Below are positions 1 to 64,000 of a stretch of DNA of 64,000 nucleotides, piece by piece. The stretch's first letter is position 1; the number at the start of each line of letters is the position of its first letter. The notes under the pieces were generated by a model. The model worked only from the letters and a program-made list of their open reading frames with translations, was not told the origin of the DNA and ran no database searches. The position numbers and the translations under genes were made by a program. Source of the stretch: Taibaiella chishuiensis (GTDB taxonomy: Bacteria; Bacteroidota; Bacteroidia; Chitinophagales; Chitinophagaceae); NCBI RefSeq assembly GCF_003014535.1, contig NZ_PYGD01000001.1:372001-436000 (forward strand), given 5' to 3'.

Positions 1-19
1 CCGGTATTTTTCGATAAAA

Positions 20-89
20 AACAGCGATTATTACCTCCGGGCCTTGTAACCGGGTTAGATTTGATGTTCCATCTTAATATATCGCTGTT
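20..89. repeat. Inverted repeat in front of the first blaI-like gene
   Basis: AACAGCGAT at 20-28 is repeated exactly inverted as ATCGCTGTT at 81-89, and the right arm touches the start codon at 90. The arms are 52 bases apart. It could be a repressor site or a long-range fold hiding the start, or chance. It does not resemble the AACTAAA/TTTAGTT operators in front of the second blaI-like gene. Confidence 0.35.
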
Positions 90-458
90 ATGACCGGATT
101 TAAAACGCTGACCAGGGCCGAAGAACAGATCATGCAGGCCCTGTGGAAAATTGGAAAAGGCTTTACGAAAAACATCATTGCCGCATTACCAGCACCCAAA
201 CCCCATTACAATACCGCCAGTACCCTCCTGCGTATACTGACCGAAAAGGGTTTTGTAAAAACGGAAAATAACGGCAAAACCAACCTGTACACACCCGCCG
301 TGGCCAAAGACGTCTATAGCAAAGCCTCAATGAAACAGTTGCTGAAAGGGTATTTCGACGGTTCTTTCAGCAGTATGCTTTCCTTTTTTGCACAAGAAAA
401 AGATATCTCGCTGCAGGAACTCGAAGAGGTCATCCACCACATCAAATCTTCCCAATAA
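90..458 (+). CDS. BlaI/MecI/CopY-family transcriptional repressor (copy 1)
   Basis: This 122-residue protein has the usual size and layout of a BlaI/MecI repressor: an N-terminal winged helix (about residues 5-75; LTRAEEQIMQALWKIGKGFT, then YNTASTLLRILTEKGFV as recognition helix and wing) and a C-terminal helical dimer region (about 80-120). Such proteins repress their own operons until a partner M56 protease cleaves them. It is very similar to the second copy at 1167-1544, so the two arose by duplication. Unlike the second copy it has no M56 gene beside it; the next gene (550) encodes a small exported TonB-CTD protein. The family is clear; the target genes are unknown. Confidence 0.9.
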   Translation: MTGFKTLTRAEEQIMQALWKIGKGFTKNIIAALPAPKPHYNTASTLLRILTEKGFVKTENNGKTNLYTPAVAKDVYSKASMKQLLKGYFDGSFSSMLSFFAQEKDISLQELEEVIHHIKSSQ

Positions 459-509
459 ATAATACCGCCCGGCAAAGCCGGAGGATAAGGCAAAAGACCG
501 GTTGTTGTT

Positions 510-517
510 ATATATTC
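510..517 (+). promoter_or_regulatory. Candidate -7 element TATATTCG
   Basis: TATATTCG lies 33 bases before the start at 550. The same TANATTCG form occurs 37 and 38 bases before the related genes at 2895 and 3542. It is close to the Bacteroidota -7 consensus TAnnTTTG. I see no good -33 partner. Confidence 0.35.
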
Positions 518-549
518 GCAGTTCAGCATCTGGCCAATAAACCCGAAAT

Positions 550-954
550 ATGCAAACTATAAAGAAAACAGTTCCTTTTTTAATCGCTCTGCTGGGCGCG
601 CTTAGCCTCCATCCTCATGCCACTGCACAAGTAGTGGATACCGTTAATAACAGACCGGTGTACAGGTCCGTGACAGATATGCCGCACTTCGATGTGTTCG
701 GGTATATGCATAAACATTTGAAGTACCCGGCACAAGCCAGGAAGGATAACATACAGGGCAGGGTGATATACCGGTTTGTTGTCGGAACAGATGGCAGCCT
801 CAGCAACATCACATTAATGAAGAGCCTTTCGCCGGAATGTGATGCCGAAGCGCTGCGCCTCATCCAGTCCATGCCCCGCTGGAAGCCGGGCAAACATCAC
901 GGCACGCTGGTCGATGTGTATTATGTATTGCCGGTGTACTTTCCACCGCAGTAG
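550..954 (+). CDS. Small exported protein with TonB C-terminal domain
   Basis: The protein has 134 residues. A signal peptide (about 1-26, ending AHA-Q-like at HPHATAQ) is followed directly by a TonB C-terminal domain (about 50-134) with the family landmarks YPAQARKDNIQGRVIYRFVV, DGSLSNI and AEALRLI..MPRWKPG. The membrane anchor and proline-rich spacer of a true TonB are missing, so it is probably a free periplasmic domain. In energy-coupling TonB this domain contacts the TonB box of outer-membrane receptors; whether that holds here is not known. It is the first of five such domains in 4 kb. A hairpin terminator follows at 1066. Confidence 0.85.
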   Translation: MQTIKKTVPFLIALLGALSLHPHATAQVVDTVNNRPVYRSVTDMPHFDVFGYMHKHLKYPAQARKDNIQGRVIYRFVVGTDGSLSNITLMKSLSPECDAEALRLIQSMPRWKPGKHHGTLVDVYYVLPVYFPPQ

Positions 955-1065
955 GCCTGCAGCTATATGTAACCTGCAGGCCGGGCAACCCGTAAACTTT
1001 AGGTATGTACTGCCCGTCTGCTTTGACAAAAGCCGCTAACCTCTTCCTTTATTAAAATACCAGGA

Positions 1066-1090
1066 GCCGTGCCCACAGCACGGCTTTTTT
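1066..1090 (+). terminator. Intrinsic terminator
   Basis: GCCGTGC (1066-1072), a five-base loop and GCACGGC (1078-1084) are followed by six T. It ends the transcript of the TonB-CTD gene at 550-954. Confidence 0.85.
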
Positions 1091-1095
1091 GTCAA

Positions 1096-1140
1096 AACTA
1101 AAGATTTAGTTGTTCAACTAAGTTTTTAGTTTTAGCTTTG
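1096..1140 (+). promoter_or_regulatory. Paired BlaI-type operators overlapping a Bacteroidota promoter
   Basis: Two palindromes lie 20 bases apart, about two helical turns: AACTAAAGATTTAGTT at 1096-1111 (7-bp arms) and AACTAAGTTTTTAGTT at 1116-1131 (6-bp arms). They overlap a promoter made of TTG at 1110-1112 and a perfect TAGCTTTG (TAnnTTTG) at 1133-1140. Transcription would start near 1146, about 20 bases before the repressor gene at 1167. The arrangement predicts autorepression by the BlaI-like protein. Confidence 0.7.
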
Positions 1141-1166
1141 GTTTACAACAGCAATTACAAAACAGT

Positions 1167-1544
1167 ATGCCCGGATTTAAACCACTGACCAAGGCCGAAG
1201 AACAGATCATGCAGGCCTTATGGAAAATAGGAAAAGGCTTTACCAAGGATATTATCGAAGCGCTGCCCAAACCGAAACCGCACTACAACACCGCAAGTAC
1301 CCTATTGAAGATCCTGATCGAAAAGGGATTTGTAACGGCCGAAAGCGTGGGCAATGCCCATTTGTACATCCCGGTTGTCGGTAAGGAGGCTTACAGCAAG
1401 GCCTCGATGAAACAATTATTGAAAGGTTATTTCGACGGTTCCTTTTCCAGTATGCTTTCCTTTTTTGCCAAAGAGAAAGACATCTCGCTCAAAGAACTGG
1501 AAGAGGTGATCCGTGATATCAAGTCGCCGAAAAAAAACAACTAA
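1167..1544 (+). CDS. BlaI/MecI/CopY-family transcriptional repressor (copy 2)
   Basis: This 125-residue winged-helix repressor matches the copy at 90-458 over its whole length (LTKAEEQIMQALWKIGKGFT, then YNTASTLLKILIEKGFV), with the conserved C-terminal dimerisation helices around MLSFFAKEKDISLKELEEVI. It is followed ten bases later by an M56 (BlaR1-like) protease gene, the classical repressor/antirepressor pair. Two palindromes overlap its promoter, so it most likely represses itself, the protease and possibly the small TonB-CTD genes downstream. A beta-lactam role is not implied, because the protease lacks a penicillin-sensing domain and no obvious beta-lactamase gene is adjacent. Confidence 0.92.
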   Translation: MPGFKPLTKAEEQIMQALWKIGKGFTKDIIEALPKPKPHYNTASTLLKILIEKGFVTAESVGNAHLYIPVVGKEAYSKASMKQLLKGYFDGSFSSMLSFFAKEKDISLKELEEVIRDIKSPKKNN

Positions 1545-1554
1545 ACCTCTTGTT

Positions 1555-2739
1555 ATGGTTACCTATTTCCTGTTAGCCAATATTTATGGCTTCCTGCTTT
1601 ATGCCCTCTATCACTGGACCCTTAAGGGTTCCGGCAGGCATAACTGGAGCCGGTATTACCTGCTGCTGGCGGCTTTGCTTAGCCTTACATTTCCTTTGTT
1701 ACGCGTCAATGTTGCCCGGCATATGCCGGCAGCACGTGGTGTGCAACAGGTATTTGAATTACCGGAAGTAGTGCTGGATGCAGCTCGACAAACGGCAACG
1801 GCAACCAATACCGCCTGGTTATTCTTCCTCTATGCCGGCATTACTTTATTACTCCTGGGCAGGTTCATTTATCGCCTGCTGCGCCTGTACAGCTTTTTAC
1901 AGCAACAGGAATTTAAACCGCTGGGCGCTTACCGCATTGCCCTCAATACCGGCTATGGCCCGGCTAGCTTTGGTTCCAGGCTGTTGTTTCCCGGGGCCGA
2001 AGTACAGGATATGATGTTACAACACGAGATGGCCCATAGCGATCACAAACATTATTATGACCGCATATTGTTGCAACTGCTGCAATGCCTCTTCTTCCCG
2101 GTGCTGGCCCTATACCGGATAAGCCGCGAACTTGAAATCGTACAAGAATTCCAAGCCGATGCCGTAGCCGGCGCCGATAAGGAAGCCTATGCCCTCCTGC
2201 TTGTAAGCCAACACCTGGGTCATCCGGATATACCATTGTTACAATCTTTTTTTCATCATCCATTAAAACGAAGAATCATGATGTTACATCAAAGTAAAAA
2301 AGGAAAACGGGGACTGTTCCTGGCCGCACTGTCGGGCTTAATCACCTGCATTATCCTGCTACAAATCACGGGTACCGTTATGGCCCAGAAGAAAACCGCA
2401 ACGCCGATACAAACGGGCGTTTCAGATAACCATATCTATAACTCGGTGGCCCATATGCCCGATCCGGGTTTTGACCTGATGCAATACCTCGGAGAAAATA
2501 TTAAATACCCTGAACAGGCGGTAAAAAATAAAGTCAACGGCCGCGTGGTATCCCAATTTGTAGTGAAACCAGATGGCACGCTGACCGATATCAAAATCGT
2601 AAAAGGTATAGACCCCGATTGCGACAAGGAAGTGCTGCGCGTACTGCACAATATGCCTGCCTGGAAGCCCGGTAAAAAAGAAGACGGCACACCGGTACTG
2701 GTTTATTATACACTCCCGGTATCATTCCAGATGAAATAA
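1555..2739 (+). CDS. BlaR1-like M56 metalloprotease fused to a TonB C-terminal domain
   Basis: The protein has 394 residues and is an integral inner-membrane protease. Helices near residues 5-20, 30-50 and 90-110 precede the zinc site HEMAH (His157, Glu158, His161) and the downstream EFQADA motif (Glu198 as third ligand). A last helix (about 260-285) leads to a TonB C-terminal domain (about 305-394; YPEQAVKNKVNGRVVSQFVV, MPAWKPG) in place of the penicillin-binding sensor of true BlaR1. I start it at 1555, ten bases after the repressor stop; an in-frame start at 1513 would overlap the repressor and add a basic tail before the first helix. It probably senses an envelope signal and inactivates the BlaI-like repressor. 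Confidence 0.88.
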   Translation: MVTYFLLANIYGFLLYALYHWTLKGSGRHNWSRYYLLLAALLSLTFPLLRVNVARHMPAARGVQQVFELPEVVLDAARQTATATNTAWLFFLYAGITLLLLGRFIYRLLRLYSFLQQQEFKPLGAYRIALNTGYGPASFGSRLLFPGAEVQDMMLQHEMAHSDHKHYYDRILLQLLQCLFFPVLALYRISRELEIVQEFQADAVAGADKEAYALLLVSQHLGHPDIPLLQSFFHHPLKRRIMMLHQSKKGKRGLFLAALSGLITCIILLQITGTVMAQKKTATPIQTGVSDNHIYNSVAHMPDPGFDLMQYLGENIKYPEQAVKNKVNGRVVSQFVVKPDGTLTDIKIVKGIDPDCDKEVLRVLHNMPAWKPGKKEDGTPVLVYYTLPVSFQMK

Positions 2740-2775
2740 AAAGTATCCCGGTATTGCAAGCCCGGATCCTGCAGC

Positions 2776-2806
2776 AATGCCGCGTTATAACAGCGCGGCA
2801 TTCTTG
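2776..2806 (+). terminator. Hairpin after the M56 gene
   Basis: AATGCCGCG (2776-2784) and CGCGGCATT (2794-2802) form a 9-bp stem with a 9-base loop. The T tract is weak (CTTGTT), so it may be leaky. Confidence 0.6.
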
Positions 2807-2850
2807 TTGGTAGTGCTCAACGGCACTGTCCGTTGTAAAAGGATAAACAG

Positions 2851-2858
2851 TACATTCG
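2851..2858 (+). promoter_or_regulatory. Candidate -7 element TACATTCG
   Basis: TACATTCG lies 37 bases before the start at 2895. The identical octamer sits 38 bases before the paralogous gene at 3542, which suggests a duplicated promoter. Confidence 0.4.
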
Positions 2859-2894
2859 TCAAGTATCTAAACCTGATTTAAAGATTACAAAACC

Positions 2895-3386
2895 ATGTTA
2901 CATCTCCAGAAAAACAAGTTAGCTCTTCTTGTCTGTATCACAGGCGCCTTATGCTTTTCAGCTTCCCTTTACGCGCAGGAAAAAGACCAAAGCCAAACCA
3001 ACCAGCCACTGGCACCGGTTACACAACCGGCACTGACAACTGAAACTGCATTGCAGCAGGTGCCGGATGAAGACGATATCCACACCAGCGCCGAGGAGGC
3101 GCCTGAACCGGGCTTTGATATGAATGAATACCTCCACACCAATGTTGTATATCCAGAACAGGAACTCCGGGAGGGCATACAGGGTAGGGTAATTGTTCAA
3201 TTGGTGATCATGAAAACCGGTGAAATCCGGAATGCCAAGGTAGCCCGGTCTTTGACGCCTGCGCTGGATGCTGAAGCACTCCGGGTAGTCAATGCCATGC
3301 CCGCATGGAAGCGCCCGGCCAGGCAGGGCGGGAAACCGATAAATGTTTATTATACCTTACCCATCAGCTATCGCATTCGCGACTAA
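2895..3386 (+). CDS. Small exported protein with TonB C-terminal domain
   Basis: The protein has 163 residues: a signal peptide (about 1-27, SASLYAQ), a Pro/Gln/Thr-rich linker (about 30-75) and a TonB C-terminal domain (about 80-163; YPEQELREGIQGRVIVQLVI, LDAEALRVVNAMPAWKRP). There is no membrane anchor other than the signal peptide. It is closest to the next gene, with which it shares the REGIQGRV/NEGIQGRV and AEALRV.NAMPAWK stretches. Its own promoter-like element and the terminator at 3422 suggest a single-gene transcript. The function is unknown beyond a probable periplasmic role. Confidence 0.85.
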   Translation: MLHLQKNKLALLVCITGALCFSASLYAQEKDQSQTNQPLAPVTQPALTTETALQQVPDEDDIHTSAEEAPEPGFDMNEYLHTNVVYPEQELREGIQGRVIVQLVIMKTGEIRNAKVARSLTPALDAEALRVVNAMPAWKRPARQGGKPINVYYTLPISYRIRD

Positions 3387-3421
3387 ACCCGGTTGCCGCA
3401 AACCGAAACCATCATAAACAG

Positions 3422-3456
3422 TGCCGCACGCCAACCGTACGGCATTTTTATTTTAT
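3422..3456 (+). terminator. Intrinsic terminator
   Basis: TGCCGCACG (3422-3430) and CGTACGGCA (3436-3444) pair with one mismatch around a five-base loop and are followed by a T-rich run. Confidence 0.75.
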
Positions 3457-3496
3457 TACCTGTCCTCAACAAAACCCTTCAAGAAAAGAGAAACCG

Positions 3497-3504
3497 TACA
3501 TTCG
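3497..3504 (+). promoter_or_regulatory. Candidate -7 element TACATTCG
   Basis: It is identical to the element at 2851-2858 and lies 38 bases before the start at 3542. Its placement supports starting that gene at 3542 rather than at an in-frame ATG far upstream. Confidence 0.4.
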
Positions 3505-3541
3505 CAACTCTATTGTAGCTAACCATTTAAGATCAACCTCC

Positions 3542-4069
3542 ATGTTACCTTCCCTGAAAAAACCAGTTTACACCTTTCTCCTGGCAACAGGCCTACTCTT
3601 GCTTTCGCAGCCCGTAAGCGCCCAGGTCAACAATAAAAGCAACACGGCATCGCCGCTATTGCCTGTGCCGAAACCCTCGCCAACCCCGGCTCCTGGCGAC
3701 CCGGCCGACGAAGCCGCCATATACAAGGCCGCACAACCACCCGCCCCTGTTGATGAAGATAAACCCAGTCACGATGCCGATATACCTGCAGAACCGGGTT
3801 ATGATATCCATAAATACCTGCGGGAAAATATCGTATATCCCAAAAAAGAATTTAATGAAGGTATACAAGGCAGGGTAGTTGTTCAGTTTATAGTAAACAG
3901 GAAGGGTGAAATAAGGAAGGCAAAGGTGATAAACTCCGTATCACCTGCTATTGATGCGGAAGCCCTCCGGGTAATTAACGCCATGCCGGCGTGGAAGCCG
4001 GCGATGTTGCATGGAGCGCCCGTAAGTGTAAACTACATGGTCCCCATCAGTTTCGGTATACACCGTTAA
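3542..4069 (+). CDS. Small exported protein with TonB C-terminal domain
   Basis: The protein has 175 residues. The signal peptide (LLATGLLLLSQPVSAQ) is followed by a Pro/Ala-rich spacer (about 45-85, PKPSPTPAPGDPADEAA) like the spacer of true TonB, and then by the TonB C-terminal domain (about 92-175; YPKKEFNEGIQGRVVVQFIV, IDAEALRVINAMPAWKPA). The frame is open upstream to 3305, but the signal peptide and promoter-like element fix the start at 3542. It is a close paralogue of the gene at 2895. It is probably periplasmic; the partner receptor is unknown. Confidence 0.85.
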   Translation: MLPSLKKPVYTFLLATGLLLLSQPVSAQVNNKSNTASPLLPVPKPSPTPAPGDPADEAAIYKAAQPPAPVDEDKPSHDADIPAEPGYDIHKYLRENIVYPKKEFNEGIQGRVVVQFIVNRKGEIRKAKVINSVSPAIDAEALRVINAMPAWKPAMLHGAPVSVNYMVPISFGIHR

Positions 4070-4100
4070 TGTATAAGCTCCCTGTAAACAAAATATAAAG

Positions 4101-4541
4101 ATGTTACCACACTGCAGAAAAGTTGCCTATAACCTGTTCCCCGCAGCCTTTGTGATGATAACAACAGGTTGTATGCTGCTGCAAAGTACGGCTGTAGTTA
4201 GGGCGCAGCAAAGGGATACCGTCCGCACACCTGTTGTTTATACCTCGGTACCTTATATGCCGCAGCCTGGTGTCGATCCGGCAGCCTACCTGGTAAAAAA
4301 TATAAAGCTTCCCAAGCCCGATACCGGAGTGAACATAGCTACCCGCATGGTAACGCGGTTCGTGGTAACACCCGATGGTAAGCTTAGCGATATCCGGATC
4401 CTTAAAAGTATCTATCCGCAATTCGACCAGGAAGTAATCCGTGTATTGCAGCATATGCCCGCCTGGACACCGGGTAAACTGGAAGAGGGTACACCGGTAC
4501 CGGTTTATTATACCTTGCAGGTATCGTTTGAATTCCGGTAA
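4101..4541 (+). CDS. Small exported protein with TonB C-terminal domain
   Basis: The protein has 146 residues: a signal peptide (about 1-35, ending VVRAQ; the Cys in TTGCMLL could alternatively be a lipobox) and directly a TonB C-terminal domain (MVTRFVVTPDGKLSDIRIL, QEVIRVLQHMPAWTPG). It resembles the C-terminal domain of the M56 protease more than its immediate neighbours, notably in the PYMPQPG/AHMPDPG entry and in EEGTPVPVYYTL. It starts 31 bases after the preceding gene and may be co-transcribed with it. It is the last member of the array. Confidence 0.85.
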   Translation: MLPHCRKVAYNLFPAAFVMITTGCMLLQSTAVVRAQQRDTVRTPVVYTSVPYMPQPGVDPAAYLVKNIKLPKPDTGVNIATRMVTRFVVTPDGKLSDIRILKSIYPQFDQEVIRVLQHMPAWTPGKLEEGTPVPVYYTLQVSFEFR

Positions 4542-4757
4542 AGCGAAACATAAATATACACAACCGGCTGCCGCCGGAAAAATGGATGTGATGCCCGATG
4601 CATGACATCCGTTTTTTACAGGATACAAGCTGAACACGGTACCATTGCCTGTTCCTGGCAGCATCTAAGTCGTTGGAGGAATTCAAATTATACAATTTTT
4701 CAATTTATGAAAAATGAAAATATTACCTTTGAAATCCTCATAACCCTCAAAACAATA

Positions 4758-5012
4758 ATGATGAAAAAACAAAAAATGACCCTGCCGCGGTTAAGCCTTA
4801 AAAAATTATCGATTGCCGTATTGAATGGCGACGAACAGGTAAAAGTAAACGGAGGTATCAGCGGTACGCCCTGCTATTCGGTACAATTGCCCTGTATTCC
4901 ACCTACCGAATTTCAAACCTGCCGCATCTGCGACCGTGTTACCAGGGCGCGGTCCTGCGAGGCTTGTATTCCCGACACCGAGTACATGTCCTGCCGCTGC
5001 GAGCCGATGTAA
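4758..5012 (+). CDS. Orphan RiPP precursor, class I lanthipeptide-like GG leader
   Basis: This 84-residue peptide (83 if ATG 4761 is used) has a leader of the Bacteroidota lanthipeptide type: LSLKKLSIAVLNGDEQVKVNGG, with the double-glycine at about 32-33. The core of about 50 residues holds eight Cys with many Ser and Thr (CRICDRVTRARSCEAC, MSCRCEPM). The frame is open upstream to 4602, but the leader fits a start at 4758/4761. No LanB, LanC, LanM or C39 transporter gene lies nearby, so modification would have to occur in trans, if at all. An unmodified Cys-rich or metal-binding small protein is the alternative. A strong terminator follows. Confidence 0.7.
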   Translation: MMKKQKMTLPRLSLKKLSIAVLNGDEQVKVNGGISGTPCYSVQLPCIPPTEFQTCRICDRVTRARSCEACIPDTEYMSCRCEPM

Positions 5013-5030
5013 TACAATGCGCTTATGTAC

Positions 5031-5059
5031 AAGCCCCGCCTGTAATACAGGCGGGGCTT
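5031..5059. terminator. Strong hairpin between convergent genes
   Basis: AAGCCCCGCCTGT (5031-5043) and ACAGGCGGGGCTT (5047-5059) form a perfect 13-bp stem with a three-base loop. It lies between the precursor gene on the plus strand and rlmD on the minus strand and can serve both. Confidence 0.85.
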
Positions 5060-5089
5060 GGTTTATATACATGTAGCTGCAGTAGCGGT

Positions 5090-6502
5090 TTATCGCAGTT
5101 CGAGCAGGGCTACATTTTCGATATGGTGGGTATGCGGGAACATATCGACCGGCTGCAGGCGGATAACCTTGTAGGCCTCATCCAGCAGCTGCAGGTCGCG
5201 CGCCTGGGTGGCAGGGTTGCAGCTTACGTACACCACGCGTGGCGCACGCATACGCAATAGCTGCTGCACCAGCTTTTCGTGCATACCGGCACGTGGCGGA
5301 TCGGTAATGATCACATCCGGGCGGCCATGTTCTTCAAAAAATGCATCGGTAGCGATATCGGCCACATCGCCGGCATAAAACCGGCAATGCTCCAGGCCGT
5401 TCCATTCGGCATTCAGTTTGGCATCCTCGATGGCATCGGCAATCAATTCGATACCGATAATCTTTTTAGCGCCTTTGGACAAGAAGATGCCGATGCTGCC
5501 GGTACCGCAATACAGGTCGTACACCACTTCCTGCCCGGTAAGCCCGGCAAAGTCGCGCGTAATGCGGTACAACTCTTCGGCCTGGCGGGTATTGGTCTGG
5601 AAAAACGACTTGGGCGATATCTTGAACCGGAACTCTTCCAGGTATTCTTCGATATACCCTTTACCGGAATAGGTCTCCACCTTGAGGTCGTTAATCGTAT
5701 CGTTCAGCTTGGGATTAATGGTATAATGCAGCGAGGTGATCTCGGGCACTTCCTGCAACAGTGTGTCCAGTATCATTTTCAGCTCTTCGCGCTGGTGCTG
5801 TACGATCAGGTTCACCATTACCTCGCCCGTAGTGGCGATCCGGATAATAACATTACGCAGCCAGCCCTGTTGCTGCCTGTGGTCGTAAAAAGGAAGATCG
5901 TGGCGGAAGGCCAGGTCCCGCAACAGGTTTTTGATCTTATTGGTAGGCTCCTGCTGCAGGTAACATGTCTTGATATCGACTACCTTATCGAACATGCCAG
6001 GCGCATGGAAACCCAGTGCAGGCTTGCGTTCGATCTCGGCATCGCCGGCGGCGGCAATCTCCTCGCGGGTCAGGTACTCCTGGGTAGAAAAAGTAAACTC
6101 CAGCTTGTTGCGGTAATACTGCTGCTGCGCACTGCCTGCAATAGGCTCGATCGGCGGCAGGTCGATATGCCCGATACGGGTAAGCTGATCGGTAACCTGG
6201 ATCTGTTTATACTCCAGTTGCTTGTCGTAGGGCAACATCTGCCATTTACAACCGCCGCAAATGCCAAAGTGGTCACAGAAGGGCGTTACGCGGTCCGGCG
6301 AAGGCGTTACGATCTTCAAGGCCTTTCCCTCTGCGTAATTCTTCTTATTCTTCATCACCATTACCTCGGCAATATCGCCCGGCACGGCGCCTTCTACCAG
6401 TATGGTCTTCCCGTCTTCGAGGTGGGCAATCGATTTTCCTTCTGCTGCATAACGCTCCAACCTCAGCGCGTTAATTACCGTCTTTTTATGTTTTCTAGCC
6501 AA
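5090..6502 (-). CDS. rlmD: 23S rRNA (uracil-5-)-methyltransferase, RlmD/RumA family
   Basis: The protein has 470 residues. A TRAM RNA-binding domain (about 1-65) is followed by an iron-sulfur site (CDHFGICGGC near residue 76-85, with a probable fourth Cys in DIKTCYL), a methyltransferase core with the AdoMet loop VVYDLYCGTGSIGIF, the DPPRAGMH motif and the catalytic-nucleophile motif VSCNP. The family methylates C5 of a uridine in rRNA or tRNA; RlmD acts on U1939 of 23S rRNA, but TrmA/RlmC-like specificity cannot be excluded. The start codon is TTG (6500-6502); no in-frame ATG lies between it and the promoter at 6528-6535. Confidence 0.9.
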   Translation of the reverse strand: MARKHKKTVINALRLERYAAEGKSIAHLEDGKTILVEGAVPGDIAEVMVMKNKKNYAEGKALKIVTPSPDRVTPFCDHFGICGGCKWQMLPYDKQLEYKQIQVTDQLTRIGHIDLPPIEPIAGSAQQQYYRNKLEFTFSTQEYLTREEIAAAGDAEIERKPALGFHAPGMFDKVVDIKTCYLQQEPTNKIKNLLRDLAFRHDLPFYDHRQQQGWLRNVIIRIATTGEVMVNLIVQHQREELKMILDTLLQEVPEITSLHYTINPKLNDTINDLKVETYSGKGYIEEYLEEFRFKISPKSFFQTNTRQAEELYRITRDFAGLTGQEVVYDLYCGTGSIGIFLSKGAKKIIGIELIADAIEDAKLNAEWNGLEHCRFYAGDVADIATDAFFEEHGRPDVIITDPPRAGMHEKLVQQLLRMRAPRVVYVSCNPATQARDLQLLDEAYKVIRLQPVDMFPHTHHIENVALLELR

Positions 6503-6527
6503 TTGATTTATGCTTGTTAATCCTTTG

Positions 6528-6535
6528 CAAAGGTA
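6528..6535 (-). promoter_or_regulatory. Promoter -7 element TACCTTTG for rlmD
   Basis: Read on the minus strand, TACCTTTG is a perfect TAnnTTTG match. It would place the transcript start near 6522, about 20 bases before the TTG start codon of rlmD, and so supports that start. Confidence 0.6.
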
Positions 6536-6645
6536 GGTTGATTTTTGGTGTCACGAAGAATGGTTCTTTAGCTTTGAGTGCCGGCCTTCCAAAAACAGCC
6601 CCGCCGTGCAGGGCAAAACGCAGGGCAGGATTGCCTGATAAGCTT

Positions 6646-8097
6646 ATGAAAAGATCTGTACTCCTGGTATTATTCCTCGTCGGCGCTGCTTCGCTCAGCG
6701 CCAGGGAGGGGTATAAGATCGACATCAGCTTCCGCAGCAATATCCCCGATAGCATAGTCTACCTGGTCCATTATTTCGGCAAGGCCGGCATACTGGTAAA
6801 GGCCGACTCGGCCCGGGTAAAAGATCAAAAACATATCCGCTTTGCCCGCAAACAGCCCATTACCGGCGGAAGTTACCTGCTGGCCTTTAACCGCAACAGC
6901 CAGTTTATCGAATTCCTGCTCGACAATGGCGCAGACTTTTCTATCGCTGCTGATACCTTGCGTAATAAAGCAGGCGGCATAGACCTGGACCGGATCAGCT
7001 TTCGCAACAGCCCGGAAAACGACCGCTACCTCGCTTATAATAAACTGATGGAAAGCCTGGGCGACCGGCACCACGGCATTATGCAGCAACTGGGCGCCGC
7101 AAAGAACGAAGCCGATAGCAGCCGCATCAACGCAGCCCTCAAACCCTTGCAGGACGAGCAACTCAGCTATCGCAAAAATTATATAAAACAATACCCCAAT
7201 ACCCTGCTGAGCAGTATATTCAGCGCCTTACTTCCGCCCGAGGTACCCGGAGGACCACACTACCTCGAAGACGGTACAACGCCCGACTCCACTTACGCTT
7301 ACCGGTACTACCAGGCGCACTACTGGGACAAGTTCGACTTTGCCGACGCCCGCCTCCTCAATACCCCGGTTTACGAAAACAAACTGAACGACTATTTCGA
7401 AAAATGGTTGTACCCCATACCCGATACGATCAATAGCGAAGCCGACAAACTGCTGGCCCGTACCCGTGCCAACCGCGAACTGTTTCGCTATACCCTGCGC
7501 ACACTGACCAATAATGCCCTGCAAAGCAAGATTATGGGTATGGACGAAGTATTTGTACACCTGGTGGAGCGGTACTATATGAAAGGCGATGCCTACTGGC
7601 TGGATTCTGCAGGCAGGGCCTGGTACGAAAACCGCGCCAGGAGCCTGTCGCCGACCACACTGGGCAATATAGCCCCCGACCTCGGTATGCAGGATATATG
7701 GACCTCCAAAGACCTGAACCTGCATTCGGTAAAGGCGCCGTATACCCTGCTCGTGATCTGGTCGTACGACTGCGGCCACTGCCGCAAAGAGATACCCCTG
7801 CTCGACTCGCTGTACCGCAACCAGCTGGTGGCCAAAGGCGTGCAGGTATATTCGGTAGCGAGCGGCGGCGACCTGGGCGAGATCCGCAAGTTTGTAGAAC
7901 AGATGGGCATTAAAGACTGGATCAATGTAGCCGACTTTAACAGCACCTCGGGTTATAAATCGAAATACGATGCCTATACCACCCCCAAAATATTCCTGAT
8001 GGACACGGACAAAAAGCTGATCGGCAAAGGCCTGGATCACAGCAATATTTACGGGCTGATCGAACATTACGAAAAAAAGAAAAAAGCAAATCCATAA
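6646..8097 (+). CDS. Exported thioredoxin-like protein with DUF5106 (paralogue 1)
   Basis: The protein has 483 residues: a signal peptide (LFLVGAASLSA), a beta-rich N-terminal region (DUF4369-like, about 20-125), a helical DUF5106 region (about 180-330; YAYRYYQAHYWDKFDF, MGMDEVFVHLVERYYMKGDA) and a C-terminal thioredoxin fold (about 345-483) with the redox motif CGHC in SYDCGHCRKEIP and the cis-proline loop TTPKIFLM. It probably acts as a periplasmic thiol-disulfide oxidoreductase. I start it at 6646, the Met just before the signal peptide, although the frame is open to 6514. It is 38 bases from its tandem paralogue. Confidence 0.88.
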   Translation: MKRSVLLVLFLVGAASLSAREGYKIDISFRSNIPDSIVYLVHYFGKAGILVKADSARVKDQKHIRFARKQPITGGSYLLAFNRNSQFIEFLLDNGADFSIAADTLRNKAGGIDLDRISFRNSPENDRYLAYNKLMESLGDRHHGIMQQLGAAKNEADSSRINAALKPLQDEQLSYRKNYIKQYPNTLLSSIFSALLPPEVPGGPHYLEDGTTPDSTYAYRYYQAHYWDKFDFADARLLNTPVYENKLNDYFEKWLYPIPDTINSEADKLLARTRANRELFRYTLRTLTNNALQSKIMGMDEVFVHLVERYYMKGDAYWLDSAGRAWYENRARSLSPTTLGNIAPDLGMQDIWTSKDLNLHSVKAPYTLLVIWSYDCGHCRKEIPLLDSLYRNQLVAKGVQVYSVASGGDLGEIRKFVEQMGIKDWINVADFNSTSGYKSKYDAYTTPKIFLMDTDKKLIGKGLDHSNIYGLIEHYEKKKKANP

Positions 8098-8134
8098 CTT
8101 GGCCCAAATTTTAAAAACACAATCGAAACCATAA

Positions 8135-9571
8135 ATGAAACGACTCTTATTAACCGGACTGCTTTGCCTGATGGGTACTTTCTTATTTGCCAAAAAAGGC
8201 TATAAGATCGAAATCAAGTTCAAACAGGACATGCCTGACGAATACGTGTACCTCGCACACTACTATGCCAAACCCCTGCCCACGATCTATAAAACCGACT
8301 CTGCGAAGGTGATCAATAAACGCAGCGCTGTAATCGACTCCAAAGACAGCGTGCTGGGCGGCATTTATATGATCCTGTTTGCCGAACGTTCCAAATACGT
8401 GGAGTTTGTACTTGATAACGGGGCCAGTATGGAGATGACGATCGATACGGTAAATATGCCGGCCAATATCACCTTTAAAAACAGCCCGGAAAACACCCGT
8501 TATGTAGCCTATGAACAATACCTGATGGGCTATGGGAAGAAACAGGCAGCGATCGGGGAAGATATGAAAGCAGCCAAAACCGAGGCCGATACGCAGGCGG
8601 TACGCAACAAGTACAAAGCAGCGCTTAAAGAGCTGGTGACCTACCGCCAGGATTATGTAAAAAAATACCCGGGCACTTACCTGGCCAACGTTTTCAATGC
8701 GCTTAAAGTACCCGAAATACCCGAAGGCACCTTCTACCTGGAAGATAAACAAACGGTGGACTCCAACTATGCTTACCGCTATTATAAAACACACTTCTGG
8801 GACGATTTCGACTTTAGCGACAACCGCCTGATGTACTCGCCTATATACGATGGTAAGCTGGACGAATACTTTAACCGCCTGGTAGTACCCCTGCCCGATA
8901 GTATGAACGCCGAGTCGGACGCGCTGCTGGCCCGTACCCGCAAAGCCAAGGAACTGTTTAAATATACCCTCCACTGGCTGGCACGTAATGCCGAAAGCAG
9001 CAAAGTAATGGGTATGGACGAAGTATTCGTACACCTGGTAGAGAAGTATTACATGAAAGGCGACGCCTACTGGCTCGATAGCGCCAGCCTGTCGAAATAC
9101 GAAGACCGTGCCAAGAAAATAGCACCGAATGTACTGGGCAATATCGCCCCCGAATTAAAGCTGCAGGATATCCACTCGCTCAAAGATGTGTCGCTGCATG
9201 GCGTAGCCTCCAAATATACCCTGGTCATATTCTGGTCGCGCGAGTGTGGCCACTGTATGACCGAGGTACCCAAGCTGGATTCCCTGTATGAAAAAGTGCT
9301 GAAACAAAGAGGCGTAAAAGTATATGCCGTATCGACCGAAGGAGAGCTGAGCGAGATACAGAAAACCGTGGATAAACTGACCATCGGCGACTGGATCAAT
9401 GTGGTAGATGCCAACAATAAAAAAGAATACCGTTCGCAATACGACGTTTATTCTACCCCCAAGATCTACCTGCTGGACGATCAGAAAAAGATTATCGGCA
9501 AAGGACTGGATCATTCCAATATCGTAGAGGTGCTGGACTGGACCGAAAAGAAAAACAAGACGAAATCCTGA
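8135..9571 (+). CDS. Exported thioredoxin-like protein with DUF5106 (paralogue 2)
   Basis: The protein has 478 residues and the same build as the preceding gene: signal peptide (LMGTFLFA), DUF4369-like region, DUF5106 (YAYRYYKTHFWDDFDF, MGMDEVFVHLVEKYYMKGDA) and a thioredoxin fold with CGHC in SRECGHCMTEVP and cis-Pro in STPKIYLL. The two genes clearly come from tandem duplication, and the redox motif is conserved in both. They likely form one transcript ending at the terminator at 9591. Substrates are unknown; reduction or isomerisation of envelope protein disulfides is the usual inference. Confidence 0.88.
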   Translation: MKRLLLTGLLCLMGTFLFAKKGYKIEIKFKQDMPDEYVYLAHYYAKPLPTIYKTDSAKVINKRSAVIDSKDSVLGGIYMILFAERSKYVEFVLDNGASMEMTIDTVNMPANITFKNSPENTRYVAYEQYLMGYGKKQAAIGEDMKAAKTEADTQAVRNKYKAALKELVTYRQDYVKKYPGTYLANVFNALKVPEIPEGTFYLEDKQTVDSNYAYRYYKTHFWDDFDFSDNRLMYSPIYDGKLDEYFNRLVVPLPDSMNAESDALLARTRKAKELFKYTLHWLARNAESSKVMGMDEVFVHLVEKYYMKGDAYWLDSASLSKYEDRAKKIAPNVLGNIAPELKLQDIHSLKDVSLHGVASKYTLVIFWSRECGHCMTEVPKLDSLYEKVLKQRGVKVYAVSTEGELSEIQKTVDKLTIGDWINVVDANNKKEYRSQYDVYSTPKIYLLDDQKKIIGKGLDHSNIVEVLDWTEKKNKTKS

Positions 9572-9590
9572 TACCGCCGGTAAACGGCAA

Positions 9591-9627
9591 AAACGGAGAT
9601 AAGCCCGCGCTTGTCTCCGTTTTTTAT
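9591..9627 (+). terminator. Intrinsic terminator
   Basis: AAACGGAGATAAG (9591-9603), a six-base loop and CTTGTCTCCGTTT (9610-9622), with one G-T pair, are followed by T residues. It ends the thioredoxin pair. Confidence 0.8.
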
Positions 9628-9657
9628 TTATTTTTATCCGGTTCAAAAAAGAAAAAC

Positions 9658-10743
9658 ATGCAGTTGAAGCTACGTCGCGTACTGCCCCTGCTGGCGGTTT
9701 ATACCTTTTCTCAATTTGCGGTACAGGCCCAGGCCCCACCCCGGCTGGACAAGGCCGTAGCGGTAAAGCTTGCCGAAATGCCGCTGCATTGCATTGGCCA
9801 GGAGTTTCCCAACAAGACCTCGCACTCCGCCGACAGCGCCAGCGACGCCCGCCTGCTGCCCAGCGAGCTGCACCCGGCATTTTACGGCTGCTTCGACTGG
9901 CACAGTTGTGTGCATGGCCACTGGATGCTGGTACGGCTGCTCAAACTGTTTCCCGACCTCGACAACCGCGAGGCGATTATTAAAACCCTGAACCATACTT
10001 TCCAACCCGGAAAGATGAAAACCGAAGCGGCTTACTTTACGAAATACACGGTGGGCAATACTTTTGAACGTACTTACGGCTGGGCCTGGCTCCTGAAGCT
10101 CGACGAAGAGCTGGCCACCTGGGATAATGCGGATGCCCGCAAATGGCATGAGGCCCTGAGCCCGCTTACCCGCGAGATACTACGGCTGTGGAAAGCCTAC
10201 CTGCCCAAACAAACCTATCCCAACCGCACCGGCGTACATCCCAATACCGCTTTTGCTATGGTGTTCGCACTCGACTGGGCCAGGGCGGTAAAAGATACCG
10301 CCTTCGAAAGGGCCGTGGTGGAGAAATCGCGCTATTTCTACGGCGACAATAAAGCGATGCCCGCCTACCTCGAACCCGACGGCAGCGACTTCTTTTCGCC
10401 TACGCTCGAAGCCGCAGACCTGATGCGCAGGGTATTGCCGAAAAAAGAATTCCTGGCCTGGTTCAATAAATATTATGAAGAGGCCAGCATTAAACGCATC
10501 TGCACTTTACCCACCGTAAGCGACCGCAGCGATTACCAGATCGTGCACCTCGACGGCCTGTGCTTTACCCGAGCCTGGTGCATGAAGGGCATTGCCGCCG
10601 ATCTGCCCAGGGGCCATAAATGGAAACAGCTGTTTACCACTAAAGCCGATAAGTTCCTGGCCGCTACCCTGCCCAATGTATTTGCCGGTAATTATGGCGG
10701 CGGCCACTGGCTGGCCTCCTTTGCCGTGTATGCGTTAGAATAA
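9658..10743 (+). CDS. Exported DUF2891 family protein
   Basis: The protein has 361 residues: a signal peptide (about 1-23, ending AVQAQ) and a single DUF2891 domain. Landmarks are HPAFYGCFDWHSCVHGHWML near the N terminus and HLDGLCFTRAWCM and GGGHWLASFA near the end. The many Trp, His and aromatic residues and the all-helical look suggest an (alpha/alpha) barrel of the kind found in carbohydrate-active enzymes, but no activity is established for the family. It converges on the deacetylase-like gene (stops seven bases apart), with no clear terminator between them. Confidence 0.8.
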   Translation: MQLKLRRVLPLLAVYTFSQFAVQAQAPPRLDKAVAVKLAEMPLHCIGQEFPNKTSHSADSASDARLLPSELHPAFYGCFDWHSCVHGHWMLVRLLKLFPDLDNREAIIKTLNHTFQPGKMKTEAAYFTKYTVGNTFERTYGWAWLLKLDEELATWDNADARKWHEALSPLTREILRLWKAYLPKQTYPNRTGVHPNTAFAMVFALDWARAVKDTAFERAVVEKSRYFYGDNKAMPAYLEPDGSDFFSPTLEAADLMRRVLPKKEFLAWFNKYYEEASIKRICTLPTVSDRSDYQIVHLDGLCFTRAWCMKGIAADLPRGHKWKQLFTTKADKFLAATLPNVFAGNYGGGHWLASFAVYALE

Positions 10744-10749
10744 AAAAGA

Positions 10750-12063
10750 TCAGGAAGCCGTATACTGCAATACCCGCTCGTACAACGCCGGCCAGCCGGC
10801 AAAGGCGGCGTCGGTGCCCAGGATATAATTGTGCCAGATGCTGAAGAAGGTGCCGCCCGTTTTTTTAACGGCAAGATACAGGCGCTCGAATTCGAGGAAT
10901 GTCTCTTCGGTATTGTTGCGTGCATAGAACTTGCTGGTAGCATCCATAAATGCGAAAGGATGCACCTGTAATGTAGTAACCGCGTCGGCTTCGAGGTCGT
11001 ACCAGGCAAAGGCATTAGCGGTACCTGCCCTGAAACCGTTTACCGACGCATATCCCATCGAATAGTCGTCGGTAATGCCCGCCCGTAAAAGGTTGCGGTA
11101 GGTATGCGGCAGGCTGAACTTTATATAATGCTGGCGGCTGCGGCTAACCGCCTGTCCGCCGTTGCGGGCCAGCGTCCCGATCTCCTCCTGCAATACGGCT
11201 TCCGACTGGTGCGAGGCATACGAAGGGTGAATACCCGTATCATATTGTGCACCAAGGCCGGCTACCAGCTTTTTCATGGCCGGCAGTTCCGGGTCGGCGT
11301 TTTTATCGTAAGCGCTGCCTTTGCCCAACAGCAGGAAGTACAGGGGCTGTACTTTATACTGCCGGTGCAGGCTATCGAGCCAGGCAAAACAATCGTAGGG
11401 ATCGCGGGCCTGTCCTGATAATACCCGTTTACGCTCCCGCAGTGCCGGCAGTTGCAGGCGCAGCAGGTCGCGCAGGTAACCGCCCCAGGTACGGCGGGCG
11501 CCTTTGTGCAGGAATTTCCAGGCAATATCGATATCATAGCTAAAGCGGCAGGCGCCCTGCCTGTGCGGTAAAGCAATACCGCATTGCTGCTCCAGTAATT
11601 TACGCAGGCTACAGATCCATTCGTCCACAACCGGCTGCTGCAGGAAGGCGTACTGCCCGGCTACCGACAAGGAGGCCGGGTAGCGGCCATGCCGGTCGGG
11701 CTGGTAAGGCAGGTACTCTTCGTACCGGCTAAGCAGGTAAAAAACCGCCGCAAACAGATCGAAGGGCACCGGAGCCCCGGGCTGATTATAAAAAAGGATC
11801 GTGCTGTGTTTCCAGCGGTTGATGTTCAGTTGCTGTACTTTAATTCCATCTTCCTGCAACAGGGCCACGGGTTTTATACGCAGGGCGCCCGGCTCTGGTT
11901 GCTCTCCGCTATAGCTGAGCTTAGGGCCGCTGTATTGCCGCCACTCGACGGCATCGCCGGTAAGCCGGTAGCCGGTCTGCAATTGGTCATGGCAGATCCA
12001 GTCGAGCACATAGCGCAGACGGGGTGTATCGAAACCGGAATAAATAAGCAGGGTAGGCGTCAA
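10750..12063 (-). CDS. Polysaccharide-deacetylase-like protein
   Basis: The protein has 437 residues and no signal peptide. The N-terminal part (about 1-140; LLSRYEEYLPY) is the DUF7033-type region seen in Bacteroidota deacetylase-like proteins. The C-terminal part has NodB-fold features: the CRFSYDIDIAW strand with two Asp, DTGIHPSYASH with His as possible metal ligand, and IWHNY at the end. The family is usually placed in cell-surface polysaccharide metabolism; metal-dependent removal of N-acyl groups is inferred. The neighbours give no pathway. Confidence 0.7.
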   Translation of the reverse strand: MTPTLLIYSGFDTPRLRYVLDWICHDQLQTGYRLTGDAVEWRQYSGPKLSYSGEQPEPGALRIKPVALLQEDGIKVQQLNINRWKHSTILFYNQPGAPVPFDLFAAVFYLLSRYEEYLPYQPDRHGRYPASLSVAGQYAFLQQPVVDEWICSLRKLLEQQCGIALPHRQGACRFSYDIDIAWKFLHKGARRTWGGYLRDLLRLQLPALRERKRVLSGQARDPYDCFAWLDSLHRQYKVQPLYFLLLGKGSAYDKNADPELPAMKKLVAGLGAQYDTGIHPSYASHQSEAVLQEEIGTLARNGGQAVSRSRQHYIKFSLPHTYRNLLRAGITDDYSMGYASVNGFRAGTANAFAWYDLEADAVTTLQVHPFAFMDATSKFYARNNTEETFLEFERLYLAVKKTGGTFFSIWHNYILGTDAAFAGWPALYERVLQYTAS

Positions 12064-12124
12064 GGCGATGAGTTAGGTTCAGCAATTTTGTTCAAAGGTA
12101 AAATTAGTCGCTTAACTTTCCCTT

Positions 12125-12592
12125 ATGGTTAAGCAATTATTAAACATCCCTGTAAAACACATTAGGGCAATAATTGTATTTAGTTTTGCGTTTGAGGACC
12201 TTATAAACCTTTTGGACCACTGTCTTAAATATATCGTGAACCTGCTGCTGATCCTGGTAACTTTCCAGGTATTCAATCTGAATACCGCGGAGTGTACGGC
12301 ATCGGCAAAAGACGGCAGTATTACGGCCAACCATAGCCTGGCCTATGTTGCCAAGAAATGCTGGGATCATACCTTCGAACACCAGCATGCCGCTTGTCAC
12401 CCTCACGATGCCCATCATAAAACCAGGGCCTGGAAAAAATTCTACGCTTCCGGTTTTTCGCTGACCGCCACGCCTGCATTACTACCGCTGCTTCCCGCTG
12501 AAGAGCCCCTGCAACACTTTGCAAACGCCACCGGGTACCGCTTCCAGTATTTCAGGCCCATCAATCCGCCGCCTCCCAAAGCTTTTGCATAA
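12125..12592 (+). CDS. His-rich small protein in front of the metal efflux genes
   Basis: The protein has 155 residues with no family I recognise. A hydrophobic stretch (about 36-52, YIVNLLLILVTFQVF) could be a late signal anchor. A histidine-rich segment follows (HTFEHQHAACHPHDAHHK, about 82-101), then a Pro-rich tail ending PINPPPPKAFA. Its place just before the TolC/adaptor/RND genes on the same strand, and its histidines, suggest a periplasmic metal-binding or sensing accessory, as inference only. A true start downstream of the listed ATG is possible. Confidence 0.55.
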   Translation: MVKQLLNIPVKHIRAIIVFSFAFEDLINLLDHCLKYIVNLLLILVTFQVFNLNTAECTASAKDGSITANHSLAYVAKKCWDHTFEHQHAACHPHDAHHKTRAWKKFYASGFSLTATPALLPLLPAEEPLQHFANATGYRFQYFRPINPPPPKAFA

Positions 12593-12724
12593 GCTATAGG
12601 ACCCGTGTGTTTCCTAATATTTAAACAGATAATTGATAAGGACATAATATAACTTATGCCCTAAAATCATTATATTAGCACCCGGGTACCGCGTTTGTTT
12701 TCTTGTTTCTTAATGTCTTAATCA

Positions 12725-13990
12725 ATGAAAATTTGCATTCGCAAGGGGTTCCTGCTATTGCCGCTACTCCTTTCCGGCATAGTTTCGCCTGCGCAAACCA
12801 ACCTGACCCTACAGGACGCGCTGAAAGCCGCTATTGCCAACAATCCCCAGCTGAAGGCCCAGCGTATGAACATCGATGCCGCCGGCGCCGATGTAACCAC
12901 TGCCGGCCTGCGGCCCAACCTGAACCTGAGTAACCAGACCATTAACCTGGTGCGTAAACAGGACTTTGCCCCCGGTACCGACTGGATCAACGACCGTAAC
13001 CGCCAGACCCAATGGCAGCTCTACAAGCCGATACAATGGCCCGGGCAACGCCAGCATAAAATAGACCTGGCCAAACAAACCCAGGTACTGGTAAGCAAAC
13101 AGTACGAAATTACCCAGCGCGACCTGCTGTACCAGGTAGCCGGCAAATGGCTGCAGGCCTGGACCAGCAACAAACAGCTGAGCCTGCTGTCGCTGGCCAA
13201 AAACAACCTCGACAGCCTGGTAGCGATCAACCGGTACCGCCTGGAGAAACAAGTGATCAGCGAAACCGACCTTACCCGTACCCAGTTACTGGTAAACCAA
13301 TTCGATATCCAGATTAAAAATGCGCAACTGGCCTATGATAACAGCCTGCGCGACCTTGCCTTTCTTGCCGGCGCCACAGGCCCGGTCGGCGTCGATACCG
13401 CACATGGTTTTAGCCAGCATATCGACCTGGTACCGGACAGCCTGCTGAACTATGCGCTGGAAACCAGGCCCGATATAGCATCGGCTAAAGCGGGCATCGA
13501 TGCAGCCGGTAGCAACCTGGGCCTGCAGCGCTCGCTGGCCTACCCTACGCCCAATGTAGGTGTGCTGTACAACCCGCAAAACACGATTCCCTATTGGGGT
13601 ATCTATGCTGCTATAGACCTGCCTTTCTTTTCGCGCAACCAGGGAGAGATCAAAAAAGCCAAAATCCTGCAGGACCAGAGCCAGCAGAACATGCAGGTGA
13701 TACAACTGCAGGTGGCTACCGAAGTAGCCAATGCCTACAAAAGCTACGCCGTTCAAAAGCAGAATACGCAAAAGTTCAAACAGCTGCAGGAGCAGGCGCA
13801 AACCATACTGAATAATGTGCGCTATGCTTACCTGCATGGCGGCACCACGATCGTAGACTTCCTGGAAGCGCAGCGCAGCTGGCTCGAAACACAGCAACAG
13901 TATTACGAAACCCTGCAGCAATACAGCGAAAGCTATATCCAGCTGCTGTATGTAACCGGCAAGATGAATGAGCTGACGGCCGGCGGCTAA
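12725..13990 (+). CDS. TolC-family outer-membrane efflux protein (CzcC-like)
   Basis: The protein has 421 residues: a signal peptide (LLLPLLLSGIVSPAQ) and two TolC/OEP repeats (about 25-210 and 225-415) made of long Gln/Ala/Asn-rich helices (LTLQDALKAAIANNPQLKAQR, then LNYALETRPDIASAKAG). It would form the trimeric outer-membrane channel of the RND pump. The adaptor, a DUF190 protein and the pump follow in the same direction, so it is most likely CzcC of a heavy-metal efflux operon. Confidence 0.88.
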   Translation: MKICIRKGFLLLPLLLSGIVSPAQTNLTLQDALKAAIANNPQLKAQRMNIDAAGADVTTAGLRPNLNLSNQTINLVRKQDFAPGTDWINDRNRQTQWQLYKPIQWPGQRQHKIDLAKQTQVLVSKQYEITQRDLLYQVAGKWLQAWTSNKQLSLLSLAKNNLDSLVAINRYRLEKQVISETDLTRTQLLVNQFDIQIKNAQLAYDNSLRDLAFLAGATGPVGVDTAHGFSQHIDLVPDSLLNYALETRPDIASAKAGIDAAGSNLGLQRSLAYPTPNVGVLYNPQNTIPYWGIYAAIDLPFFSRNQGEIKKAKILQDQSQQNMQVIQLQVATEVANAYKSYAVQKQNTQKFKQLQEQAQTILNNVRYAYLHGGTTIVDFLEAQRSWLETQQQYYETLQQYSESYIQLLYVTGKMNELTAGG

Positions 13991-14056
13991 GCGGGCCGCA
14001 GGCACTGCGCACTACCTTATACTATTTCTCCCAAACAACGATATAATATACAAGCA

Positions 14057-15160
14057 ATGAATATCCAGATGAAAAAAGGGACCAGCCCGGCAGGCACACT
14101 GTACTACAAAAGCAGTAACAGCCTGTACCTGGTACTCCTGTTGCTCTTACCCGCAGCCTGGAGCTGCAAGCACAAGGAAACGGCGGCCAATGTAAAGAAC
14201 AATGCACCGGTGGTAACGGAAAACGGGAACCATATCGAAATACCCGACCCCAAGGTGGCCGCCTTTTTTAAGACCGAGACGGTAGGCAGCGGCAATGTAA
14301 CGGCCGACATGAACGCACCGGCCAAAGTAGCGGCTGCGGTGGTAGCCTCTTCCGAAAATTCGGGCTCCAACGTGATCCTGTTCGACAACCCCGAACTGGC
14401 CAGCACCTATAGCCAGCTGACCCAGAATATCAATAACATTACCCAGAAGAAAAATATAGTAGCGCAGAAAGCTGCGGTGGTAAAACAAAAACAGATCGAG
14501 GTGCAGCGATACGAAGACCTGGCCGCGCATGGCGCCGGTACCGGTAAAGACGTAAGCGATGCCAAGACCGACCTGCTGCTGGCCGAAAGCGACCTAAAAC
14601 TGGCCCAGAGCGATGTAAACACCGAACAGGCGGGCATTATGGAACATGAGGCCGTACTGAAATCGGGCGGCTTTAACCCCTCTGCGCTGAGCCGTGCGGG
14701 AGCAGGCAATGTGTACATTACCTGCGATGTGCCCGAAAACCAGATCAGCAAGATCAAGGCGGGTACGGCATGTACGCTGAGTTTCCCCTCCTTCCCCGGC
14801 GAACAGATCAAAGGCAGCATCGATAACATAGCCGACGTGATCGACAACAGTACCCGTATGGTGAAGGTGCGGATAACCGTACCCAATAAGGACAACCGGA
14901 TCAAAGCGGGCATGTTTGCCATGGTAGGATTTGGCGTAAGCGAGGGCAATAATATGACCGTGCCGGCTGCAAGCCTGATTACCGTACAGGGTAAGAACTA
15001 TGTATTTGTAAAAAAATCGGATGCGGTATTTGAACGCAGGGCTGTAATGGCAGGCCAGCAACTCGGCGACCGGGTCATTATCTACAGCGGCCTGCAACCC
15101 GGCGAAAGCGTGGCTACATCGGGCGTGATGCAGCTGAAAGGCCTTTCTTTCGGTTATTAA
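14057..15160 (+). CDS. RND efflux periplasmic adaptor (CzcB-like), probable lipoprotein
   Basis: The protein has 367 residues. The N terminus carries a hydrophobic segment ending in PAAWSCK, a plausible lipobox, so the mature protein would be lipid-anchored. Then come a split barrel-sandwich region and an alpha-hairpin (about 120-195; KNIVAQKAAVVKQKQIEVQRY), a beta-barrel domain (VYITCDVPENQISKIKAG) and a membrane-proximal domain ending GVMQLKGLSFGY. It joins the TolC-like channel to the RND pump. Its place between those genes and the CzcA-type signature in the pump support metal export. Confidence 0.88.
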   Translation: MNIQMKKGTSPAGTLYYKSSNSLYLVLLLLLPAAWSCKHKETAANVKNNAPVVTENGNHIEIPDPKVAAFFKTETVGSGNVTADMNAPAKVAAAVVASSENSGSNVILFDNPELASTYSQLTQNINNITQKKNIVAQKAAVVKQKQIEVQRYEDLAAHGAGTGKDVSDAKTDLLLAESDLKLAQSDVNTEQAGIMEHEAVLKSGGFNPSALSRAGAGNVYITCDVPENQISKIKAGTACTLSFPSFPGEQIKGSIDNIADVIDNSTRMVKVRITVPNKDNRIKAGMFAMVGFGVSEGNNMTVPAASLITVQGKNYVFVKKSDAVFERRAVMAGQQLGDRVIIYSGLQPGESVATSGVMQLKGLSFGY

Positions 15161-15190
15161 AAAACTTGTTCCCCCCAAAACAGCGCAACT

Positions 15191-15496
15191 ATGCTCCAGG
15201 CACAGATCTTCATAGACAAAGACACTTTTAAGGGCAGCGGCCCCCTGTACGAATACATCCTGGAGTTCCTGCTCCGGCATAATATACGGGGTGCGACCAT
15301 GTTTCGCGGACAGATGGGCTTTGGCTCCAACCAGAAGCTGAAGAACCCCGACCGTATGTTCAGCTTCGACGAACCACCGGCTATGATCGTGTTTATAGAC
15401 GAAGCAGAGAAAGTAAACCAGGTGCTGACCGAACTCCGCAAAGAGGTAAGGGCCGGCTTTATTGTAACCAGCGAGGTAAACTACTTTGGCGGCTAA
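15191..15496 (+). CDS. DUF190 (PII-like) protein inside the metal efflux operon
   Basis: The protein has 101 residues, a full-length DUF190 protein (AQIFIDKDTFKGSGPLYEYI, RGATMFRGQMGFGSN, ending VTSEVNYFGG). The family adopts the PII/CutA ferredoxin-like fold and usually forms trimers. Members occur next to CusA/CzcA-type pumps or CrcB-type channels and are thought to sense a small ligand or metal and act on the transporter. Here the gene sits between adaptor (31 bases upstream) and pump (about 200 bases downstream). It has no signal peptide, so it would act on the cytoplasmic face of the pump. Confidence 0.85.
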   Translation: MLQAQIFIDKDTFKGSGPLYEYILEFLLRHNIRGATMFRGQMGFGSNQKLKNPDRMFSFDEPPAMIVFIDEAEKVNQVLTELRKEVRAGFIVTSEVNYFGG

Positions 15497-15692
15497 AGTA
15501 CCACAGCCCGGCGGCTCCCGGATGGAAGCCTGTAGCCCGCAGTACCCAGGGGGTACGAGGACTACCGCTGACAGCCGGAACCGAAGCCCGGTAAAGGAAC
15601 ACAGCACCATAGCCCCCGATTAAAACAACAGCGACCCGCCCCGGATACCTACCGGGAAAAGGGCCATAACAACCATATTTCAACTTTTTAAA

Positions 15693-18600
15693 ATGATCCG
15701 TAATCTTTTAATATTTTCCATGAAGAACCGGTGGGTGGTCGTAGGACTGGCCATCGCGCTGATGGGAATAGGATTCTGGTGCTTTACCCAACTGAAGATC
15801 GAAGCCTACCCGGATATTGCCGATACCAATGTGATCGTGGTAGCGCAATACCCAGGCCGCGCATCGGAAGAGGTAGAACAACAGGTAACCGTGCCCATAG
15901 AACGGGCCCTGCAGAACACCCCCAATGTAATGGACCGCCGCAGCCGTACCATATTTGGCCTGAGCGTGGTACAGCTTACCTTTAAAGACGGCACCGACGA
16001 CTACTTTGCCCGGCAGCAGGTAATGGAACGCCTGCAGGGCGCCCAGCTGCCCGATGGCGTAGCCCCCGAACTGGCGCCCCTGTCGACCGCGGTGGGCGAG
16101 ATTCTGCGCTATGTAGTAGAGGCGCCGCCTACCTATAGCGCCACACAACTGCGCGACCTGCAGGACTGGGTAATCAAACCGCATATACTCGAAGTGCCGG
16201 GTGTGGCCGATGTAACCACCTTTGGCGGTCCGCTTAAGCAGTTCCATATACTTACGGCCCCCGACCAGCTGCGTAAATACAACCTGACTATTGCCGATCT
16301 GGAAAAAGCGGTACAGGAAAACAACCAGAATACCGGTGGTAATATTATCGAACGCGGCGGGCAAGGCTTTGCCGTGCGCGGCCTGGGCGCCCTGAAGAAG
16401 GAAAGCGATATAGAATCGATCGTACTGAAATCGGTAAATGGCGTACCCATCTATCTTAGAGATGTGGCCAGCGTAGAGATAGAGCCGCCGCCGCCCAGCG
16501 GGGTAATGGGCTATACCATACGCGACGAAGGCATTAATATAACCGGCGGCGTGGAAGGTATTATCCTGATGCGCCGGTACGAAAACCCGACCGATGTACT
16601 GAAATTGCTGAAGGAAAAGCTGGCCGATATTAAAGAGAACGAGCTGCCCGAAGGCGTGAAGATACGCCTGCTCTACGACCGCAGCTTCCTGATCGACCAC
16701 TCGCTGCATACCGTGGGCGAAACCCTGCTGGAAGGTGTGAGTATCGTGATCATCCTGCTGATCTTCTTCTTCGGCAGCGTACGCAGTGCGCTGGTGGTGG
16801 CCCTTACCATTCCTTTTGCGCTGTTGTTTGCCTTTATCCTGATGCAGCTTGCGCATATCCCTGCCAACCTGCTCTCGCTGGGCGCTATCGACTTCGGTAT
16901 TATCGTGGACGGCGCCTGTGTAATGACCGAGCACCTGATACGCAAGTACCGGACGGCCACACCCGACGAGAAGAAGGAAGGCATTGTAAAGATAACCCTG
17001 CTGGCCGCACAGGAAGTAGGCCGCGAAATCTTCTTCTCGGTAGCGATCATCATCCTGGCTTATATGCCTATCCTGCTGATGACCCGCGTGGAAGGCAAGC
17101 TCTTCTCTCCTATGGCCCTTACCCTGGCCTTTGCGGTAATCGGCAGTATGGTGGCTGCGCTTACGTTTATACCCGTGCTTATTTCCTTTGCCTACCGCAA
17201 AGCGCTGTCCGACCCCGACCGGCCGATGAAAGAGCCGCGCAATGTGATCCTGCAATTTATGGAACGCAGTTATGGCAAAACCCTGCACTGGATTATGCGC
17301 CGGCCAAAGGCGGTGGTCATCTCCGGTTTTTCACTGGTGGTGCTCCTTGTTCTTTTCGGCGCGGGGCTGGGCAGCGAGTTCCTGCCTACACTCGATGAAG
17401 GTTCGATCTTCCTGAGGGGCAATTTCCCCGCGGGGGTTACCATACAGGAGAATGCCAAAAATGCGCCCAAGATCCGGGAGATCATTTCGAAATACCCGCA
17501 GATCTCGTTCGTCATTACCCAGAGCGGCCGTAACGATGATGGTACCGATCCCTTCCCGGCCAACCGTAACGAGATACTGGTGGGCCTGAAGGACTATAGC
17601 CTGTGGAGCGATACGATCAGTAAAAAAGAGCTGGTGCAACGTATTAAAGACGATCTGCAACATCAAATGCCTGCGGTACAGTTTTCGTCCGGTCAGCCCA
17701 TTATCGACCAGGTTATGGAGATTGTAAACGGCAGTGCGGCCGACCTGGCCATATCTGTTGTGGGCGACGACCTGACCATGATGCGCGAGAAGGCGTATAA
17801 GATCGCCGATATCGTATCGAAAACTGCCGGCGCCGATGCCGTGAATATCGAACAGGAAGGTCCGCAGGAACAATTGTCGATCAATATAAACCGGCAGAAT
17901 GCCGCCCGCTTTGGTATTAATGTGGCCGATATACAGAATATGATCGAGGCTGCTATTGGTGGTAAAGCGGTATCGACCCTATATGACGGTACCAAGAAAT
18001 ATGATATCGTAGTGCGGTACCTGCCGCAGTTCCGTAACAATATGGAAACGATCAAAGACCTTCAGGTACCCTCCGCTTCGGGCGCCCTGGTGCCGATGAG
18101 CGAACTGGCCGATATCAATTATGTGGAAGGCCAGACCAATATTTACCATTACGGCAGCAAACGTATGATTACCGTACGTACCAATGTGCATGGCCGCGAC
18201 CAGAGCGGTTTTGTAAAAGAGGTGCAGGAAAAGATCGATAAAGCCATAAAAGTGCCCAAAGGGTACAGCATTATGTACGGCGGCCAGTACGAGAACCTGG
18301 AACGCGCCGGCAAACAACTCGCCTTTACCATACCCCTTACCATCGTGATGGTATTCCTGTTGCTCTTTGCCCTGTTCCGCCAGCTGAAGCATACCCTGGT
18401 TACGATGAGCTGTATCCTGTTTGCCCTGGCAGGCGGTATTATTGCCCTGCTGTTGCGCGGTTATTACTTCAACGTATCGGGTGGCGTAGGCTTCGTCAGT
18501 ATTTTTGGGATCAGTGTGATGGCCGGGGTACTGATCGTATCGGCCTTCAGGCGATTGATGTTTAAGGACCACGGGTTACAGGCCCACGATGTGGAAGAAA

Positions 18601-18833
18601 CGGCGAAAGAGCAGTTACGCGCCCTGTTGTCGATCCTGGTGGTGGCCATTATCGGCCTGTTCCCGGCGGCTATCTCCTCGGGCATCGGTTCGGATGTGCA
18701 GCGCCCGCTGGCCACGGTAATTATCGGCGGCCTTACCAGCACCTTGCTCTTTGCCCCCATCTTACTACCGCCCCTGTTTTACCTGGTCAATAAGGGGAAA
18801 AGGGAAGATAAACCATTAACACCAGAAGGCTGA
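15693..18833 (+). CDS. Heavy-metal RND efflux pump, CzcA-like
   Basis: The protein has 1046 residues, the normal length for an HME-RND pump: twelve membrane helices and two large periplasmic loops. The fourth helix carries DFGIIVDGACVMTE, with Asp400, Asp406 and Glu413 spaced exactly like the proton-relay acids of CzcA (402, 408, 415). This points to divalent cations (Zn, Co, Cd or Ni) rather than the Cu/Ag CusA type. It imports protons while moving metal from the periplasm or cytoplasm through the adaptor and channel. The 196 bases before it contain no gene. The metal specificity is inference. Confidence 0.92.
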   Translation: MIRNLLIFSMKNRWVVVGLAIALMGIGFWCFTQLKIEAYPDIADTNVIVVAQYPGRASEEVEQQVTVPIERALQNTPNVMDRRSRTIFGLSVVQLTFKDGTDDYFARQQVMERLQGAQLPDGVAPELAPLSTAVGEILRYVVEAPPTYSATQLRDLQDWVIKPHILEVPGVADVTTFGGPLKQFHILTAPDQLRKYNLTIADLEKAVQENNQNTGGNIIERGGQGFAVRGLGALKKESDIESIVLKSVNGVPIYLRDVASVEIEPPPPSGVMGYTIRDEGINITGGVEGIILMRRYENPTDVLKLLKEKLADIKENELPEGVKIRLLYDRSFLIDHSLHTVGETLLEGVSIVIILLIFFFGSVRSALVVALTIPFALLFAFILMQLAHIPANLLSLGAIDFGIIVDGACVMTEHLIRKYRTATPDEKKEGIVKITLLAAQEVGREIFFSVAIIILAYMPILLMTRVEGKLFSPMALTLAFAVIGSMVAALTFIPVLISFAYRKALSDPDRPMKEPRNVILQFMERSYGKTLHWIMRRPKAVVISGFSLVVLLVLFGAGLGSEFLPTLDEGSIFLRGNFPAGVTIQENAKNAPKIREIISKYPQISFVITQSGRNDDGTDPFPANRNEILVGLKDYSLWSDTISKKELVQRIKDDLQHQMPAVQFSSGQPIIDQVMEIVNGSAADLAISVVGDDLTMMREKAYKIADIVSKTAGADAVNIEQEGPQEQLSININRQNAARFGINVADIQNMIEAAIGGKAVSTLYDGTKKYDIVVRYLPQFRNNMETIKDLQVPSASGALVPMSELADINYVEGQTNIYHYGSKRMITVRTNVHGRDQSGFVKEVQEKIDKAIKVPKGYSIMYGGQYENLERAGKQLAFTIPLTIVMVFLLLFALFRQLKHTLVTMSCILFALAGGIIALLLRGYYFNVSGGVGFVSIFGISVMAGVLIVSAFRRLMFKDHGLQAHDVEETAKEQLRALLSILVVAIIGLFPAAISSGIGSDVQRPLATVIIGGLTSTLLFAPILLPPLFYLVNKGKREDKPLTPEG

Positions 18834-18943
18834 CCGCCAGGAGGCTGATCCTTTGCAAAATATACCAGGAGGCTGATGCTTTAACGGGATCAGCTTTCTG
18901 GTGAATTTTGAATTTTAAATTTTGAATGTTAAGTTTTAAAGCT

Positions 18944-19484
18944 ACTGTCTTGCTAAGTACAACACAGCATCCTTCCGGGCAAGCATCAATAGTGGCTGTC
19001 TTGCTGAGCGCAGCGAGCATCTTACCAAAGGCAAACATGCCGGTGAAAAGTTGAGTCTTGAATGTTGCGTTTTTAAGGTACTGTCTTGCTGAGCACAGCA
19101 TCCTTCCGGGCAAGCATCAATAGTGGCTGTCTTGCTGAGTGCAGCGAGCATCTTACCAAAGGCAAACATGCCAGCGAAAAGTTGAGTTTTGAATGTTGAA
19201 TGTTGAATTTTGAATGCTGCGTTTTAAAGGGACTGTCTTGCTGAGCAGAGCACAGCATCCTTCCGGGCAAGCATCAATAGTGGCTGTCTTGCTGAGCGCA
19301 GCGAAGCATCTTACCAAAGGCAAACATCCCTGTGAAAAGTTGAGTTTTGAATTTTAAATTTTAAATGTTGCGCTTTAAAGGAACTGTCTTGCTGAGCACA
19401 GCATCCTTCCGGGCAGGCATCAATAGTGGGTTGTCTTACTGAGCGCAGCGAAGCATCTTACCGAATGCAAACCTCCCAGCTGAA
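18944..19484. repeat. Four-unit intergenic tandem repeat of about 150 bases
   Basis: Units begin with ACTGTCTTGCT at 18944, 19080, 19232 and 19383 (spacings 136, 152, 151). Each holds two related halves: one with CTGAGCACAGCATCCTTCC...CATCAATAGTGG and one with CTGAGCGCAGC(GA)AGCATCTTACC and CAAACAT. Units are separated by A/T-rich words such as GTTGAGTTTTGAATTTT. Both halves start with the same TGTCTTGCTGAGC word, so the array is a two-level repeat. Stop codons and the lack of protein likeness argue against coding. The rest of 18834-19617 holds nothing else I can name. Confidence 0.85.
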
Positions 19485-19569
19485 AAATAAAATTAGTCGC
19501 TAAATGTTAACAAATCATCAAGAAACGGGCATTTTCTGCCCCAAACATACCGATCCCGTTGCGGCAGAT

Positions 19570-19599
19570 TTTGCCCCAAGGGATTTTTATTTATCTTTG
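19570..19599 (+). promoter_or_regulatory. Promoter of the NlpC/P60 gene
   Basis: TTTG at 19570-19573, an 18-base spacer and TATCTTTG (TAnnTTTG) at 19592-19599. Transcription would start near 19605, which favours the ATG at 19618 over those at 19609 and 19504. Confidence 0.6.
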
Positions 19600-19617
19600 G
19601 CAAAATTCATGCCGAAA

Positions 19618-20253
19618 ATGAAGCAGACTTCTACTATCTTATCGACATGCATCGCTTTACTGTTCATGGTTTCCTGCGCTGCACCCCGTCCAATGGGCAA
19701 AACAGCCTCTAAATCGAACAATCCTGAATTTCTGGACGGAATATCCTTGGGTGGCGGTAGCAACAACGTTAAACTTACGCAAAAAAAGCAGGTTTATAAA
19801 CCGGTACGACTGGGTACCATCGATGAGCTCGAGACATCCGACGACCGCAGCGAGTCTATCGCTGAGATCAGCAAACGCTTAAAACAGAATCAATCCTTAT
19901 ATTCCTTTATTGAAGAGTGGTACGGTGTGCCTTACCGTTTCGGCGGCACCAGCAAGTCGGGTATCGACTGTTCCGCTTTTGTACGCCAGCTGTATGGCGA
20001 TGTATACAATAAAGGTTTACTCCGCACTTCTATCGAACAATTCTCCACGGCCTTGTACCTCCGCCGCGACGAGCTAAAAGAGGGCGACCTGGTTTTCTTC
20101 AAGATCCATGGCCGTCGTATTTCGCATGTGGGCGTGTACCTGTACGAAGGCAAGTTTGTACATGCTTCCGTAAGCCAGGGTGTCGTGATCAGCGACCTGG
20201 CCGATGCTTACTGGACGAAGTACTATGCCGGCGGTGGCCGTATCAGCGGCTAA
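19618..20253 (+). CDS. NlpC/P60 (C40) cell-wall peptidase lipoprotein
   Basis: The protein has 211 residues from this start (214 if ATG 19609 is used). A lipoprotein signal ends at FMVSC (lipidated Cys near residue 20), followed by a linker and a C-terminal NlpC/P60 domain (about 90-211). The catalytic Cys lies in SGIDCSAFV, the His in GRRISHVGVYL, and KFVHAS supplies the usual third polar residue. The family cuts peptide bonds in peptidoglycan stems, typically gamma-D-Glu to diamino acid. The protein would be anchored in the periplasm or outer membrane. It is transcribed alone from its promoter. Confidence 0.9.
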   Translation: MKQTSTILSTCIALLFMVSCAAPRPMGKTASKSNNPEFLDGISLGGGSNNVKLTQKKQVYKPVRLGTIDELETSDDRSESIAEISKRLKQNQSLYSFIEEWYGVPYRFGGTSKSGIDCSAFVRQLYGDVYNKGLLRTSIEQFSTALYLRRDELKEGDLVFFKIHGRRISHVGVYLYEGKFVHASVSQGVVISDLADAYWTKYYAGGGRISG

Positions 20254-20324
20254 GCGCCTCCAGGGGTAAGCAACCGCAGATCAAAGCATTGCAATAAAAC
20301 AAATTCGATTTTTTTTCTGCAAAG

Positions 20325-20356
20325 TTTGTTTTTTCTACAAAAGCAACATACCTTTG
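20325..20356 (+). promoter_or_regulatory. Promoter of the first tRNA pair
   Basis: TTTG at 20325-20328, a 20-base spacer and TACCTTTG at 20349-20356, a perfect -7 match. It is followed about 57 bases later by tRNA-Gly. Confidence 0.6.
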
Positions 20357-20413
20357 CAATCCCAAAGCGCGACAAACAAGTCAATGAAAGCGGGACCAGT
20401 TCTTAAATTGAAT

Positions 20414-20489
20414 GCAGAAGTAGCTCAGCTGGTAGAGCACAACCTTGCCAAGGTTGGGGTCGCGGGTTCGAATCTCGTCTTCTGCTCCA
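20414..20489 (+). tRNA. tRNA-Gly (GCC)
   Basis: This is a 76-base cloverleaf with encoded CCA. Acceptor GCAGAAG pairs with CTTCTGC; the D arm contains AGCTCAGCTGGTAGAGC, the anticodon stem-loop is CAACCTTGCCAAGGTTG with anticodon GCC, and the T arm is GCGGGTTCGAATCTCGT-like. An identical gene lies at 39609-39684. Confidence 0.95.
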
Positions 20490-20550
20490 AATAATTCCAG
20501 GCTCGCTGAGTTTGGAATTTTTTTTTACCATTAGCCGTTTACGGCTGGAT

Positions 20551-20636
20551 GCCCTGGTGGTGAAATTGGTAGACACGCAGGACTTAAAATCCTGTTTGCA
20601 GCAATGCAAGTGCGGGTTCAAGTCCCGCCTGGGGCA
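20551..20636 (+). tRNA. tRNA-Leu (TAA)
   Basis: This is an 86-base tRNA with a long variable arm (TTTGCAGCAATGCAAG) typical of leucine. The anticodon stem-loop is CAGGACTTAAAATCCTG with anticodon TAA, and the T arm is GCGGGTTCAAGTCCCGC. The acceptor contains G-T pairs and CCA is not encoded. It lies 61 bases after tRNA-Gly and is probably co-transcribed with it. A near-identical copy is at 39748-39833. Confidence 0.95.
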
Positions 20637-20643
20637 CACGCCC

Positions 20644-20674
20644 AAAACCCGCTCCAGTAGCGGGTTTTGTTTTT
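20644..20674 (+). terminator. Intrinsic terminator of the tRNA pair
   Basis: AAAACCCGCT (20644-20653), a five-base loop and AGCGGGTTTT (20659-20668) are followed by GTTTTTA. Confidence 0.85.
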
Positions 20675-20905
20675 ATATCCCTTTGAGGAACAATTGAACA
20701 CATCATTCCTTCGCATATATTATCCCTATCTTTTAAGGCGCTTATATTTGATATTTTGGTTTTATTTAACGAAATTTCAAATATGCAGGTATACCAACTT
20801 GGAATACCGCTTTTCTTTCCGAATGCATTGGCGATCACCTGTTCATCTGCAACCAGGTTTAAACGGATCAAGCGAAAAAGTTGGGGGACTCCGGTATACT
20901 TACCC

Positions 20906-20951
20906 TGATTTTTTTATTCTTCTTTGTCTTGATACAAAGAAGCAAAAATCA
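20906..20951. repeat. Long imperfect hairpin in the intergenic region
   Basis: CTTCTTTGT (20919-20927) pairs with ACAAAGAAG (20934-20942) around CTTGAT. TGATTTTT (20906-20913) and AAAAATCA (20944-20951) extend the stem with a bulge. It looks like an interspersed intergenic element, but no second copy is present in this window. Confidence 0.55.
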
Positions 20952-21550
20952 AGACTGTAGAAAAAGTGCTAAAAATACCTTGTACGCCTAAAAGAAATAA
21001 GCCCGGGCAGTAGTAAAAATTGGACAAAGGAATGACGAATGAACTAAAGTACAGGGCCAGACTGAGGGAACTGTATTTCTTTCTATACGGCGTCCTGCAG
21101 CATTTTATTAACGCCCTTTTTCTAAAGGTCGATATGTTTGGTTGTTTCCTGATTTGACGTCCCGGCAGTGTATGTAACGGGTGTTGAGCAAAGCATGCCC
21201 ACGCGATTGGTGGCCAGATGTTACGACCAATATGCACCCGTTCGCTGCGTCGCCGTATCGCTGCGAGAAAAAATGAAATTCGCAGGATTCTATTCGCCGC
21301 CAGGACCTGGTATTACAGTATATTTATCTATCCTGGATAGCTAAAGCGCTCCCTATTAATTTACCTTGAATAAATAATAGAGGAACAGATCTGCAGGTTC
21401 GATTTTTAATCCCCCCCCCAGAAATTCTGCCTGATCCGGCTTCCCCCGCCGTTGTTGGCATCCTGGAGCGGCCTTTGCGGGATTAGCTGTCACCCCTTGT
21501 GTTTTCCATGATCAACAATATTATCTTTACCGGCCATACCGCTTCTTATC
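20952..21550. other. Intergenic stretch without a supported gene
   Basis: Short open frames on both strands here have no start context, signal peptide or family likeness. A run of nine C lies at 21411-21419, about 130 bases before the next gene. I see nothing else. Confidence 0.5.
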
Positions 21551-22531
21551 ATGAAAACGTTTTTCCTCGTATTGCTTCTTGTTGTATCCGGGTGCTTATC
21601 TTACGCGCAACCGGACAGCAACACGATCTGGTTCACCCGATCTGACGGCGCTATTTACCAACTCGACGTAAACAATTGCAGCACGCGATTGTACTGCAAC
21701 ACCGGCAAGCGATTCATGGATATTGCCTTTACACCTGATGGCAACTTGTGGGGCAATACCGAGGACTCGCTCTTTCAAATCTATTCCAGCGGATATAGCC
21801 GCGCTGTCGGCAAAATTCCCCTTGGCAACGGGCTTATAGGGCTTAATAATTCCACCTTATTGATTGACTCGCTACATTATCTCCTGGCCTTAAATACGAA
21901 TAATGCCCGGACAAAATTGATCGGCAACATAAATTTCAACCTGGACGGTGATTTCGCCTGGATGGACCAAAACCTTTATGCAATCGGACAAGCTCATCTT
22001 ACCCGGATTACCTTTACGGATAACTACCAGCGCATTTTGAGCATGAACAGCATAGCGCCGGACACCGCGCTGTTTACACCCGCACTGGCCAGTCTCTATT
22101 CCGCTACTTCTGGTTACCAGTTGTTCGGCCTGCCAGGCAACGCCCAGTTTTTCCAGATAGATACTACGAACGTTGCTTATAACGAAATGTGCGTAGTACC
22201 TGCGGCGGTCACCGCGTACGGAGCCTCCTCCAAAGTCTTTCCACCACCGCAACCTACGTCTTCCCGGGATGTACAGACCAGGGCTATAGAAATTATTGCT
22301 TACCCCAACCCGGCGAAAGACAAGCTCTGTGTCGTTTTGAAAAACTTCTCCGGGAATAGATCAGAAGTGGAACTACTTCTTTACAACATCGGCGGGACAT
22401 TACTGGACTACCAGGCAGCCCCGAACCTGTTATACCAATTCGACCTGGGTGAATACCCACCGGGAAGCTACACCCTGACCCTGCGGTATCACGGACAAAT
22501 ACAGTGTAAAAGTATTGTCGTTAGCCAATAA
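21551..22531 (+). CDS. Type IX secreted protein (type A sorting domain)
   Basis: The protein has 326 residues. A signal peptide (LLLVVSGCLSYAQ) is followed by a beta-rich middle (about 22-235) with propeller-like blades (FTPDGNLWGNTEDSLFQI) and a C-terminal type IX sorting domain (about 250-326): the AYPNPAKDKL entry, YNIGGTLLDYQ, PPGSYTLTLRYHGQ and a final SIVVSQ. Such domains route cargo through the gliding/Por secretion machinery and are usually removed at the surface. No catalytic motif is visible, so the cargo function is unknown. The short middle suggests binding rather than an enzyme. Confidence 0.85.
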   Translation: MKTFFLVLLLVVSGCLSYAQPDSNTIWFTRSDGAIYQLDVNNCSTRLYCNTGKRFMDIAFTPDGNLWGNTEDSLFQIYSSGYSRAVGKIPLGNGLIGLNNSTLLIDSLHYLLALNTNNARTKLIGNINFNLDGDFAWMDQNLYAIGQAHLTRITFTDNYQRILSMNSIAPDTALFTPALASLYSATSGYQLFGLPGNAQFFQIDTTNVAYNEMCVVPAAVTAYGASSKVFPPPQPTSSRDVQTRAIEIIAYPNPAKDKLCVVLKNFSGNRSEVELLLYNIGGTLLDYQAAPNLLYQFDLGEYPPGSYTLTLRYHGQIQCKSIVVSQ

Positions 22532-22600
22532 TTCGGACCGGTCGAAACTTTAGGATTGTAGCGCCGCATTGCGGGTTAAAATCCGGCCTGGCGCAGGAGG

Positions 22601-22655
22601 TACAGCCGATCCCAATGGGTCGGCTTTTTTGTTGGATTGTTCTCCCGTTGTGGTG
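22601..22655 (+). repeat. Left 55-bp near-direct repeat of the 22.6-24.5 kb cassette
   Basis: It matches 24484-24538 at 50 of 55 positions and in the same direction. It contains a terminator-like hairpin, GCCGATCCC-AAT-GGGTCGGC, followed by six T. The word TGGTGTTGTCA at its right edge (22651-22661) recurs inverted at 24537-24547. Confidence 0.75.
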
Positions 22656-22794
22656 TTGTCACAAACAAGGGCGAAAGTTCAATAAATACACTTGTAAACA
22701 ACTTAATTATACACGCTCGCCTAATTTTAAAAATTACGTATAAGTACGCATTTAATACATAAATATTTTTTTCATCTTTGCGAAAACTCACAAA

Positions 22795-23145
22795 ATGAAT
22801 AAAATAATAGCATATTTCGATCTTGCATCTCAATACCGCCCAATGACCGAGCATGCCGTTAACGACGGAAGAAAGTTTCCTGTAATTCCGCAATACATCG
22901 CCCTTTTGATCGGCATATTGGCTCAACCCATTTTTCAGAGTTACAAAGAGACGGGCGAATGGCACCTTAGCGCAAATTGGGGATGGTTTGTTGGGTCAAT
23001 GATTGTTTCGCTCATGGCTTTTCCCGCGATTTATAAAAACTCCTTTGATGCGAACAAGCCCCTGTTCGTTCAATTGTGTGTAATATTTACTGCCGGCATC
23101 GGGTGGCAAAATATAACCACCGTTGCAGAACACTTAACCAAATAA
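22795..23145 (+). CDS. Small three-helix membrane protein of the protease cassette
   Basis: The protein has 116 residues and I do not recognise its family. A short N-terminal soluble part (about 1-30) is followed by three likely membrane helices (about 31-48 YIALLIGILAQPIF, 62-80 GWFVGSMIVSLMAFPAIY, 90-108 FVQLCVIFTAGIGW). The stop is two bases before the start of the trypsin-like protease gene, so the two are probably translated from one message and work together. The gene is visibly more A/T-rich than the genes outside the flanking repeats. The pair could be an anchor plus a protease effector (inference). Confidence 0.65.
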   Translation: MNKIIAYFDLASQYRPMTEHAVNDGRKFPVIPQYIALLIGILAQPIFQSYKETGEWHLSANWGWFVGSMIVSLMAFPAIYKNSFDANKPLFVQLCVIFTAGIGWQNITTVAEHLTK

Positions 23146-23147
23146 TC

Positions 23148-24323
23148 ATGTACCAGCAATTAATAAAAGTTGGAGAAAATATGGAAGAGATACTCCGGGA
23201 ATATTTTCCAACAGACCGTTATTATGGCGTAGCCCTGTCTGTTGATAATTACTGGAGTTATTATCAGACGCTGGAAGTCATGGAAGCAAGAGAACACCCG
23301 TATTGGCATTACCTTTTAAGGTTGGCATTCTTTAATAAAACACACCAGCCCCCCCCTTCGATGTGGGACATAGAGTTTCTTTATCCATTCCTGAAAACAA
23401 TAAAATTCGATTTCTCATCACGCCCTCTGGGGTGGCGGGAACATTGCGCTTTGAATTATTATCCCGAGAATAGCAGCCCGGTTGTTATTATTGTAAATCC
23501 TAAACTCAGAACGCCACGTGAAAGTGATTTTATAAACGTGGGTGAGTATAGTTATAGAGTTGTTTATGATAACGGCCAGCCTAGTAGGGCTATTTACAAT
23601 CCAGTAGTGGGTTTCTTCGACGAATTTATATTCAGAAAGAAGATGGCGCCCTCTGTTCTTGTAAAAAGCCCCAAAGTGACTACAGGAACCTTAGGAGGTA
23701 TACTCTGCGGACATGCTACAGGAAAGAAGTATTTAGCAAGCTGTGCCCATGTGCTCCAAACCATAGGGAATGACGTTTTTTCCCAACATAAACGCTTTGA
23801 AAAAATCGGCAAAGTGATCCATACAGAGATTCCAGACCTTAGTGCATTAAATGACACTTGCAGCATTGAGCATAATCCGGATTTACATAGTATTGATATC
23901 GCCCTCGCAGAGATGACAACCTCACCTAATCGTATCAAAAACTTAAATAAACTGGCAAAAGCAGATAAGATTGCAAAAATCTCGGAGATGAGTCCTAACA
24001 TGAAAGTTTCTTTCACCGGAAAATCAAGCGGTACAGTGGAGGCACGACTCGGCCCGTTAACATTATGGGACCAAATAGAATTTGAAGAAGGGAAGCGATG
24101 CTTTGGTCGTATTTTTCAGTTAAAACCACTAGGCCGACAATATATCTACTCCCCATTAGCCAGGCACGGGGATTCTGGCTCCTGGATCACACAAACTGAT
24201 GGCGTTTCAACCGCTTGGTGCGGCGTTGTTATCGCAACTGGCGAAGGACGTGCAGAGGCTTGTTTTTCAGAAACGATTATAAGTAAATGCAACCACGCAT
24301 TAGGAGAAAACCTGACGTTATAA
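23148..24323 (+). CDS. Trypsin-like serine protease with an uncharacterised N-terminal domain
   Basis: The protein has 391 residues and no signal peptide, so it is probably cytosolic or held at the membrane by its neighbour. Residues 1-165 form a domain I do not recognise. Residues 170-391 have trypsin-fold landmarks: GTLGGILCGHATGKKYLASC leading to His201 (SCAHVL), Asp250 (SIDIAL) and Ser343 (HGDSGSWI), a complete triad in the right order. I start it at 23148, directly after the upstream stop; the frame is open further but would overlap. Cytosolic trypsin-like domains in small mobile cassettes are often effectors of defence systems; that role is inference. Base composition is A/T-rich. Confidence 0.78.
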   Translation: MYQQLIKVGENMEEILREYFPTDRYYGVALSVDNYWSYYQTLEVMEAREHPYWHYLLRLAFFNKTHQPPPSMWDIEFLYPFLKTIKFDFSSRPLGWREHCALNYYPENSSPVVIIVNPKLRTPRESDFINVGEYSYRVVYDNGQPSRAIYNPVVGFFDEFIFRKKMAPSVLVKSPKVTTGTLGGILCGHATGKKYLASCAHVLQTIGNDVFSQHKRFEKIGKVIHTEIPDLSALNDTCSIEHNPDLHSIDIALAEMTTSPNRIKNLNKLAKADKIAKISEMSPNMKVSFTGKSSGTVEARLGPLTLWDQIEFEEGKRCFGRIFQLKPLGRQYIYSPLARHGDSGSWITQTDGVSTAWCGVVIATGEGRAEACFSETIISKCNHALGENLTL

Positions 24324-24483
24324 AACGAAACAGATATTGTGTTTTAATATTATAGTCTTGTATTCAAGAGGTAGCTAGCCACAACCCGGCAACATGATTT
24401 CGTTTACGATCAAAAAACTTACTTCAACGCTCAATAATTGAACTGCTTTAAAGATCCATGGTGAAATCCCATCACAAACACCT

Positions 24484-24538
24484 TACAGCCGACCCCAATG
24501 GGTCGGCTTTTTTGTTGGGCTGTCCTCCCATTGTGGTG
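24484..24538 (+). repeat. Right 55-bp near-direct repeat of the cassette
   Basis: This is the partner of 22601-22655 (50 of 55 identical) with the same hairpin and T run. A shortened third piece, GGTCGGCTTTTTCGTTGGGC, lies close by at 24564-24583. The rest of 24324-24802 has no gene I can support. Confidence 0.75.
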
Positions 24539-24802
24539 ACAACACCAACAACGGCGGAAAATAGGTCGGCTTTTTCGTTGGGCCGAACAGGGATCATTCA
24601 TCAGCGATAAGAATGGTATTATTGAAATAGATATTGTCCTATGGTAAGATATTAGCGACAACACCAGCATCACCCTATATAACCCTATCTGTTTTTTAAA
24701 TATCAATCCCTGCGGGTATTCCCTACTTTTGGAAATTATAACGCTTGTTCCAGAATGAGCGCAAAGGGTCCCTTCGGGTACCCGGAGTAAATAAATAAGC
24801 AA

Positions 24803-25825
24803 ATGAAAAAGATCGGTTTTTTATCGTTTGGGCATTGGGCCAACCATCCCTCCTACAGTACCAAAACAGCAGGCGATACCTTGCTGCAATCGATTGATCT
24901 CGCAGTAGCCGCTGAGGAACTGGGGATCGACGGCGCCTATTTCCGGGTACATCACTTTGCCCGGCAACTGGCCTCGCCCTTTCCTTTGTTAGCGGCCATC
25001 GGCGCCAAAACCAGTAAAATAGAGATCGGTACCGGAGTTATCGATATGCGGTACGAAAACCCACTATATATGGTGGAAGATGCCGGCGCCGCCGACCTTA
25101 TTTCCGGTGGCCGCCTGCAATTGGGTATCAGCCGGGGCTCGCCCGAACAGGTAATCGACGGTTGGCGTTACTTTGGATATGAACCGGCCGCCGGTGAAAC
25201 GGATGCGGATATGGGCCGTCAGAAAGGACTGGAATTTTTCGAACAGTTGAAAGGCCAGGGCTTTGCCGAACCCAGCCCCAACCCTATGTTTCCCAATCCG
25301 CCCGGACTCTTGCGCCTCGAGCCTTTCGCGCCCGGCTTAAGAGACCGCATCTGGTGGGGATCGGGATCGGACGCTACGGCTATATGGGCCGGCAAAACAG
25401 GGATGAACCTGCAAAGCTCGACGCTGAAATTCGACGAAAGCGGCAAGCCCTTCCATATCCAACAGGCCGAACAGATCCGCCTGTTTAAACAAGCCTGGAA
25501 AGAAGCAGGACATCAGCGCGAGCCCAGGATATCGGTAAGCCGTTCTATATTTGCCCTGGTCAACGACCAGGACCGTTATTATTTTGGCCAGCAAGCCGAG
25601 GCCACCGATAAGATCGGTATGCTGGAAATGGACCGGCGCGCTATTTTTGGCCGGAGTTATGCCGCGGAACCGGATCAGCTTATCGAACAGCTGGCACAAG
25701 ATGAAGCGATACAGGAAGCCGATACCATCCTGCTGACTATTCCCAACACCTTGGGTGTGGATTATAATATACACGTGCTTTCCGCTATACTGGAACATGT
25801 AGCGCCCGGACTGGGATGGCGATAA
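24803..25825 (+). CDS. LLM-class flavin-dependent oxidoreductase
   Basis: The protein has 340 residues, a single luciferase-like TIM barrel with the family pattern: IGFLSFGHW at the N terminus, ELGIDGAYFRVHHF, the IEIGTGVIDMRYENPL strand and LISGGRLQLGISRGSP. Members use reduced FMN or F420 to oxidise small molecules. The gene is followed after 13 bases by a flavin monooxygenase-like gene on the same strand. A two-enzyme operon in which the second protein oxidises or recycles flavin is possible. The substrate is unknown. Confidence 0.87.
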   Translation: MKKIGFLSFGHWANHPSYSTKTAGDTLLQSIDLAVAAEELGIDGAYFRVHHFARQLASPFPLLAAIGAKTSKIEIGTGVIDMRYENPLYMVEDAGAADLISGGRLQLGISRGSPEQVIDGWRYFGYEPAAGETDADMGRQKGLEFFEQLKGQGFAEPSPNPMFPNPPGLLRLEPFAPGLRDRIWWGSGSDATAIWAGKTGMNLQSSTLKFDESGKPFHIQQAEQIRLFKQAWKEAGHQREPRISVSRSIFALVNDQDRYYFGQQAEATDKIGMLEMDRRAIFGRSYAAEPDQLIEQLAQDEAIQEADTILLTIPNTLGVDYNIHVLSAILEHVAPGLGWR

Positions 25826-25838
25826 ACAAGGCTGATCA

Positions 25839-26924
25839 ATGACTCCTAAAATCCGGTACAAAACTAAAATCGCCGTAATAGGCGCAGGACAGGCAGGCTT
25901 GTCGGCCGCCTATCATTTAAAAAGACAGGGCCTGGAAATCGGGCGCGACTTTATCATACTCGACGAAGCGCCCCGTGCGGGCGGCGCCTGGCAATTCAGG
26001 TGGTCTTCGCTTACGCTGAGCACGGTCAATAGGATACACGACCTGCCCGGTATGTCGTTCGAAGCCACCATCGATACCGGCGACAAGGAAGTGCAGGCCA
26101 ATATAGCGGTACCACGTTATTATGAGCGGTATGAAAAGGAATTCGGCCTGCAGGTCTATCGCCCCCTGAAGGTCGACTATGTTTCCCTGCACGAAGACCG
26201 GTTCTATATCGACTCGTCGCAGACTTTATTTTCTGCCTTGGGCATTATCAATGCCACCGGCACCTGGGAGCACCCATATATCCCCGAATACCCGGGGGCC
26301 GGGCTTTTCCGGGGCGAACAGCTGCATACCAAAGATTTTAAAACGGCCGACTATTTTAAAGGCAAACATGTGATCGTGGTAGGGGCCGGCATCTCGGCCA
26401 TCCAACTGCTGGACCAGATCTCGAAAGTGACCACCACTACCTGGGTTACCCGCCGCCCCCCGGTATTCCGCGAAGGCCCGTTCGACGATATGGCGGGACA
26501 TAATGCCGTAGCCATGGTGGAGGAAAGGGTGCGGCAAGGCTTACCTCCGCTGTCTGTAGTTTCGGTAACCGGCTTACCGCTTTCGCCCGAAGTTATGGCG
26601 ATGAAAGCCAGAGGCGTACTGGAGCGTTTCCCCATGTTTAGCGAAATAACGGAAGAGGGCGTGAAATGGGAAGACGGCCGGGAGGAGAAAGCAGATGTCA
26701 TCCTTTGGAATACAGGATTTAAAGGTGCATTGGAACATTTAAAACAAGTAGTGCCCCGGGAACCGGGCGGCGGTATCCTGATGGCCGGCCGCCTGGCTAC
26801 TATGGTAGCGAAAGAGCCCCGCATCCACCTGCCGGGTTATGGTCCCTCGGCCTCTACCATCGGCGCCAACCGGGCCGGCGCCGCTGCCGTAAAAGAGCTG
26901 ATGGAAACGCTAGGTATGAAATAA
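25839..26924 (+). CDS. FAD-dependent, FMO-like NAD(P)-binding oxidoreductase
   Basis: The protein has 361 residues with two Rossmann motifs: GAGQAGLSAAYHL near residue 12 for FAD and GAGISAIQLLDQI near residue 182 for NAD(P). ILWNTGFKGAL near 287 matches the ATG-like C-terminal motif of flavin monooxygenases. The length is on the short side for an FMO but right for the cytosolic, thioredoxin-reductase-like branch. It is probably co-transcribed with the luciferase-like gene upstream. The reaction is not evident from the sequence; oxidation of a small nucleophile is the usual role. Confidence 0.82.
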   Translation: MTPKIRYKTKIAVIGAGQAGLSAAYHLKRQGLEIGRDFIILDEAPRAGGAWQFRWSSLTLSTVNRIHDLPGMSFEATIDTGDKEVQANIAVPRYYERYEKEFGLQVYRPLKVDYVSLHEDRFYIDSSQTLFSALGIINATGTWEHPYIPEYPGAGLFRGEQLHTKDFKTADYFKGKHVIVVGAGISAIQLLDQISKVTTTTWVTRRPPVFREGPFDDMAGHNAVAMVEERVRQGLPPLSVVSVTGLPLSPEVMAMKARGVLERFPMFSEITEEGVKWEDGREEKADVILWNTGFKGALEHLKQVVPREPGGGILMAGRLATMVAKEPRIHLPGYGPSASTIGANRAGAAAVKELMETLGMK

Positions 26925-26942
26925 CAGCCCCAAAGTGCAGGG

Positions 26943-26973
26943 ATAAAAAATGCCGGCTAATTATAGCCGGCAT
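26943..26973 (-). terminator. Terminator of map
   Basis: ATGCCGGCTA (26950-26959) and TAGCCGGCAT (26964-26973) form a perfect 10-bp stem. On the minus strand it is followed by TTTTTT, so it mainly ends map; the stem also lies just after the FMO-like gene. Confidence 0.8.
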
Positions 26974-26993
26974 GGATCAATAAGAAAAGTCTT

Positions 26994-27758
26994 TTAATTC
27001 ATAATCCCGTTCATGGCCGTAAGGATGATTGGCTGGCCATCGGTTACCACGATGGTGTGTTCGTGCTGTGCCATATACCCGCCCTTGTTGCCCACCATGG
27101 TCCAGCCATCGTTAAGCTCTACGGCATAGGAGGAAGTGGTCGAGATAAAGGTTTCGATAGCCACGACCGAATGTTTCTTAAACCGCCTGCGGTCAAACCT
27201 GTTGCCATAGTTCAGCAGGTCCTCAGGATCTTCATGAAGACTACGGCCGATGCCGTGGCCACCGATATTTTTAATTACCCTGAAACCCCGCTTACGGGCT
27301 TCTGTTTCCATAAGATGCCCGATATCGGCTATTCTTACGCCTCCTTTTATTTTACTGATTGCTTTATGCAGGATGGCTTTGGAAGCCTCCACCAGTTTCC
27401 CGTGCTGGTGTACATCCTCGCCCAGCACAAAGGAATTGCCGTTATCGGCCCAAAACCCCTCAAGCTCTGCCGATACATCGATATTGACCAGGTCGCCCTC
27501 CTTCAGGATACGCCGGTCGCTGGGTATACCATGACAGAATTCGTTGTCTACACTGATACAGGTCCAGCCCGGGAAGCCATAAGTGAGGTAGGGCGCCGAT
27601 TTGGCGCCAAAGCCGTTAAGGATCTTTGCACCATACTCATCCAGTTCTTTCGTACTCATACCCGGCTGTGCATAGTTCACCATCTCCTTTAAGGTATACG
27701 CAACGGCTTCTGCCGCTTTTTGCATGCCCAATAATTCTGATTCTTTTGTGATCGACAT
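26994..27758 (-). CDS. map: Type I methionine aminopeptidase
   Basis: The protein has 254 residues, the usual length for the bacterial enzyme, and covers the whole pita-bread fold. Metal-site segments are visible: NIDVSAELEGFWADNGNSF with the two Asp ligands, GHGIGRSLHEDPEDLLN with the His, AIETFIST with the first Glu and QHEHTIVVTDG with the second. It removes the initiator Met from nascent proteins in the cytosol and is normally essential. It stands alone here with its own terminator. Confidence 0.92.
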   Translation of the reverse strand: MSITKESELLGMQKAAEAVAYTLKEMVNYAQPGMSTKELDEYGAKILNGFGAKSAPYLTYGFPGWTCISVDNEFCHGIPSDRRILKEGDLVNIDVSAELEGFWADNGNSFVLGEDVHQHGKLVEASKAILHKAISKIKGGVRIADIGHLMETEARKRGFRVIKNIGGHGIGRSLHEDPEDLLNYGNRFDRRRFKKHSVVAIETFISTTSSYAVELNDGWTMVGNKGGYMAQHEHTIVVTDGQPIILTAMNGIMN

Positions 27759-28104
27759 ATATCTGTTTCCTGGATTTTATACCCCGGCTGCTTAAGCGAC
27801 AAACATGATCCGCTGCGCCGGGTGCTGCCCTGAATGCAATTGCAAAGGTAGTAAAATATCAAAGCTCCGATTTAGGGGGAACAATACGTCAACAAACCGG
27901 GCAGGCTGTATTGCAGGCCGGGTTTTCCCGCTCTGTTTTAGAGTTGCATTACTTCACAGTATTTTACCTTTATTTATAAAAAGCAAACTTATTTTTAAAC
28001 ATATATATGTAGTTAAATAAACGCAACATATTGCAAACGAATTTACTGGCGGCAATATTCCCTTGTTGGCTTGCAGTTTTAAAATGTAAAATACAGCAAA
28101 TATT
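27759..28104. other. Intergenic region between map and the large adhesin
   Basis: The region between these divergent genes is A/T-rich in its second half (27950-28030), as expected for promoters. I see no gene and no strong TAnnTTTG match with a proper -33 partner. Confidence 0.4.
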
Positions 28105-30405
28105 ATGAACAAATTTTACAATGTTTTAGCCATATTGGCAATGGCCGGCATGAGCAATTCCCTGCTGGCACAAACACCCGGCGGTGTTGATACCAGCCTT
28201 ACGGCATGGTTTCAGGCAGAAGCAGGCGCCACGCTTTCTCCAACCAATGTACTTACCCTTTGGACCAACCAGGTCACGAATCCTAACCTGCCCAGCCTGT
28301 CTCCCGATGCCGGCGCTACGACCAGGGTCAATAACGATCCGGTACCTTTTAATTTTCACAGCTATATGCAGCATGCATCAGGATGTATGCACCGGCCCAC
28401 TTCCGTTACCTCTACCGATATCGTGGCGGCCAACCAGGGATCGATGATGGGGATAGGAACGGAAGCCGACCAATTGATCGCACTTACCGGCAACAGCACT
28501 TCCGGGCAGTTCGGTAATAACAGGGCAAATACCGGTATAAGGTCGAACAGGACAGAGTTCGGATCCGGGACGACCAATGGCGGGGCAAATTTTGCAACGG
28601 GTATACAGGTAAACCCGGGGCGGGCAAACCTCTTTGGCCTGAGAGGGCTGGTGGGCGGATCGCCGGCACAACAAAATACCTATAACGGGCTGAAAGCTAC
28701 AGGAGCAGCCGCAAACCGGCCCTCGGGGTCCTACCGCTTCGCCATAGGCTCCTTTATCGGGTATTATTACGGGAATGGCAAATCGGCTGAAGTTATTTGT
28801 TACAGCCGCCAGTTAACGGCAAATGAATTCAGCCGTGTGGAAAGCTATCTTGCGATAAAGTACGGCATCACCCTGGGCAACCCGGCCTCGCCGGTCGATT
28901 ACCTGTCATCCGCATCAGCCCTTATCTGGCCCGCCGATGCCGCTTATCAATACAATATTACCGGCATCGGGCGTGACGACTCCTCGAAGCTCATCCAAAA
29001 ACAATCCAAAGCCGTTACTACGGGCGCAAAAATAGTGATGTATAATGGCAATACAGCGGGCAGTTTCCCGAATATGAATGCAGACAATGCCAGTGTGTTT
29101 ACAGCCGACCTTAGCTTTGTCGTATTCGGCGACAATAACGGCAGCACGGCACTCGACTCCTGTGCGCTTAACGGGAAAGCGGTGTGCACTGCCCGCCGGT
29201 GGAAAATGATAAAAACCGGGGCAGCAGGCGATGTCACGATTGCATTTAATGCCGCTGATCTGCCTGCCGATATTACCACATTGCTGGTATCTGCCGACAA
29301 CTCCTTCCCGGAGTCCGCAACTACGGCATTTCCACTCAGTAACTCCGGCACGATAAGGTATGCCGTAATTCCCTCGGCGAATACCTTTTTTACTTTTTCC
29401 GCGCCCCCGCTCAACGTTACGGTTACTGTTGATCCTATTACCTGTTCATCCTCCGGCGAACGCGGTACGATGAGCGCAAACGTCAGCGGAGGATTAGCCC
29501 CTGTAAGCCTTTCGTGGAACACAAACCCGCCACAAACGACACCGGTAGCTCAGGATGTTCCTGCGGGCAGCTATACCTTAAAGGTCACACAGGCTGCCGG
29601 CTGTACCTATGTTCAAGACGTAACGGTAAACGACGAACGGATCAAGCTTTCTGCCCAACTCCTGGCAACGGACATTAAATGCTATGGTGCAAACAATGGC
29701 AGTATAACCGTAAACGTAACCAACGGCACACCGCCTTATGCCTTTTGCCTGAATACAAGCAACGCCTGGACCACCAACAACCAGTTCACCAACCTGTCCG
29801 AAGGATTTTATACCATTCATTTCAAAGACGCAAACGGTTGTACCGGCGAAGATACCGTCACCATATATGAACCCAAGCCCCTGTCATTAAAGATCGACCA
29901 GGTAACCGACGACTACTGCGAACGCGGATCGTCGCCCAATGGCAGTGCCAGGATCAGGATCCAGGGCGGCACGTCGCCGTATGCCACAACACTTAATGGT
30001 ACCGGCATAACACCGGCAGACCAGCTACAGGGTTTGAACGCCGGCGACTACGGCTACACGGTTACCGATGCCAGGGGCTGTTCGCGTAGCGACAGTTTTC
30101 AGATCAGGCATATAGATTGCTGTTTACTGTTCCTACCGAATGCCTTTACCCCCAATATGGACGGGAAAAATGATATCTTCAAAGTAGAAACGACGGGCCC
30201 CATAACCCTGGATAAACTCAGGATATATAACCGTTACGGCCAGATGGTCTTTCAGTCCTTCCATCTTTCAAAAGGATGGGATGGCACTAAAAATGGCGTA
30301 GCGGTTGATCCCGGTACTTACTTCTACACCCTGCAATATACCTGTAAGTCCCTTTCGGGCCCGCAAACCACCACCCAGTCGGGCGACCTCACGCTAATCC
30401 GGTAA
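28105..30405 (+). CDS. Large secreted protein with gliding-motility C-terminal domain
   Basis: The protein has 766 residues. A signal peptide (MAGMSNSLLAQ) leads into a region resembling a concanavalin-like/DUF8202 surface domain (about 25-250; DTSLTAWFQAEAGATL, SRVESYLAIKYGITLG). Two or three SprB-type beta repeats follow (about 435-670; GLAPVSLSWNTNPPQ, GTPPYAFCLNTSNAW, GGTSPYATTLNGTG). The end is a gliding-motility-associated domain (FLPNAFTPNMDGKNDIF, YNRYGQMVFQS, GWDGTKNGVAVDPGTYFY), the type B type IX signal. It is probably an exported cell-surface adhesin; the ligand is unknown. Confidence 0.88.
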   Translation: MNKFYNVLAILAMAGMSNSLLAQTPGGVDTSLTAWFQAEAGATLSPTNVLTLWTNQVTNPNLPSLSPDAGATTRVNNDPVPFNFHSYMQHASGCMHRPTSVTSTDIVAANQGSMMGIGTEADQLIALTGNSTSGQFGNNRANTGIRSNRTEFGSGTTNGGANFATGIQVNPGRANLFGLRGLVGGSPAQQNTYNGLKATGAAANRPSGSYRFAIGSFIGYYYGNGKSAEVICYSRQLTANEFSRVESYLAIKYGITLGNPASPVDYLSSASALIWPADAAYQYNITGIGRDDSSKLIQKQSKAVTTGAKIVMYNGNTAGSFPNMNADNASVFTADLSFVVFGDNNGSTALDSCALNGKAVCTARRWKMIKTGAAGDVTIAFNAADLPADITTLLVSADNSFPESATTAFPLSNSGTIRYAVIPSANTFFTFSAPPLNVTVTVDPITCSSSGERGTMSANVSGGLAPVSLSWNTNPPQTTPVAQDVPAGSYTLKVTQAAGCTYVQDVTVNDERIKLSAQLLATDIKCYGANNGSITVNVTNGTPPYAFCLNTSNAWTTNNQFTNLSEGFYTIHFKDANGCTGEDTVTIYEPKPLSLKIDQVTDDYCERGSSPNGSARIRIQGGTSPYATTLNGTGITPADQLQGLNAGDYGYTVTDARGCSRSDSFQIRHIDCCLLFLPNAFTPNMDGKNDIFKVETTGPITLDKLRIYNRYGQMVFQSFHLSKGWDGTKNGVAVDPGTYFYTLQYTCKSLSGPQTTTQSGDLTLIR

Positions 30406-30417
30406 GCTTGTATACAT

Positions 30418-30463
30418 AAGAACGGCGCTCTCCTGCAAACAGGAAAGCACCGTTCTTATTTTG
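30418..30463. terminator. Hairpin between convergent genes
   Basis: AAGAACGGCGCT (30418-30429) and AGCACCGTTCTT (30446-30457) pair with one mismatch, with an inner TCCTG/CAGGA stem. T-rich sequence follows. It lies between the adhesin gene and the small secreted-protein gene at 30533. Confidence 0.75.
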
Positions 30464-30532
30464 TTTCCGGGGTAACAGCGGTTTTATTTTTACGGCCCGT
30501 AACGTCAATCACGTATGCCGGCTGCCTTCCTG

Positions 30533-30955
30533 TTAAGGATAGATCCGTACCCGGATCTGCGTAGGGCTGATGATCGAACAGGTTACATAATAACGGATGG
30601 GCGGATTACCCGGGTTAGTCACAAAAAAGGATCCATTCAAGGGGAAAGTGCCGGTGGCGCTGTAGATCGGCGCAATGACCTGCCCTTGCGGATAAGTGCG
30701 TAAAGCCACACCACGCCAATCGGCTACAGTGGCCAGGTAATTGCCGGTCTGCACCACGGGATAGCGGTCCTGGGTCAGGTTATTGACTACATCAATAAAG
30801 TAATTGTTAACCGGTGCGGGCGTCCAGCTCTTGTCCAGCAAGGTAGCTACGAAGTACTGCGGCGTTGTGTTTTCAAAGGTAACCATCATCTGGGCAAACA
30901 GGCCTTTGCCAAAGCTGGTCAGCATAACCAGCAGGATTAAAATTGTTTTTTTCAT
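30533..30955 (-). CDS. Small secreted protein, tandem paralogue B
   Basis: The protein has 140 residues from the Met before the signal peptide (MLTSFGKGLFAQ). The mature part of about 120 residues is beta-rich, with no family I know. It shares with its neighbour at 31052 the opening VTFENTTPQYFVATLLD, the ADWRGVALRTYPQG stretch and the ending CSIISPTQIRVRIYP. No catalytic motif is seen. It may be a surface or periplasmic beta-sandwich binding protein. Both genes point the same way; each has about 100 bases in front for its own promoter. Confidence 0.75.
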   Translation of the reverse strand: MKKTILILLVMLTSFGKGLFAQMMVTFENTTPQYFVATLLDKSWTPAPVNNYFIDVVNNLTQDRYPVVQTGNYLATVADWRGVALRTYPQGQVIAPIYSATGTFPLNGSFFVTNPGNPPIRYYVTCSIISPTQIRVRIYP

Positions 30956-31051
30956 GTTGTTTTTGTTTGGGAGGTTGTGGTATATTTTCAATTATGATCG
31001 GGCGTCGGCGCCGGTCGCGCACCGGGTTCCGCTTTTAAGGCTGGGAAAGGA

Positions 31052-31450
31052 TCAGGGATCTATTCGTACATAAATTTCCGTGGGACTGGTAATGCTGCAG
31101 GTAACGGTATACGTGCCGCCGGGCGCAAAAAGAAAATCGGTAAAGGGCGGCTGATTGAATACGGGTACCGCATCGAGCCAACCGGGGTGGGTTTTGAAAT
31201 GGATACCAAACCAGTCGTTGACATTGGCCAGCGGCTGGCCGGTCTGGACAGTGGCAGGGGTAAGCGGTGCGGCATGATCGGGTACATCGATATAAGTAGT
31301 CTGTGGTGTGCTCCCGTTCCAGTTAATGTCCAGCAGTGTTGCCGTAAAATACTGGGAGGTATTGTTTTCAATTTTCAGCCATATCTGCGCGGAGAGCAGG
31401 GCAGGGTAGCCTGCCAGCAGGGCAAGCAGGATCAGGAGTTTGGTTTTCAT
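31052..31450 (-). CDS. Small secreted protein, tandem paralogue A
   Basis: The protein has 132 residues: a signal peptide (LLALLAGYPALLSAQ) and a beta-rich mature part. It is a paralogue of the product of 30533-30955: IKIENNTSQYFTATLLD-like opening, NDWFGIHFKTHPGW in the middle and CSITSPTEIYVRIDP at the end. I start it at 31450 because the upstream in-frame extension has no signal-peptide character. The function is unknown. Confidence 0.75.
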   Translation of the reverse strand: MKTKLLILLALLAGYPALLSAQIWLKIENNTSQYFTATLLDINWNGSTPQTTYIDVPDHAAPLTPATVQTGQPLANVNDWFGIHFKTHPGWLDAVPVFNQPPFTDFLFAPGGTYTVTCSITSPTEIYVRIDP

Positions 31451-31632
31451 GTAAGCGTTTGTGTTTTTTGGGAGGTTAGGAATACACTTTATGAATAAGA
31501 CGTATATTTTTGAGTCCTGGCTTAGGAACAAATTAAGAGTTTACAATATATTAACACAAAGCAACCGATAACACTTTAGGCTCCCGGTCGGCAAATCCGG
31601 TTGGCGCGACAGTACCACCCGGGCCTAAACCA

Positions 31633-31671
31633 ACAACGCAGCCCTGCGAAGGAGCTGCGTTGTCTTTTATT
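31633..31671. terminator. Hairpin downstream of the LodB-like gene
   Basis: ACAACGCAGC (31633-31642) and GCTGCGTTGT (31654-31663) form a perfect 10-bp stem. The clearer T tract is on the plus strand; on the minus strand the tail is only partly T-rich, so termination of the oxidase operon here is probable but not certain. Confidence 0.6.
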
Positions 31672-31679
31672 AAGGCGAT

Positions 31680-32834
31680 TCAGGAGGGCCGTTTGGCATG
31701 GGCCCGCCGCTTCCAGAATACGGCGTCTTTCCAGCGTTGCTCCTGGTTATAAAAGGTATGCTTGTGCTGCACATAATGGTCCCATATCCGGTCCATTTGC
31801 AGCTTATAGTCGTTTTGTACCTGTTCCAGGTATTGCGGATCGTCCAGGGGGGCCTTGCCAGGCAGCAGCAGGAGGTCGGCCAGTTGCAGGGCGCCGGCCA
31901 TAGCATTGAACATGCCTTGCGAGGAAAGCGGGTCGAAGCTCATGGCTGCATCGCCCACGGCGGCCCATTGTTTGCCGGCCACCCTTTTTAACCGGGTAGA
32001 GTTGGCTGCCACCACACCGCAATATTCGACCGGGCCTTCCGCACCGGCCAGGATCTCGGCCATTTCCCGGTTGGCTTGTGCCGCACCGGTAAACCAGGCG
32101 GGATCTTTAACCATTTGCCGGTCGACCAGGTCGGGATCGGTATGCAGGGCCACCACGCTTTTACCACCGGGTACAGGAGCGCTATACCACCAGCCGGATT
32201 CGGCAGCGGAGATCACGCTCATTTGTACTGCCCGGCTGCCGGGCAGTATCGCCCAGTGTGCGACCAGCTTATCATAATGCAGGCGGTTTACGGCCTGTTG
32301 CCGCGCAAATCCCGCAAGACGGCCACTGGCATCCACCACGAATTTCGCGGCAACAGCAACGGGCCTGCCTGCCGCAGGATCGGTAGCGGAGCTTACATGC
32401 AGCCGCCAGCGCGCATTACCGTAGTGGCTGTTCAGCAGTTTCATTCCCCACAGGCATTGTACGCCCCGTGCTGCCGCCTCCGCGCGAAGCCGCCGTTCAA
32501 ATTCCCTGCGGTTCAGGTGCCAGGCAGGGCCATCGGGGTTGCGCAGGTGATCGACAATATGGACCGTTGCACTGCCCCAACAGGAACGGGCGCCCAGGCC
32601 GGGCAGGTACAGGCCCGCTCCGGGATTGGCCGCGATCGGGTCCAGCAGGTTCAGCTTACGCAGTACGCGGCGTGCGGCCGGGGCCAGGCATTCACCTACA
32701 CGCTCTACCGGTTCGGGCAATTTATCGATAAGCAGCACCGAATAGGATGAGGCAAGGGCCATAGCCAGCGTACAGCCGGCTATGCCCCCGCCAACAATCG
32801 CTATGTCGGCCTCATAATAAGCGTCGGTATGCAT
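31680..32834 (-). CDS. LodB-like FAD-dependent maturation flavoprotein
   Basis: The protein has 384 residues with an N-terminal FAD-binding motif (IAIVGGGIAGCTLAMALA, about 10-27), the halogenase-like ERVGECLAPAARRVL segment, FVVDASGRLAG and the second FAD motif WAAVGDAAMSFDPLSSQG. This pattern fits the LodB/geranylgeranyl-reductase/halogenase-like group. LodB-type proteins are needed to form the cysteine tryptophylquinone cofactor of their partner oxidase. The start codon overlaps the stop of the LodA-like gene by one base (TGATG), indicating translational coupling. Its close link to that gene is the main reason for the LodB call over a halogenase. Confidence 0.82.
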   Translation of the reverse strand: MHTDAYYEADIAIVGGGIAGCTLAMALASSYSVLLIDKLPEPVERVGECLAPAARRVLRKLNLLDPIAANPGAGLYLPGLGARSCWGSATVHIVDHLRNPDGPAWHLNRREFERRLRAEAAARGVQCLWGMKLLNSHYGNARWRLHVSSATDPAAGRPVAVAAKFVVDASGRLAGFARQQAVNRLHYDKLVAHWAILPGSRAVQMSVISAAESGWWYSAPVPGGKSVVALHTDPDLVDRQMVKDPAWFTGAAQANREMAEILAGAEGPVEYCGVVAANSTRLKRVAGKQWAAVGDAAMSFDPLSSQGMFNAMAGALQLADLLLLPGKAPLDDPQYLEQVQNDYKLQMDRIWDHYVQHKHTFYNQEQRWKDAVFWKRRAHAKRPS

Positions 32835-35800
32835 CAGCGCCTGTGTACGATTTCTTCGGTGATGAGCGAATAAGGAATATAAGAATGGAAACGGCTGCCT
32901 TTTTCGCCTTCGCCCAGTTCCATACGGGTATAACCCTGTGGTTTCATGGCCAGCGATTTCAGCGGTTTGTTTACTTTAGATTCCAGCATCCGCAATAGCC
33001 GTTTCACCACCGGCGAAGCCTTAAAGTCTTCGGCCAGTTCATGCTCTGTGAGCGACAGCAGGGTTGTTTTCGCGTTGCTCATCAAGTCGCGCTCGGTAAG
33101 CAGGTTTTCTTTAGACAGGTCGTCCAGCGTGGCATGCAGCAGGGGCGCCATTTTACCATGCTCCGCTTTATTCCTGCGACCCATTATGGTTTTCAATACC
33201 GCGCGGGCTTCTTCCAGCAGCATAGCATCCTGCTCGGCATTGGGCACCAGGCCCACCTGCATCGTAGCCGGGAAGGCGGCGCTTTCAGGCACACCGGGGC
33301 GCTGCTGTACTATGGCCAGCTTGTCAAAATACTTGACCATGCTGTTGATCTGGTTGGTATAGTTTGGCGATTGTCCATCGAGCGGCAGGTCGTCGAGCCA
33401 GGCGGCACGATAAGAGAAGGCCTGCTTGCGGGTCTGTTCAGACAGTTCAGGATCCATCGCCTCTTTATAACGTTCTTCGTTCAACAGGTTATTAGGCACC
33501 CGTGCCGGCCAGAAAGTAGGCAGGTACGGATCGTAAGCGGAGGTATAACCGTCGCGGCAGCTTGCCGTATCGGTCTGCCAGGGAATAGCCATCCAGCGGG
33601 TTACGCCACCGGCTACCTGTCCGCCCAACAGCGGTCCTTTAGCCAGGGTAAACACATCGCTGCTCATGGTGGGCCCGTAATAGCAGGTATCGACCAAAGG
33701 CAGTTTAGGTGCGTGTTTCAGGCGGAAGGGCGCCATATACATACCGGCAGTACGCATGGGCCAGGTCATTTCGCAACCAGGGTGGAAGGCATCGGCCAGG
33801 CAGAATTCCATAGCGGCGCGTGTAAGCATATCGGGCTGTTCGGCCACCGGCATTTTATCGATATTCATCGGCGGCGGCACAAAGGGACAGCCTGTGCGGT
33901 CTACATAATCCGCATCGAAATCTCCTTTTACCCACTGGTCCAGGAAGGAGAGCTGCAGGTCGCTCAGGGTTGCATGCTGGCGTACCGACCCGGTGCTGGG
34001 AATGCTGATGGCATCGCCGTACAACCAGGGCCATAACTGCGGCGCATCGGCGCCGGGTATATCATAACGGCGGAAGTTATTGGAGATCGTACGGCGCATT
34101 TCGAGGTTGGCATGCGAAGGGTCGTTCAGCTTCACTTTCCATGCCGAAGTGGTATAGTCGAACTGGCCGCCCCAGCCGAAAGCGGAAGCAAAGCCCGCAT
34201 TTACCCATTGCAGGTTGGTAAGGCGTTCGAAAATAGGCAGGATATCTTTCGTGAACGAAGGGCGTGCAGGCCGGGCCAGCATACCCGCTTTAACGGCTAC
34301 ATCGCGCATCAGGTCCCACATAGTACGTACCGATTTTTGCATGGGCGCATAATCGGGCGGCGCACAGATTACCCAGGCCGGGTCTACTTTCAGCTTTACG
34401 CCTTTGTATACCACCTCGGCAGTAACCGGGCCATCGGAAATATCGTCGTACCAGCCTTCGTTATTGGCAAAGGTAATCGCGATGTCACCATTCAGGTTTT
34501 CCGACAACCCGTGCCCGCCAAGCATGACCAGGCGGCCTTTTTCATCGGTACGCATCTCGCCCAGGTATACTTCCTTACCCTGGAACCGGCCGCGGAACGC
34601 GTATCCTTCATCGATATTTTTGCCGCTTACATGCTGGTCGCCACCGTCGATGATCAGCGAACCGCGATCCTTCACATCGATATTCCTCAGTAAAGAAGGC
34701 GGCGCCGTAGCTGCATCCGGGATATCAAGCGCCATCTGGAACTGGTACCAGGATGATTTCTGGTTGGCCAGGTGCGCATGCCATACGATTTCTGCATCGT
34801 CTGCAGTCAGTTCTTTGATCGCTTTACCCGCCGCGTTAAAGCCGTAGATGCGGAACTGTGCGGCCTGGCGTTTCAAGGCGCCGGTCTGGTCGCGGTAGGC
34901 ATATTCGCTGGTCTGTGGTTCCGGCTCGGTAACCAAAGGCCCTATAAAATATTCCTGTTCGCTGTTACCCACGCGCATTACGCCGATCGGCGGATAGATA
35001 CCTGCTCTTACGATACACTCGCCGTCTTCGTCGGTGTTGCCTTCGAAATGCGGGTTGATGCGCTCCGGCTCCTGGGAGGGCTGCCCGTTGGCCTGGTGCC
35101 TGGTTTGTGCGCTGGCGGCATACACCACTTTTCTTACCTGGGCAATAGAACCCAGGGGCTCGTGTTCGGCCAGGGTACGCCAGATATTAAAGGCCAGCAT
35201 GCTGCCAAATTCGGGCTGACCGATTGCACAGATATCCTGCTGGGGCAAATGCAGCTCCGCAATACAGATATACGGGCTTTGTTCGGTGCTCCATACATCC
35301 TGGGCATCGTCGAGCGGCATCGTTTTAGGATCGGTACGGAGTTGTATTTCGAAGCGGAATTTCGCTTCCTTATTGCGCAGGCGCTGCTCGAGATCCAGGG
35401 CCAGGTAATCGTTATCGTCGAAAGGTGCACCACGATCGGTATCCTCGGGCACCAGGCGGTATTTCACCACCTGGTCGGGGCCCAGTTTAAAAGGCAGGAT
35501 CGCCCAATAGCCGGCACTCAGGCAACTGGCTTCTACCTTGGCCATGGCATCTAAGATGCTGGCCAGTTCGGGATGTTTATTGATATAGGCATTGTAATCG
35601 CCGTCTACCACGCCCGCTGTTGTAAAGGCACACATCTGCTGGGCATCACGCGCGAAGAACCGGTCGATATTCTGGAAGATGAAATCCGCGTTATCGCCTT
35701 CACCGAAGAGCTTGGGACCTTCCACACCGAAGAGCTTTAAACCCAGTCCGAGCGTAGAATGCAGGTCGGGCGAGGTAGGACCGGTATCGCTCGAAAACCT

Positions 35801-36094
35801 GACGGCACATTCGTAAGTGTCGCCGGCGAAAATGCCGACCTTAAATTTCGGATCGATGTCTTTCCGGACCACGAACTTGCCATAAGCAATGCCATGCTGC
35901 TTGCGGAACACAGCGCGCTCCGCGGGCATTTGCCCTTTTTCGATCCGGGTTTTCTGTCCCATTTCCACGAACATCTCTTTGAGACGCTGTGTCACGATCT
36001 TGATCTCGCCATCGCTGTCCCAGCAGACAACGTTATTTGCCGTCGCCTGCGCGGGGGATACAGATAGCCCTTTGTTCTTCGATTTTTTAGCCAT
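32834..36094 (-). CDS. Catalase-like domain fused to a LodA/GoxA-type CTQ oxidase
   Basis: The protein has 1086 residues with no signal peptide (start MAKKSKNKG). Residues about 15-335 look like a catalase-like (y4iL/SrpA group) domain: a candidate distal His67 in KQHGIAYGKF, YECAVRFSSDTG, FFARDAQQ, YWAILPFKLGPDQVVKYRL and FNIWRTLAEHEPLG. From residue 361 it is LodA-like (IYPPIGVMRVGNSEQEYFIG). Cys774 in FHPGCEMTW and Trp839 in IPWQTD are 65 residues apart, the same spacing as the Cys516/Trp581 pair that forms cysteine tryptophylquinone in LodA. LodA-type enzymes oxidatively deaminate amino acids and release H2O2, so the catalase-like part could remove the product. The substrate is unknown. 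Confidence 0.82.
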   Translation of the reverse strand: MAKKSKNKGLSVSPAQATANNVVCWDSDGEIKIVTQRLKEMFVEMGQKTRIEKGQMPAERAVFRKQHGIAYGKFVVRKDIDPKFKVGIFAGDTYECAVRFSSDTGPTSPDLHSTLGLGLKLFGVEGPKLFGEGDNADFIFQNIDRFFARDAQQMCAFTTAGVVDGDYNAYINKHPELASILDAMAKVEASCLSAGYWAILPFKLGPDQVVKYRLVPEDTDRGAPFDDNDYLALDLEQRLRNKEAKFRFEIQLRTDPKTMPLDDAQDVWSTEQSPYICIAELHLPQQDICAIGQPEFGSMLAFNIWRTLAEHEPLGSIAQVRKVVYAASAQTRHQANGQPSQEPERINPHFEGNTDEDGECIVRAGIYPPIGVMRVGNSEQEYFIGPLVTEPEPQTSEYAYRDQTGALKRQAAQFRIYGFNAAGKAIKELTADDAEIVWHAHLANQKSSWYQFQMALDIPDAATAPPSLLRNIDVKDRGSLIIDGGDQHVSGKNIDEGYAFRGRFQGKEVYLGEMRTDEKGRLVMLGGHGLSENLNGDIAITFANNEGWYDDISDGPVTAEVVYKGVKLKVDPAWVICAPPDYAPMQKSVRTMWDLMRDVAVKAGMLARPARPSFTKDILPIFERLTNLQWVNAGFASAFGWGGQFDYTTSAWKVKLNDPSHANLEMRRTISNNFRRYDIPGADAPQLWPWLYGDAISIPSTGSVRQHATLSDLQLSFLDQWVKGDFDADYVDRTGCPFVPPPMNIDKMPVAEQPDMLTRAAMEFCLADAFHPGCEMTWPMRTAGMYMAPFRLKHAPKLPLVDTCYYGPTMSSDVFTLAKGPLLGGQVAGGVTRWMAIPWQTDTASCRDGYTSAYDPYLPTFWPARVPNNLLNEERYKEAMDPELSEQTRKQAFSYRAAWLDDLPLDGQSPNYTNQINSMVKYFDKLAIVQQRPGVPESAAFPATMQVGLVPNAEQDAMLLEEARAVLKTIMGRRNKAEHGKMAPLLHATLDDLSKENLLTERDLMSNAKTTLLSLTEHELAEDFKASPVVKRLLRMLESKVNKPLKSLAMKPQGYTRMELGEGEKGSRFHSYIPYSLITEEIVHRR

Positions 36095-36888
36095 GTGTTT
36101 AGTTTGTATGGGTTTGTGTTTGGTTTGGTTTGCGGGGATCCAGGGACGCAAAGTGCAGAAATTTTAAATTTTTCTTATGCGTATTTATACGTGATTTTGC
36201 GGGCCTGGTTTACAGGATCTAAGGTTTTCCGGGTACAGTCTTAACGGTAAGCAGCCGGGCACCCGGGTAGCGAAATAAGCAACAGCCGGCACGAAGCCGG
36301 CTGCAGCCACCCAAGGCAGCACGATATGCCTTATATCCTGTGTAATGTAGAAGTGATTTATAAATATCAAAAAAATTTAACCATCCTGTTTAAGGGCCTA
36401 GCATTCCTGACGTCAAACACAGGTGTTGCAGCCTCTTTATGATCACTCCCGGAAAACCAGCGGGTGATACCGCTTCTACCCGGCTAAATTAATTTATCCT
36501 TTTAATCTGCCCAATACGATTTATTAAAAATCATAAATTACGTACAACATACATATAAAAACAGGAAATACAGCAACCTTACTAAGGGCAACAGGCAAGG
36601 GCCCGCCATAAGCGTCCGGGGAAATATCTTGCGCCAATATTCAGATAAATAATTATTTTATGTGAGTCAAAAAACTGCAGGGAATCGGGAAAATGCCGGT
36701 AAACGGCATTTAAAATGGCCGGATCGTTCCGGCTGGGCGCATTTTTATCAAAAGGAAGGAAAGACAAAAGAGCAATGGATCGGATCGAAAAAGCCGGCGC
36801 CCGGGTTGCGGGACACCGGCTTTGGTTTACCGGTATTTTTCTTCGTTATCCGCGTGACTTTTAGGTCGACCAGGCGGAAGCGTGTTTA
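36095..36888. other. Intergenic region upstream of the oxidase operon
   Basis: The first bases (36095-36140) are the oxidase leader with repeated CAAAC words on the minus strand. A small palindrome CGTAT-TT-ATACG lies at 36180-36191. The rest is A/T-rich and I find no supportable gene. Confidence 0.4.
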
Positions 36889-37036
36889 TTTTTATCTCGA
36901 TCCATACCGGGCCATGGTCGCTGCTTTTCCCCCAGCCGCGTATATGCCGTTCTACGCCACTGGCTACAGCAGGATGCAACAGGAAGTGGTCGATACGCAA
37001 ACCGGCAGCCGGGAAATCATTATCCCTGTAATGCAG
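36889..37036 (-). pseudogene. 3' remnant of an exonuclease III gene
   Basis: On the minus strand this encodes AGLRIDHFLLHPAVASGVE and RHIRGWGKSSDHGPVWIEIK, nearly the same as the end of the intact gene at 38615 (AGLRIDHFLLHPAVAGRL, RHVRGWEKSSDHGPVWIEIK). The preceding LHYRDNDFPA differs from the intact copy, so it probably comes from a diverged paralogue. About 200 N-terminal residues, including the metal site, are gone. It cannot be functional. Confidence 0.8.
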
Positions 37037-37145
37037 GAAGCCGCAACATGGTGATGCTGCGGCTTCCGGTGGCCGAATAACCGGTTCTTTTCCGGTTGCA
37101 AACCAAGTGGCAAACCAATAACGTACTGCCTGCCAGGTCTCCTTC

Positions 37146-37652
37146 TTATTTTTTATCAAGCTGCAATAACAGCTCATCCAGCTTTTCCAGTGTTGCTATC
37201 AGGCCCTGCTCCATACCCATTTGGATAACCGCTTCCAGGTCGGCCAGCGATTTGTAGGTCACCACCGTTTCTACCAGGGCATTATCCCCTTTATCGGTAA
37301 ATGTAACGCGCCATTCGGCACGCGGCAGGCTTTCATTGATCGTACCTTCGGCATCGCAGAACGCATCGGTAGAGGTATAATAGTCGATAGGTTGTATGGT
37401 ATTATAATCAGTCCACCCCCAGTATTCCGTGCCATTGGGTTCGATCATGGCATAGTGCCAGTGGCCGCCTTCCCGGAAGTCCATCGACTTCGTTTTGGTG
37501 CTCAGGGGCTTGGGGGCAAACCATTGATCCAACAATTCACTTTTGGTATAACAATCCCATACCAGCGCTCTGCCGGCCCGGAATTCCCTTTTTATCGTCA
37601 GGGTATTGTTCACTTTGTCTGTTATAAAATCAAATTGCAGGTTGGGGTTCAT
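37146..37652 (-). CDS. SRPBCC (AHSA1-type) domain protein
   Basis: The protein has 168 residues, one SRPBCC/AHSA1 fold: [32 protein letters not shown] at the start, the [11 protein letters not shown] strand, and a long C-terminal helix ([19 protein letters not shown]). Such proteins bind hydrophobic ligands or act as stress proteins. The gene overlaps the ArsR-type regulator by four bases, a pairing common in bacteria. It is the last gene of the DoxX-ArsR-SRPBCC operon on the minus strand. The ligand is unknown. Confidence 0.87.
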
Positions 37653-37969
37653 TGTTGTTTATTTTTTAGCGTTAATAAAAGTTCGTCAAGTTGCCCGAAG
37701 CGGTTTTCCCAGAGCTTTCTGAATTGTTCCAGCCAGTTGTCAATCTCTTTCATCCTCCCGATTTCGAGCTGGTAATAAATTTCCCGCCCCTGCTGCTCCT
37801 GTCTTACCAACTCACACTCGGCGAGGATTTTCAAATGCTTGGACACCGCCTGTCTCGTAGTATCAAAATACGCGGCAAGCGCATTCGGCGTCATAGCTTG
37901 TACTGCGATCAGGGTCAGGATCGTTCGGCGGGTAGGGTCAGCGATCGCCTGGAAAATATCTCTTCTCAT
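37649..37969 (-). CDS. ArsR-family winged-helix regulator
   Basis: The protein has 106 residues. The domain covers almost all of it: [18 protein letters not shown], the recognition region [21 protein letters not shown] and the wing [12 protein letters not shown]. It has no ArsR-type metal-binding CxC motif, so it belongs to the SdpR-like, SRPBCC-associated branch that represses its own operon. The palindrome at 38393-38434, upstream of the first gene (DoxX), is the obvious candidate operator. Confidence 0.88.
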
Positions 37970-37987
37970 ACACTGGTTTTAAATAAA

Positions 37988-38368
37988 TCATTTCCGGATC
38001 ATAGGCAGGTAGCGCTCCCGGTTTTCTACCATCACCCAGCCAATAACGGCCAACAGGATAAAAACAATGGGCAGGCCCGAAGGCGCCATAGATATATTGG
38101 CCAGCAGGATACCGATCAGCAGGGGAAAAAGAACCACTGCACCAAGCGGCCGGGTGCGGGGCACCAGCAAAAGCAGGCCTCCCAGGATCTCCCCTACGGC
38201 TACCAGCGGCATCAGCCAGCCTATTTCCATAAACGCCTGCATTGCCTTCATCATTTTTTCAGGTATTTGCTCGGGCATAGGCATGTAGTGCAGCAACTTA
38301 TCCAGTCCTGCATTGATAAACATCAGACCAGTAAGCAGGCACAAGACAAAGAGGATTTTGTTTTTCAT
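37988..38368 (-). CDS. DoxX-family membrane protein
   Basis: The protein has 126 residues with four predicted membrane helices (about 3-20, 48-68, 74-92, 98-116), the DoxX family layout, including LMFINAGLDKLL near the first helix and VGEILGGLLLLV in the second. I start it at MKNKILFV (38368), since the upstream extension runs into the operator palindrome. It is the first gene of the operon with the ArsR-like regulator 18 bases downstream. DoxX-like proteins are linked to redox and membrane stress; the exact role is unknown. Confidence 0.82.
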   Translation of the reverse strand: MKNKILFVLCLLTGLMFINAGLDKLLHYMPMPEQIPEKMMKAMQAFMEIGWLMPLVAVGEILGGLLLLVPRTRPLGAVVLFPLLIGILLANISMAPSGLPIVFILLAVIGWVMVENRERYLPMIRK

Positions 38369-38392
38369 TTTTGTTTTCGTTTTAAAAAATAA

Positions 38393-38434
38393 GAAACCGA
38401 TTGATTGCAAATATACATGCAACCAATTGGTTTC
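38393..38434. promoter_or_regulatory. 17-bp-arm palindrome, likely operator of the DoxX-ArsR operon
   Basis: GAAACCGATTGATTGCA (38393-38409) and TGCAACCAATTGGTTTC (38418-38434) are inverted copies with two mismatches and an eight-base spacer. It lies 25 bases upstream of the DoxX start. The right arm contains the inner palindrome AACCAATTGGTT. Confidence 0.65.
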
Positions 38435-38614
38435 TCAAAATTTATTTTTTCTGCCGCCGCGCTTTGTGTGACCCAGCCTGTTGTCACAACCGGTGCCGAA
38501 CGGATTTTATAACGGTTGAAGGTGCTTACACGATAACTTAAGCGGCATATCCGATACTACTAGGGCCGGCATTTATAACGCCTGGCTTGGTATAAGGGGG
38601 TATCTATTGTCTAT

Positions 38615-39385
38615 TTATTTGATCTCGATCCATACCGGGCCATGGTCGCTGCTTTTCTCCCAGCCACGTACATGCCGGTCTACGCCACCGCCTGTCAGGC
38701 GGCCGGCTACAGCGGGATGCAACAGGAAGTGGTCGATACGCAGGCCGGCATCACGGCCATAGGCATTGCGGAAGTAATCCCAGAAGGTATAAACGACCTC
38801 ATCGGGATACAGCTTACGGATCGCATCCGTCCAACCGGCTTCCGTTAACCGCTTAAAGGCATCGCGTACCCCGGGTTGAAAAAGGGCGTCGTTAAGCCAG
38901 CGCTCGGGTTTATAAACATCTATGTCGGTAGGGATGATATTGAAATCGCCGATCAGCATGGCCGGCGTCTCCGCTTTCAGCAAGGCTTCCGCTTTTTGTT
39001 CCAGTCTTTTGATCCAGGATAGTTTGTAGTCGTACTTCGGCCCCGGAAAGGGATTGCCATTGGGCAGGTACAGGCAACAGATCCGGATGTTATTAACCAT
39101 AGCTTCGATATAACGGCTATGCAGGTCTTCGGGGTCGCCGGGCAGGCCGCGTTCCGTTTCGGTAAGCTCCAGGCCGCGCGCCAGGATGGCGACGCCGTTC
39201 CAGCTTTTTTGTCCGTGCCATACCGCCTGGTAACCGGCGGCCAGCAAGTCCGCTTCCGGAAATTTTTCCTGGGGCGCCTTTAGTTCCTGCAGGCATACCA
39301 CATCGGGTTTGGTTTCGTTAAGCCATTGCAGCAATACGGGCAGGTGCCCGTTTACGCCATTGATATTATAGGTTGCGATTCTCAT
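38615..39385 (-). CDS. xth: Exodeoxyribonuclease III
   Basis: The protein has 256 residues and is complete for the family. Metal and catalytic segments are in order: MRIATYNINGVNGH (Asn), CLQELKAP (Glu), SWNGVAIL, YLPNGNP (Tyr/Asn), LIGDFNIIPTDIDV (Asp/Asn), GLRIDHFLLHP (Asp) and SSDHGPVWI (His). It is an AP endonuclease and 3'-5' exonuclease of base-excision repair. I start it at 39385, because the residues upstream are not conserved in the family. A broken second copy of its 3' end lies 1.7 kb away beyond the ArsR operon. Confidence 0.93.
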   Translation of the reverse strand: MRIATYNINGVNGHLPVLLQWLNETKPDVVCLQELKAPQEKFPEADLLAAGYQAVWHGQKSWNGVAILARGLELTETERGLPGDPEDLHSRYIEAMVNNIRICCLYLPNGNPFPGPKYDYKLSWIKRLEQKAEALLKAETPAMLIGDFNIIPTDIDVYKPERWLNDALFQPGVRDAFKRLTEAGWTDAIRKLYPDEVVYTFWDYFRNAYGRDAGLRIDHFLLHPAVAGRLTGGGVDRHVRGWEKSSDHGPVWIEIK

Positions 39386-39539
39386 AAACAGGCATTTTAA
39401 GCGGGAGCGGATCCCGGTTTTAAAGGTACAACTTGCCGGGTACATATAGGCGGCCGGTGTTCCTGCTTAGTGATTGTACGTTGCCGTTGCGGTGTTTAAG
39501 CGACGAACGCTGCGTTGACAAAAAAAATTTTACGTGTAA

Positions 39540-39570
39540 TTTGTCTGTAATAAAAAAAACACTACCTTCG
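39540..39570 (+). promoter_or_regulatory. Promoter of the second tRNA pair
   Basis: TTTG at 39540-39543, a 19-base spacer and TACCTTCG at 39563-39570. It is the counterpart of the promoter at 20325-20356, with one change in the -7 element. Confidence 0.55.
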
Positions 39571-39608
39571 CAACCCCGAAGCGGGAAATTGATCTTTTAA
39601 AAACACAT

Positions 39609-39684
39609 GCAGAAGTAGCTCAGCTGGTAGAGCACAACCTTGCCAAGGTTGGGGTCGCGGGTTCGAATCTCGTCTTCTGCTCCA
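39609..39684 (+). tRNA. tRNA-Gly (GCC), second copy
   Basis: It is identical in sequence to the tRNA at 20414-20489, including the encoded CCA. Confidence 0.95.
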
Positions 39685-39747
39685 AATCAATTCCAAACTC
39701 TTAGGGTTTGGAATTTTTTTTGCCCTTACGTTTACGTATCGGCTGTT

Positions 39748-39833
39748 GCCCTGGTGGTGAAATTGGTAGACACGCGGGACTTAAAATCCCGTTTGCAGCA
39801 ATGCAAGTGCGGGTTCAAGTCCCGCCTGGGGCA
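39748..39833 (+). tRNA. tRNA-Leu (TAA), second copy
   Basis: It is near-identical to the tRNA at 20551-20636. The outermost anticodon-stem pair and its surroundings differ (GGGAC...ATCCC against AGGAC...ATCCT), a compensated change that keeps the stem paired. Variable and T arms are the same. Confidence 0.95.
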
Positions 39834-39865
39834 CAAACGGGAGTGTACTTGAACACTCAAAAATA

Positions 39866-39900
39866 AAACAGGCTTCTCGATTGAGGAGCCTGTTTGTTTT
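39866..39900 (+). terminator. Intrinsic terminator of the second tRNA pair
   Basis: AAACAGGCTTCTC (39866-39878) and GAGGAGCCTGTTT (39883-39895) pair with one mismatch around a four-base loop and run into T residues. Confidence 0.8.
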
Positions 39901-39968
39901 TATCAAACTGCCCTGTTCTGAAATAGTGATACACCACCAACAGTTTTATACATTACATGCCATAAGGA

Positions 39969-40580
39969 TTAGGCGATTTCATTCAGATCGGAGAATAATT
40001 GTTTGAGGTCTCTTTTTCTTTGGTGCTGAAAATCCTCATCATGGAAAGCGGCAATTACAAATGGATTGAGCTGTCGTTCTATTGCTTTTTCTGTAGCAAT
40101 TTTTAAGGCGCTATCAATTTTGCCTTCCAGAATAAATTGCCCGAATCCCGCCGAAATTATTTTATCATCCTGCTCTTTTAGCATAGTAATCCCTTGTTGC
40201 CTGGCAGTTTCTTCAATGCCCTCGTTTTGCTCTTCTTCTGATAATTGGTCCCCAATATTTGCACTCTTCATCATCTCAAAATACTGCTGGAGCATTTGCT
40301 TTTGATACTGGTAGTGCATGTCACAGAAGTTTTCAATTGATTGTACATCCGTTTTATCCCTATCGAAAATAAATCCGTTTTCATCCCAAACAGGCAGAAA
40401 GTCAATCGCATCTTCGGAGCTATGCTCCCTACGCCACTCTTCGAATTCCTGGAAAGAATTTGAAATACGATTAATGCTGAAGGGGCTATTTGGATTGGTC
40501 AAATCCCAATAAAACTCATCTTTTAAAATTTCCTTTGCCTTTGGATGAATGTTATTGTAATTGAGTATAAAGTTTTCCAT
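39969..40580 (-). CDS. Hypothetical acidic protein, possibly YfeS-like
   Basis: The protein has 203 residues, no signal peptide and no membrane helix. The N-terminal half (HPKAKEILKDEFYWDLTNPN, SPFSINRISNSFQEFEEWRR) recalls the YfeS group of uncharacterised proteins, from memory and weakly. The rest is helical and rich in Glu and Gln (LSEEEQNEGIEETARQQG). The start at 40580 gives the conserved-looking MENFILNYNNIHPKA; an upstream ATG would add a hydrophobic tail. It is more A/T-rich than the surrounding housekeeping genes. The function is unknown. Confidence 0.65.
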   Translation of the reverse strand: MENFILNYNNIHPKAKEILKDEFYWDLTNPNSPFSINRISNSFQEFEEWRREHSSEDAIDFLPVWDENGFIFDRDKTDVQSIENFCDMHYQYQKQMLQQYFEMMKSANIGDQLSEEEQNEGIEETARQQGITMLKEQDDKIISAGFGQFILEGKIDSALKIATEKAIERQLNPFVIAAFHDEDFQHQRKRDLKQLFSDLNEIA

Positions 40581-40916
40581 GTTTTTATAGTTAAATAAAT
40601 AAATAAATATGCTCAAGTACGTTCCCATGAGGGGCACTGGTTATCTATCCAATAGGGCTGATGAAAACCACTTCCAAGACGCTTTATAAAATATTAATGA
40701 TCATTTTTTTTGAAACTCAAAATTCAAACTAAATCAATAAGATTACATTTGGCAGTAAAAACATCTTTCAACAACACATGTGTTATTGTCGCTATTTATA
40801 AATATAAAATAAAATATACAATACAATTTATAAATAATTTTTGCCATTATATCAACTAAAGGCTGGTCCGTTTCCAGGGTAATAATACCTTCATAGGAAC
40901 AAAACAAACTTCCTTT
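40581..40916. other. A/T-rich intergenic region
   Basis: The region between divergent genes is very A/T-rich around 40790-40850 and holds no open frame I would support. It presumably contains the promoters of both neighbours. Confidence 0.4.
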
Positions 40917-42635
40917 ATGTTACGATCTATTTCCAAAATTGTTTATGCCTCGCTGCTCCTGGCGACGCCGGCAGCCTTCGTTGCTGCGCAAAATTTTATT
41001 CCTCCCAGTACCAATACGGTTGAGTATACGGTTCCGAATCCCGGGCTCAATCAATTGCAAAGTACCTCGGCTTATTCTGTAGCAGCCTCGTATGTAAATA
41101 TTCCATTGGCCGCGATGGGCCTGCCCAGTAATCCTGATCTCTACGTTTCCGGCTGGAATAATCCAAGTCCGGGAGGAAACAGTGAAGTCTCTATACTATT
41201 AACCCAATTCGGCAACCCTTCCAATATTTTCTGGCAAGGTTCCCTCTCCTATAATAATGTAAGAGACCTGGAAGTGGGATGCGTGGGTAACTATTTTTCC
41301 TCTTCGGCTTACACGAGTATACTGGTCGCCTATTACGTTCCCGGCCAGGGACACAGACTCGACATTTACAATTTTAACGGGCCTGCCGGTAACCCGCTAC
41401 AACTTATCGAACAAAAAATACTTTCCAATTCGCCGGCTTATGGCCGGATCAGGCTGGATTGCCGGGAAGTAACAAAGTGTGCAGTAGCCTGGATTAACCC
41501 TGGAGTAGGCATACAAACGATGGTGCACAAAGGAGCAAATACCTGGAGCGCCGTCTCAACCCTAAGCGGCACAGGAACCAAAACGATGTTTGATATTGCC
41601 CTTAACAGGGTCACCAACACGATCACCGGCGTATCTACAGAGTTTGTTCATTTTGTATACCCGAATGGTTTATATGTTGTAGAGTCTTCGGTAAATATGG
41701 CCGCCCTTGCTGCCGCAGTGTCGCCTACAACTGTACTCCCGACATCAAACGACAACAACTACGCAGGCCCCCTTCCCCCGGACTCTAAATTTGTACTCGA
41801 TTGTGCTGATTTCTCCGACAACGGGAGCAGTTGGGCCTATACCTATACAGATGGTAATCAAATATTCGTACGTCATAAGAACCCCGCACTACCGAGCAGC
41901 GGACAAACCGCCATTGTTACCTTGGGCACATTAGCGAACAGCAATCCATTGGATCCCACTTTCAGCGGCGTTTACCAATTATTCAGCCCTTCGCTGAATT
42001 ATGGTTTCGGCGCCCCGGTAACTGCCCCTGCGCCGCCCAACCGGATTATGGTATCCTGGTATGCTACCGATCATGCGGGATTCAACGGTTATATCGCTGC
42101 TGAAATGGATGAGAACGGCACCACCTTAACCAGCGACCCTGACTTCCTGCTCCTGCCTAACGGACAAACGCCCACTATGCCTGCCGGTTTTATACCCGGA
42201 ATAACCCTAAGCAAAATTGGTATTAAATCTGTGCCTAATTTTTTATATGCTACCTATTATGATATAGACCCGGCTACCGGTGATTACCAGTTGCACCATG
42301 CTTTTCATAACTGGGGCGATACCCGTTTCAGGCCCGGCAATAACAACACCACCGGGATTACTGCTGCAGAACTGGAGCAAATCAAGGTCAACGCATTCCC
42401 TAACCCTTTCAGCAACAGGCTCAGTATTTCGGTAACCCTGCCGCAAAACGGCAAGGTAAACCTGGCACTTACGGACATAAGCGGCCGCAACGTATGGCAG
42501 CGGGAATTAACCGTTGGTAAAGGGATACACCTGTTAGAAGTGCCGGGACTGGATCATTTGGCACCAGGCGCCTATATCCTCACCTCCACTGTAGACAAGC
42601 AAAAGATCGGCACCAGTAAAATCATAAAGCGATAA
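40917..42635 (+). CDS. Type IX secreted protein (type A sorting domain)
   Basis: The protein has 572 residues. A signal peptide (LLATPAAFVAAQ) is followed by a long beta-rich region (about 30-480) with repeating blade-like strands (GNSEVSILLTQFGNPSN, AVAWINPGVGIQTMVHKG, GSSWAYTYTDGNQIFVRHK), which suggests a beta-propeller. The type IX type A sorting domain (about 490-572) has VNAFPNPFSNRLSI, LTDISGRNVWQREL and LAPGAYILTS and ends SKIIKR. No catalytic motif is visible. It is exported to the cell surface or medium; the ligand is unknown. Confidence 0.85.
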   Translation: MLRSISKIVYASLLLATPAAFVAAQNFIPPSTNTVEYTVPNPGLNQLQSTSAYSVAASYVNIPLAAMGLPSNPDLYVSGWNNPSPGGNSEVSILLTQFGNPSNIFWQGSLSYNNVRDLEVGCVGNYFSSSAYTSILVAYYVPGQGHRLDIYNFNGPAGNPLQLIEQKILSNSPAYGRIRLDCREVTKCAVAWINPGVGIQTMVHKGANTWSAVSTLSGTGTKTMFDIALNRVTNTITGVSTEFVHFVYPNGLYVVESSVNMAALAAAVSPTTVLPTSNDNNYAGPLPPDSKFVLDCADFSDNGSSWAYTYTDGNQIFVRHKNPALPSSGQTAIVTLGTLANSNPLDPTFSGVYQLFSPSLNYGFGAPVTAPAPPNRIMVSWYATDHAGFNGYIAAEMDENGTTLTSDPDFLLLPNGQTPTMPAGFIPGITLSKIGIKSVPNFLYATYYDIDPATGDYQLHHAFHNWGDTRFRPGNNNTTGITAAELEQIKVNAFPNPFSNRLSISVTLPQNGKVNLALTDISGRNVWQRELTVGKGIHLLEVPGLDHLAPGAYILTSTVDKQKIGTSKIIKR

Positions 42636-42700
42636 GTTTCGCTTTAAAGGACCAGCAATAGAACCCTCCGGGAAAGCATTGCATTTTTGATCAAAAAAAA

Positions 42701-42746
42701 GTTGGATCATTATTTGTTTTGCAAATGGTGATCCAACCGTTTTTTT
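42701..42746. terminator. Strong hairpin terminator
   Basis: GTTGGATCA (42701-42709) and TGATCCAAC (42729-42737), with an inner ATTTG/CAAAT stem, are followed by CG and eight T. On the other strand the stem is preceded by an A run, so it can also terminate transcripts from the minus-strand island beyond it. Confidence 0.85.
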
Positions 42747-42752
42747 TCGAAT

Positions 42753-43007
42753 TCAATCAACCTGCGGATCATTTGCTGTAGCTACTACACAAAAATTTCC
42801 AGCAGTTGCACCTGCCTGTCTCCCTTCCGGCAGCAGTACGGGTTTTAAGCGTTTCGTTTCCGCTTGCAGTTTCTGGCTGCGGAACTCCAACGCCTGTATA
42901 GCCACCATATTTACACCGTCTATGTCAATCGTATTGATCGTGGTATCGTTGCCAATACCATCGAACTGAAATGCCGCATAGAAATCCTGTACCATGGGAC
43001 CGGTTCT
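42753..43007 (-). pseudogene. C-terminal remnant of a tail-fibre (S74-type chaperone) domain protein
   Basis: The minus strand reads RTGPMVQDFYAAFQFDGIG, then TTINTIDIDGVNMVAIQALE and a coiled tail. This is the characteristic end of secreted proteins with a peptidase S74/intramolecular chaperone domain (GPMAQDFYAAF...DIDGVNM.AIQAL). The frame is closed by a TAA just upstream, and the S74 catalytic segment and everything before it are missing. It is a leftover of a larger gene, lying between a terminator and the lanthipeptide-like gene. Confidence 0.65.
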
Positions 43008-43030
43008 TTAATCAGATCAAACAAAGTGCA

Positions 43031-43249
43031 CTATCCATTGCAGGGAAGGCTTGGTACGCGGGTAAAGATCGCGCAAATCGTGTCTTGTGGCGTTGTATAC
43101 TTGGGAGGCGGCGGGGGCGGATTTAAGCTTGTTACACACGACAAAAATCCGGAATTAGCGCCACCTAAGATGTGGTTGCCACTGTCTAAAGCCAAAATCG
43201 TTTTCTTTTGGAGGTTCAACTTGTTGCTCCTGATTTTCATTTTTTTCAT
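43031..43249 (-). CDS. Lanthipeptide-like RiPP precursor with GG leader
   Basis: This 72-residue peptide has a leader (about 1-30) with the Bacteroidota pattern KLNLQKKTILALD...HILGG. The core (about 31-72) has three Cys among Ser and Thr (SGFLSCVTSLN, TTPQDTICAIFTR, PSLPCNG), with a run of six prolines in the middle. The pattern fits class I lanthipeptide precursors, but no LanB/LanC-type gene is in the window. It lies about 430 bases from the grasp-with-spasm genes and on the same strand. Ser/Thr/Cys modification is inference. Confidence 0.65.
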   Translation of the reverse strand: MKKMKIRSNKLNLQKKTILALDSGNHILGGANSGFLSCVTSLNPPPPPPKYTTPQDTICAIFTRVPSLPCNG

Positions 43250-43682
43250 GATACATTGTTTTAGTTTTACCCTTCCCTGTCTTTAGCAATAAAGCAATGC
43301 CTTGGGATGGCTATTCAGCAATATTTGCAAGTTATCCAAAGGTCCCATTGGCCCCAACAACCAATGATTAACTGTAGCAAAATGAGAATAACCGTATCGA
43401 TCTTATAATAAGTGTTTAAACGTTGCAGGTCTTTCGACAAGGTTCAAATCCAATGGTAACGCAACAGGAAATTGATTGGCGGTTCCTTGCGGATACCATC
43501 ATAAGCAATGGGATATTGTAAGCAAACAAAAGCGTTAAAAGGCGTACAAAAGAGACACCATACAAATGTATTCGACCATTTCTTTTTGTCTCTTTCTGTG
43601 GGAGAATGTGCCCATGTTCGAACCTTTTATACGACGATCTAGCTGAAATTGAAGCTTTCAAATAATAAGGGCCTTTTGTACT
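43250..43682. other. Intergenic stretch inside the RiPP island
   Basis: A minus-strand open frame of 81 codons (43416-43661) has no signal, leader or family likeness, and I do not support it as a gene. I see no other feature. Confidence 0.4.
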
Positions 43683-44693
43683 TCAATTTTTTAGAGACTG
43701 CTTTTCTTTATTGAAAAAATGATTTTCAGCACTTTCCTTATAGGTGTCGATATTTTCCAATTTCATGCAATGCCTATAACAATTTAAGTTTAGCGGGTCT
43801 TCCAAGGGATGAAGTATCATTTCATGCTTTCCTGATAAGGAGTCAAATTCATGTTTGGAAAATTGTGTGCCGAATAGTTGTTTCCTACCTGTATTTACAC
43901 AAATCCTATCATACAAGTAGGCATAATTTCGCCTATTGGTATTGTGTGTAATTACACTTGTCTCCATCATCTTCAATCCTAGTATTTGCAAGGGTACATT
44001 TTCATCTGAATGTTGCAATAGCAACCAAAACTTACGATCACCATCTTTCCCAACCAAAGCGTAGCCGGGCCAAGTTTTGTATTGAAAAAGCACCTTTTCA
44101 ACGAAAATAGAATTGATGCTATCGCTATGTCTCAGGGCTAAATAATGCTGATTATATCTAACTGTATCCTTATTTTTCAGGGAATCCAGATATGGTATAT
44201 TCACGCTCCTTAAAAGTGAATCCTGCGTAAAATGATTTGCTATTTGTGCTATCAAATCCATGTCGTTTTTATGGCCTGAATTTTGATTGAACGCCTCTTT
44301 TATGATATTGTTTCTGATGGAGTCGAAAATCAAAAAATCCCAAACATTATAGCCTTCTATATTATTCAATCCCCTCACCAGGGCAGTTCGAATATATCTG
44401 TAAGCATTGTTTTTATCCTTTGTGTAAGCGCTGTAAAATAGTCGCACATACAACTCATAATCATATTTTGAAGCATATCCACTATCAATGATTTGGTCAG
44501 ATAGTTGAATTACTGCGTTATACTTCCCACTATTGTAGCATGAGTCGATTTGGCAAAGGGTGTTAATTTCTTGCTTTGAAAAAAGGGGGCTTAATGTTTG
44601 CCCATCCGACTTATTTAAAACACCCAATATAAGAACAATTAGAATCGATAATCTATTTATAATTTTAGTTCCATGTAGCAGTATAAGGATCAT
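43683..44693 (-). CDS. DUF6624 protein at the grasp-with-spasm locus
   Basis: The protein has 336 residues. The N-terminal hydrophobic segment (about 12-28, RLSILIVLILGVL, then SDGQ) is a probable signal peptide. The C-terminal half matches the DUF6624 pattern: TWPGYALVGKDGDRKFWLLLQHSD, then YAYLYDRICVNTGRKQLFGTQF. The start overlaps the SPASM gene by 29 bases, so it belongs to the operon. DUF6624 has no established activity. A periplasmic role on the exported peptide is a possibility, not shown. Very A/T-rich. Confidence 0.7.
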   Translation of the reverse strand: MILILLHGTKIINRLSILIVLILGVLNKSDGQTLSPLFSKQEINTLCQIDSCYNSGKYNAVIQLSDQIIDSGYASKYDYELYVRLFYSAYTKDKNNAYRYIRTALVRGLNNIEGYNVWDFLIFDSIRNNIIKEAFNQNSGHKNDMDLIAQIANHFTQDSLLRSVNIPYLDSLKNKDTVRYNQHYLALRHSDSINSIFVEKVLFQYKTWPGYALVGKDGDRKFWLLLQHSDENVPLQILGLKMMETSVITHNTNRRNYAYLYDRICVNTGRKQLFGTQFSKHEFDSLSGKHEMILHPLEDPLNLNCYRHCMKLENIDTYKESAENHFFNKEKQSLKN

Positions 44694-45687
44694 AGGAGCA
44701 TTTTTGAGGCTTTGAAAATATGTCTGAAGGATTTTCGATATATACTCTACAGTCCGGGCATATCATCCGAAATTCGCACACGCTACACGTTTCAATCTCT
44801 TCTTTTTTGATATGCCAGAATTTGGTAAAATGATTATTGCAAACAACATCGTAAATATCTGTATCATCAATGCTTCCGAATGTTGTTTCTGATGAGGGAC
44901 AGTTTCTAATATAACCAGTTACATCAACCCCTATTTTCTTATTCAAACAGTTATTAAACTTCAATGTCTCCATGTAAAAATGAATATTCGAATTGAAATA
45001 TTCCGGGTTGATAACCCCACAACAAGTTTTATCCTTTACAGGTGTAAGGATAAAAACATGAGTAGAAAAATAGGTTATTGCGTTTTTCACTTCAACAATC
45101 TTCTCTAAAGGAGACGAATGAAAAGTTACTTTTTGAATTCTAGAAAATTTGGAGTGTAGACTATTTATAAATTCTTCGCAGCCATCACTATACGGAATGA
45201 GCAACGCTACATATTCTATAGAAGTTTTAGATACCTGGCTATATAAAGCTTCTATAAATGAAAAGGGTACACTATCAAACAATCGAATTTGCAGGGCTTC
45301 GACTTTGAACTTGTCGATTTTTTCAATTGCGGAGAGAATATTGTAGGTGCTTTCTTTGTCGTAATCCAGTATTGCATTTGTCAATAAGAATGGATGTTCC
45401 CATCGTTCTTCAATTGGGGGAAACAGCTCCTTATTAGGGGAAATATGCCCCCACTCGTCCTCTAATAATCTGGATATATATAATAGTATGCCTTCTTTTT
45501 CTTCTTCGTTCTGTTTAAGAATTAAATTTACAGGGCTATTTTTCAACTCCATTAAGATATCGTAAAGCAAATTGGGTATTATCTTGTATCTGTTCAAATA
45601 AACATCACATATAGTAGATTGAACCGGCCCCTTTACTAAAAAGCAATTTGAAAACAAAAGAAAAAACTCATTATTGTTAAAGGTCAT
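44665..45687 (-). CDS. gwsS: Grasp-with-spasm system SPASM-domain peptide maturase
   Basis: The protein has 340 residues. The C-terminal SPASM-type Cys cluster (about 295-330) is clear: ETCSVCEFRMICPDCRVYIE and a last Cys in PQKCSYDPYT, plus CPSSETTFGSI upstream. The N-terminal two thirds resemble a radical-SAM barrel in length, but no CxxxCxxC motif is present, so ordinary AdoMet cleavage is unlikely. This is the described character of the grasp-with-spasm SPASM protein. It lies between the ATP-grasp/small-protein pair and the DUF6624 gene. It probably binds iron-sulfur clusters or the precursor; the reaction is not known. Confidence 0.82.
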   Translation of the reverse strand: MTFNNNEFFLLFSNCFLVKGPVQSTICDVYLNRYKIIPNLLYDILMELKNSPVNLILKQNEEEKEGILLYISRLLEDEWGHISPNKELFPPIEERWEHPFLLTNAILDYDKESTYNILSAIEKIDKFKVEALQIRLFDSVPFSFIEALYSQVSKTSIEYVALLIPYSDGCEEFINSLHSKFSRIQKVTFHSSPLEKIVEVKNAITYFSTHVFILTPVKDKTCCGVINPEYFNSNIHFYMETLKFNNCLNKKIGVDVTGYIRNCPSSETTFGSIDDTDIYDVVCNNHFTKFWHIKKEEIETCSVCEFRMICPDCRVYIENPSDIFSKPQKCSYDPYTATWN

Positions 45688-45689
45688 AA

Positions 45690-45875
45690 TTAATAGACTC
45701 TTGAAATGTGTTTAAAATAATCTTTCTGTATTTGCACATAGCCATGCGTGTCTATTCTGTAAACAACCGGCAACAAAGGTTCATCCGCAACTTCGGTGGC
45801 GAGTATATAAGACAATGGAATATGCTCCAGTGAGTTTTTCTCTTCCTCTACTAAAATTTCAATTAATTTATTCAT
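45690..45875 (-). CDS. Small 61-residue protein between the ATP-grasp and SPASM genes
   Basis: The start overlaps the end of the ATP-grasp gene by eight bases and the stop is two bases before the SPASM gene, so the frame is packed tightly into the operon and is very likely real. The 61 residues have an acidic N-terminal helix (NKLIEILVEEEKNSLEHI), a Pro/Val middle (DEPLLPVVYRIDTHGYVQI) and a basic end. It has no signal peptide or Cys. It could be a peptide-recognition or chaperone subunit for the precursor. I do not recognise the family. Confidence 0.7.
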   Translation of the reverse strand: MNKLIEILVEEEKNSLEHIPLSYILATEVADEPLLPVVYRIDTHGYVQIQKDYFKHISRVY

Positions 45876-46860
45876 GCATTAGAAAGTTTGAAATTTTTTC
45901 TTCTAAATAATAATTGCAGGGATATGAGACCATCCCAAATTGACCGACAGGATTCACTTCTAAAAAGTAATATTTCCCATTAGTCGCATAGATAAAATCC
46001 AATGAACCGGAATTAAGCCCCATTGCTTTCATAAACGTATCAATTCTCACCTCTATATCGGAAGGTAGTTTATAGGGAACTCTTCTGTTAGGTCTATTGT
46101 TATCATAGTTTCTGAAATCAATCGTGGTTTTGTCATTCCTTTGGGAAAACATTGCCATAGAATAACAAATCCCATTTAAATAGAAGGTTCTTATCTCGTA
46201 TTGCTTCTCAATATATTCCTGAAAGAACGACGGGAAGAAATGCTCTCCTAATTTCTCAATAAAGGTTTCAGAAATTAAACTGGTGAAAGGAACGTATGTT
46301 TTGTGTCGAATGGAAATCGATCTTATATTGTAAAGAGGTTTAACTATAATTTTGCCGCATTTCTGCTTGAATGAGATCAGATGTTTTTTGTTGTTTGTTA
46401 TCATATGACCAGGTATATCGAAGCCTAGTTTCTTTGCAGCAACTAATTGATCAATTTTATTGATATTGCTATTAACAGGTCGGTTAAGCCATTTTGATTC
46501 ATCAGGTACAGTGTTTGCAAGAACATTTTTTAGGGAATGTTTTTCATTCACGACAAAGCCTTCTACTTTGGCTTTCATAGCCGCTCTTTCTTCATTTGCA
46601 GAAGTAATATTTATAGCTACGGAGGCAAAAAAGCGCCTGTACCATATTTTTCTAATTTGATTACTATTTATTTCTTGCCCATTGATGACAAGGCTGAATA
46701 ATCCTTGAGAAGATGAGGAAGAGTCTGAATAAATGAAGTCTACTCCATTCGACTCAAAATCGAAATCATTTAAACGTATCCAAGCCTTTCCTTTACTCTC
46801 TATCCAATTAATTACAACTGATGTGGATGTATCTGTGTGGTCAGAAACTATTAAGATCAT
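45868..46860 (-). CDS. gwsG: Grasp-with-spasm system ATP-grasp peptide maturase (graspetide ligase)
   Basis: The protein has 330 residues. It shows the graspetide-ligase plan: ILIVSDHTDTSTSVVINWI at the N terminus, KWLNRPVNSNINKIDQLVAAK before the ATP-grasp fold, ATP-binding KIIVKPL, FQEYIEKQYEIRTFYLNG, and the Mg-binding LDFIYATNGKYYFLEVNPVG with Asp, Glu and Asn ligands. Such enzymes activate Asp/Glu side chains as acyl phosphates and join them to Ser/Thr/Lys as ester or amide macrocycles. The precursor gene lies 73 bases upstream with a hairpin between. The small protein and SPASM genes overlap or abut downstream. Confidence 0.88.
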   Translation of the reverse strand: MILIVSDHTDTSTSVVINWIESKGKAWIRLNDFDFESNGVDFIYSDSSSSSQGLFSLVINGQEINSNQIRKIWYRRFFASVAINITSANEERAAMKAKVEGFVVNEKHSLKNVLANTVPDESKWLNRPVNSNINKIDQLVAAKKLGFDIPGHMITNNKKHLISFKQKCGKIIVKPLYNIRSISIRHKTYVPFTSLISETFIEKLGEHFFPSFFQEYIEKQYEIRTFYLNGICYSMAMFSQRNDKTTIDFRNYDNNRPNRRVPYKLPSDIEVRIDTFMKAMGLNSGSLDFIYATNGKYYFLEVNPVGQFGMVSYPCNYYLEEKISNFLMHE

Positions 46861-46884
46861 TTCTTTTGATTTGATATTGTTTTA

Positions 46885-46911
46885 GGTGAGGCTATAATAA
46901 ATAGCCTCACC
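46885..46911 (-). terminator. Hairpin between the graspetide precursor and its ligase gene
   Basis: GGTGAGGCTAT (46885-46895) and ATAGCCTCACC (46901-46911) form a perfect 11-bp stem with a five-base loop. No strong T run follows on the minus strand (TAAAAC), so it is better seen as a partial terminator or an RNA-stabilising stem that favours precursor over enzyme expression. Confidence 0.65.
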
Positions 46912-46933
46912 AGTTTCTACGAGTCCCCTTGTG

Positions 46934-47140
46934 TTATACCACAACAGGTTTTTTGATAACAATAGTATCATTTGGGTCTGTTTCACAATCATCCGTTTGC
47001 GAGGCCCCATTTCTAGTGGAACTGGTATCCGCCGTGCTTCCTGTTCCGCCATTTATGGCTCTCAACTTTTGTACCGGTATAATTTTGGATTCGAACTCCA
47101 TAAATAAATCGCTGAGTTTAGCACTTTTGACTTCTTTCAT
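46934..47140 (-). CDS. Graspetide precursor peptide (grasp-with-spasm)
   Basis: This 68-residue peptide has a leader (about 1-32; KLSDLFMEFESKIIPVQKL, then RAINGG) ending in the double glycine typical of C39-type export. The core (about 33-68) is rich in Thr and Ser followed by acidic residues: TGSTADTSSTRNGASQ, then TDDCETDPNDTIV and a basic/hydrophobic end KKPVVV. Thr/Ser donors ahead of an Asp/Glu cluster are what a graspetide ligase joins. It has one Cys. No transporter or C39 peptidase gene lies in the locus, so export must use one from elsewhere. Confidence 0.82.
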   Translation of the reverse strand: MKEVKSAKLSDLFMEFESKIIPVQKLRAINGGTGSTADTSSTRNGASQTDDCETDPNDTIVIKKPVVV

Positions 47141-47532
47141 GATAGAGTAGCTTGTTTAATTAATAATCCCTTAATCGCGTATGGGTTAAAGCGCTTTCCT
47201 TTTTTACTTTTTCTTTGGGTCAATTAAGGAGTAAGCCCGCATTTTTTGGCCAGAAAATATTTTATAACAGGTCGGCATGATGAACCTCATATTTAAATCA
47301 GCATAAGCAATCATTCTACCGGTTGGGCACAATTAGCTTTTCCCCGGGGCTACTAATACATTTAACGAAAATAAGATAAAAATATTATTTTATGTTTAAA
47401 ATTATTATTTCTTAAGATCTACACACAAGCACCTTATTTACCCGCTTCCTACTTATTCACGAAGCAAAGTTTCCTATTTTCGCAACCGGGTAGTTATCTA
47501 CCCCTGACATTATATAACCCCACGCTCCCGGT
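47141..47532. other. A/T-rich region between the RiPP operon and the next genes
   Basis: The region between divergent genes presumably holds the promoter of the precursor operon and that of 47533. TATTTTCG at 47475-47482 is a loose -7 match for the plus strand. No gene is supported. Confidence 0.4.
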
Positions 47533-47931
47533 ATGCTTCGATTCCTGCTTACGATCTTTTGCTTCTGCGGCATACTGTGCATCGGGAATATTGCCCAGTG
47601 GAAGAAAATCAGGGAAGGCCGGTCGTCGGATATCGTTACCCGGCTCGAAGAAAGTATCCGCCCGGCTTTCGCTTTCCTGCATCCGGGACAACGTGTTTTT
47701 TATAAAGGCCTGGACTTCGCGGAGAACTACCATTACTATTTCGTAGCTACACAACTGATGGCCCCAACTTACCTGTTGGAATCCCGGAAGGACGCACCCC
47801 GGCCAGGCGATACCCTATTGCTGATTTGTAACAACAACGAGTTTCAAAAATATTTCCCTAAAAACGACTTGCAGATCATCTGGCAACATACGGATGCACA
47901 ATACAATTACTTTCTTGGAAAGCAGCTCTAG
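47533..47931 (+). CDS. Hypothetical membrane-anchored protein
   Basis: The protein has 132 residues. An N-terminal hydrophobic segment (about 1-20, FLLTIFCFCGILCIGNIAQ) is a signal anchor; the rest is a soluble domain of about 110 residues (FAFLHPGQRVFYKGLDFAENYHYYFVATQLMAPT-type, with DTLLLICNNNEF later) that resembles the small periplasmic pieces found beside membrane glycosyltransferases. It is 12 bases before the GT-C-like gene and is almost certainly co-transcribed with it. No family recognised. Confidence 0.65.
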   Translation: MLRFLLTIFCFCGILCIGNIAQWKKIREGRSSDIVTRLEESIRPAFAFLHPGQRVFYKGLDFAENYHYYFVATQLMAPTYLLESRKDAPRPGDTLLLICNNNEFQKYFPKNDLQIIWQHTDAQYNYFLGKQL

Positions 47932-47943
47932 AAATATATACTT

Positions 47944-49209
47944 ATGCGGCTAAAGTCCCTGCCTATCTTATTGCTGTGCCTGCACTTCTGCCTGATAAGC
48001 ACGTTGTACTTCTTTGCGCTTTGCCTGCATATCGACGGGCGCTGGGTACTGCCGGCCGACCTGGCGCTGCTTTTGGCCAGCCTGGTACTGGTTTACAGAT
48101 CGGGATATTTTAAGCCATCGCCGGAGCGTACCACACCCCTATGGGATTATGCGGACCTTATACTATGGCTCGTTTTATCTTTGTTGTTATGGAACAAAGC
48201 ACAACCTTTTGCCCTGGTACACGGGCAATGGGACGCCTGGGCCATGTGGAATACGCACGCCCGGTTCCTGACCAGCAGCGACACCTGGACGCTGATGCTG
48301 GACCCGGCCATGTTCTGGAACTCGCCCGACTACCCGCTTAACCTGCCCGCATTTATTGCCGCGATCTGGGTACACACCGCTCATTTCGATGCAACGGTAC
48401 CTTACCTGGCTGCTTTATTTGCAACAATCGCTATCCCGGCTATCGTATACTTTGAGCTGAGCGGACGCAGTCGCCTGATGGCCCTGCTGGCCTTTATCGT
48501 GTTTATACAACACCGGGCATTCCTGCAATGCGGGATGGCGCAATACGCCGATGTTTTGCTGGGCCTGTTTTACCTGTGCAGCCTCGTTTGTATAGAACAA
48601 TTGCAACAGCAGGCAGGGCCGGTAAAAATCACGGCTTTCCTCTCGGGCTTTTTCCTGGCAACCGTTTTATGGACCAAAAACGAAGGCTGGCTGTTCGTAA
48701 TACCGGTGCTGCTGGTATTTGCGCCAACACTGTTGCAACGTAAGAACAGGCTTGTATTTGCCGGCATGGCGATCCCGTTGGCGGCGCTATTGGTATTTAA
48801 ACTCTTTTTTGCACCCCGCAACTTTGGTGCAACGCATTTCACCCTCGCGAACTTCCTGAACTTTTTCGATGGTGCACGTTACCGGATCATTTTCGACTTT
48901 TCGAACAGGCTCGCCCGCGAACAATTTGCGCTATTGCCTTATGCCCTTGTTGTCCAGGTGGCGCTGATGCTGTTGTTGCGCAGGCTAGACCGGTCTATGC
49001 TGGTGGTGTTCCTGGCTTTCCTGTTGTATATGTCGTTGTTTGTGTTCTTTGACTTTTCGCTGGAATGGCAATTGGCCACCTCGCTCGACAGGCTTTGGAT
49101 GCAACTGGAAATTCCCTTTGTTTATATCTTCTTTAAAACGGCGGCCACCGGTCTGCAAAAAATTCCGGCCTGGAACAATAATAAATGGCTGGGAAAATCG
49201 GGCTGGTAG
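47944..49209 (+). CDS. Multi-pass membrane protein, GT-C glycosyltransferase-like
   Basis: The protein has 421 residues with about ten to eleven membrane helices. After the second or third helix a loop reads VHGQWDAWAMWNTHARFL, where the acidic residue would sit at the place of the catalytic Asp of GT-C enzymes; FWTKNEGWLFVIPVL-like segments follow. This fits the ArnT/PMT-like (GT39/83) group, which moves sugars from polyprenyl phosphates. Donor and acceptor are unknown. The small anchored protein upstream is the likely partner. Confidence 0.65.
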   Translation: MRLKSLPILLLCLHFCLISTLYFFALCLHIDGRWVLPADLALLLASLVLVYRSGYFKPSPERTTPLWDYADLILWLVLSLLLWNKAQPFALVHGQWDAWAMWNTHARFLTSSDTWTLMLDPAMFWNSPDYPLNLPAFIAAIWVHTAHFDATVPYLAALFATIAIPAIVYFELSGRSRLMALLAFIVFIQHRAFLQCGMAQYADVLLGLFYLCSLVCIEQLQQQAGPVKITAFLSGFFLATVLWTKNEGWLFVIPVLLVFAPTLLQRKNRLVFAGMAIPLAALLVFKLFFAPRNFGATHFTLANFLNFFDGARYRIIFDFSNRLAREQFALLPYALVVQVALMLLLRRLDRSMLVVFLAFLLYMSLFVFFDFSLEWQLATSLDRLWMQLEIPFVYIFFKTAATGLQKIPAWNNNKWLGKSGW

Positions 49210-49282
49210 GATTAAATAATAAGCGGCATACATACCGGATCCGGATTTTTTTGTTCTTTTACGCGGCCAAAACAAACACACT

Positions 49283-49987
49283 ATGAAATTACTGAAATGC
49301 CTGCTGTGCTCCCTGGCGCTCCTGAAGCTGGCACCTGCACATGCACAACACGAAAAACCAAACCTGGAAAAAGACCTGGCGCAATACGAAGCCGAACGAA
49401 AAGCCGGCACGCTTAGTTATGAGGCTGCAATGAAGTATGGCGAACTGTTCCGGGATAGCCGGATCATGGACCGTACAGCAGCCGCTATGTACCGCGACAA
49501 AGCCTTCGAAGCCTTTAAAGAGGCGGGGCTCAGGCAACCCGGCGATGTCGCCGCTTCTTTTAATATGGGCACCGTTGCATATAGTAAATGGACAGAGCTG
49601 GCAGATTCCGTTTTTACGAATAATGCCCGGGTGAAAACCTTAACCGCCGAAAGGGTGGCAGAAAAGGACCCGCAAAAAAAAGCGGCAAGCGATGCTGCCT
49701 TTAAAGAACAGCTGGATCATTATAAAAAGATCAACGCTACGCTGGAGCCTTTAGCCGATGTGCGGCTGGATGAAGCAATAGCTTGTTTTACGAAAGTATA
49801 TGTAAGCTTAAAGGATAAAGCGGTAAAAAGCGATACGGAAAATAGCCTGTACAAAAAATCCATATCCCTGCTGGAGCATTTACATGCCCATAAACGGGAC
49901 AGCTACAAAGGGAAAAATGTGAAAGGCTATGATGAGCAGGACGCCCGGGTTAAACAGTATAAAGGGTTACAGGAAAAACTGAAGTAA
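49283..49987 (+). CDS. Exported helical protein, TPR-like, unknown function
   Basis: The protein has 234 residues: a signal peptide (CSLALLKLAPAHAQ) and an all-helical mature part rich in Ala, Lys and Glu (LEKDLAQYEAERKAGTLSYEA, MYRDKAFEAFKEAG, DVAASFNMGTVAYS), with periodicity like tetratricopeptide repeats (about 60-200). No catalytic residues. It stands alone, with a strong terminator after it. It is probably a periplasmic scaffold or lipoprotein-less TPR protein. Confidence 0.7.
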   Translation: MKLLKCLLCSLALLKLAPAHAQHEKPNLEKDLAQYEAERKAGTLSYEAAMKYGELFRDSRIMDRTAAAMYRDKAFEAFKEAGLRQPGDVAASFNMGTVAYSKWTELADSVFTNNARVKTLTAERVAEKDPQKKAASDAAFKEQLDHYKKINATLEPLADVRLDEAIACFTKVYVSLKDKAVKSDTENSLYKKSISLLEHLHAHKRDSYKGKNVKGYDEQDARVKQYKGLQEKLK

Positions 49988-50043
49988 GCATACCTGCGCT
50001 ACAGGCAACAGCTGTCCTATATTTCAAGCGAAAAAAGATCAGG

Positions 50044-50082
50044 AAAAGCCCTTCCGCATAGATGCCGGAAGGGCTTTTTATT
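50044..50082 (+). terminator. Intrinsic terminator
   Basis: AAAAGCCCTTCCG (50044-50056) and CGGAAGGGCTTTT (50066-50078) form a 13-bp stem with a nine-base loop and continue into T residues. Confidence 0.85.
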
Positions 50083-50346
50083 TTCACTACGATGTATAGC
50101 GAAGATAAGACCGGGAACAGGCTGTCTATTCAGGTAGCAGCGAGGGGACGGTTGAAGATGAATATACCCGCCTATTGTCCCTGCACAAACTGGAACGCCA
50201 GAAGTCCTTGTATAAAAGACTTCCGGCGCTCGCTATGGACATTGGTTCTGCTGTGTATTTCCCATGCAGCACACAGCCGGCTGCTTTGGTATAGATACCG
50301 GAACAGTAAGATGATCCTCCTTAATATTTCATCGAACGAACCGGCA
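50083..50346. other. Intergenic stretch without a supported gene
   Basis: Open frames here on both strands lack any protein-like features. The long plus-strand frame that begins at 50062 is antisense to the Cys-rich gene at 50347-50850 and looks like its shadow. Confidence 0.45.
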
Positions 50347-50850
50347 TTAATGGCAATTGCATTGTTTCCCTTCTGCGCCGGCGCCGGCTTCATGTGCCAG
50401 CAACAGGAACAGGGTGGACAGGTCTTCCGAACTTACATTACCGCCGCGCAGCATCGGTTGCTGAAACCCGGGGATGTTGAAGTTGTTGGAAAAGTTTACA
50501 CATTTCCTGCCGATAATCGGTATCGTAATGCACAGGTTAACACCAAGGGTAAAGCTGATGTTGGGACCGGATGTATTGAGGTTGCTTACACATATCTGCG
50601 CGCTGGGGGATATGCTGACCGGTATCGTCCATGTAAAGCAGGTGTTGGTATTAACGTTGAACGATTTGGCATAACTGCCGAAAGGCGTGTTAAACACAAG
50701 ATTCAGCACAACAATACCGCCGGCGGCAGACGCGCTGACACACATGTTGACACCTATAAGGGAAGGTGTACACCAGTTAACGGCAGTCAATACGGATTCA
50801 AAATCGGTATGTAAACTTCCTTCCTGAACTAAAGCAAGATTCTGATTCAT
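50347..50850 (-). CDS. Cys-rich beta protein without signal peptide, unknown
   Basis: The protein has 167 residues from MNQNLALVQEG. The sequence alternates hydrophobic and polar residues as in a beta-sandwich (GGIVVLNLVFNTPFGSYAKS, CFTWTIPVSISPSAQICVSN, ISFTLGVNLCITIPIIGRKC) with eight Cys, and ends in a helical, acidic tail with CNCH. There is no signal peptide and no GG leader. I do not recognise the family. The start was chosen because the extension upstream is basic and low in structure. It could be a novel secreted or modified protein; nothing in the context settles this. Confidence 0.55.
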   Translation of the reverse strand: MNQNLALVQEGSLHTDFESVLTAVNWCTPSLIGVNMCVSASAAGGIVVLNLVFNTPFGSYAKSFNVNTNTCFTWTIPVSISPSAQICVSNLNTSGPNISFTLGVNLCITIPIIGRKCVNFSNNFNIPGFQQPMLRGGNVSSEDLSTLFLLLAHEAGAGAEGKQCNCH

Positions 50851-51022
50851 AATAATAGTTTTAATTGGTTTTCCTACTCCTGTGGTTTTTCGGATGAAGA
50901 CCCCGTTTTTACTGTTACGGCCAGTCCGTTTTTTTTGACGTGGGCTCTGCTCCACGGTGTTGATGTTGTGACAAGCTTGCGAAGGCAAAAGTCCGGTCTT
51001 ACGCGCCGCCGGACAAGATGAG

Positions 51023-51078
51023 AAATCCTGTTTTTCCTACAGGATTTTTAGCGGCATACAGGAAAAACCCTGTTTTTT
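51023..51078. promoter_or_regulatory. Cluster of CAGG/CCTG inverted repeats between divergent genes
   Basis: AAATCCTGT (51023-51031) and ACAGGATTT (51039-51047) form a 9-bp stem; ACAGG (51058-51062) and CCTGT (51069-51073) form a second, followed by T residues. It lies between the divergent genes at 50850 and 51154. Either operator half-sites or an attenuator. Confidence 0.45.
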
Positions 51079-51153
51079 ATTACATCATTTTGCCGGTGAT
51101 CACCAGACAGTTAACTTTGAAAGCCCAATGCCCACTACACAAATAACCTTACT

Positions 51154-51747
51154 ATGAGCAAGATTAAAAAGCAGGATAAAGTCGTGTTCCAGATGTCTTC
51201 CACGGCCAATATCCCGATATCCCTCGAGGAAGCCCGGACCCGGCATATCAAGTACCTGGAACATGGCCCCTACATCTATACCGCCCAGCAGGATGACCCT
51301 GAATCGGAACCGAAGATCCTGCACAGTTTTGCGATCAACCAGGATGACCTCGAACTCCTGGTTAAATATGCAGAACAAGGCATCCGGTTGCATTTTTGCA
51401 AGGAGGCTTCCGGCGCGCTCAATATCATTGCCGCACCGATCGGTAAAGACGGCCGGCTCAACCTGGGTGACCCGGAGCTGAAAAAGAAGCCCATCGTGAA
51501 TACGCTGGAACCCTGCCCCAGCCTTTGTGCGCCCCTTTTCTCCAGGAACAGCCTGAACAGTTGGTGCGAAAAGGACCAGTATTACTGGCTCGACCCCAAT
51601 GAGAAACGGGATGGTAAAGATTGGTTTTTCGAAAGTCCCGAAGGCCAGAAGGAATATGTGAATCAGCCCTCGACAGCACCGCTCAAAAAAATAAAAAAAC
51701 TGAAAAAGCTCAAGCGACTCAAGCGAGCCAGGCGGTCAAAACATTAA
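51154..51747 (+). CDS. Hypothetical protein with a Lys/Arg-rich tail
   Basis: The protein has 197 residues, no signal peptide and no membrane helix. The body (about 1-165; ISLEEARTRHIKYLEHGPYI, LFSRNSLNSWCEKDQYYWLD) has no family I recognise. The C terminus is strongly basic (LKKIKKLKKLKRLKRARR), suggesting nucleic acid or membrane-surface binding. It is the first gene of a run (51154-54248) that ends in a histidine kinase and response regulator, 20 bases before the next gene. Confidence 0.65.
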   Translation: MSKIKKQDKVVFQMSSTANIPISLEEARTRHIKYLEHGPYIYTAQQDDPESEPKILHSFAINQDDLELLVKYAEQGIRLHFCKEASGALNIIAAPIGKDGRLNLGDPELKKKPIVNTLEPCPSLCAPLFSRNSLNSWCEKDQYYWLDPNEKRDGKDWFFESPEGQKEYVNQPSTAPLKKIKKLKKLKRLKRARRSKH

Positions 51748-51767
51748 AACCATAAAAAGCCAGTCTT

Positions 51768-52406
51768 ATGGTCCCGCTGCATTACCTGGTTTATATCGCT
51801 ATCATCAGTCTTGCCTTTATCACGGGCCTGTACCGGCTTCGGGGGCAACGAACGATCCAACCTGTTGTATGGCTGTTGGGGATAACAGCCTGCAGTGAAA
51901 TGTTATGCAAAATACTGGCGCTTACTATCCGGAATAATATCCCGGTCTATCATGTATACCAGCCGGTACAGTTTACCTTATGGGCGGTCTTCTTTTGTCG
52001 CAATATGCAATCGGGATGGAAGAAGACCGTATTTCCCCTATGGTTGCTGCTGATTTTGTTTTCGGTGTTGAATACGCTATTCATCCAGCCCTTAAACACC
52101 TTCCCGGGCAACTTCAGCAAGCTAGAAAGCGTGGTGGTTATGTTCTGGTCGTTTTGTCTTTTCTCCGAGTTCCTGGACCTGCCGGCACGGAAAAACATAT
52201 TCGGGAGCAGCAATTTTATGATCTGTGTCGCGGTGATGTGGTTTAACCTGGTGTCCTACCTGTTCTTTGGCCTGTTTAATTATTATGTATCCAATCCGCA
52301 ACTGATCCGTTCGGTGTGGAGTATCCACCTGTTCTCCAACTATACTTACTACAGCCTTTTGCTGACCGCCATGTTACTAAAAGCCGAAGCGCCTGCCTAT
52401 GAATAA
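51768..52406 (+). CDS. Six- to seven-helix membrane protein linked to a histidine kinase
   Basis: The protein has 212 residues, with hydrophobic helices spread over the whole length (LHYLVYIAIISLAFITGL, PVVWLLGITACSEML, FPLWLLLILFSVLN, MICVAVMWFNLVSYLFFGL). The end overlaps the histidine kinase gene by eight bases, so the two are translationally linked. The kinase has only one membrane helix and no sensing loop, so this protein may be its sensor module. Widespread in the Bacteroidota next to such kinases, but the function is unknown (inference). Confidence 0.7.
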   Translation: MVPLHYLVYIAIISLAFITGLYRLRGQRTIQPVVWLLGITACSEMLCKILALTIRNNIPVYHVYQPVQFTLWAVFFCRNMQSGWKKTVFPLWLLLILFSVLNTLFIQPLNTFPGNFSKLESVVVMFWSFCLFSEFLDLPARKNIFGSSNFMICVAVMWFNLVSYLFFGLFNYYVSNPQLIRSVWSIHLFSNYTYYSLLLTAMLLKAEAPAYE

Positions 52407-53160
52407 TAGTGACCAGATCATCAGTATCCTTTCCTTTGCATTGTTTGTAATGCTGCTGTTTATCTTTTCGATATCGTTAGCCGTACGTTACCGCAAACGG
52501 AAGAAAGAAAACGAACTCCTGCAAACCAGCTACCTGCTGGAATTACAGAATGTGCACCTGGAAATAAAGGAAGAAATATTACACCACGTAAGCCGGGAAC
52601 TGCACGACAACCTGGGCCAGATCGCATCGCTGATCAAGATCAACCTGAATACGATCAATACGGAACCCTTACCCCCGGAAACCGGCGAAAAAATAGAAGA
52701 GACCCGCAAACTGATGCGCAGGCTTACCCGCGATATCAAGATACTTTCTGTAGGGATGCACAAGTTAAACCCGGACCAGCCCTTTCTCGAAATGGCGAGA
52801 AATGAAATCTCCCAGCTCAACAAAACCGGCCTGTTTACCGCAACACTCCGGGTTGCCAACGACTTTGCCGAGCCGCAGCAGGAAAAGAGCCTGATGGTAT
52901 TCCGCATGGTGCAGGAGGTGATCAATAATACGATCAAGCATAGCCAGGCAACAGAACTGAAGGCCAGCTTCTTCTGTAAAGACGATGCCTCCGTGATCGA
53001 GCTGCAGGATAACGGTATCGGGTTCGATACCGGCAAAGCCTCATCCGGTGAGAGTTCCGGTCTGGTAAACCTGCGCAACAGGGCCCGGCTGATCAATGCC
53101 GGCCTTAAGATTGCCAGCAAACCGGGAGCAGGCACAACGGTAACCATTCAATTTACTTAA
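52399..53160 (+). CDS. Sensor histidine kinase, NarX/LiaS (HisKA_3) type
   Basis: The protein has 253 residues: one membrane helix (about 8-30), a short coiled segment, the HisKA_3 dimerisation domain with phospho-acceptor His69 in SRELHDNLGQ, and an HATPase_c domain with N box VIN-N-TIKHSQ, G1 DNGIGFD and G2 SGLVNLRNRARLI. There is no periplasmic sensor domain. It forms a two-component system with the NarL-type regulator 22 bases downstream. The overlapping membrane-protein gene upstream may provide signal input. Confidence 0.9.
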   Translation: MNNSDQIISILSFALFVMLLFIFSISLAVRYRKRKKENELLQTSYLLELQNVHLEIKEEILHHVSRELHDNLGQIASLIKINLNTINTEPLPPETGEKIEETRKLMRRLTRDIKILSVGMHKLNPDQPFLEMARNEISQLNKTGLFTATLRVANDFAEPQQEKSLMVFRMVQEVINNTIKHSQATELKASFFCKDDASVIELQDNGIGFDTGKASSGESSGLVNLRNRARLINAGLKIASKPGAGTTVTIQFT

Positions 53161-53181
53161 CCCAAAGATTATTAAAACGAC

Positions 53182-53829
53182 ATGCTCAACATAGGCCTCG
53201 TAGACGATCATACACTTTTCCGCAAGGGCATTATCTCCCTGATCCAGATGGCCTGTACGCAACCCGTACAGATCCTGTTCGAAGCCGGCAGCGGGCTGGA
53301 ACTGCAGGAAATGATCAGCCAGGACCGGATGCCGGATGTTATCATCATGGACATTAACATGCCGGACATGAATGGCTTCGACAGCGTACTCTGGCTCAAA
53401 GAGACTTATCCCGGCATACCGGTGCTGGTACTTACCATGATGGATAAGGAAGAGTATATTATCCGCATGCTGAAGCTGGGCATCAGGGGTTACCTCAGTA
53501 AAGATGTAGAGCCTAAAGAACTGGGCGAAGCCATCACCGCCGTATCGGGCAACGGGTATTATTATACCGATTTTATTACCGGCAGGCTGATCAGTACCCT
53601 GCAACAATATGATGAACACGGCAGGAACCTGTCGCCGCTCAACGAAAGGGAAACCGAATTCCTGCGCCTGGCCTGCAGCGAATATACCTATCATGAAATT
53701 GCAGGGATGATGCACCTTAGCCCGAAAACGGTAGACGGATACCGCAAGGCCCTGTTTGAAAAGTTATCGGTAAAAAACAGGGTGGGGCTTGCCTTATACG
53801 CGGTTAAACACGGCATCGTGGAGCTGTAA
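53182..53829 (+). CDS. NarL/FixJ-type response regulator
   Basis: The protein has 215 residues. The receiver domain (about 1-120) has the acidic pair Asp8/Asp9, phospho-acceptor Asp57 in IIMDINMPDMNG and Lys in YLSKDV. A LuxR-type helix-turn-helix (about 150-212) follows (LNERETEFLRLACSEYTYHE, MHLSPKTVDGYRKALFEKL). It is the partner of the kinase just upstream. The stop codon overlaps the next start by one base (TAATG), linking it to the small membrane protein gene. Targets unknown. Confidence 0.92.
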   Translation: MLNIGLVDDHTLFRKGIISLIQMACTQPVQILFEAGSGLELQEMISQDRMPDVIIMDINMPDMNGFDSVLWLKETYPGIPVLVLTMMDKEEYIIRMLKLGIRGYLSKDVEPKELGEAITAVSGNGYYYTDFITGRLISTLQQYDEHGRNLSPLNERETEFLRLACSEYTYHEIAGMMHLSPKTVDGYRKALFEKLSVKNRVGLALYAVKHGIVEL

Positions 53830-54248
53830 TGTATAAAAAGAAACGTATATTGAGACAGGAGATGAATGAATTACCCATAATTATTGCAGGTATCAGCTGC
53901 ATTATCGCAGGCATGTTGTTGTTCCGGTTCACAAAGCAGGATACCCACCGGCTGAACAGCACTTATACCCGGCACCCGGCATCGAAGCAGCCGGGCGTAT
54001 GGGCCTGGATAGAAAAGATCGAAAGGCAAAAGTTCAGCCGCCGTACCTACAGGGATGCGGTATCCTTATCGCAGGCTGAAAAAGCCTTACTGGCAAAGAC
54101 TTCGGGCAGGTTGGGAAAACTTGCAGCCGGTGTGCTGGTCGTGCTGGGTTTTGTTTTTATAGGCTCCGCAGGCAGGACCGGTAAACCACATACCGGCTCA
54201 GGACCTAAAACAGCATCACCGCAACAGGCGGTACGGCATTTGCCATAA
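53829..54248 (+). CDS. Small two-helix membrane protein
   Basis: The protein has 139 residues, with helices at about 16-33 (PIIIAGISCIIAGMLLF) and 97-115 (LAAGVLVVLGFVFIGSA), a basic loop between them (KIERQKFSRRTYRD) and a low-complexity tail. I recognise no family. The one-base overlap with the response-regulator stop makes it part of that operon. It could belong to the signalling output or feed back on the kinase. Confidence 0.6.
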   Translation: MYKKKRILRQEMNELPIIIAGISCIIAGMLLFRFTKQDTHRLNSTYTRHPASKQPGVWAWIEKIERQKFSRRTYRDAVSLSQAEKALLAKTSGRLGKLAAGVLVVLGFVFIGSAGRTGKPHTGSGPKTASPQQAVRHLP

Positions 54249-54325
54249 AGACCAGATTGCAGCAACACCTTTGCCCATTAAAGGGACACACGATTATCAG
54301 GCTTCACCACATTCCCACAACAGTA

Positions 54326-55858
54326 TTATTCTGCAGCAACCCGGTAATGCGGATCCTCCAGCACATTGACCTCGATAACCGGAGCCGCATTTTGTAACAG
54401 CAACCTGCAATCCTCGCTCAGGTGCCGCAGCTGGAGCCGCTTGCCGGCATTCCGGTATCGCTCGGTAAGTTTATGCAAGGCTTCGATACCCGACATATCC
54501 GCTACACGGCTGTCTTTGAAATCGATGATCACTTCTGCAGGGTCGCCGGCAACATCAAACTTCTCATGAAATGCCGTAACAGAGCCAAAGAACAAGGGCC
54601 CATAGAGTTCGTAATGTTTTACCCCTGCCTCATCCACATACTTCTTTGCCCGGATACGTTTCGCATTGTCCCAGGCGAAGACCAGGGCGGCTATGATAAC
54701 GCCTATCAATACCGCCAATGCCAGGTTGTGCAGGTAAATGGTAATGGCCGCTACCAGGATACCGATAAAGATATCCTGCCGCGGCATTTTGTTGATGATC
54801 CGGAAACTGGCCCATTCAAAAGTGCCTATCGCCACCATAATCATAACCCCGGTAAGCGCCGCCATGGGCAAACGCCCGATAACCGGTGCGCCGAACAGGA
54901 TAATCAGCAGGATGGTAAGGGAAGCAATAATGCCGGATAAACGCGCCCTGGCCCCGGCAGCAAGGTTGACGAGGGTTTGCGCGATCATGGGGCAACCGCC
55001 CATACCGGTAAAGAACCCGTTCAGGATATTGGCCGTTCCCTGTGCGATACTCTCCCGGTTGCCATTGCCTTTTGTCGCCGTCATTTCATCAACCAGGTTC
55101 AGCGTGAGCAAACCTTCTGTAAGGCCTACGCCGGCCATGATCGCGGCATAGGGTGTAATGATGTTCAGGGTCTCTAACGTAAGGGGAATACGGGGTACAT
55201 GAAAAGGCGGGAAGCCGCCGCTTACCGATGCAATATCGCTTACGGTTTTGGTATCGATATTAAAGCCCAGCACCACGAGAAATACAACGATTATGGCCAC
55301 CAGCGAAGGCGGCACCGCTTTGGTAAACCGCGGCAGGATAAGTACGATCGCGATAGTGAGCGCTACCAGGCCGGCCATAATATACAGGGGCGTACCGCTG
55401 AGCCAGGACGTAACGCCGTTACTGGTAATTTTAAACTGCTCCAGCTGCGCCATAAAGATGACAACAGCCAGGCCATTGACGAAGCCATACATAACCGGTT
55501 GCGGAACGAGCCGGATAAACTTACCCAGTTTAAACACACCTACGAGTATCTGGAACAGGCCGGCCAGCGCCACTGCAGCAAATACATATTCGATGCCATG
55601 CGTTTTCATAAGGGCAATAAGCACGATCACCGTAGCGCCCGCACCACCGGATATAAGCCCCGGCCGGCCGCCAAGCACGGCAGTAACCAATCCCATAATG
55701 AAGGCGGCATATAAACCGGTTAAGGGCGGGAAACCGGCAAGGATCGCAAAGGAAAGCGACTCAGGCATCATGGTCATGGCCACGGTAAACCCTGCCAGTA
55801 TTTCATTTTTATAGTTTACTTTTTGTTTGAGATCGAACAGGTTCAGCTTAGCCCTCAT
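54326..55858 (-). CDS. SulP-family inorganic anion transporter with STAS domain
   Basis: The protein has 510 residues. A membrane domain of twelve or more segments (about 15-385; GFTVAMTMMPESLSFAILAGFPP and GLYAAFIMGLVTAVLGGRPGLISGG landmarks) is followed by a cytosolic STAS domain (about 410-500; VIIDFKDSRVADMSGIEALH). The family moves sulfate, bicarbonate or other anions, often with Na+ or H+. The substrate here is unknown. It lies alone on the minus strand. Confidence 0.9.
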   Translation of the reverse strand: MRAKLNLFDLKQKVNYKNEILAGFTVAMTMMPESLSFAILAGFPPLTGLYAAFIMGLVTAVLGGRPGLISGGAGATVIVLIALMKTHGIEYVFAAVALAGLFQILVGVFKLGKFIRLVPQPVMYGFVNGLAVVIFMAQLEQFKITSNGVTSWLSGTPLYIMAGLVALTIAIVLILPRFTKAVPPSLVAIIVVFLVVLGFNIDTKTVSDIASVSGGFPPFHVPRIPLTLETLNIITPYAAIMAGVGLTEGLLTLNLVDEMTATKGNGNRESIAQGTANILNGFFTGMGGCPMIAQTLVNLAAGARARLSGIIASLTILLIILFGAPVIGRLPMAALTGVMIMVAIGTFEWASFRIINKMPRQDIFIGILVAAITIYLHNLALAVLIGVIIAALVFAWDNAKRIRAKKYVDEAGVKHYELYGPLFFGSVTAFHEKFDVAGDPAEVIIDFKDSRVADMSGIEALHKLTERYRNAGKRLQLRHLSEDCRLLLQNAAPVIEVNVLEDPHYRVAAE

Positions 55859-56176
55859 GAAATGACGCTTTTAGTTTTTTGAATATACAAATGTTATGGA
55901 AAGGAGGTAACAGGACAAGGGCCCGTTTATAGTAAGCTGGCAGCCAGGTCAGCAAAGCGCTGCACGACTAAGGTGGCGTAACGGATGAAGATGTAAGCGT
56001 CCGGATCATGGTGACGCAAAAGTAGCGCATTTTCTGCTTTATAGGAAAGGGCTTTATACAGGCTTGACGCGAACCGCAGCCAGCAAACTACAAGTGATTT
56101 GGACTACGGGCAATAGAAACGTTATATTATTTACATACAAATAAAATACCCTAACTTTAACCAAATACAACCTTAG
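55859..56176. other. Intergenic region between divergent SulP and hydrolase genes
   Basis: No gene is supported. A/T-rich sequence at 56110-56170 (with TAACTTTA at 56152) is a plausible promoter for the plus-strand hydrolase. Confidence 0.4.
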
Positions 56177-57370
56177 ATGCGCTACCGGATCATGGCCCTG
56201 CTCCTGCTGGCCTGCAATTGCGCCTGGGCACAGGCAACCCTCAAAAAACTGGATGGCAGTGTGATCAGCACTGCCGGCATCGACGAGGCCGTAAACCGGC
56301 TGATGCAAAATGCCGGCGTACAGGGCCTCGGCCTGGCGGTACTGAACAACAACAAACCCGTATTCGTAAAAGCCTATGGCTTCAAAAACAAACCGGCGCA
56401 GGCGCCTATGGATACGGCTACCATCGTATACGGCGCATCGTTGAGCAAGGCCGTATTCGGTTACCTGGTCATGAAGCTGGCAGAGCAAAAAGTAATCGAC
56501 CTCGACAAGCCCTTGCACCAATACCTCGGCAAACCCATATCGGCCTATGCATACTTTGCCGACCTGGACAAGGATGAACGTTGGAAACGCATTACGGCCC
56601 GCATGTGCCTGAGCCATACCACGGGACTGGCTAATGTACGCTGGTTCGATCCGACGCAGGCCAAACCTGCTTACGACTCGCTGGCGCCCCTTAAAATCTA
56701 CTTTACGCCCGGTACGAAATATGCTTACTCAGGCGAAGGCTTTAAGCTGCTGCAATTCGTGATAGAAGAAATTACTCATAAAAACATAGATGCATTGGCA
56801 ACAGAACTGGTGTTCCGGCCTTTGCACATGAACCGTACGGGATATATCTGGCACGATGATTTTGGTGACAGCAATGTAGCGGTCGGACATTTCGATAATG
56901 GCGATATAGACATCAAGCGCAAGCGCAGCAAGCCGGTTGCCGGCGGCTCGCTGGTAACTACCATTGCAGACTATACGCGGTTTACGGAACAGGTAATGCA
57001 ACAAAAGGGGTTGAGTAAAAAGAGCTACCGGGAGCTATTCGGGGCGCAGATCGCTATCCATTCCAAAACGCAGTTCCCGCCCATTACACAGGAAACGACA
57101 ACTGCCAACGACGCGATAAGACTGTCTTATGGACTGGGCTGGGGCGTATTGCACTGCCCCTATGGCAAAGCGGTGTTTAAGGAAGGCAATGGCGAATCCT
57201 GGAGAAACTATAATATCGACTTTATCGACAAAGGCATCGCCATCATTATCCTGGCCAACAGCGAAAGCGGCGAAAGCATATTCCAGGAGCTTGCGGAAAC
57301 CCTGACGGGCGATACCTGCATTCCCTGGCAGTGGGAAGGTTATATACCCTACCAGGATATTAAAAAGTAA
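56177..57370 (+). CDS. Exported serine hydrolase, class C beta-lactamase-like
   Basis: The protein has 397 residues: a signal peptide (LLLLACNCAWAQ) and a beta-lactamase/penicillin-binding-like domain. The SxxK motif is GASLSKAVFGYL (Ser88, Lys91), the Tyr motif is YAYSGEGF and a Gly-rich loop comes later (AGGSLVTTIADYTRF). It belongs to the large serine-hydrolase group that includes esterases, D-aminopeptidases and true AmpC enzymes. The context gives no substrate. Probably a periplasmic esterase or peptidase rather than a beta-lactamase. Confidence 0.87.
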   Translation: MRYRIMALLLLACNCAWAQATLKKLDGSVISTAGIDEAVNRLMQNAGVQGLGLAVLNNNKPVFVKAYGFKNKPAQAPMDTATIVYGASLSKAVFGYLVMKLAEQKVIDLDKPLHQYLGKPISAYAYFADLDKDERWKRITARMCLSHTTGLANVRWFDPTQAKPAYDSLAPLKIYFTPGTKYAYSGEGFKLLQFVIEEITHKNIDALATELVFRPLHMNRTGYIWHDDFGDSNVAVGHFDNGDIDIKRKRSKPVAGGSLVTTIADYTRFTEQVMQQKGLSKKSYRELFGAQIAIHSKTQFPPITQETTTANDAIRLSYGLGWGVLHCPYGKAVFKEGNGESWRNYNIDFIDKGIAIIILANSESGESIFQELAETLTGDTCIPWQWEGYIPYQDIKK

Positions 57371-57407
57371 GCTAGTTAACACAGCGACTGGTGCCGGTAG
57401 CCTGCCA

Positions 57408-57734
57408 CTAGCGCTTGCCGTAGTAAATAATACAGACGCCAATCAAGGCAATGATACCGCCGATAACATCGTAGCGGTCCGGTACGTACTTATCGAATTT
57501 CATAGCCCAGAGTATCGACATCACGATAAAGAAGCCGCCGTAGGTAGCATATACTTTAGCGAAGCCGGCCGTTTGCCAGGTAGCTACAATGCCGTAGAAG
57601 GCGAGGATAATACCACCCAGGATGCCCTGCCACACCGGCTTATCTTCGCGTAACCATTGCCATACGAGGTAGCCGCCGCCGATCTCGCAAAGACCCGCCA
57701 GGATAAATACCCCTATCGATTTTAAAAGATCCAT
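57408..57734 (-). CDS. YnfA-family (UPF0060) membrane protein
   Basis: The protein has 108 residues with four membrane helices, the exact length and pattern of the family (VFILAGLCEIGGGYLVWQWLRE, IVATWQTAGFAKVYATYGGF, VIGGIIALIGVCIIYY). The family is related to small multidrug transporters of the DMT superfamily; transport is not proven. It is convergent with the hydrolase gene and stands alone. Confidence 0.9.
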   Translation of the reverse strand: MDLLKSIGVFILAGLCEIGGGYLVWQWLREDKPVWQGILGGIILAFYGIVATWQTAGFAKVYATYGGFFIVMSILWAMKFDKYVPDRYDVIGGIIALIGVCIIYYGKR

Positions 57735-57933
57735 GATATATTGTTGATCCGGTACCGCACCGGGCTAAGGGTTATGTTTTGCCAAAAAGCCATCGCCGGG
57801 CGGGCCCTGCAGCATTGTTCAAAGATACGTCGTTGGCCGCAAACCCTTACCGCAGGCTTCATACAGACCAGCAAACAAAGAGCCGGTCCCTTGCAGTACC
57901 GGCTCCTCAAATATCTGGAATGTTATACCCGCA

Positions 57934-58533
57934 TTATCCCCAGCACTTGCCCGAAAGCCATAGATAGGCCAGCAGCGACAGGCAACAGGCAAAGGCCAAT
58001 AACGGAAGGCCCCATTTAAAGATCTCGAGCCACTGCATAGCACGGAAGGAACGGGATGTTTTCTCAGGCTCAAAAGGCGTAGGACGCGGCACCGGTATAT
58101 CGCGCTTACCGATCATGATCCAGAAGTAGGTGTTCTCGATATAGTCGAGTATAAAAGGTATGAGCTGTGCCCAGGCCAGGCCCGTAAACCAGTAATGGCC
58201 TACTGCGGTTTCCATATCGGAAGCAAGATGCATACACAATACAAAAATGCCGCCATAGGCAGCCGGGATGAACAGGATGTAATCCAGCAGCAGCTGGATC
58301 CTGAGGGCCTTTATCGTTCTGCGCGCATCTTCAGGCAAGGCATAGATGCCGTTAATCAGGTTTTCCAGGTCGAAGCTCTTGGCTGGGAACTGCAGCTCAA
58401 ACATAGAAAAGCCGCGCCTGATCGGGTCTTTGGTAAACAGGAACCTGCTTTGCCGGCCCATAAGCCAGGAGGACAGGAACACTACGGCAAGCGCTATTAC
58501 AAAACACCAGCCGGCATAAGGTATCGTTATCAT
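57934..58533 (-). CDS. Hypothetical four-helix membrane protein coupled to a patatin-like protein
   Basis: The protein has 199 residues with helices near 6-24, 85-105, 115-135 and 170-193 and a polar middle. No family recognised. The start overlaps the stop of the patatin-like gene by one base (TGATG), so it is translated with it. It may anchor or regulate the lipase at the inner membrane (inference). Confidence 0.65.
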   Translation of the reverse strand: MITIPYAGWCFVIALAVVFLSSWLMGRQSRFLFTKDPIRRGFSMFELQFPAKSFDLENLINGIYALPEDARRTIKALRIQLLLDYILFIPAAYGGIFVLCMHLASDMETAVGHYWFTGLAWAQLIPFILDYIENTYFWIMIGKRDIPVPRPTPFEPEKTSRSFRAMQWLEIFKWGLPLLAFACCLSLLAYLWLSGKCWG

Positions 58534-59984
58534 CAGGATTCGTTTTGTTGTTGTAAGAAAAAAGTCTGCCGGTCGCCTTTGTAGGCACTCCAGTCAAATT
58601 CATCCAGGAATTTACGCGCAGCTTCGGCGCCTATGGCAAAGAGGTCGATCTTTTGCTCGTTGGTCAGGAAAAAGTTCAGCCAGTTGTATTCCGCAACAGG
58701 CACCTTACCGACCCCGAGATTCATGATCCTGTTTTTAAGACCGAAGTCCTTATCGTAGTAAAACCGTACCGTATTAAACATCCTGCCCAGGTAACCGGCA
58801 AAGCTCCATTGTTCGGGCTCGTCCTGTTTGTCGCCCGGTTTGCTGTCGTCCAGGTCAATGCCTAAAGTAGGCAGCCGCGGCACTTCGATATCCTTGTTGT
58901 AAAATACATTGACCGGGAAATTGGATAAGATACCGCCATCGACGAACCGCACGGTATCCGGTGGTGCTTTAAGGTTAAACTGCTCTTCCCATAAGGCATT
59001 TACACCCGCATCGTTACCGGGTATATCCTTGATATAGTAAGATTCAAAAAACACGGGTATCGACATCGAAGCCCTTACAAAACCTGCCGGTTGCAACTCG
59101 TTCATTTTATCTGCGGTGCGAAACAGGTTGGCCATGGCTGGGAACTCGAACTTATTCTGGGTTACCAGTTCCGATGCAATAAACACGACATCGCCCTTCA
59201 GATCGGCGACCGGCTCCTTGCGCGGCGACCGGATCTTTAACGCAGGCGCCGTTGCCGCCCGCGCCTCAAGATCGCCCACGGTATGGATACCGTTGGCTTT
59301 CATATGCGCCTTTACCCAATCGTAGAAAAAGTCGCCGGGATTGATGCCGAAGCCCGCTGTCTTTAGGCGCTTCAGCAGCGAAGAGACATAAGCCCCGGTA
59401 ACCCCTGCTACAAGTACATACAACCCGATAAGGATAAATACGAAACAGGTAGCCAGACCCAGCACGGGATACTTATGCTGCAGGCCCAGCAATACAAAGG
59501 CCGACACCAGGATCAGTGCGAGGAAAATAAGCGCATTACGCAACAGGTTGCGGATACGTTTCATAAAGTCGGGCTGCTGTACCAGGCCCCTGATCAGCAT
59601 ACGGGCAAAAGGGTGGCCGTCTACCAACCGGAACAGGTCAAGATCGGCCAGGGCGCTGATGAGGTAATCCGATTTGGTTTTGCTTTTATCTTCCTGGATG
59701 GCCATCAGCGAGGTATTGATCGCCCCTGCGCTGGTACCCGCCAGTTTGAGAAAACGGATGCCGGCCTGTTCGAGCACATACACATAACCCACCAGGGCAA
59801 CGCCTAATACGCCGCCGCCTTTTTGTACGAGGTTAACGTATTGTTCGCCCTGCTCGCCGAGTACATCGGAAACGATTTTAGGATGCGCCCTTACCTGGTC
59901 GACACAGGCGCTGACCCGCGGATCATTTTTGAAATCGTCGGGGGTAAGCTGCTTTTTGTTTTGATGCGGTGATTTTGCAGACAT
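58533..59984 (-). CDS. Patatin-like phospholipase family protein
   Basis: The protein has 483 residues with a patatin fold: the oxyanion loop QKGGGVLGVALVGYVYVLE, the catalytic Ser in the GTSAGAINT elbow and the Asp in FVDGGILSNFPVN, a complete Ser/Asp dyad. Two hydrophobic stretches (about 145-185; LIFLALILVSAFVLLGL, LATCFVFILIGLYVLV) are inserted in the middle, so the protein is probably membrane-bound. It would hydrolyse acyl lipids. The coupled membrane-protein gene downstream is the likely partner. Confidence 0.85.
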   Translation of the reverse strand: MSAKSPHQNKKQLTPDDFKNDPRVSACVDQVRAHPKIVSDVLGEQGEQYVNLVQKGGGVLGVALVGYVYVLEQAGIRFLKLAGTSAGAINTSLMAIQEDKSKTKSDYLISALADLDLFRLVDGHPFARMLIRGLVQQPDFMKRIRNLLRNALIFLALILVSAFVLLGLQHKYPVLGLATCFVFILIGLYVLVAGVTGAYVSSLLKRLKTAGFGINPGDFFYDWVKAHMKANGIHTVGDLEARAATAPALKIRSPRKEPVADLKGDVVFIASELVTQNKFEFPAMANLFRTADKMNELQPAGFVRASMSIPVFFESYYIKDIPGNDAGVNALWEEQFNLKAPPDTVRFVDGGILSNFPVNVFYNKDIEVPRLPTLGIDLDDSKPGDKQDEPEQWSFAGYLGRMFNTVRFYYDKDFGLKNRIMNLGVGKVPVAEYNWLNFFLTNEQKIDLFAIGAEAARKFLDEFDWSAYKGDRQTFFLQQQNES

Positions 59985-60220
59985 AGTAACGGTTTATCGA
60001 TAAGTATAAAAGCACAAAATATTAAATATTTAAATCATAAACAATACACGGCGATACAGATCATGAACAAATAATAAAGTCCCCGAACTGCCGTAGTACA
60101 GACCTGTAGCCGGAGCCGGGAAAGCATGCACCCGCAGTCGTTTTCCTTTGCAGAAAAAAAAATTCCGGCCTGCCGTCACAAATTCTTTTCTTTATCGTCT
60201 TACATACAAACACCCTATTC

Positions 60221-60694
60221 TTGAAAGCACTACTGGACGCAAGACCCCGGTTTATCCGGTTCGCAGCAAGCATCCTTGGCAACGAGCCGGATGCGGAAGA
60301 TGCCGTACAGGATTGTTACATACGCTTATGGGAACGCAATGGCGCTGCCGGCGCCCGCAACCCGGAGGCGTATATGATGCAGGCAGTACGTAATGCCTGC
60401 CTCGATCAGCTGAAGAAGAAAAGGCCGGAACAACTGGATGAACGCTATTGGGAAAACAAGGTACATGCGCCCGATGTATGGCAACAGATCGTAAACAAAG
60501 AACAATCGAAGCAATTGCAGCACCTCCTGCAACTGCTCAGCGAGAAGCAGCGAACGGTCTTTTACCTGCGCGATATCGAGGGTTATGAACTCCAGGAGAT
60601 CGAGGTACTCATGGGAATCAGCAACGAAGCCGTGCGGGCACAGCTGTCCCGCGCCAGGAAACAATTAAGGGAACTGTATAATCAACGATCATGA
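60221..60694 (+). CDS. ECF-type RNA polymerase sigma factor
   Basis: The protein has 157 residues: region 2 (about 8-70; RFAASILGNEPDAEDAVQDC, then YIRLWER) and region 4 (about 98-150; LSEKQRTVFYLRDIEGYELQ, then NEAVRAQLSRARKQLREL). The start codon is TTG; no in-frame ATG precedes the conserved part. The gene overlaps the next by four bases (ATGA), the usual layout of a sigma/anti-sigma pair. It probably directs transcription of its own operon, which ends with two DUF4252 proteins. Confidence 0.88.
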   Translation: MKALLDARPRFIRFAASILGNEPDAEDAVQDCYIRLWERNGAAGARNPEAYMMQAVRNACLDQLKKKRPEQLDERYWENKVHAPDVWQQIVNKEQSKQLQHLLQLLSEKQRTVFYLRDIEGYELQEIEVLMGISNEAVRAQLSRARKQLRELYNQRS

Positions 60695-61203
60695 ACGATA
60701 TCGAAGCTTTATTGGAAAAGTATTATGCGGGCGAAACTTCGCTGGAAGAAGAGCGCCGCGTACGGGAATATTTTGCACAACACCCCGAGCAGCAGGCCAC
60801 ACCCGATGCCCGACTCGCCGCTGCGGTACAGGCCGCGCGGGATACGCAACCCGACAGGGTGCTCCCGCAGCGCCGCAGCCACCGGTTTAAATACCTTGTG
60901 GCCTGCGGTACCGCACTGGCTGCTGGTATTGCGCTGGTGATAACCCTGAAGCAACCTGGTGTAACGCCGGCGCCGCAGGCGGCATTACCACAAACAACTG
61001 CGGTGTCGTCCGCACTAAGCAGGACCATACTGGTAAGACCGGATGTATCGGGCGAAATACAGGACGAGGAACAGGCACTGGAACAGGCCCGCAAAGCCCT
61101 GGCTTATGTAAGCAGCAAATTGAATAAGGGCGTTACCGGCATCAACCAGTTTGGTAAACTGGAACAATCCATCTCCAAAATCCAAAACAAAAACAAATCA
61201 TGA
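60691..61203 (+). CDS. Probable anti-sigma factor with one membrane helix
   Basis: The protein has 170 residues: an N-terminal helical cytosolic part (about 1-65; LLEKYYAGETSLEEERRVREY, typical of Bacteroidota anti-sigma-like proteins), one helix (about 70-88, YLVACGTALAAGIALVITL) and a periplasmic helical tail. The gene overlaps both the sigma gene (4 bases) and the next gene (4 bases). The zinc HxxxCxxC motif of classical ZAS anti-sigma factors is missing, so it is only inferred to hold the sigma factor. Confidence 0.72.
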   Translation: MNDIEALLEKYYAGETSLEEERRVREYFAQHPEQQATPDARLAAAVQAARDTQPDRVLPQRRSHRFKYLVACGTALAAGIALVITLKQPGVTPAPQAALPQTTAVSSALSRTILVRPDVSGEIQDEEQALEQARKALAYVSSKLNKGVTGINQFGKLEQSISKIQNKNKS

Positions 61204-61736
61204 AACTATTAAGAATCACCCTGAGCCTGCTCCTGCTGGCTATATTGCTGCCCTTTGCCGGCCAGGCGCAGGAAAGCCCGGTACAGAAATGGCTGCATGC
61301 CTTTGAAGACCGTAACGACATTACAACGGTAAGCATCAGCGGCGCTATGTTCAAGATGTTATCCCGCATCAATTCATCCGATCCCGACTACCAGGATATC
61401 GTAAAGTTTGCGGCCAAGCTCCAGGACTTTAAAATCGTGATCCTGGAAGGCGATGCCGCCAAAGCCAAAGAGAAAAGCGAATTCAGCCGCCTGCTGGCCG
61501 CCGCACCGCTGGGCAATTTCGAAGAACTGATGTCGATCCGCGAAAAGGGCGACCAGATTACCTTCCGGGCCCTGCAGCAGAACAATTATGTGCGGGAACT
61601 GATCATGACCGTCTCGGGCAGTGGCGACCAGGTCATCATCTTTATCAAAGGTAATTTTAAACTGAGCGAGCTTACCCAGATATCGGACAACATGAATATT
61701 ACCGGTATGGATAAGATCAAAAAAATGAAAAAATAA
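61200..61736 (+). CDS. Exported DUF4252 family protein
   Basis: The protein has 178 residues: a signal peptide (LLLLAILLPFAGQAQ) and one DUF4252 domain (about 25-170; DITTVSISGAMFKMLSRINS, FKIVILEGDAAKAKEKSEF, IIFIKGNFKLSELTQIS). The family is common in the Bacteroidota and has no known activity; it often occurs with ECF sigma/anti-sigma genes as here. The start overlaps the anti-sigma gene by four bases. A periplasmic role linked to envelope stress is inference. Confidence 0.85.
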   Translation: MKLLRITLSLLLLAILLPFAGQAQESPVQKWLHAFEDRNDITTVSISGAMFKMLSRINSSDPDYQDIVKFAAKLQDFKIVILEGDAAKAKEKSEFSRLLAAAPLGNFEELMSIREKGDQITFRALQQNNYVRELIMTVSGSGDQVIIFIKGNFKLSELTQISDNMNITGMDKIKKMKK

Positions 61737-61757
61737 TAACCCAATAAACGAAAAACC

Positions 61758-62270
61758 ATGAAAAAGATCCTCCTGCTTACGACCCTCCTCTTCCTGGCCT
61801 GTTGCAATGACATGCAAGCCAGGAGCGGCCTGCAGCGCTTTTATGCCAACCATAACGGCGACGACAATGTGGTATCGGTAAAATTGCCGAAACTGTTACT
61901 CCGGTTTATACCCAAAGACGATGAAGCCAGCTCCGTGCTGCGCCACCTTAAATCCTTAAAGGTATTCCAGATAGAAGCCCTGAACGGCAGACGCCGCGCA
62001 GTGGTAAGCGAACTGGAAGACGCCCTGGCACAGGACAGCTACGAAAGCCTGCTGCAGGTAAAGGATAAAGGAGAGCGGGTAAATATCTATATCAACCAGG
62101 ACGGCGACCGCATCCACGACCTGCTGATCATGATCGACAGCGACCGGGAACTTGTGGTAGTACAGGCCCGCACCAAAATTACTTTCGATCAGCTGACGCG
62201 TATGCTCAACGACTACCAGTCGGATAAAAAGGGCTCCGGCCTTGCCCGTGTCATCAGTTTTAAAGGATAA
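61758..62270 (+). CDS. DUF4252-like lipoprotein
   Basis: The protein has 170 residues. The N terminus (LLTTLLFLACCN) is a lipoprotein signal with Cys near residue 15 or 16. The mature part is a DUF4252-like domain (VVSVKLPKLLLRFIPKDD, LKVFQIEALNGRRRAVVSEL, HDLLIMIDSDRELVVVQ) related to the preceding protein. It is 21 bases after it and probably ends the sigma operon at the terminator at 62312. Confidence 0.83.
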   Translation: MKKILLLTTLLFLACCNDMQARSGLQRFYANHNGDDNVVSVKLPKLLLRFIPKDDEASSVLRHLKSLKVFQIEALNGRRRAVVSELEDALAQDSYESLLQVKDKGERVNIYINQDGDRIHDLLIMIDSDRELVVVQARTKITFDQLTRMLNDYQSDKKGSGLARVISFKG

Positions 62271-62311
62271 ATACAGCCCCCTACAAACCCATACGTCTAC
62301 CCTAAAAAGTC

Positions 62312-62350
62312 AACAGCCGGTCATCGTAACAGATGACCGGCTGTTTTAAA
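62312..62350. terminator. Strong hairpin terminator
   Basis: AACAGCCGGTCATC (62312-62325) and GATGACCGGCTGTT (62332-62345) form a perfect 14-bp stem with a six-base loop. It ends the sigma operon and, from the other side, the convergent type IX cargo gene. Confidence 0.88.
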
Positions 62351-62414
62351 TTTGGTATTGCTGAGCCCGGTGCTGCCTGCATTATACCGGGTACAATGCA
62401 GGCTTCAAGACCGG

Positions 62415-64000
62415 TTATTGTTTCACGAACTTGAACATCTGCCGATCGCCATTTTCCTGGCTGATGTTCAGGATATATACACCCGGTATAAAATCTTTAA
62501 CATCGATAGCATAGGGACTGCTGCCCATCAGGCGCTTATAATCCGCAAACAGTTTCCTGCCCGACACATCGAACAGGGTAATATCCGCAATCGTTTCCTG
62601 CGGAGCCATAAAGCGGACAAAGAGCTTGTCGTTGGTAGGATTCGGGTAAATAAAGAAGCTGCCTGATTCGATCATCGTTTCCTTCATCGGGGGCGGCATA
62701 GGCGCTGATGAAGCAAGTGCCCTGTCCCTGTAGCTCTGCGACTGGCATTTGGCCAGGATACCGGCCGGGCTTTCCTGCGCCGACTGCAATGTGGCATCAC
62801 AAGGAATATACTTGCTGATGTTCAGCGTCGAAAACCCGGAAGCAGGCGAAAAGAAAGAAGCATCAGTTATGATCAGCTTGCCTGCATACAGGTGCGCGTT
62901 ATTACCCAGGAACACATTGTTTTTGATAATAATGGTATCACGGGCAAAAAGGTTGCCGTTTACGGTAGCCTGCTCCAGCACAATATTCCGGGGTGCATTG
63001 ATCACTGTAGGAAAAGCCGGATCGGAAGCAAAGCTATGCACATAATAGTTGTAGAACGGGCTATTGGAACTCAGGTAGCGGTCCAGGTTGTAACGAAGAT
63101 TTGAAAAGCCGGGCGCAGGTTGTGCGTCCTCTTTGGCCTTCGACATGTCGTACGACAGCACGATGGAAATAACATCGTCATCGACCTGGTATTTTTTACG
63201 CAGTTTAAACACCACCTTCAAAATAATATCCGGCGTCTTATTGCGACAGCATATGTCATTAGAAGTCTGGTTGGGATCTGTAGTGGTATGGTGATACATG
63301 TTAAACGCCACATTACGCATACACTGGATCGGCGCATAAGGCGTCCGGATCCTGTATTTGCCCTGTTTAGGCCCGTTATCGCTACTACCATTGCCCATAT
63401 AATCAAAGAAGCCGGCCGACAGGTAATCCGTTTCCCAACCGGCATCTTCCATACGTTGCGGTATAGAGGACGCAAGCGCTTCCGGTTTCCCGAACTCTAC
63501 GGGCATCTGGTCGACATCACGCCACAGGAGTACATTAGATGGCGGACGACGGAATATCACGTCACCTGAATCGCTGCCAAACTCAAGGATATACGTGGCT
63601 TCTACGCCGATCACTTCCAGGTTAGACGCAGGGTTGACCACGTATTTAAGATCGCTGCTCATCCGGTATTGCCGGATATTGGGTATAAAGGGAATAGTAG
63701 CCGGGTTAATGGTGCTCATATCGTATGGATTCCAGCTAGGCGCCTGCGGCTTATATTCCACGTATTCGAGCGCCGGGATATCGAGTATATTGACCACACC
63801 CAATATATTGTTGTAGTCGGGAATACCTGCACCCGGCGGCCCTGTCCTGGTTGCCGGTGTAATAAAGCTATACGAGGTAATCGGGTTCGTCTTTTTGATC
63901 GTACCATTCAGGTTCAGGTCTACGGAATAGATAGTGGGCGTAGGTTTGGGCGTGCCGGTTGTGGCCGGCTTATTCATACTGCTGAAAAAGTCGAACAACC
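62415..64000 (-). CDS. Type IX secreted protein (type A sorting domain), 5' end outside the window
   Basis: At least 528 residues are visible and the frame stays open to the edge, so the start and signal peptide lie beyond 64000. The region up to about residue 400 (in the visible part) is beta-rich with no family I recognise (GVEATYILEFGSDSGDVIFR; LVFLRKKYQVDDDVISIVL-like strand). The end is a type A type IX sorting domain: FFIYPNPTNDKLFVRFM, FDVSGRKLFADYK, FIPGVYILNISQENG. The repeated AHLYAGKLIITDAS/NGNLFARDTIIIKNN strands before it suggest a beta-helix. Exported surface protein of unknown function. Confidence 0.83.
   Translation of the reverse strand, partial: LFDFFSSMNKPATTGTPKPTPTIYSVDLNLNGTIKKTNPITSYSFITPATRTGPPGAGIPDYNNILGVVNILDIPALEYVEYKPQAPSWNPYDMSTINPATIPFIPNIRQYRMSSDLKYVVNPASNLEVIGVEATYILEFGSDSGDVIFRRPPSNVLLWRDVDQMPVEFGKPEALASSIPQRMEDAGWETDYLSAGFFDYMGNGSSDNGPKQGKYRIRTPYAPIQCMRNVAFNMYHHTTTDPNQTSNDICCRNKTPDIILKVVFKLRKKYQVDDDVISIVLSYDMSKAKEDAQPAPGFSNLRYNLDRYLSSNSPFYNYYVHSFASDPAFPTVINAPRNIVLEQATVNGNLFARDTIIIKNNVFLGNNAHLYAGKLIITDASFFSPASGFSTLNISKYIPCDATLQSAQESPAGILAKCQSQSYRDRALASSAPMPPPMKETMIESGSFFIYPNPTNDKLFVRFMAPQETIADITLFDVSGRKLFADYKRLMGSSPYAIDVKDFIPGVYILNISQENGDRQMFKFVKQ

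Follow-up and report, generated by a model that had tools for sequence, protein, structure and literature searches.

The Taibaiella chishuiensis genome encodes, within the 64,000-nucleotide stretch analysed here (hereafter the window), a catalase-fold domain joined in one chain to an oxidase of the LodA/GoxA family, and in this domain the distal His and Asn of catalases are replaced by Phe and Gln. Both replacements are invariant among the fused sequences compared, and the proximal heme-side residues are kept. The architecture itself has been known since 2015, when 21 uncharacterised LodA-like "group III" proteins carrying pfam00199/cd08152 were tabulated and experiments on them called for (Campillo-Brocal et al., 2015, Table 3; PMC4417212). 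In the parts of that paper available to us, these proteins share architecture, length and a lodB neighbour with the window gene, which differs only in species and so adds another species to the set; loss of the distal His is not mentioned there. Two of the tabulated strains recur in our data set, Tenacibaculum ovolyticum DSM 18103 (1061 residues, L034) and Flavobacterium soli DSM 19725 (1072 residues, L073); their proteins have the tabulated lengths and fall in the clade of the window gene (SH-aLRT support only). An earlier statement, made from the DNA letters alone (hereafter the first-pass annotation), that no characterised member of this architecture was known agrees with a search of the open-access literature, in which none was found, including the available text of PMC4699246 and PMC12605379, which has nothing on such fusions; the architecture, however, was already in print with its 21 examples.

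The fusion gene and its operon

The fusion gene occupies 32834..36094 on the minus strand, from an ATG at 36094 to a stop codon ending at 32834, and its 1086 residues comprise the catalase-fold domain, the oxidase and a helical C-terminal tail. The first-pass annotation had described a single frame of this length and position, with a catalase-like part joined to a LodA-type oxidase; coordinates and length hold, the strand that it left out is minus, and fold match and LodA profiles agree with the two-part make-up. The fusion is intact in two genomes of the same genus and one of the same family, and is absent from a third same-genus genome compared (G003). A genome scan retained 80 relatives, whose hosts belong to Bacteroidota, Pseudomonadota and Acidobacteriota, and both parts are present in 80/80 loci, among them two with broken frames (L051 and L089) and one that runs off its contig (L087). 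Given this co-occurrence and the intact fusions in related genomes, the gene is not a chance frame or assembly error, and an annotation artefact is ruled out on the same grounds. The nearest named relative is that of Taibaiella koreensis, at 86% identity.

The fusion forms an operon with a gene for a LodB/GoxB-like FAD-dependent maturase of 384 residues (31680..32834, minus strand), the start of which overlaps the fusion stop in the sequence TGATG. Profile matches identify the maturase (LodB 210.1 bits, GoxB 208.9 bits), each score being below the equivalog cut-off of 400. A LodB-like gene lies downstream of the fusion in 75 of 81 loci, at a distance of -46 to 651 bases (median 4); the six loci without one are L085, L092 and four (L067, L068, L087 and L094) in which the sequence ends at or near the end of the fusion. 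Neighbours that might reveal the substrate were sought, and besides LodB no gene cluster occurs in more than 15 of the 81 loci.

The oxidase and its cofactor residues

The oxidase region, residues about 362-950 (33245..35011, minus strand), is recognised both by profiles and by fold. A profile search of the fusion returned LodA_N (PF17990; 8.8e-78, 261.6 bits against a cut-off of 26.3) and LodA_C (PF18417; 2e-38, 131.9 bits against a cut-off of 25), and the equivalog scores for GoxA (NF038173; 415.6 against 750) and LodA (NF038172; 169.5 against 600) lie under their cut-offs. In VIA-align comparisons the predicted model matches the F316A mutant of GoxA (6vmw_B; Z 33.4, rmsd 3.1, 555 residues aligned) and LodA (2ymw_B; Z 26.7, rmsd 3.7, 507 aligned). 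The glycine oxidase GoxA (6byw, 6vmw) and the lysine oxidase LodA (2ymw, 3weu) share with the fusion the fold, the Cys and Trp of CTQ and a conserved Asp, but unlike the fusion they have no catalase domain.

The CTQ pair of LodA is C516/W581 (PMC4417212, section 7), and its counterparts in the fusion are Cys846 (codon 33557..33559, minus strand) and Trp862 (codon 33509..33511, minus strand). In the 3weu sequence C516 lies within QADFFNC and W581 within YWWPPQSP, which correspond to WQTDTASC846 and PTFW862PARVP; the matched stretch ends at P0001 866 and chain position 517, placing Cys846 (P0001 865) on 516. C846 and W862 occur in 60/60 LodA-family rows having these columns. The first-pass annotation had instead chosen Cys774 and Trp839 because their 65-residue spacing equals that of the LodA pair. 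This choice is ruled out by the 3weu alignment and by column conservation, C774 being present in only 43 of 61 LodA-family rows, and the spacing is a coincidence; the correction matters, since mutagenesis at Cys774/Trp839 would have hit the wrong positions. The CTQ residues, D842 (aligned with GoxA D678 and LodA D512) and H771 are invariant in 50/50 fusions, in an alignment from which L087 was left out because its coordinates were wrong. At the columns of GoxA Y766/H767 the 41 fused rows have neither Tyr nor His. Residues 833-864 around the cofactor have pLDDT values under 50, so that the model is uninformative on CTQ geometry. Judged from its sequence, the fusion is almost certainly a CTQ oxidase.

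A catalase fold with a conserved proximal side

The N-terminal domain, of the y4iL/cd08152-like type (residues about 32-345; 35060..36001, minus strand), adopts a catalase fold over residues about 32-350 of the predicted model. Its matches include the coral AOS-LOX protein (3dy5; Z 25.8, rmsd 3.8, 292 aligned), which is among the best, the 33-kDa protein of Mycobacterium avium paratuberculosis (3e4y; VIA-align Z 25.7, rmsd 3.4, 277 aligned) and beef liver catalase (4blc; VIA-align Z 24.3, rmsd 3.3, 277 aligned), and the catalase-fold matches listed span Z 23.8-25.8, rmsd 2.9-4.0 and 271-292 aligned residues. Averaged over ten residues, pLDDT is mostly 83-95, with dips at 51-70 (69 and 76; the stretch containing Phe63), 291-300 (59) and 331-340 (67). 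A catalase-like domain had been proposed at about 15-335; the fold bears this out, but the PF00199 profile does not, its match being sub-threshold (6.1e-4, 19.4 bits against a 25-bit cut-off).

On the proximal side, the heme ligand motif Arg321-x3-Tyr325 (35120..35134, minus strand) is kept in 99/99 fused sequences; Tyr325 is the proximal Tyr for which the first-pass annotation had suggested a check against heme ligands. Retention extends to R60 (98/98) and to R99, R321, Y325 and R332 (each 99/99). R60-x2-F63 and Y325-x6-R332 are spaced exactly as R64-x2-H67 and Y353-x6-R360 are among the heme residues of coral cAOS (PMC5617202). Heme binding by the domain can be predicted with considerable confidence. 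Standalone y4iL/cd08152-type proteins and 3e4y share both fold and proximal motif with the fusion; three relatives not fused to LodA (L155, L156 and L160) have Met at the proximal Tyr column.

A rebuilt distal pocket

Phe63 (codon 35906..35908, minus strand) stands where catalases have their distal His; this column is Phe in 98/98 fused sequences that include it, L051 lacking it through a broken frame. The column of the distal Asn is occupied by Gln141 (codon 35672..35674, minus strand), Gln in 99/99. The 99 sequences do not represent 99 independent genomes: L101-L106 duplicate genomes of the 80 relatives, and further duplicates may be present. In another alignment behind these columns, which also covered standalone relatives, K_L132, K_L137 and 4/5 L145 rows were ignored as non-homologous reading frames. 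Gln141 sits on the first N of NNTPxFF in an alignment anchored by the FF pair, and this N is taken as the catalytic Asn by spacing, H56 and the first N of the Helicobacter chain being 73 residues apart, as are His75 and Asn148 of human catalase. A third position, Met154, is kept in 98/99 fused sequences, where the catalase family has Phe or Tyr. By comparison, 36 of 37 rows that lack a LodA fusion have His at the Phe63 column; this set holds two same-gene pairs (L161/L177 and L146/L194) and about 11 ordinary catalases and excludes L162, a broken copy of the fusion with Phe at the column. One standalone relative carries Asn there; otherwise the unfused y4iL/cd08152-type proteins examined keep the distal His. 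L159 offers a precedent of another kind, a catalase-like relative of the domain that has kept the His and lies N-terminal to an animal-haem-peroxidase-family domain.

His67, which the first-pass annotation had named as a candidate heme-site His, lies four residues downstream of the distal His column and is rejected in that role. It is kept in 97/98 fused sequences, and a second His at this column is common in relatives not fused to LodA, standalone y4iL/cd08152-type proteins included, many of which have both. N142, next to the Asn column, is kept in 96/99. Either H67 or N142 could in principle assume a distal role.

F63, S102, D103, Q141 and M154 are among the residues that all of 50 fusions share and that none of 7 standalone relatives has. 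An invariant but altered distal pocket suggests selected chemistry rather than decay. The first-pass annotation had suggested that the fusion could remove its own toxic product; with Phe and Gln where catalases have their distal His and Asn, breakdown of H2O2 in the usual catalase manner is unsupported, and the domain is in all likelihood not a classical catalase.

Gain, loss and rate of change

In a tree of the LodA domain (62 rows, 41 fused; SH-aLRT support only, midpoint root and several long branches), all 41 fused rows fall in one clade together with 4 unfused rows, whereas the fused proteins were not in one subgroup in the 2015 account as available (PMC4417212). Fused and unfused labels require 3 changes, of which starred branches demand at least 2, and 0/500 shuffles were as good, so that one gain with a few losses is the simplest reading; several independent fusions would be less simple. 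Inside the clade, one or more losses of the catalase-fold domain seem to have occurred (L116, L117 and L119, perhaps also L107), with CTQ residues and LodB retained, in which case the oxidase can do without the domain. A search of about 5-6 kb on each side of the 4 unfused loci gave no detached catalase-like gene with E < 1.

Mean pairwise identity is 0.64 for the N-terminal domain and 0.66 for the oxidase, against 0.23 for the C-terminal tail, and the identities of domain and oxidase correlate (r 0.96 over 1225 pairs). The domain, evolving nearly as slowly as the oxidase, is therefore not decaying. Invariant positions number 41/310 in the domain and 123/589 in the oxidase. A tblastn search of phage records with the domain returned two Acinetobacter phage records (32% identity) annotated Catalase.

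What might the heme domain do?

A parallel is found in corals. AOS-LOX (3dy5) and HPL-LOX likewise carry an N-terminal catalase-fold heme domain on a peroxide-producing C-terminal enzyme, with the same proximal Tyr/Arg spacing, and these N-terminal domains act on the hydroperoxide from their lipoxygenase. The fusion would be a probably cytosolic CTQ oxidase of the LodA family, in which the LodB-like flavoprotein of the overlapping gene would assist formation of the Cys846-Trp862 cofactor, and which would convert an amine or amino acid and O2 to H2O2 plus an imine/aldehyde or a keto compound. By the coral analogy, the N-terminal domain, a putative Tyr325-ligated heme-b protein with Phe63/Gln141/Met154 in place of His/Asn/Phe-or-Tyr, would then act on these products (H2O2 and/or a reactive imine) through a heme reaction other than that of catalase; a coupled peroxidation, as also suggested in the first-pass annotation, is possible. 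As a whole this product-coupled reading is the best explanation, held tentatively and at rather less than even confidence, and its heme chemistry is a guess of equal standing. The coral domains differ in keeping distal His and Asn and in having a lipoxygenase, not a quinoprotein, as partner; the distal set T66/H67/N137 of coral cAOS corresponds to V62/F63/Q141 in the fusion (PMC5617202). The cAOS reaction uses the distal His (PMC5617202), which the fusion lacks; the domain, moreover, seems to be lost in some relatives, and a smaller share of its positions is invariant than in the oxidase.

How do other explanations compare? Were the domain a working catalase, the protein would be an oxidase protecting itself from H2O2 made next door. 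The LodA-like family does make H2O2 (PMC4417212), the fold, the proximal Arg-x3-Tyr and three heme arginines are retained, and the genome of the window has no PF00199 match over the cut-off and a KatG-like protein only. Two same-genus genomes with the fusion nevertheless also encode canonical catalases (one in the first, two in the second), cAOS does not scavenge H2O2 although it has all these residues (PMC5617202), and the uniform Phe and Gln of the fused sequences, set against the His of nearly all non-fused rows, make self-protection improbable. The loss of both distal catalytic residues is more readily accommodated if the heme domain is non-catalytic, serving as a heme-bound scaffold, an oligomerisation unit or a gas or redox sensor for the oxidase, and its absence from some close relatives fits as well. 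A Tyr-ligated heme without a distal acid-base residue may moreover react poorly with peroxide, which would favour such a role over product coupling. Against it, there is no drift at the distal positions, which are invariant, and the identity of the domain keeps pace with that of the oxidase, and a regulatory module is a serious but doubtful candidate.

Two further proposals tie the heme to the quinone. In quinohemoprotein amine dehydrogenase, c-type hemes take electrons from reduced CTQ. This precedent for CTQ and heme in one enzyme (PMC7876137) would allow the heme of the fusion to accept electrons likewise, giving dehydrogenase or mixed behaviour, and a pocket lined by Phe and devoid of acid-base groups would be better suited to electron transfer than to peroxide chemistry. 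The fold match is nevertheless to catalases and no conserved partner is seen, LodB being the only neighbour in more than 15 of the 81 loci, which leaves a quinohemoprotein as improbable as a working catalase. Alternatively the heme domain could help to build CTQ, much as the di-heme protein MauG completes TTQ (PMC7876137); this is the least probable of the proposals, since unfused members of the clade lack the domain but still have the CTQ residues and a LodB-like gene, and none of the 4 unfused loci has a detached copy within about 5-6 kb.

Implications for the family

The residue analysis predicts a protein that binds heme and has absent or weak classical catalase activity, a prediction not found in the available text of PMC4417212; a search of the open-access literature for catalase distal-His mutants, as far as it reached, yielded nothing of use. 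The remodelled distal pocket is worth testing. A bolder proposal, possible but less probable than product coupling in general, is that Phe-Gln-Met had already replaced His-Asn when the fusion began to spread across three or more phyla and created a distinct heme catalyst, which would use H2O2 and/or imine from the CTQ site in a reaction of a kind not known for the catalase fold. If this is true, the fusion would represent a naturally occurring amine-oxidase/heme cascade within one chain, and a domain with its own chemistry would offer both a new catalase-fold reaction and a ready-made two-step biocatalyst.

Domain Organization and Gene Context

The fusion gene lies on the minus strand, with its ATG at 36094 and its stop at 32834, and encodes 1086 residues. 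Residues are counted here from this ATG; an alternative TTG start would add 19, so numbering in that version of the protein (P0001) is 19 higher. The window's genome has one LodA_N match. Pfam profiles match LodA_N (8.8e-78) and LodA_C (2e-38), whereas the match to Catalase (6.1e-4) is below the cut-off, and the N-terminal fold is seen in an AlphaFold2 model built from an alignment of 50 fusions (mean pLDDT 75.5). In the model, residues 362-951 superpose on GoxA (6vmw_B; Z 33.4, rmsd 3.1, 555 aligned). Its N-terminal part has the catalase fold and matches 3dy5, coral AOS-lipoxygenase, over model residues 6-354 (Z 25.8, rmsd 3.8, 292 aligned), 3e4y, the 33-kDa protein of M. avium paratuberculosis, over 32-335 (Z 25.7, rmsd 3.4, 277 aligned), and 4blc, catalase from beef liver, over 57-346 (Z 24.3, rmsd 3.3, 277 aligned). 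The fusion reported by the first-pass annotation is real and was placed correctly.

The stop codon of the fusion overlaps (TGATG) the start of a LodB/GoxB-like gene (31680-32834, 384 aa), whose product scores 210.1 bits against LodB and 208.9 bits against GoxB, both below the equivalog cut-offs of 400. Since inspection of the sequence gave no obvious signal peptide at the N-terminus, the fusion enzyme is probably cytosolic. Just past the LodB-like gene, still on the minus strand, come tandem genes for two small, mutually similar proteins that look secreted (30533-30991 and 31052-31531); neither clusters with frames near the other 80 fusion loci. Elsewhere on this strand, the frame 36827-37177 is an altered repeat of the final part of the protein encoded at 38615-39445 (RIDHFLLHPAVA...SSDHGPVWIEIK), presumably exonuclease III-like, as if the 3′ end of that minus-strand gene had been duplicated. 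Three consecutive minus-strand genes at 43683-46860 encode a DUF6624 protein (28.8 bits, cut-off 27), a 340-aa Cys-containing protein with no Pfam match and an MvdD-type ATP-grasp protein (PF21068, 28.8 bits, cut-off 27); the trio resembles a peptide-modifying set of the grasp-with-spasm type.

The CTQ Residues

According to the 2015 paper, the CTQ of LodA is made from C516 and W581 (PMC4417212). In the 3weu sequence, numbered from 1, C516 is the last residue of QADFFNC, and of the two adjacent Trp in YWWPPQSP the second is W581; their counterparts in the fusion are C846 (WQTDTASC846) and W862 (PTFW862PARVP), and the stretch matched to the 3weu chain ends at P0001 866/chain 517. Both residues are invariant in 50/50 fusions and, where the columns are covered, occur in 60/60 LodA-family rows, whether these are fused or unfused. 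Cys774 and Trp839 had earlier been proposed as the pair because their 65-residue spacing equals that of LodA. The LodA alignment and this invariance rule that pair out: W839 occurs in 61/61 LodA-family rows but C774 in only 43/61, and the spacing is a coincidence, the true pair in the fusion being 16 residues apart. As to the substrate, the columns of GoxA Y766/H767 contain neither Tyr nor His in fused rows, and the fusion falls far short of both the GoxA and the LodA equivalog models.

A Conserved but Non-Catalase Distal Pocket

Residues were counted over 99 domain-bearing sequences (81 from the window and the genome-contig scan, 18 from other searches, some genomes appearing twice); L051, a broken frame, lacks the columns of R60, F63 and H67, which are thus counted over 98. 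R60 and F63 are found in 98/98 and H67 in 97/98 (one Asp); R99, R321, Y325, R332 and Q141 in 99/99, N142 in 96/99 and M154 in 98/99. A weak phmmer alignment with Helicobacter KatA (E 0.003) places F63 opposite the His in ERVVHAKG and Q141/N142 opposite the two Asn in NNTP; the same columns emerge when standalone and ordinary catalases are included in a multiple alignment. F63, Q141 and M154 are, as we assume from catalase structures, positions lining the distal pocket. The first-pass annotation partly misread the residues: the column of the catalase distal His holds Phe63, not His67. The proximal and heme-binding residues are kept. In coral cAOS, R64, R102 and R360 are heme-coordinating, T66, H67 and N137 distal and Y353 proximal (PMC5617202); its R-x2-H and Y-x6-R spacings are equalled by R60-x2-F63 and Y325-x6-R332.

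The Phe is a feature of the fused proteins. For a control, two classes of genomes were searched with an alignment of both fused and standalone sequences, which gave matches, fused ones among them, in 21/229 and 16/240 genomes. Together with the loci collected before, and with the broken fusion copy L162 set aside, this yields 37 rows that lack the LodA fusion and have the column: 36 His, one Asn (L158) and no Phe. Two plasmid-borne fusions likewise read VFRKLHG (Azospirillum oryzae) and VFLKPHG (Rhizobium leguminosarum), and a standalone Nostoc protein has LHPKSHG. In the fused domain, then, the heme side is kept, and nearly invariant substitutes stand in place of the distal catalytic residues.

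Is this domain decaying? The alignments do not clearly suggest so. Across 50 fusions, pairwise identity averages 0.64 for the heme domain, 0.66 for the oxidase and 0.23 for the C-terminal tail, and heme-domain and oxidase identities correlate at 0.96 over 1225 pairs. Against this, the heme domain has fewer invariant positions (41/310) than the oxidase (123/589). The residues that never vary in the fusions and that none of 7 standalone relatives has include F63, S102, D103, Q141, M154 and R306. Damaged copies of the fusion, broken or truncated, occur at L162 (G661 contig 346), L051 and L089.

Distribution and History

A genome-contig scan gave 231 encoding stretches. The best 80 of these, chosen with a fused query so that their fused share is not a frequency, come from Bacteroidota, Pseudomonadota and Acidobacteriota; every match begins at residue 38 or earlier and all have both parts, two with broken frames. 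Occurrence is patchy, the fusion being present in 2/3 other genomes of the genus. LodA_N was found in 10/395 genomes of the phylum (8/12 matches fused, counting the window's). One class had it in 10/369 genomes, where a single match of the 10 scored below the cut-off and 2 were fused, including the centre; a further class had it in 13/385, with 5/15 matches fused, again including the centre.

In a tree of the oxidase part (62 rows), all 41 fused rows fall in one clade (SH-aLRT 99) with 4 unfused rows; the fused/unfused labels require 3 changes, at least 2 by the starred branches, and 0/500 shuffles are as low. The 2015 paper, by contrast, remarks that the fused proteins were not grouped within any single subgroup (PMC4417212). 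The unfused members nested in the clade keep the CTQ residues and the LodB-like gene, and no detached catalase-like gene was found within about 5-6 kb of them in 4 loci, which argues that the heme domain is dispensable for the oxidase as such.

The window's genome has no PF00199 match over the cut-off and a 773-aa two-domain PF00141 (KatG-like) frame; in two same-genus genomes there are one and two canonical catalases. Downstream of the fusion in 2/3 Acinetobacter loci is a standalone catalase-like protein (L097 9912-11060, L100 9235-10203) with a lipoprotein-like signal and a distal His, and two records filed as Acinetobacter phage (CAKLQH020000055.1 and CAKLQF020000010.1) carry a catalase-like gene with 32% identity to the N-domain.

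Possible Roles of the Heme Domain

The best reading is of a CTQ oxidase that would be matured by the LodB-like protein and carries a fused heme domain that would not act as a classical catalase. What, then, might a Phe-Gln-Met pocket do? The options weighed were heme chemistry coupled to the oxidase product, a structural or sensing function, electron transfer and help in making the cofactor. For the layout, the strongest analogy is the coral AOS-LOX and HPL-LOX pair, in which the C-terminal domain produces a hydroperoxide that the catalase-fold heme domain at the N-terminus then converts (PMC5617202). L159 (G549, contig 91) offers a second: a y4iL-like catalase domain, with its distal His kept, precedes an animal-haem-peroxidase domain (PF03098, 235.7 bits, 1.3e-69).

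The architecture is already in print: the 2015 paper lists 21 LodA-like proteins that carry pfam00199/cd08152. All belong to group III, and to its authors' knowledge no protein of this group had been characterized (PMC4417212). Two of the listed strains recur in the present set, each with a protein of the same length (L034, 1061 aa; L073, 1072 aa). The first-pass annotation knew of no characterized member, and none appeared among the titles listed in later searches of open-access literature, at most 30 per search; in the gene table of a plasmid collection, such proteins go under ‘LodA/GoxA family CTQ-dependent oxidase’. We did not see the invariant non-catalase distal pocket in print; it deserves a bench test.
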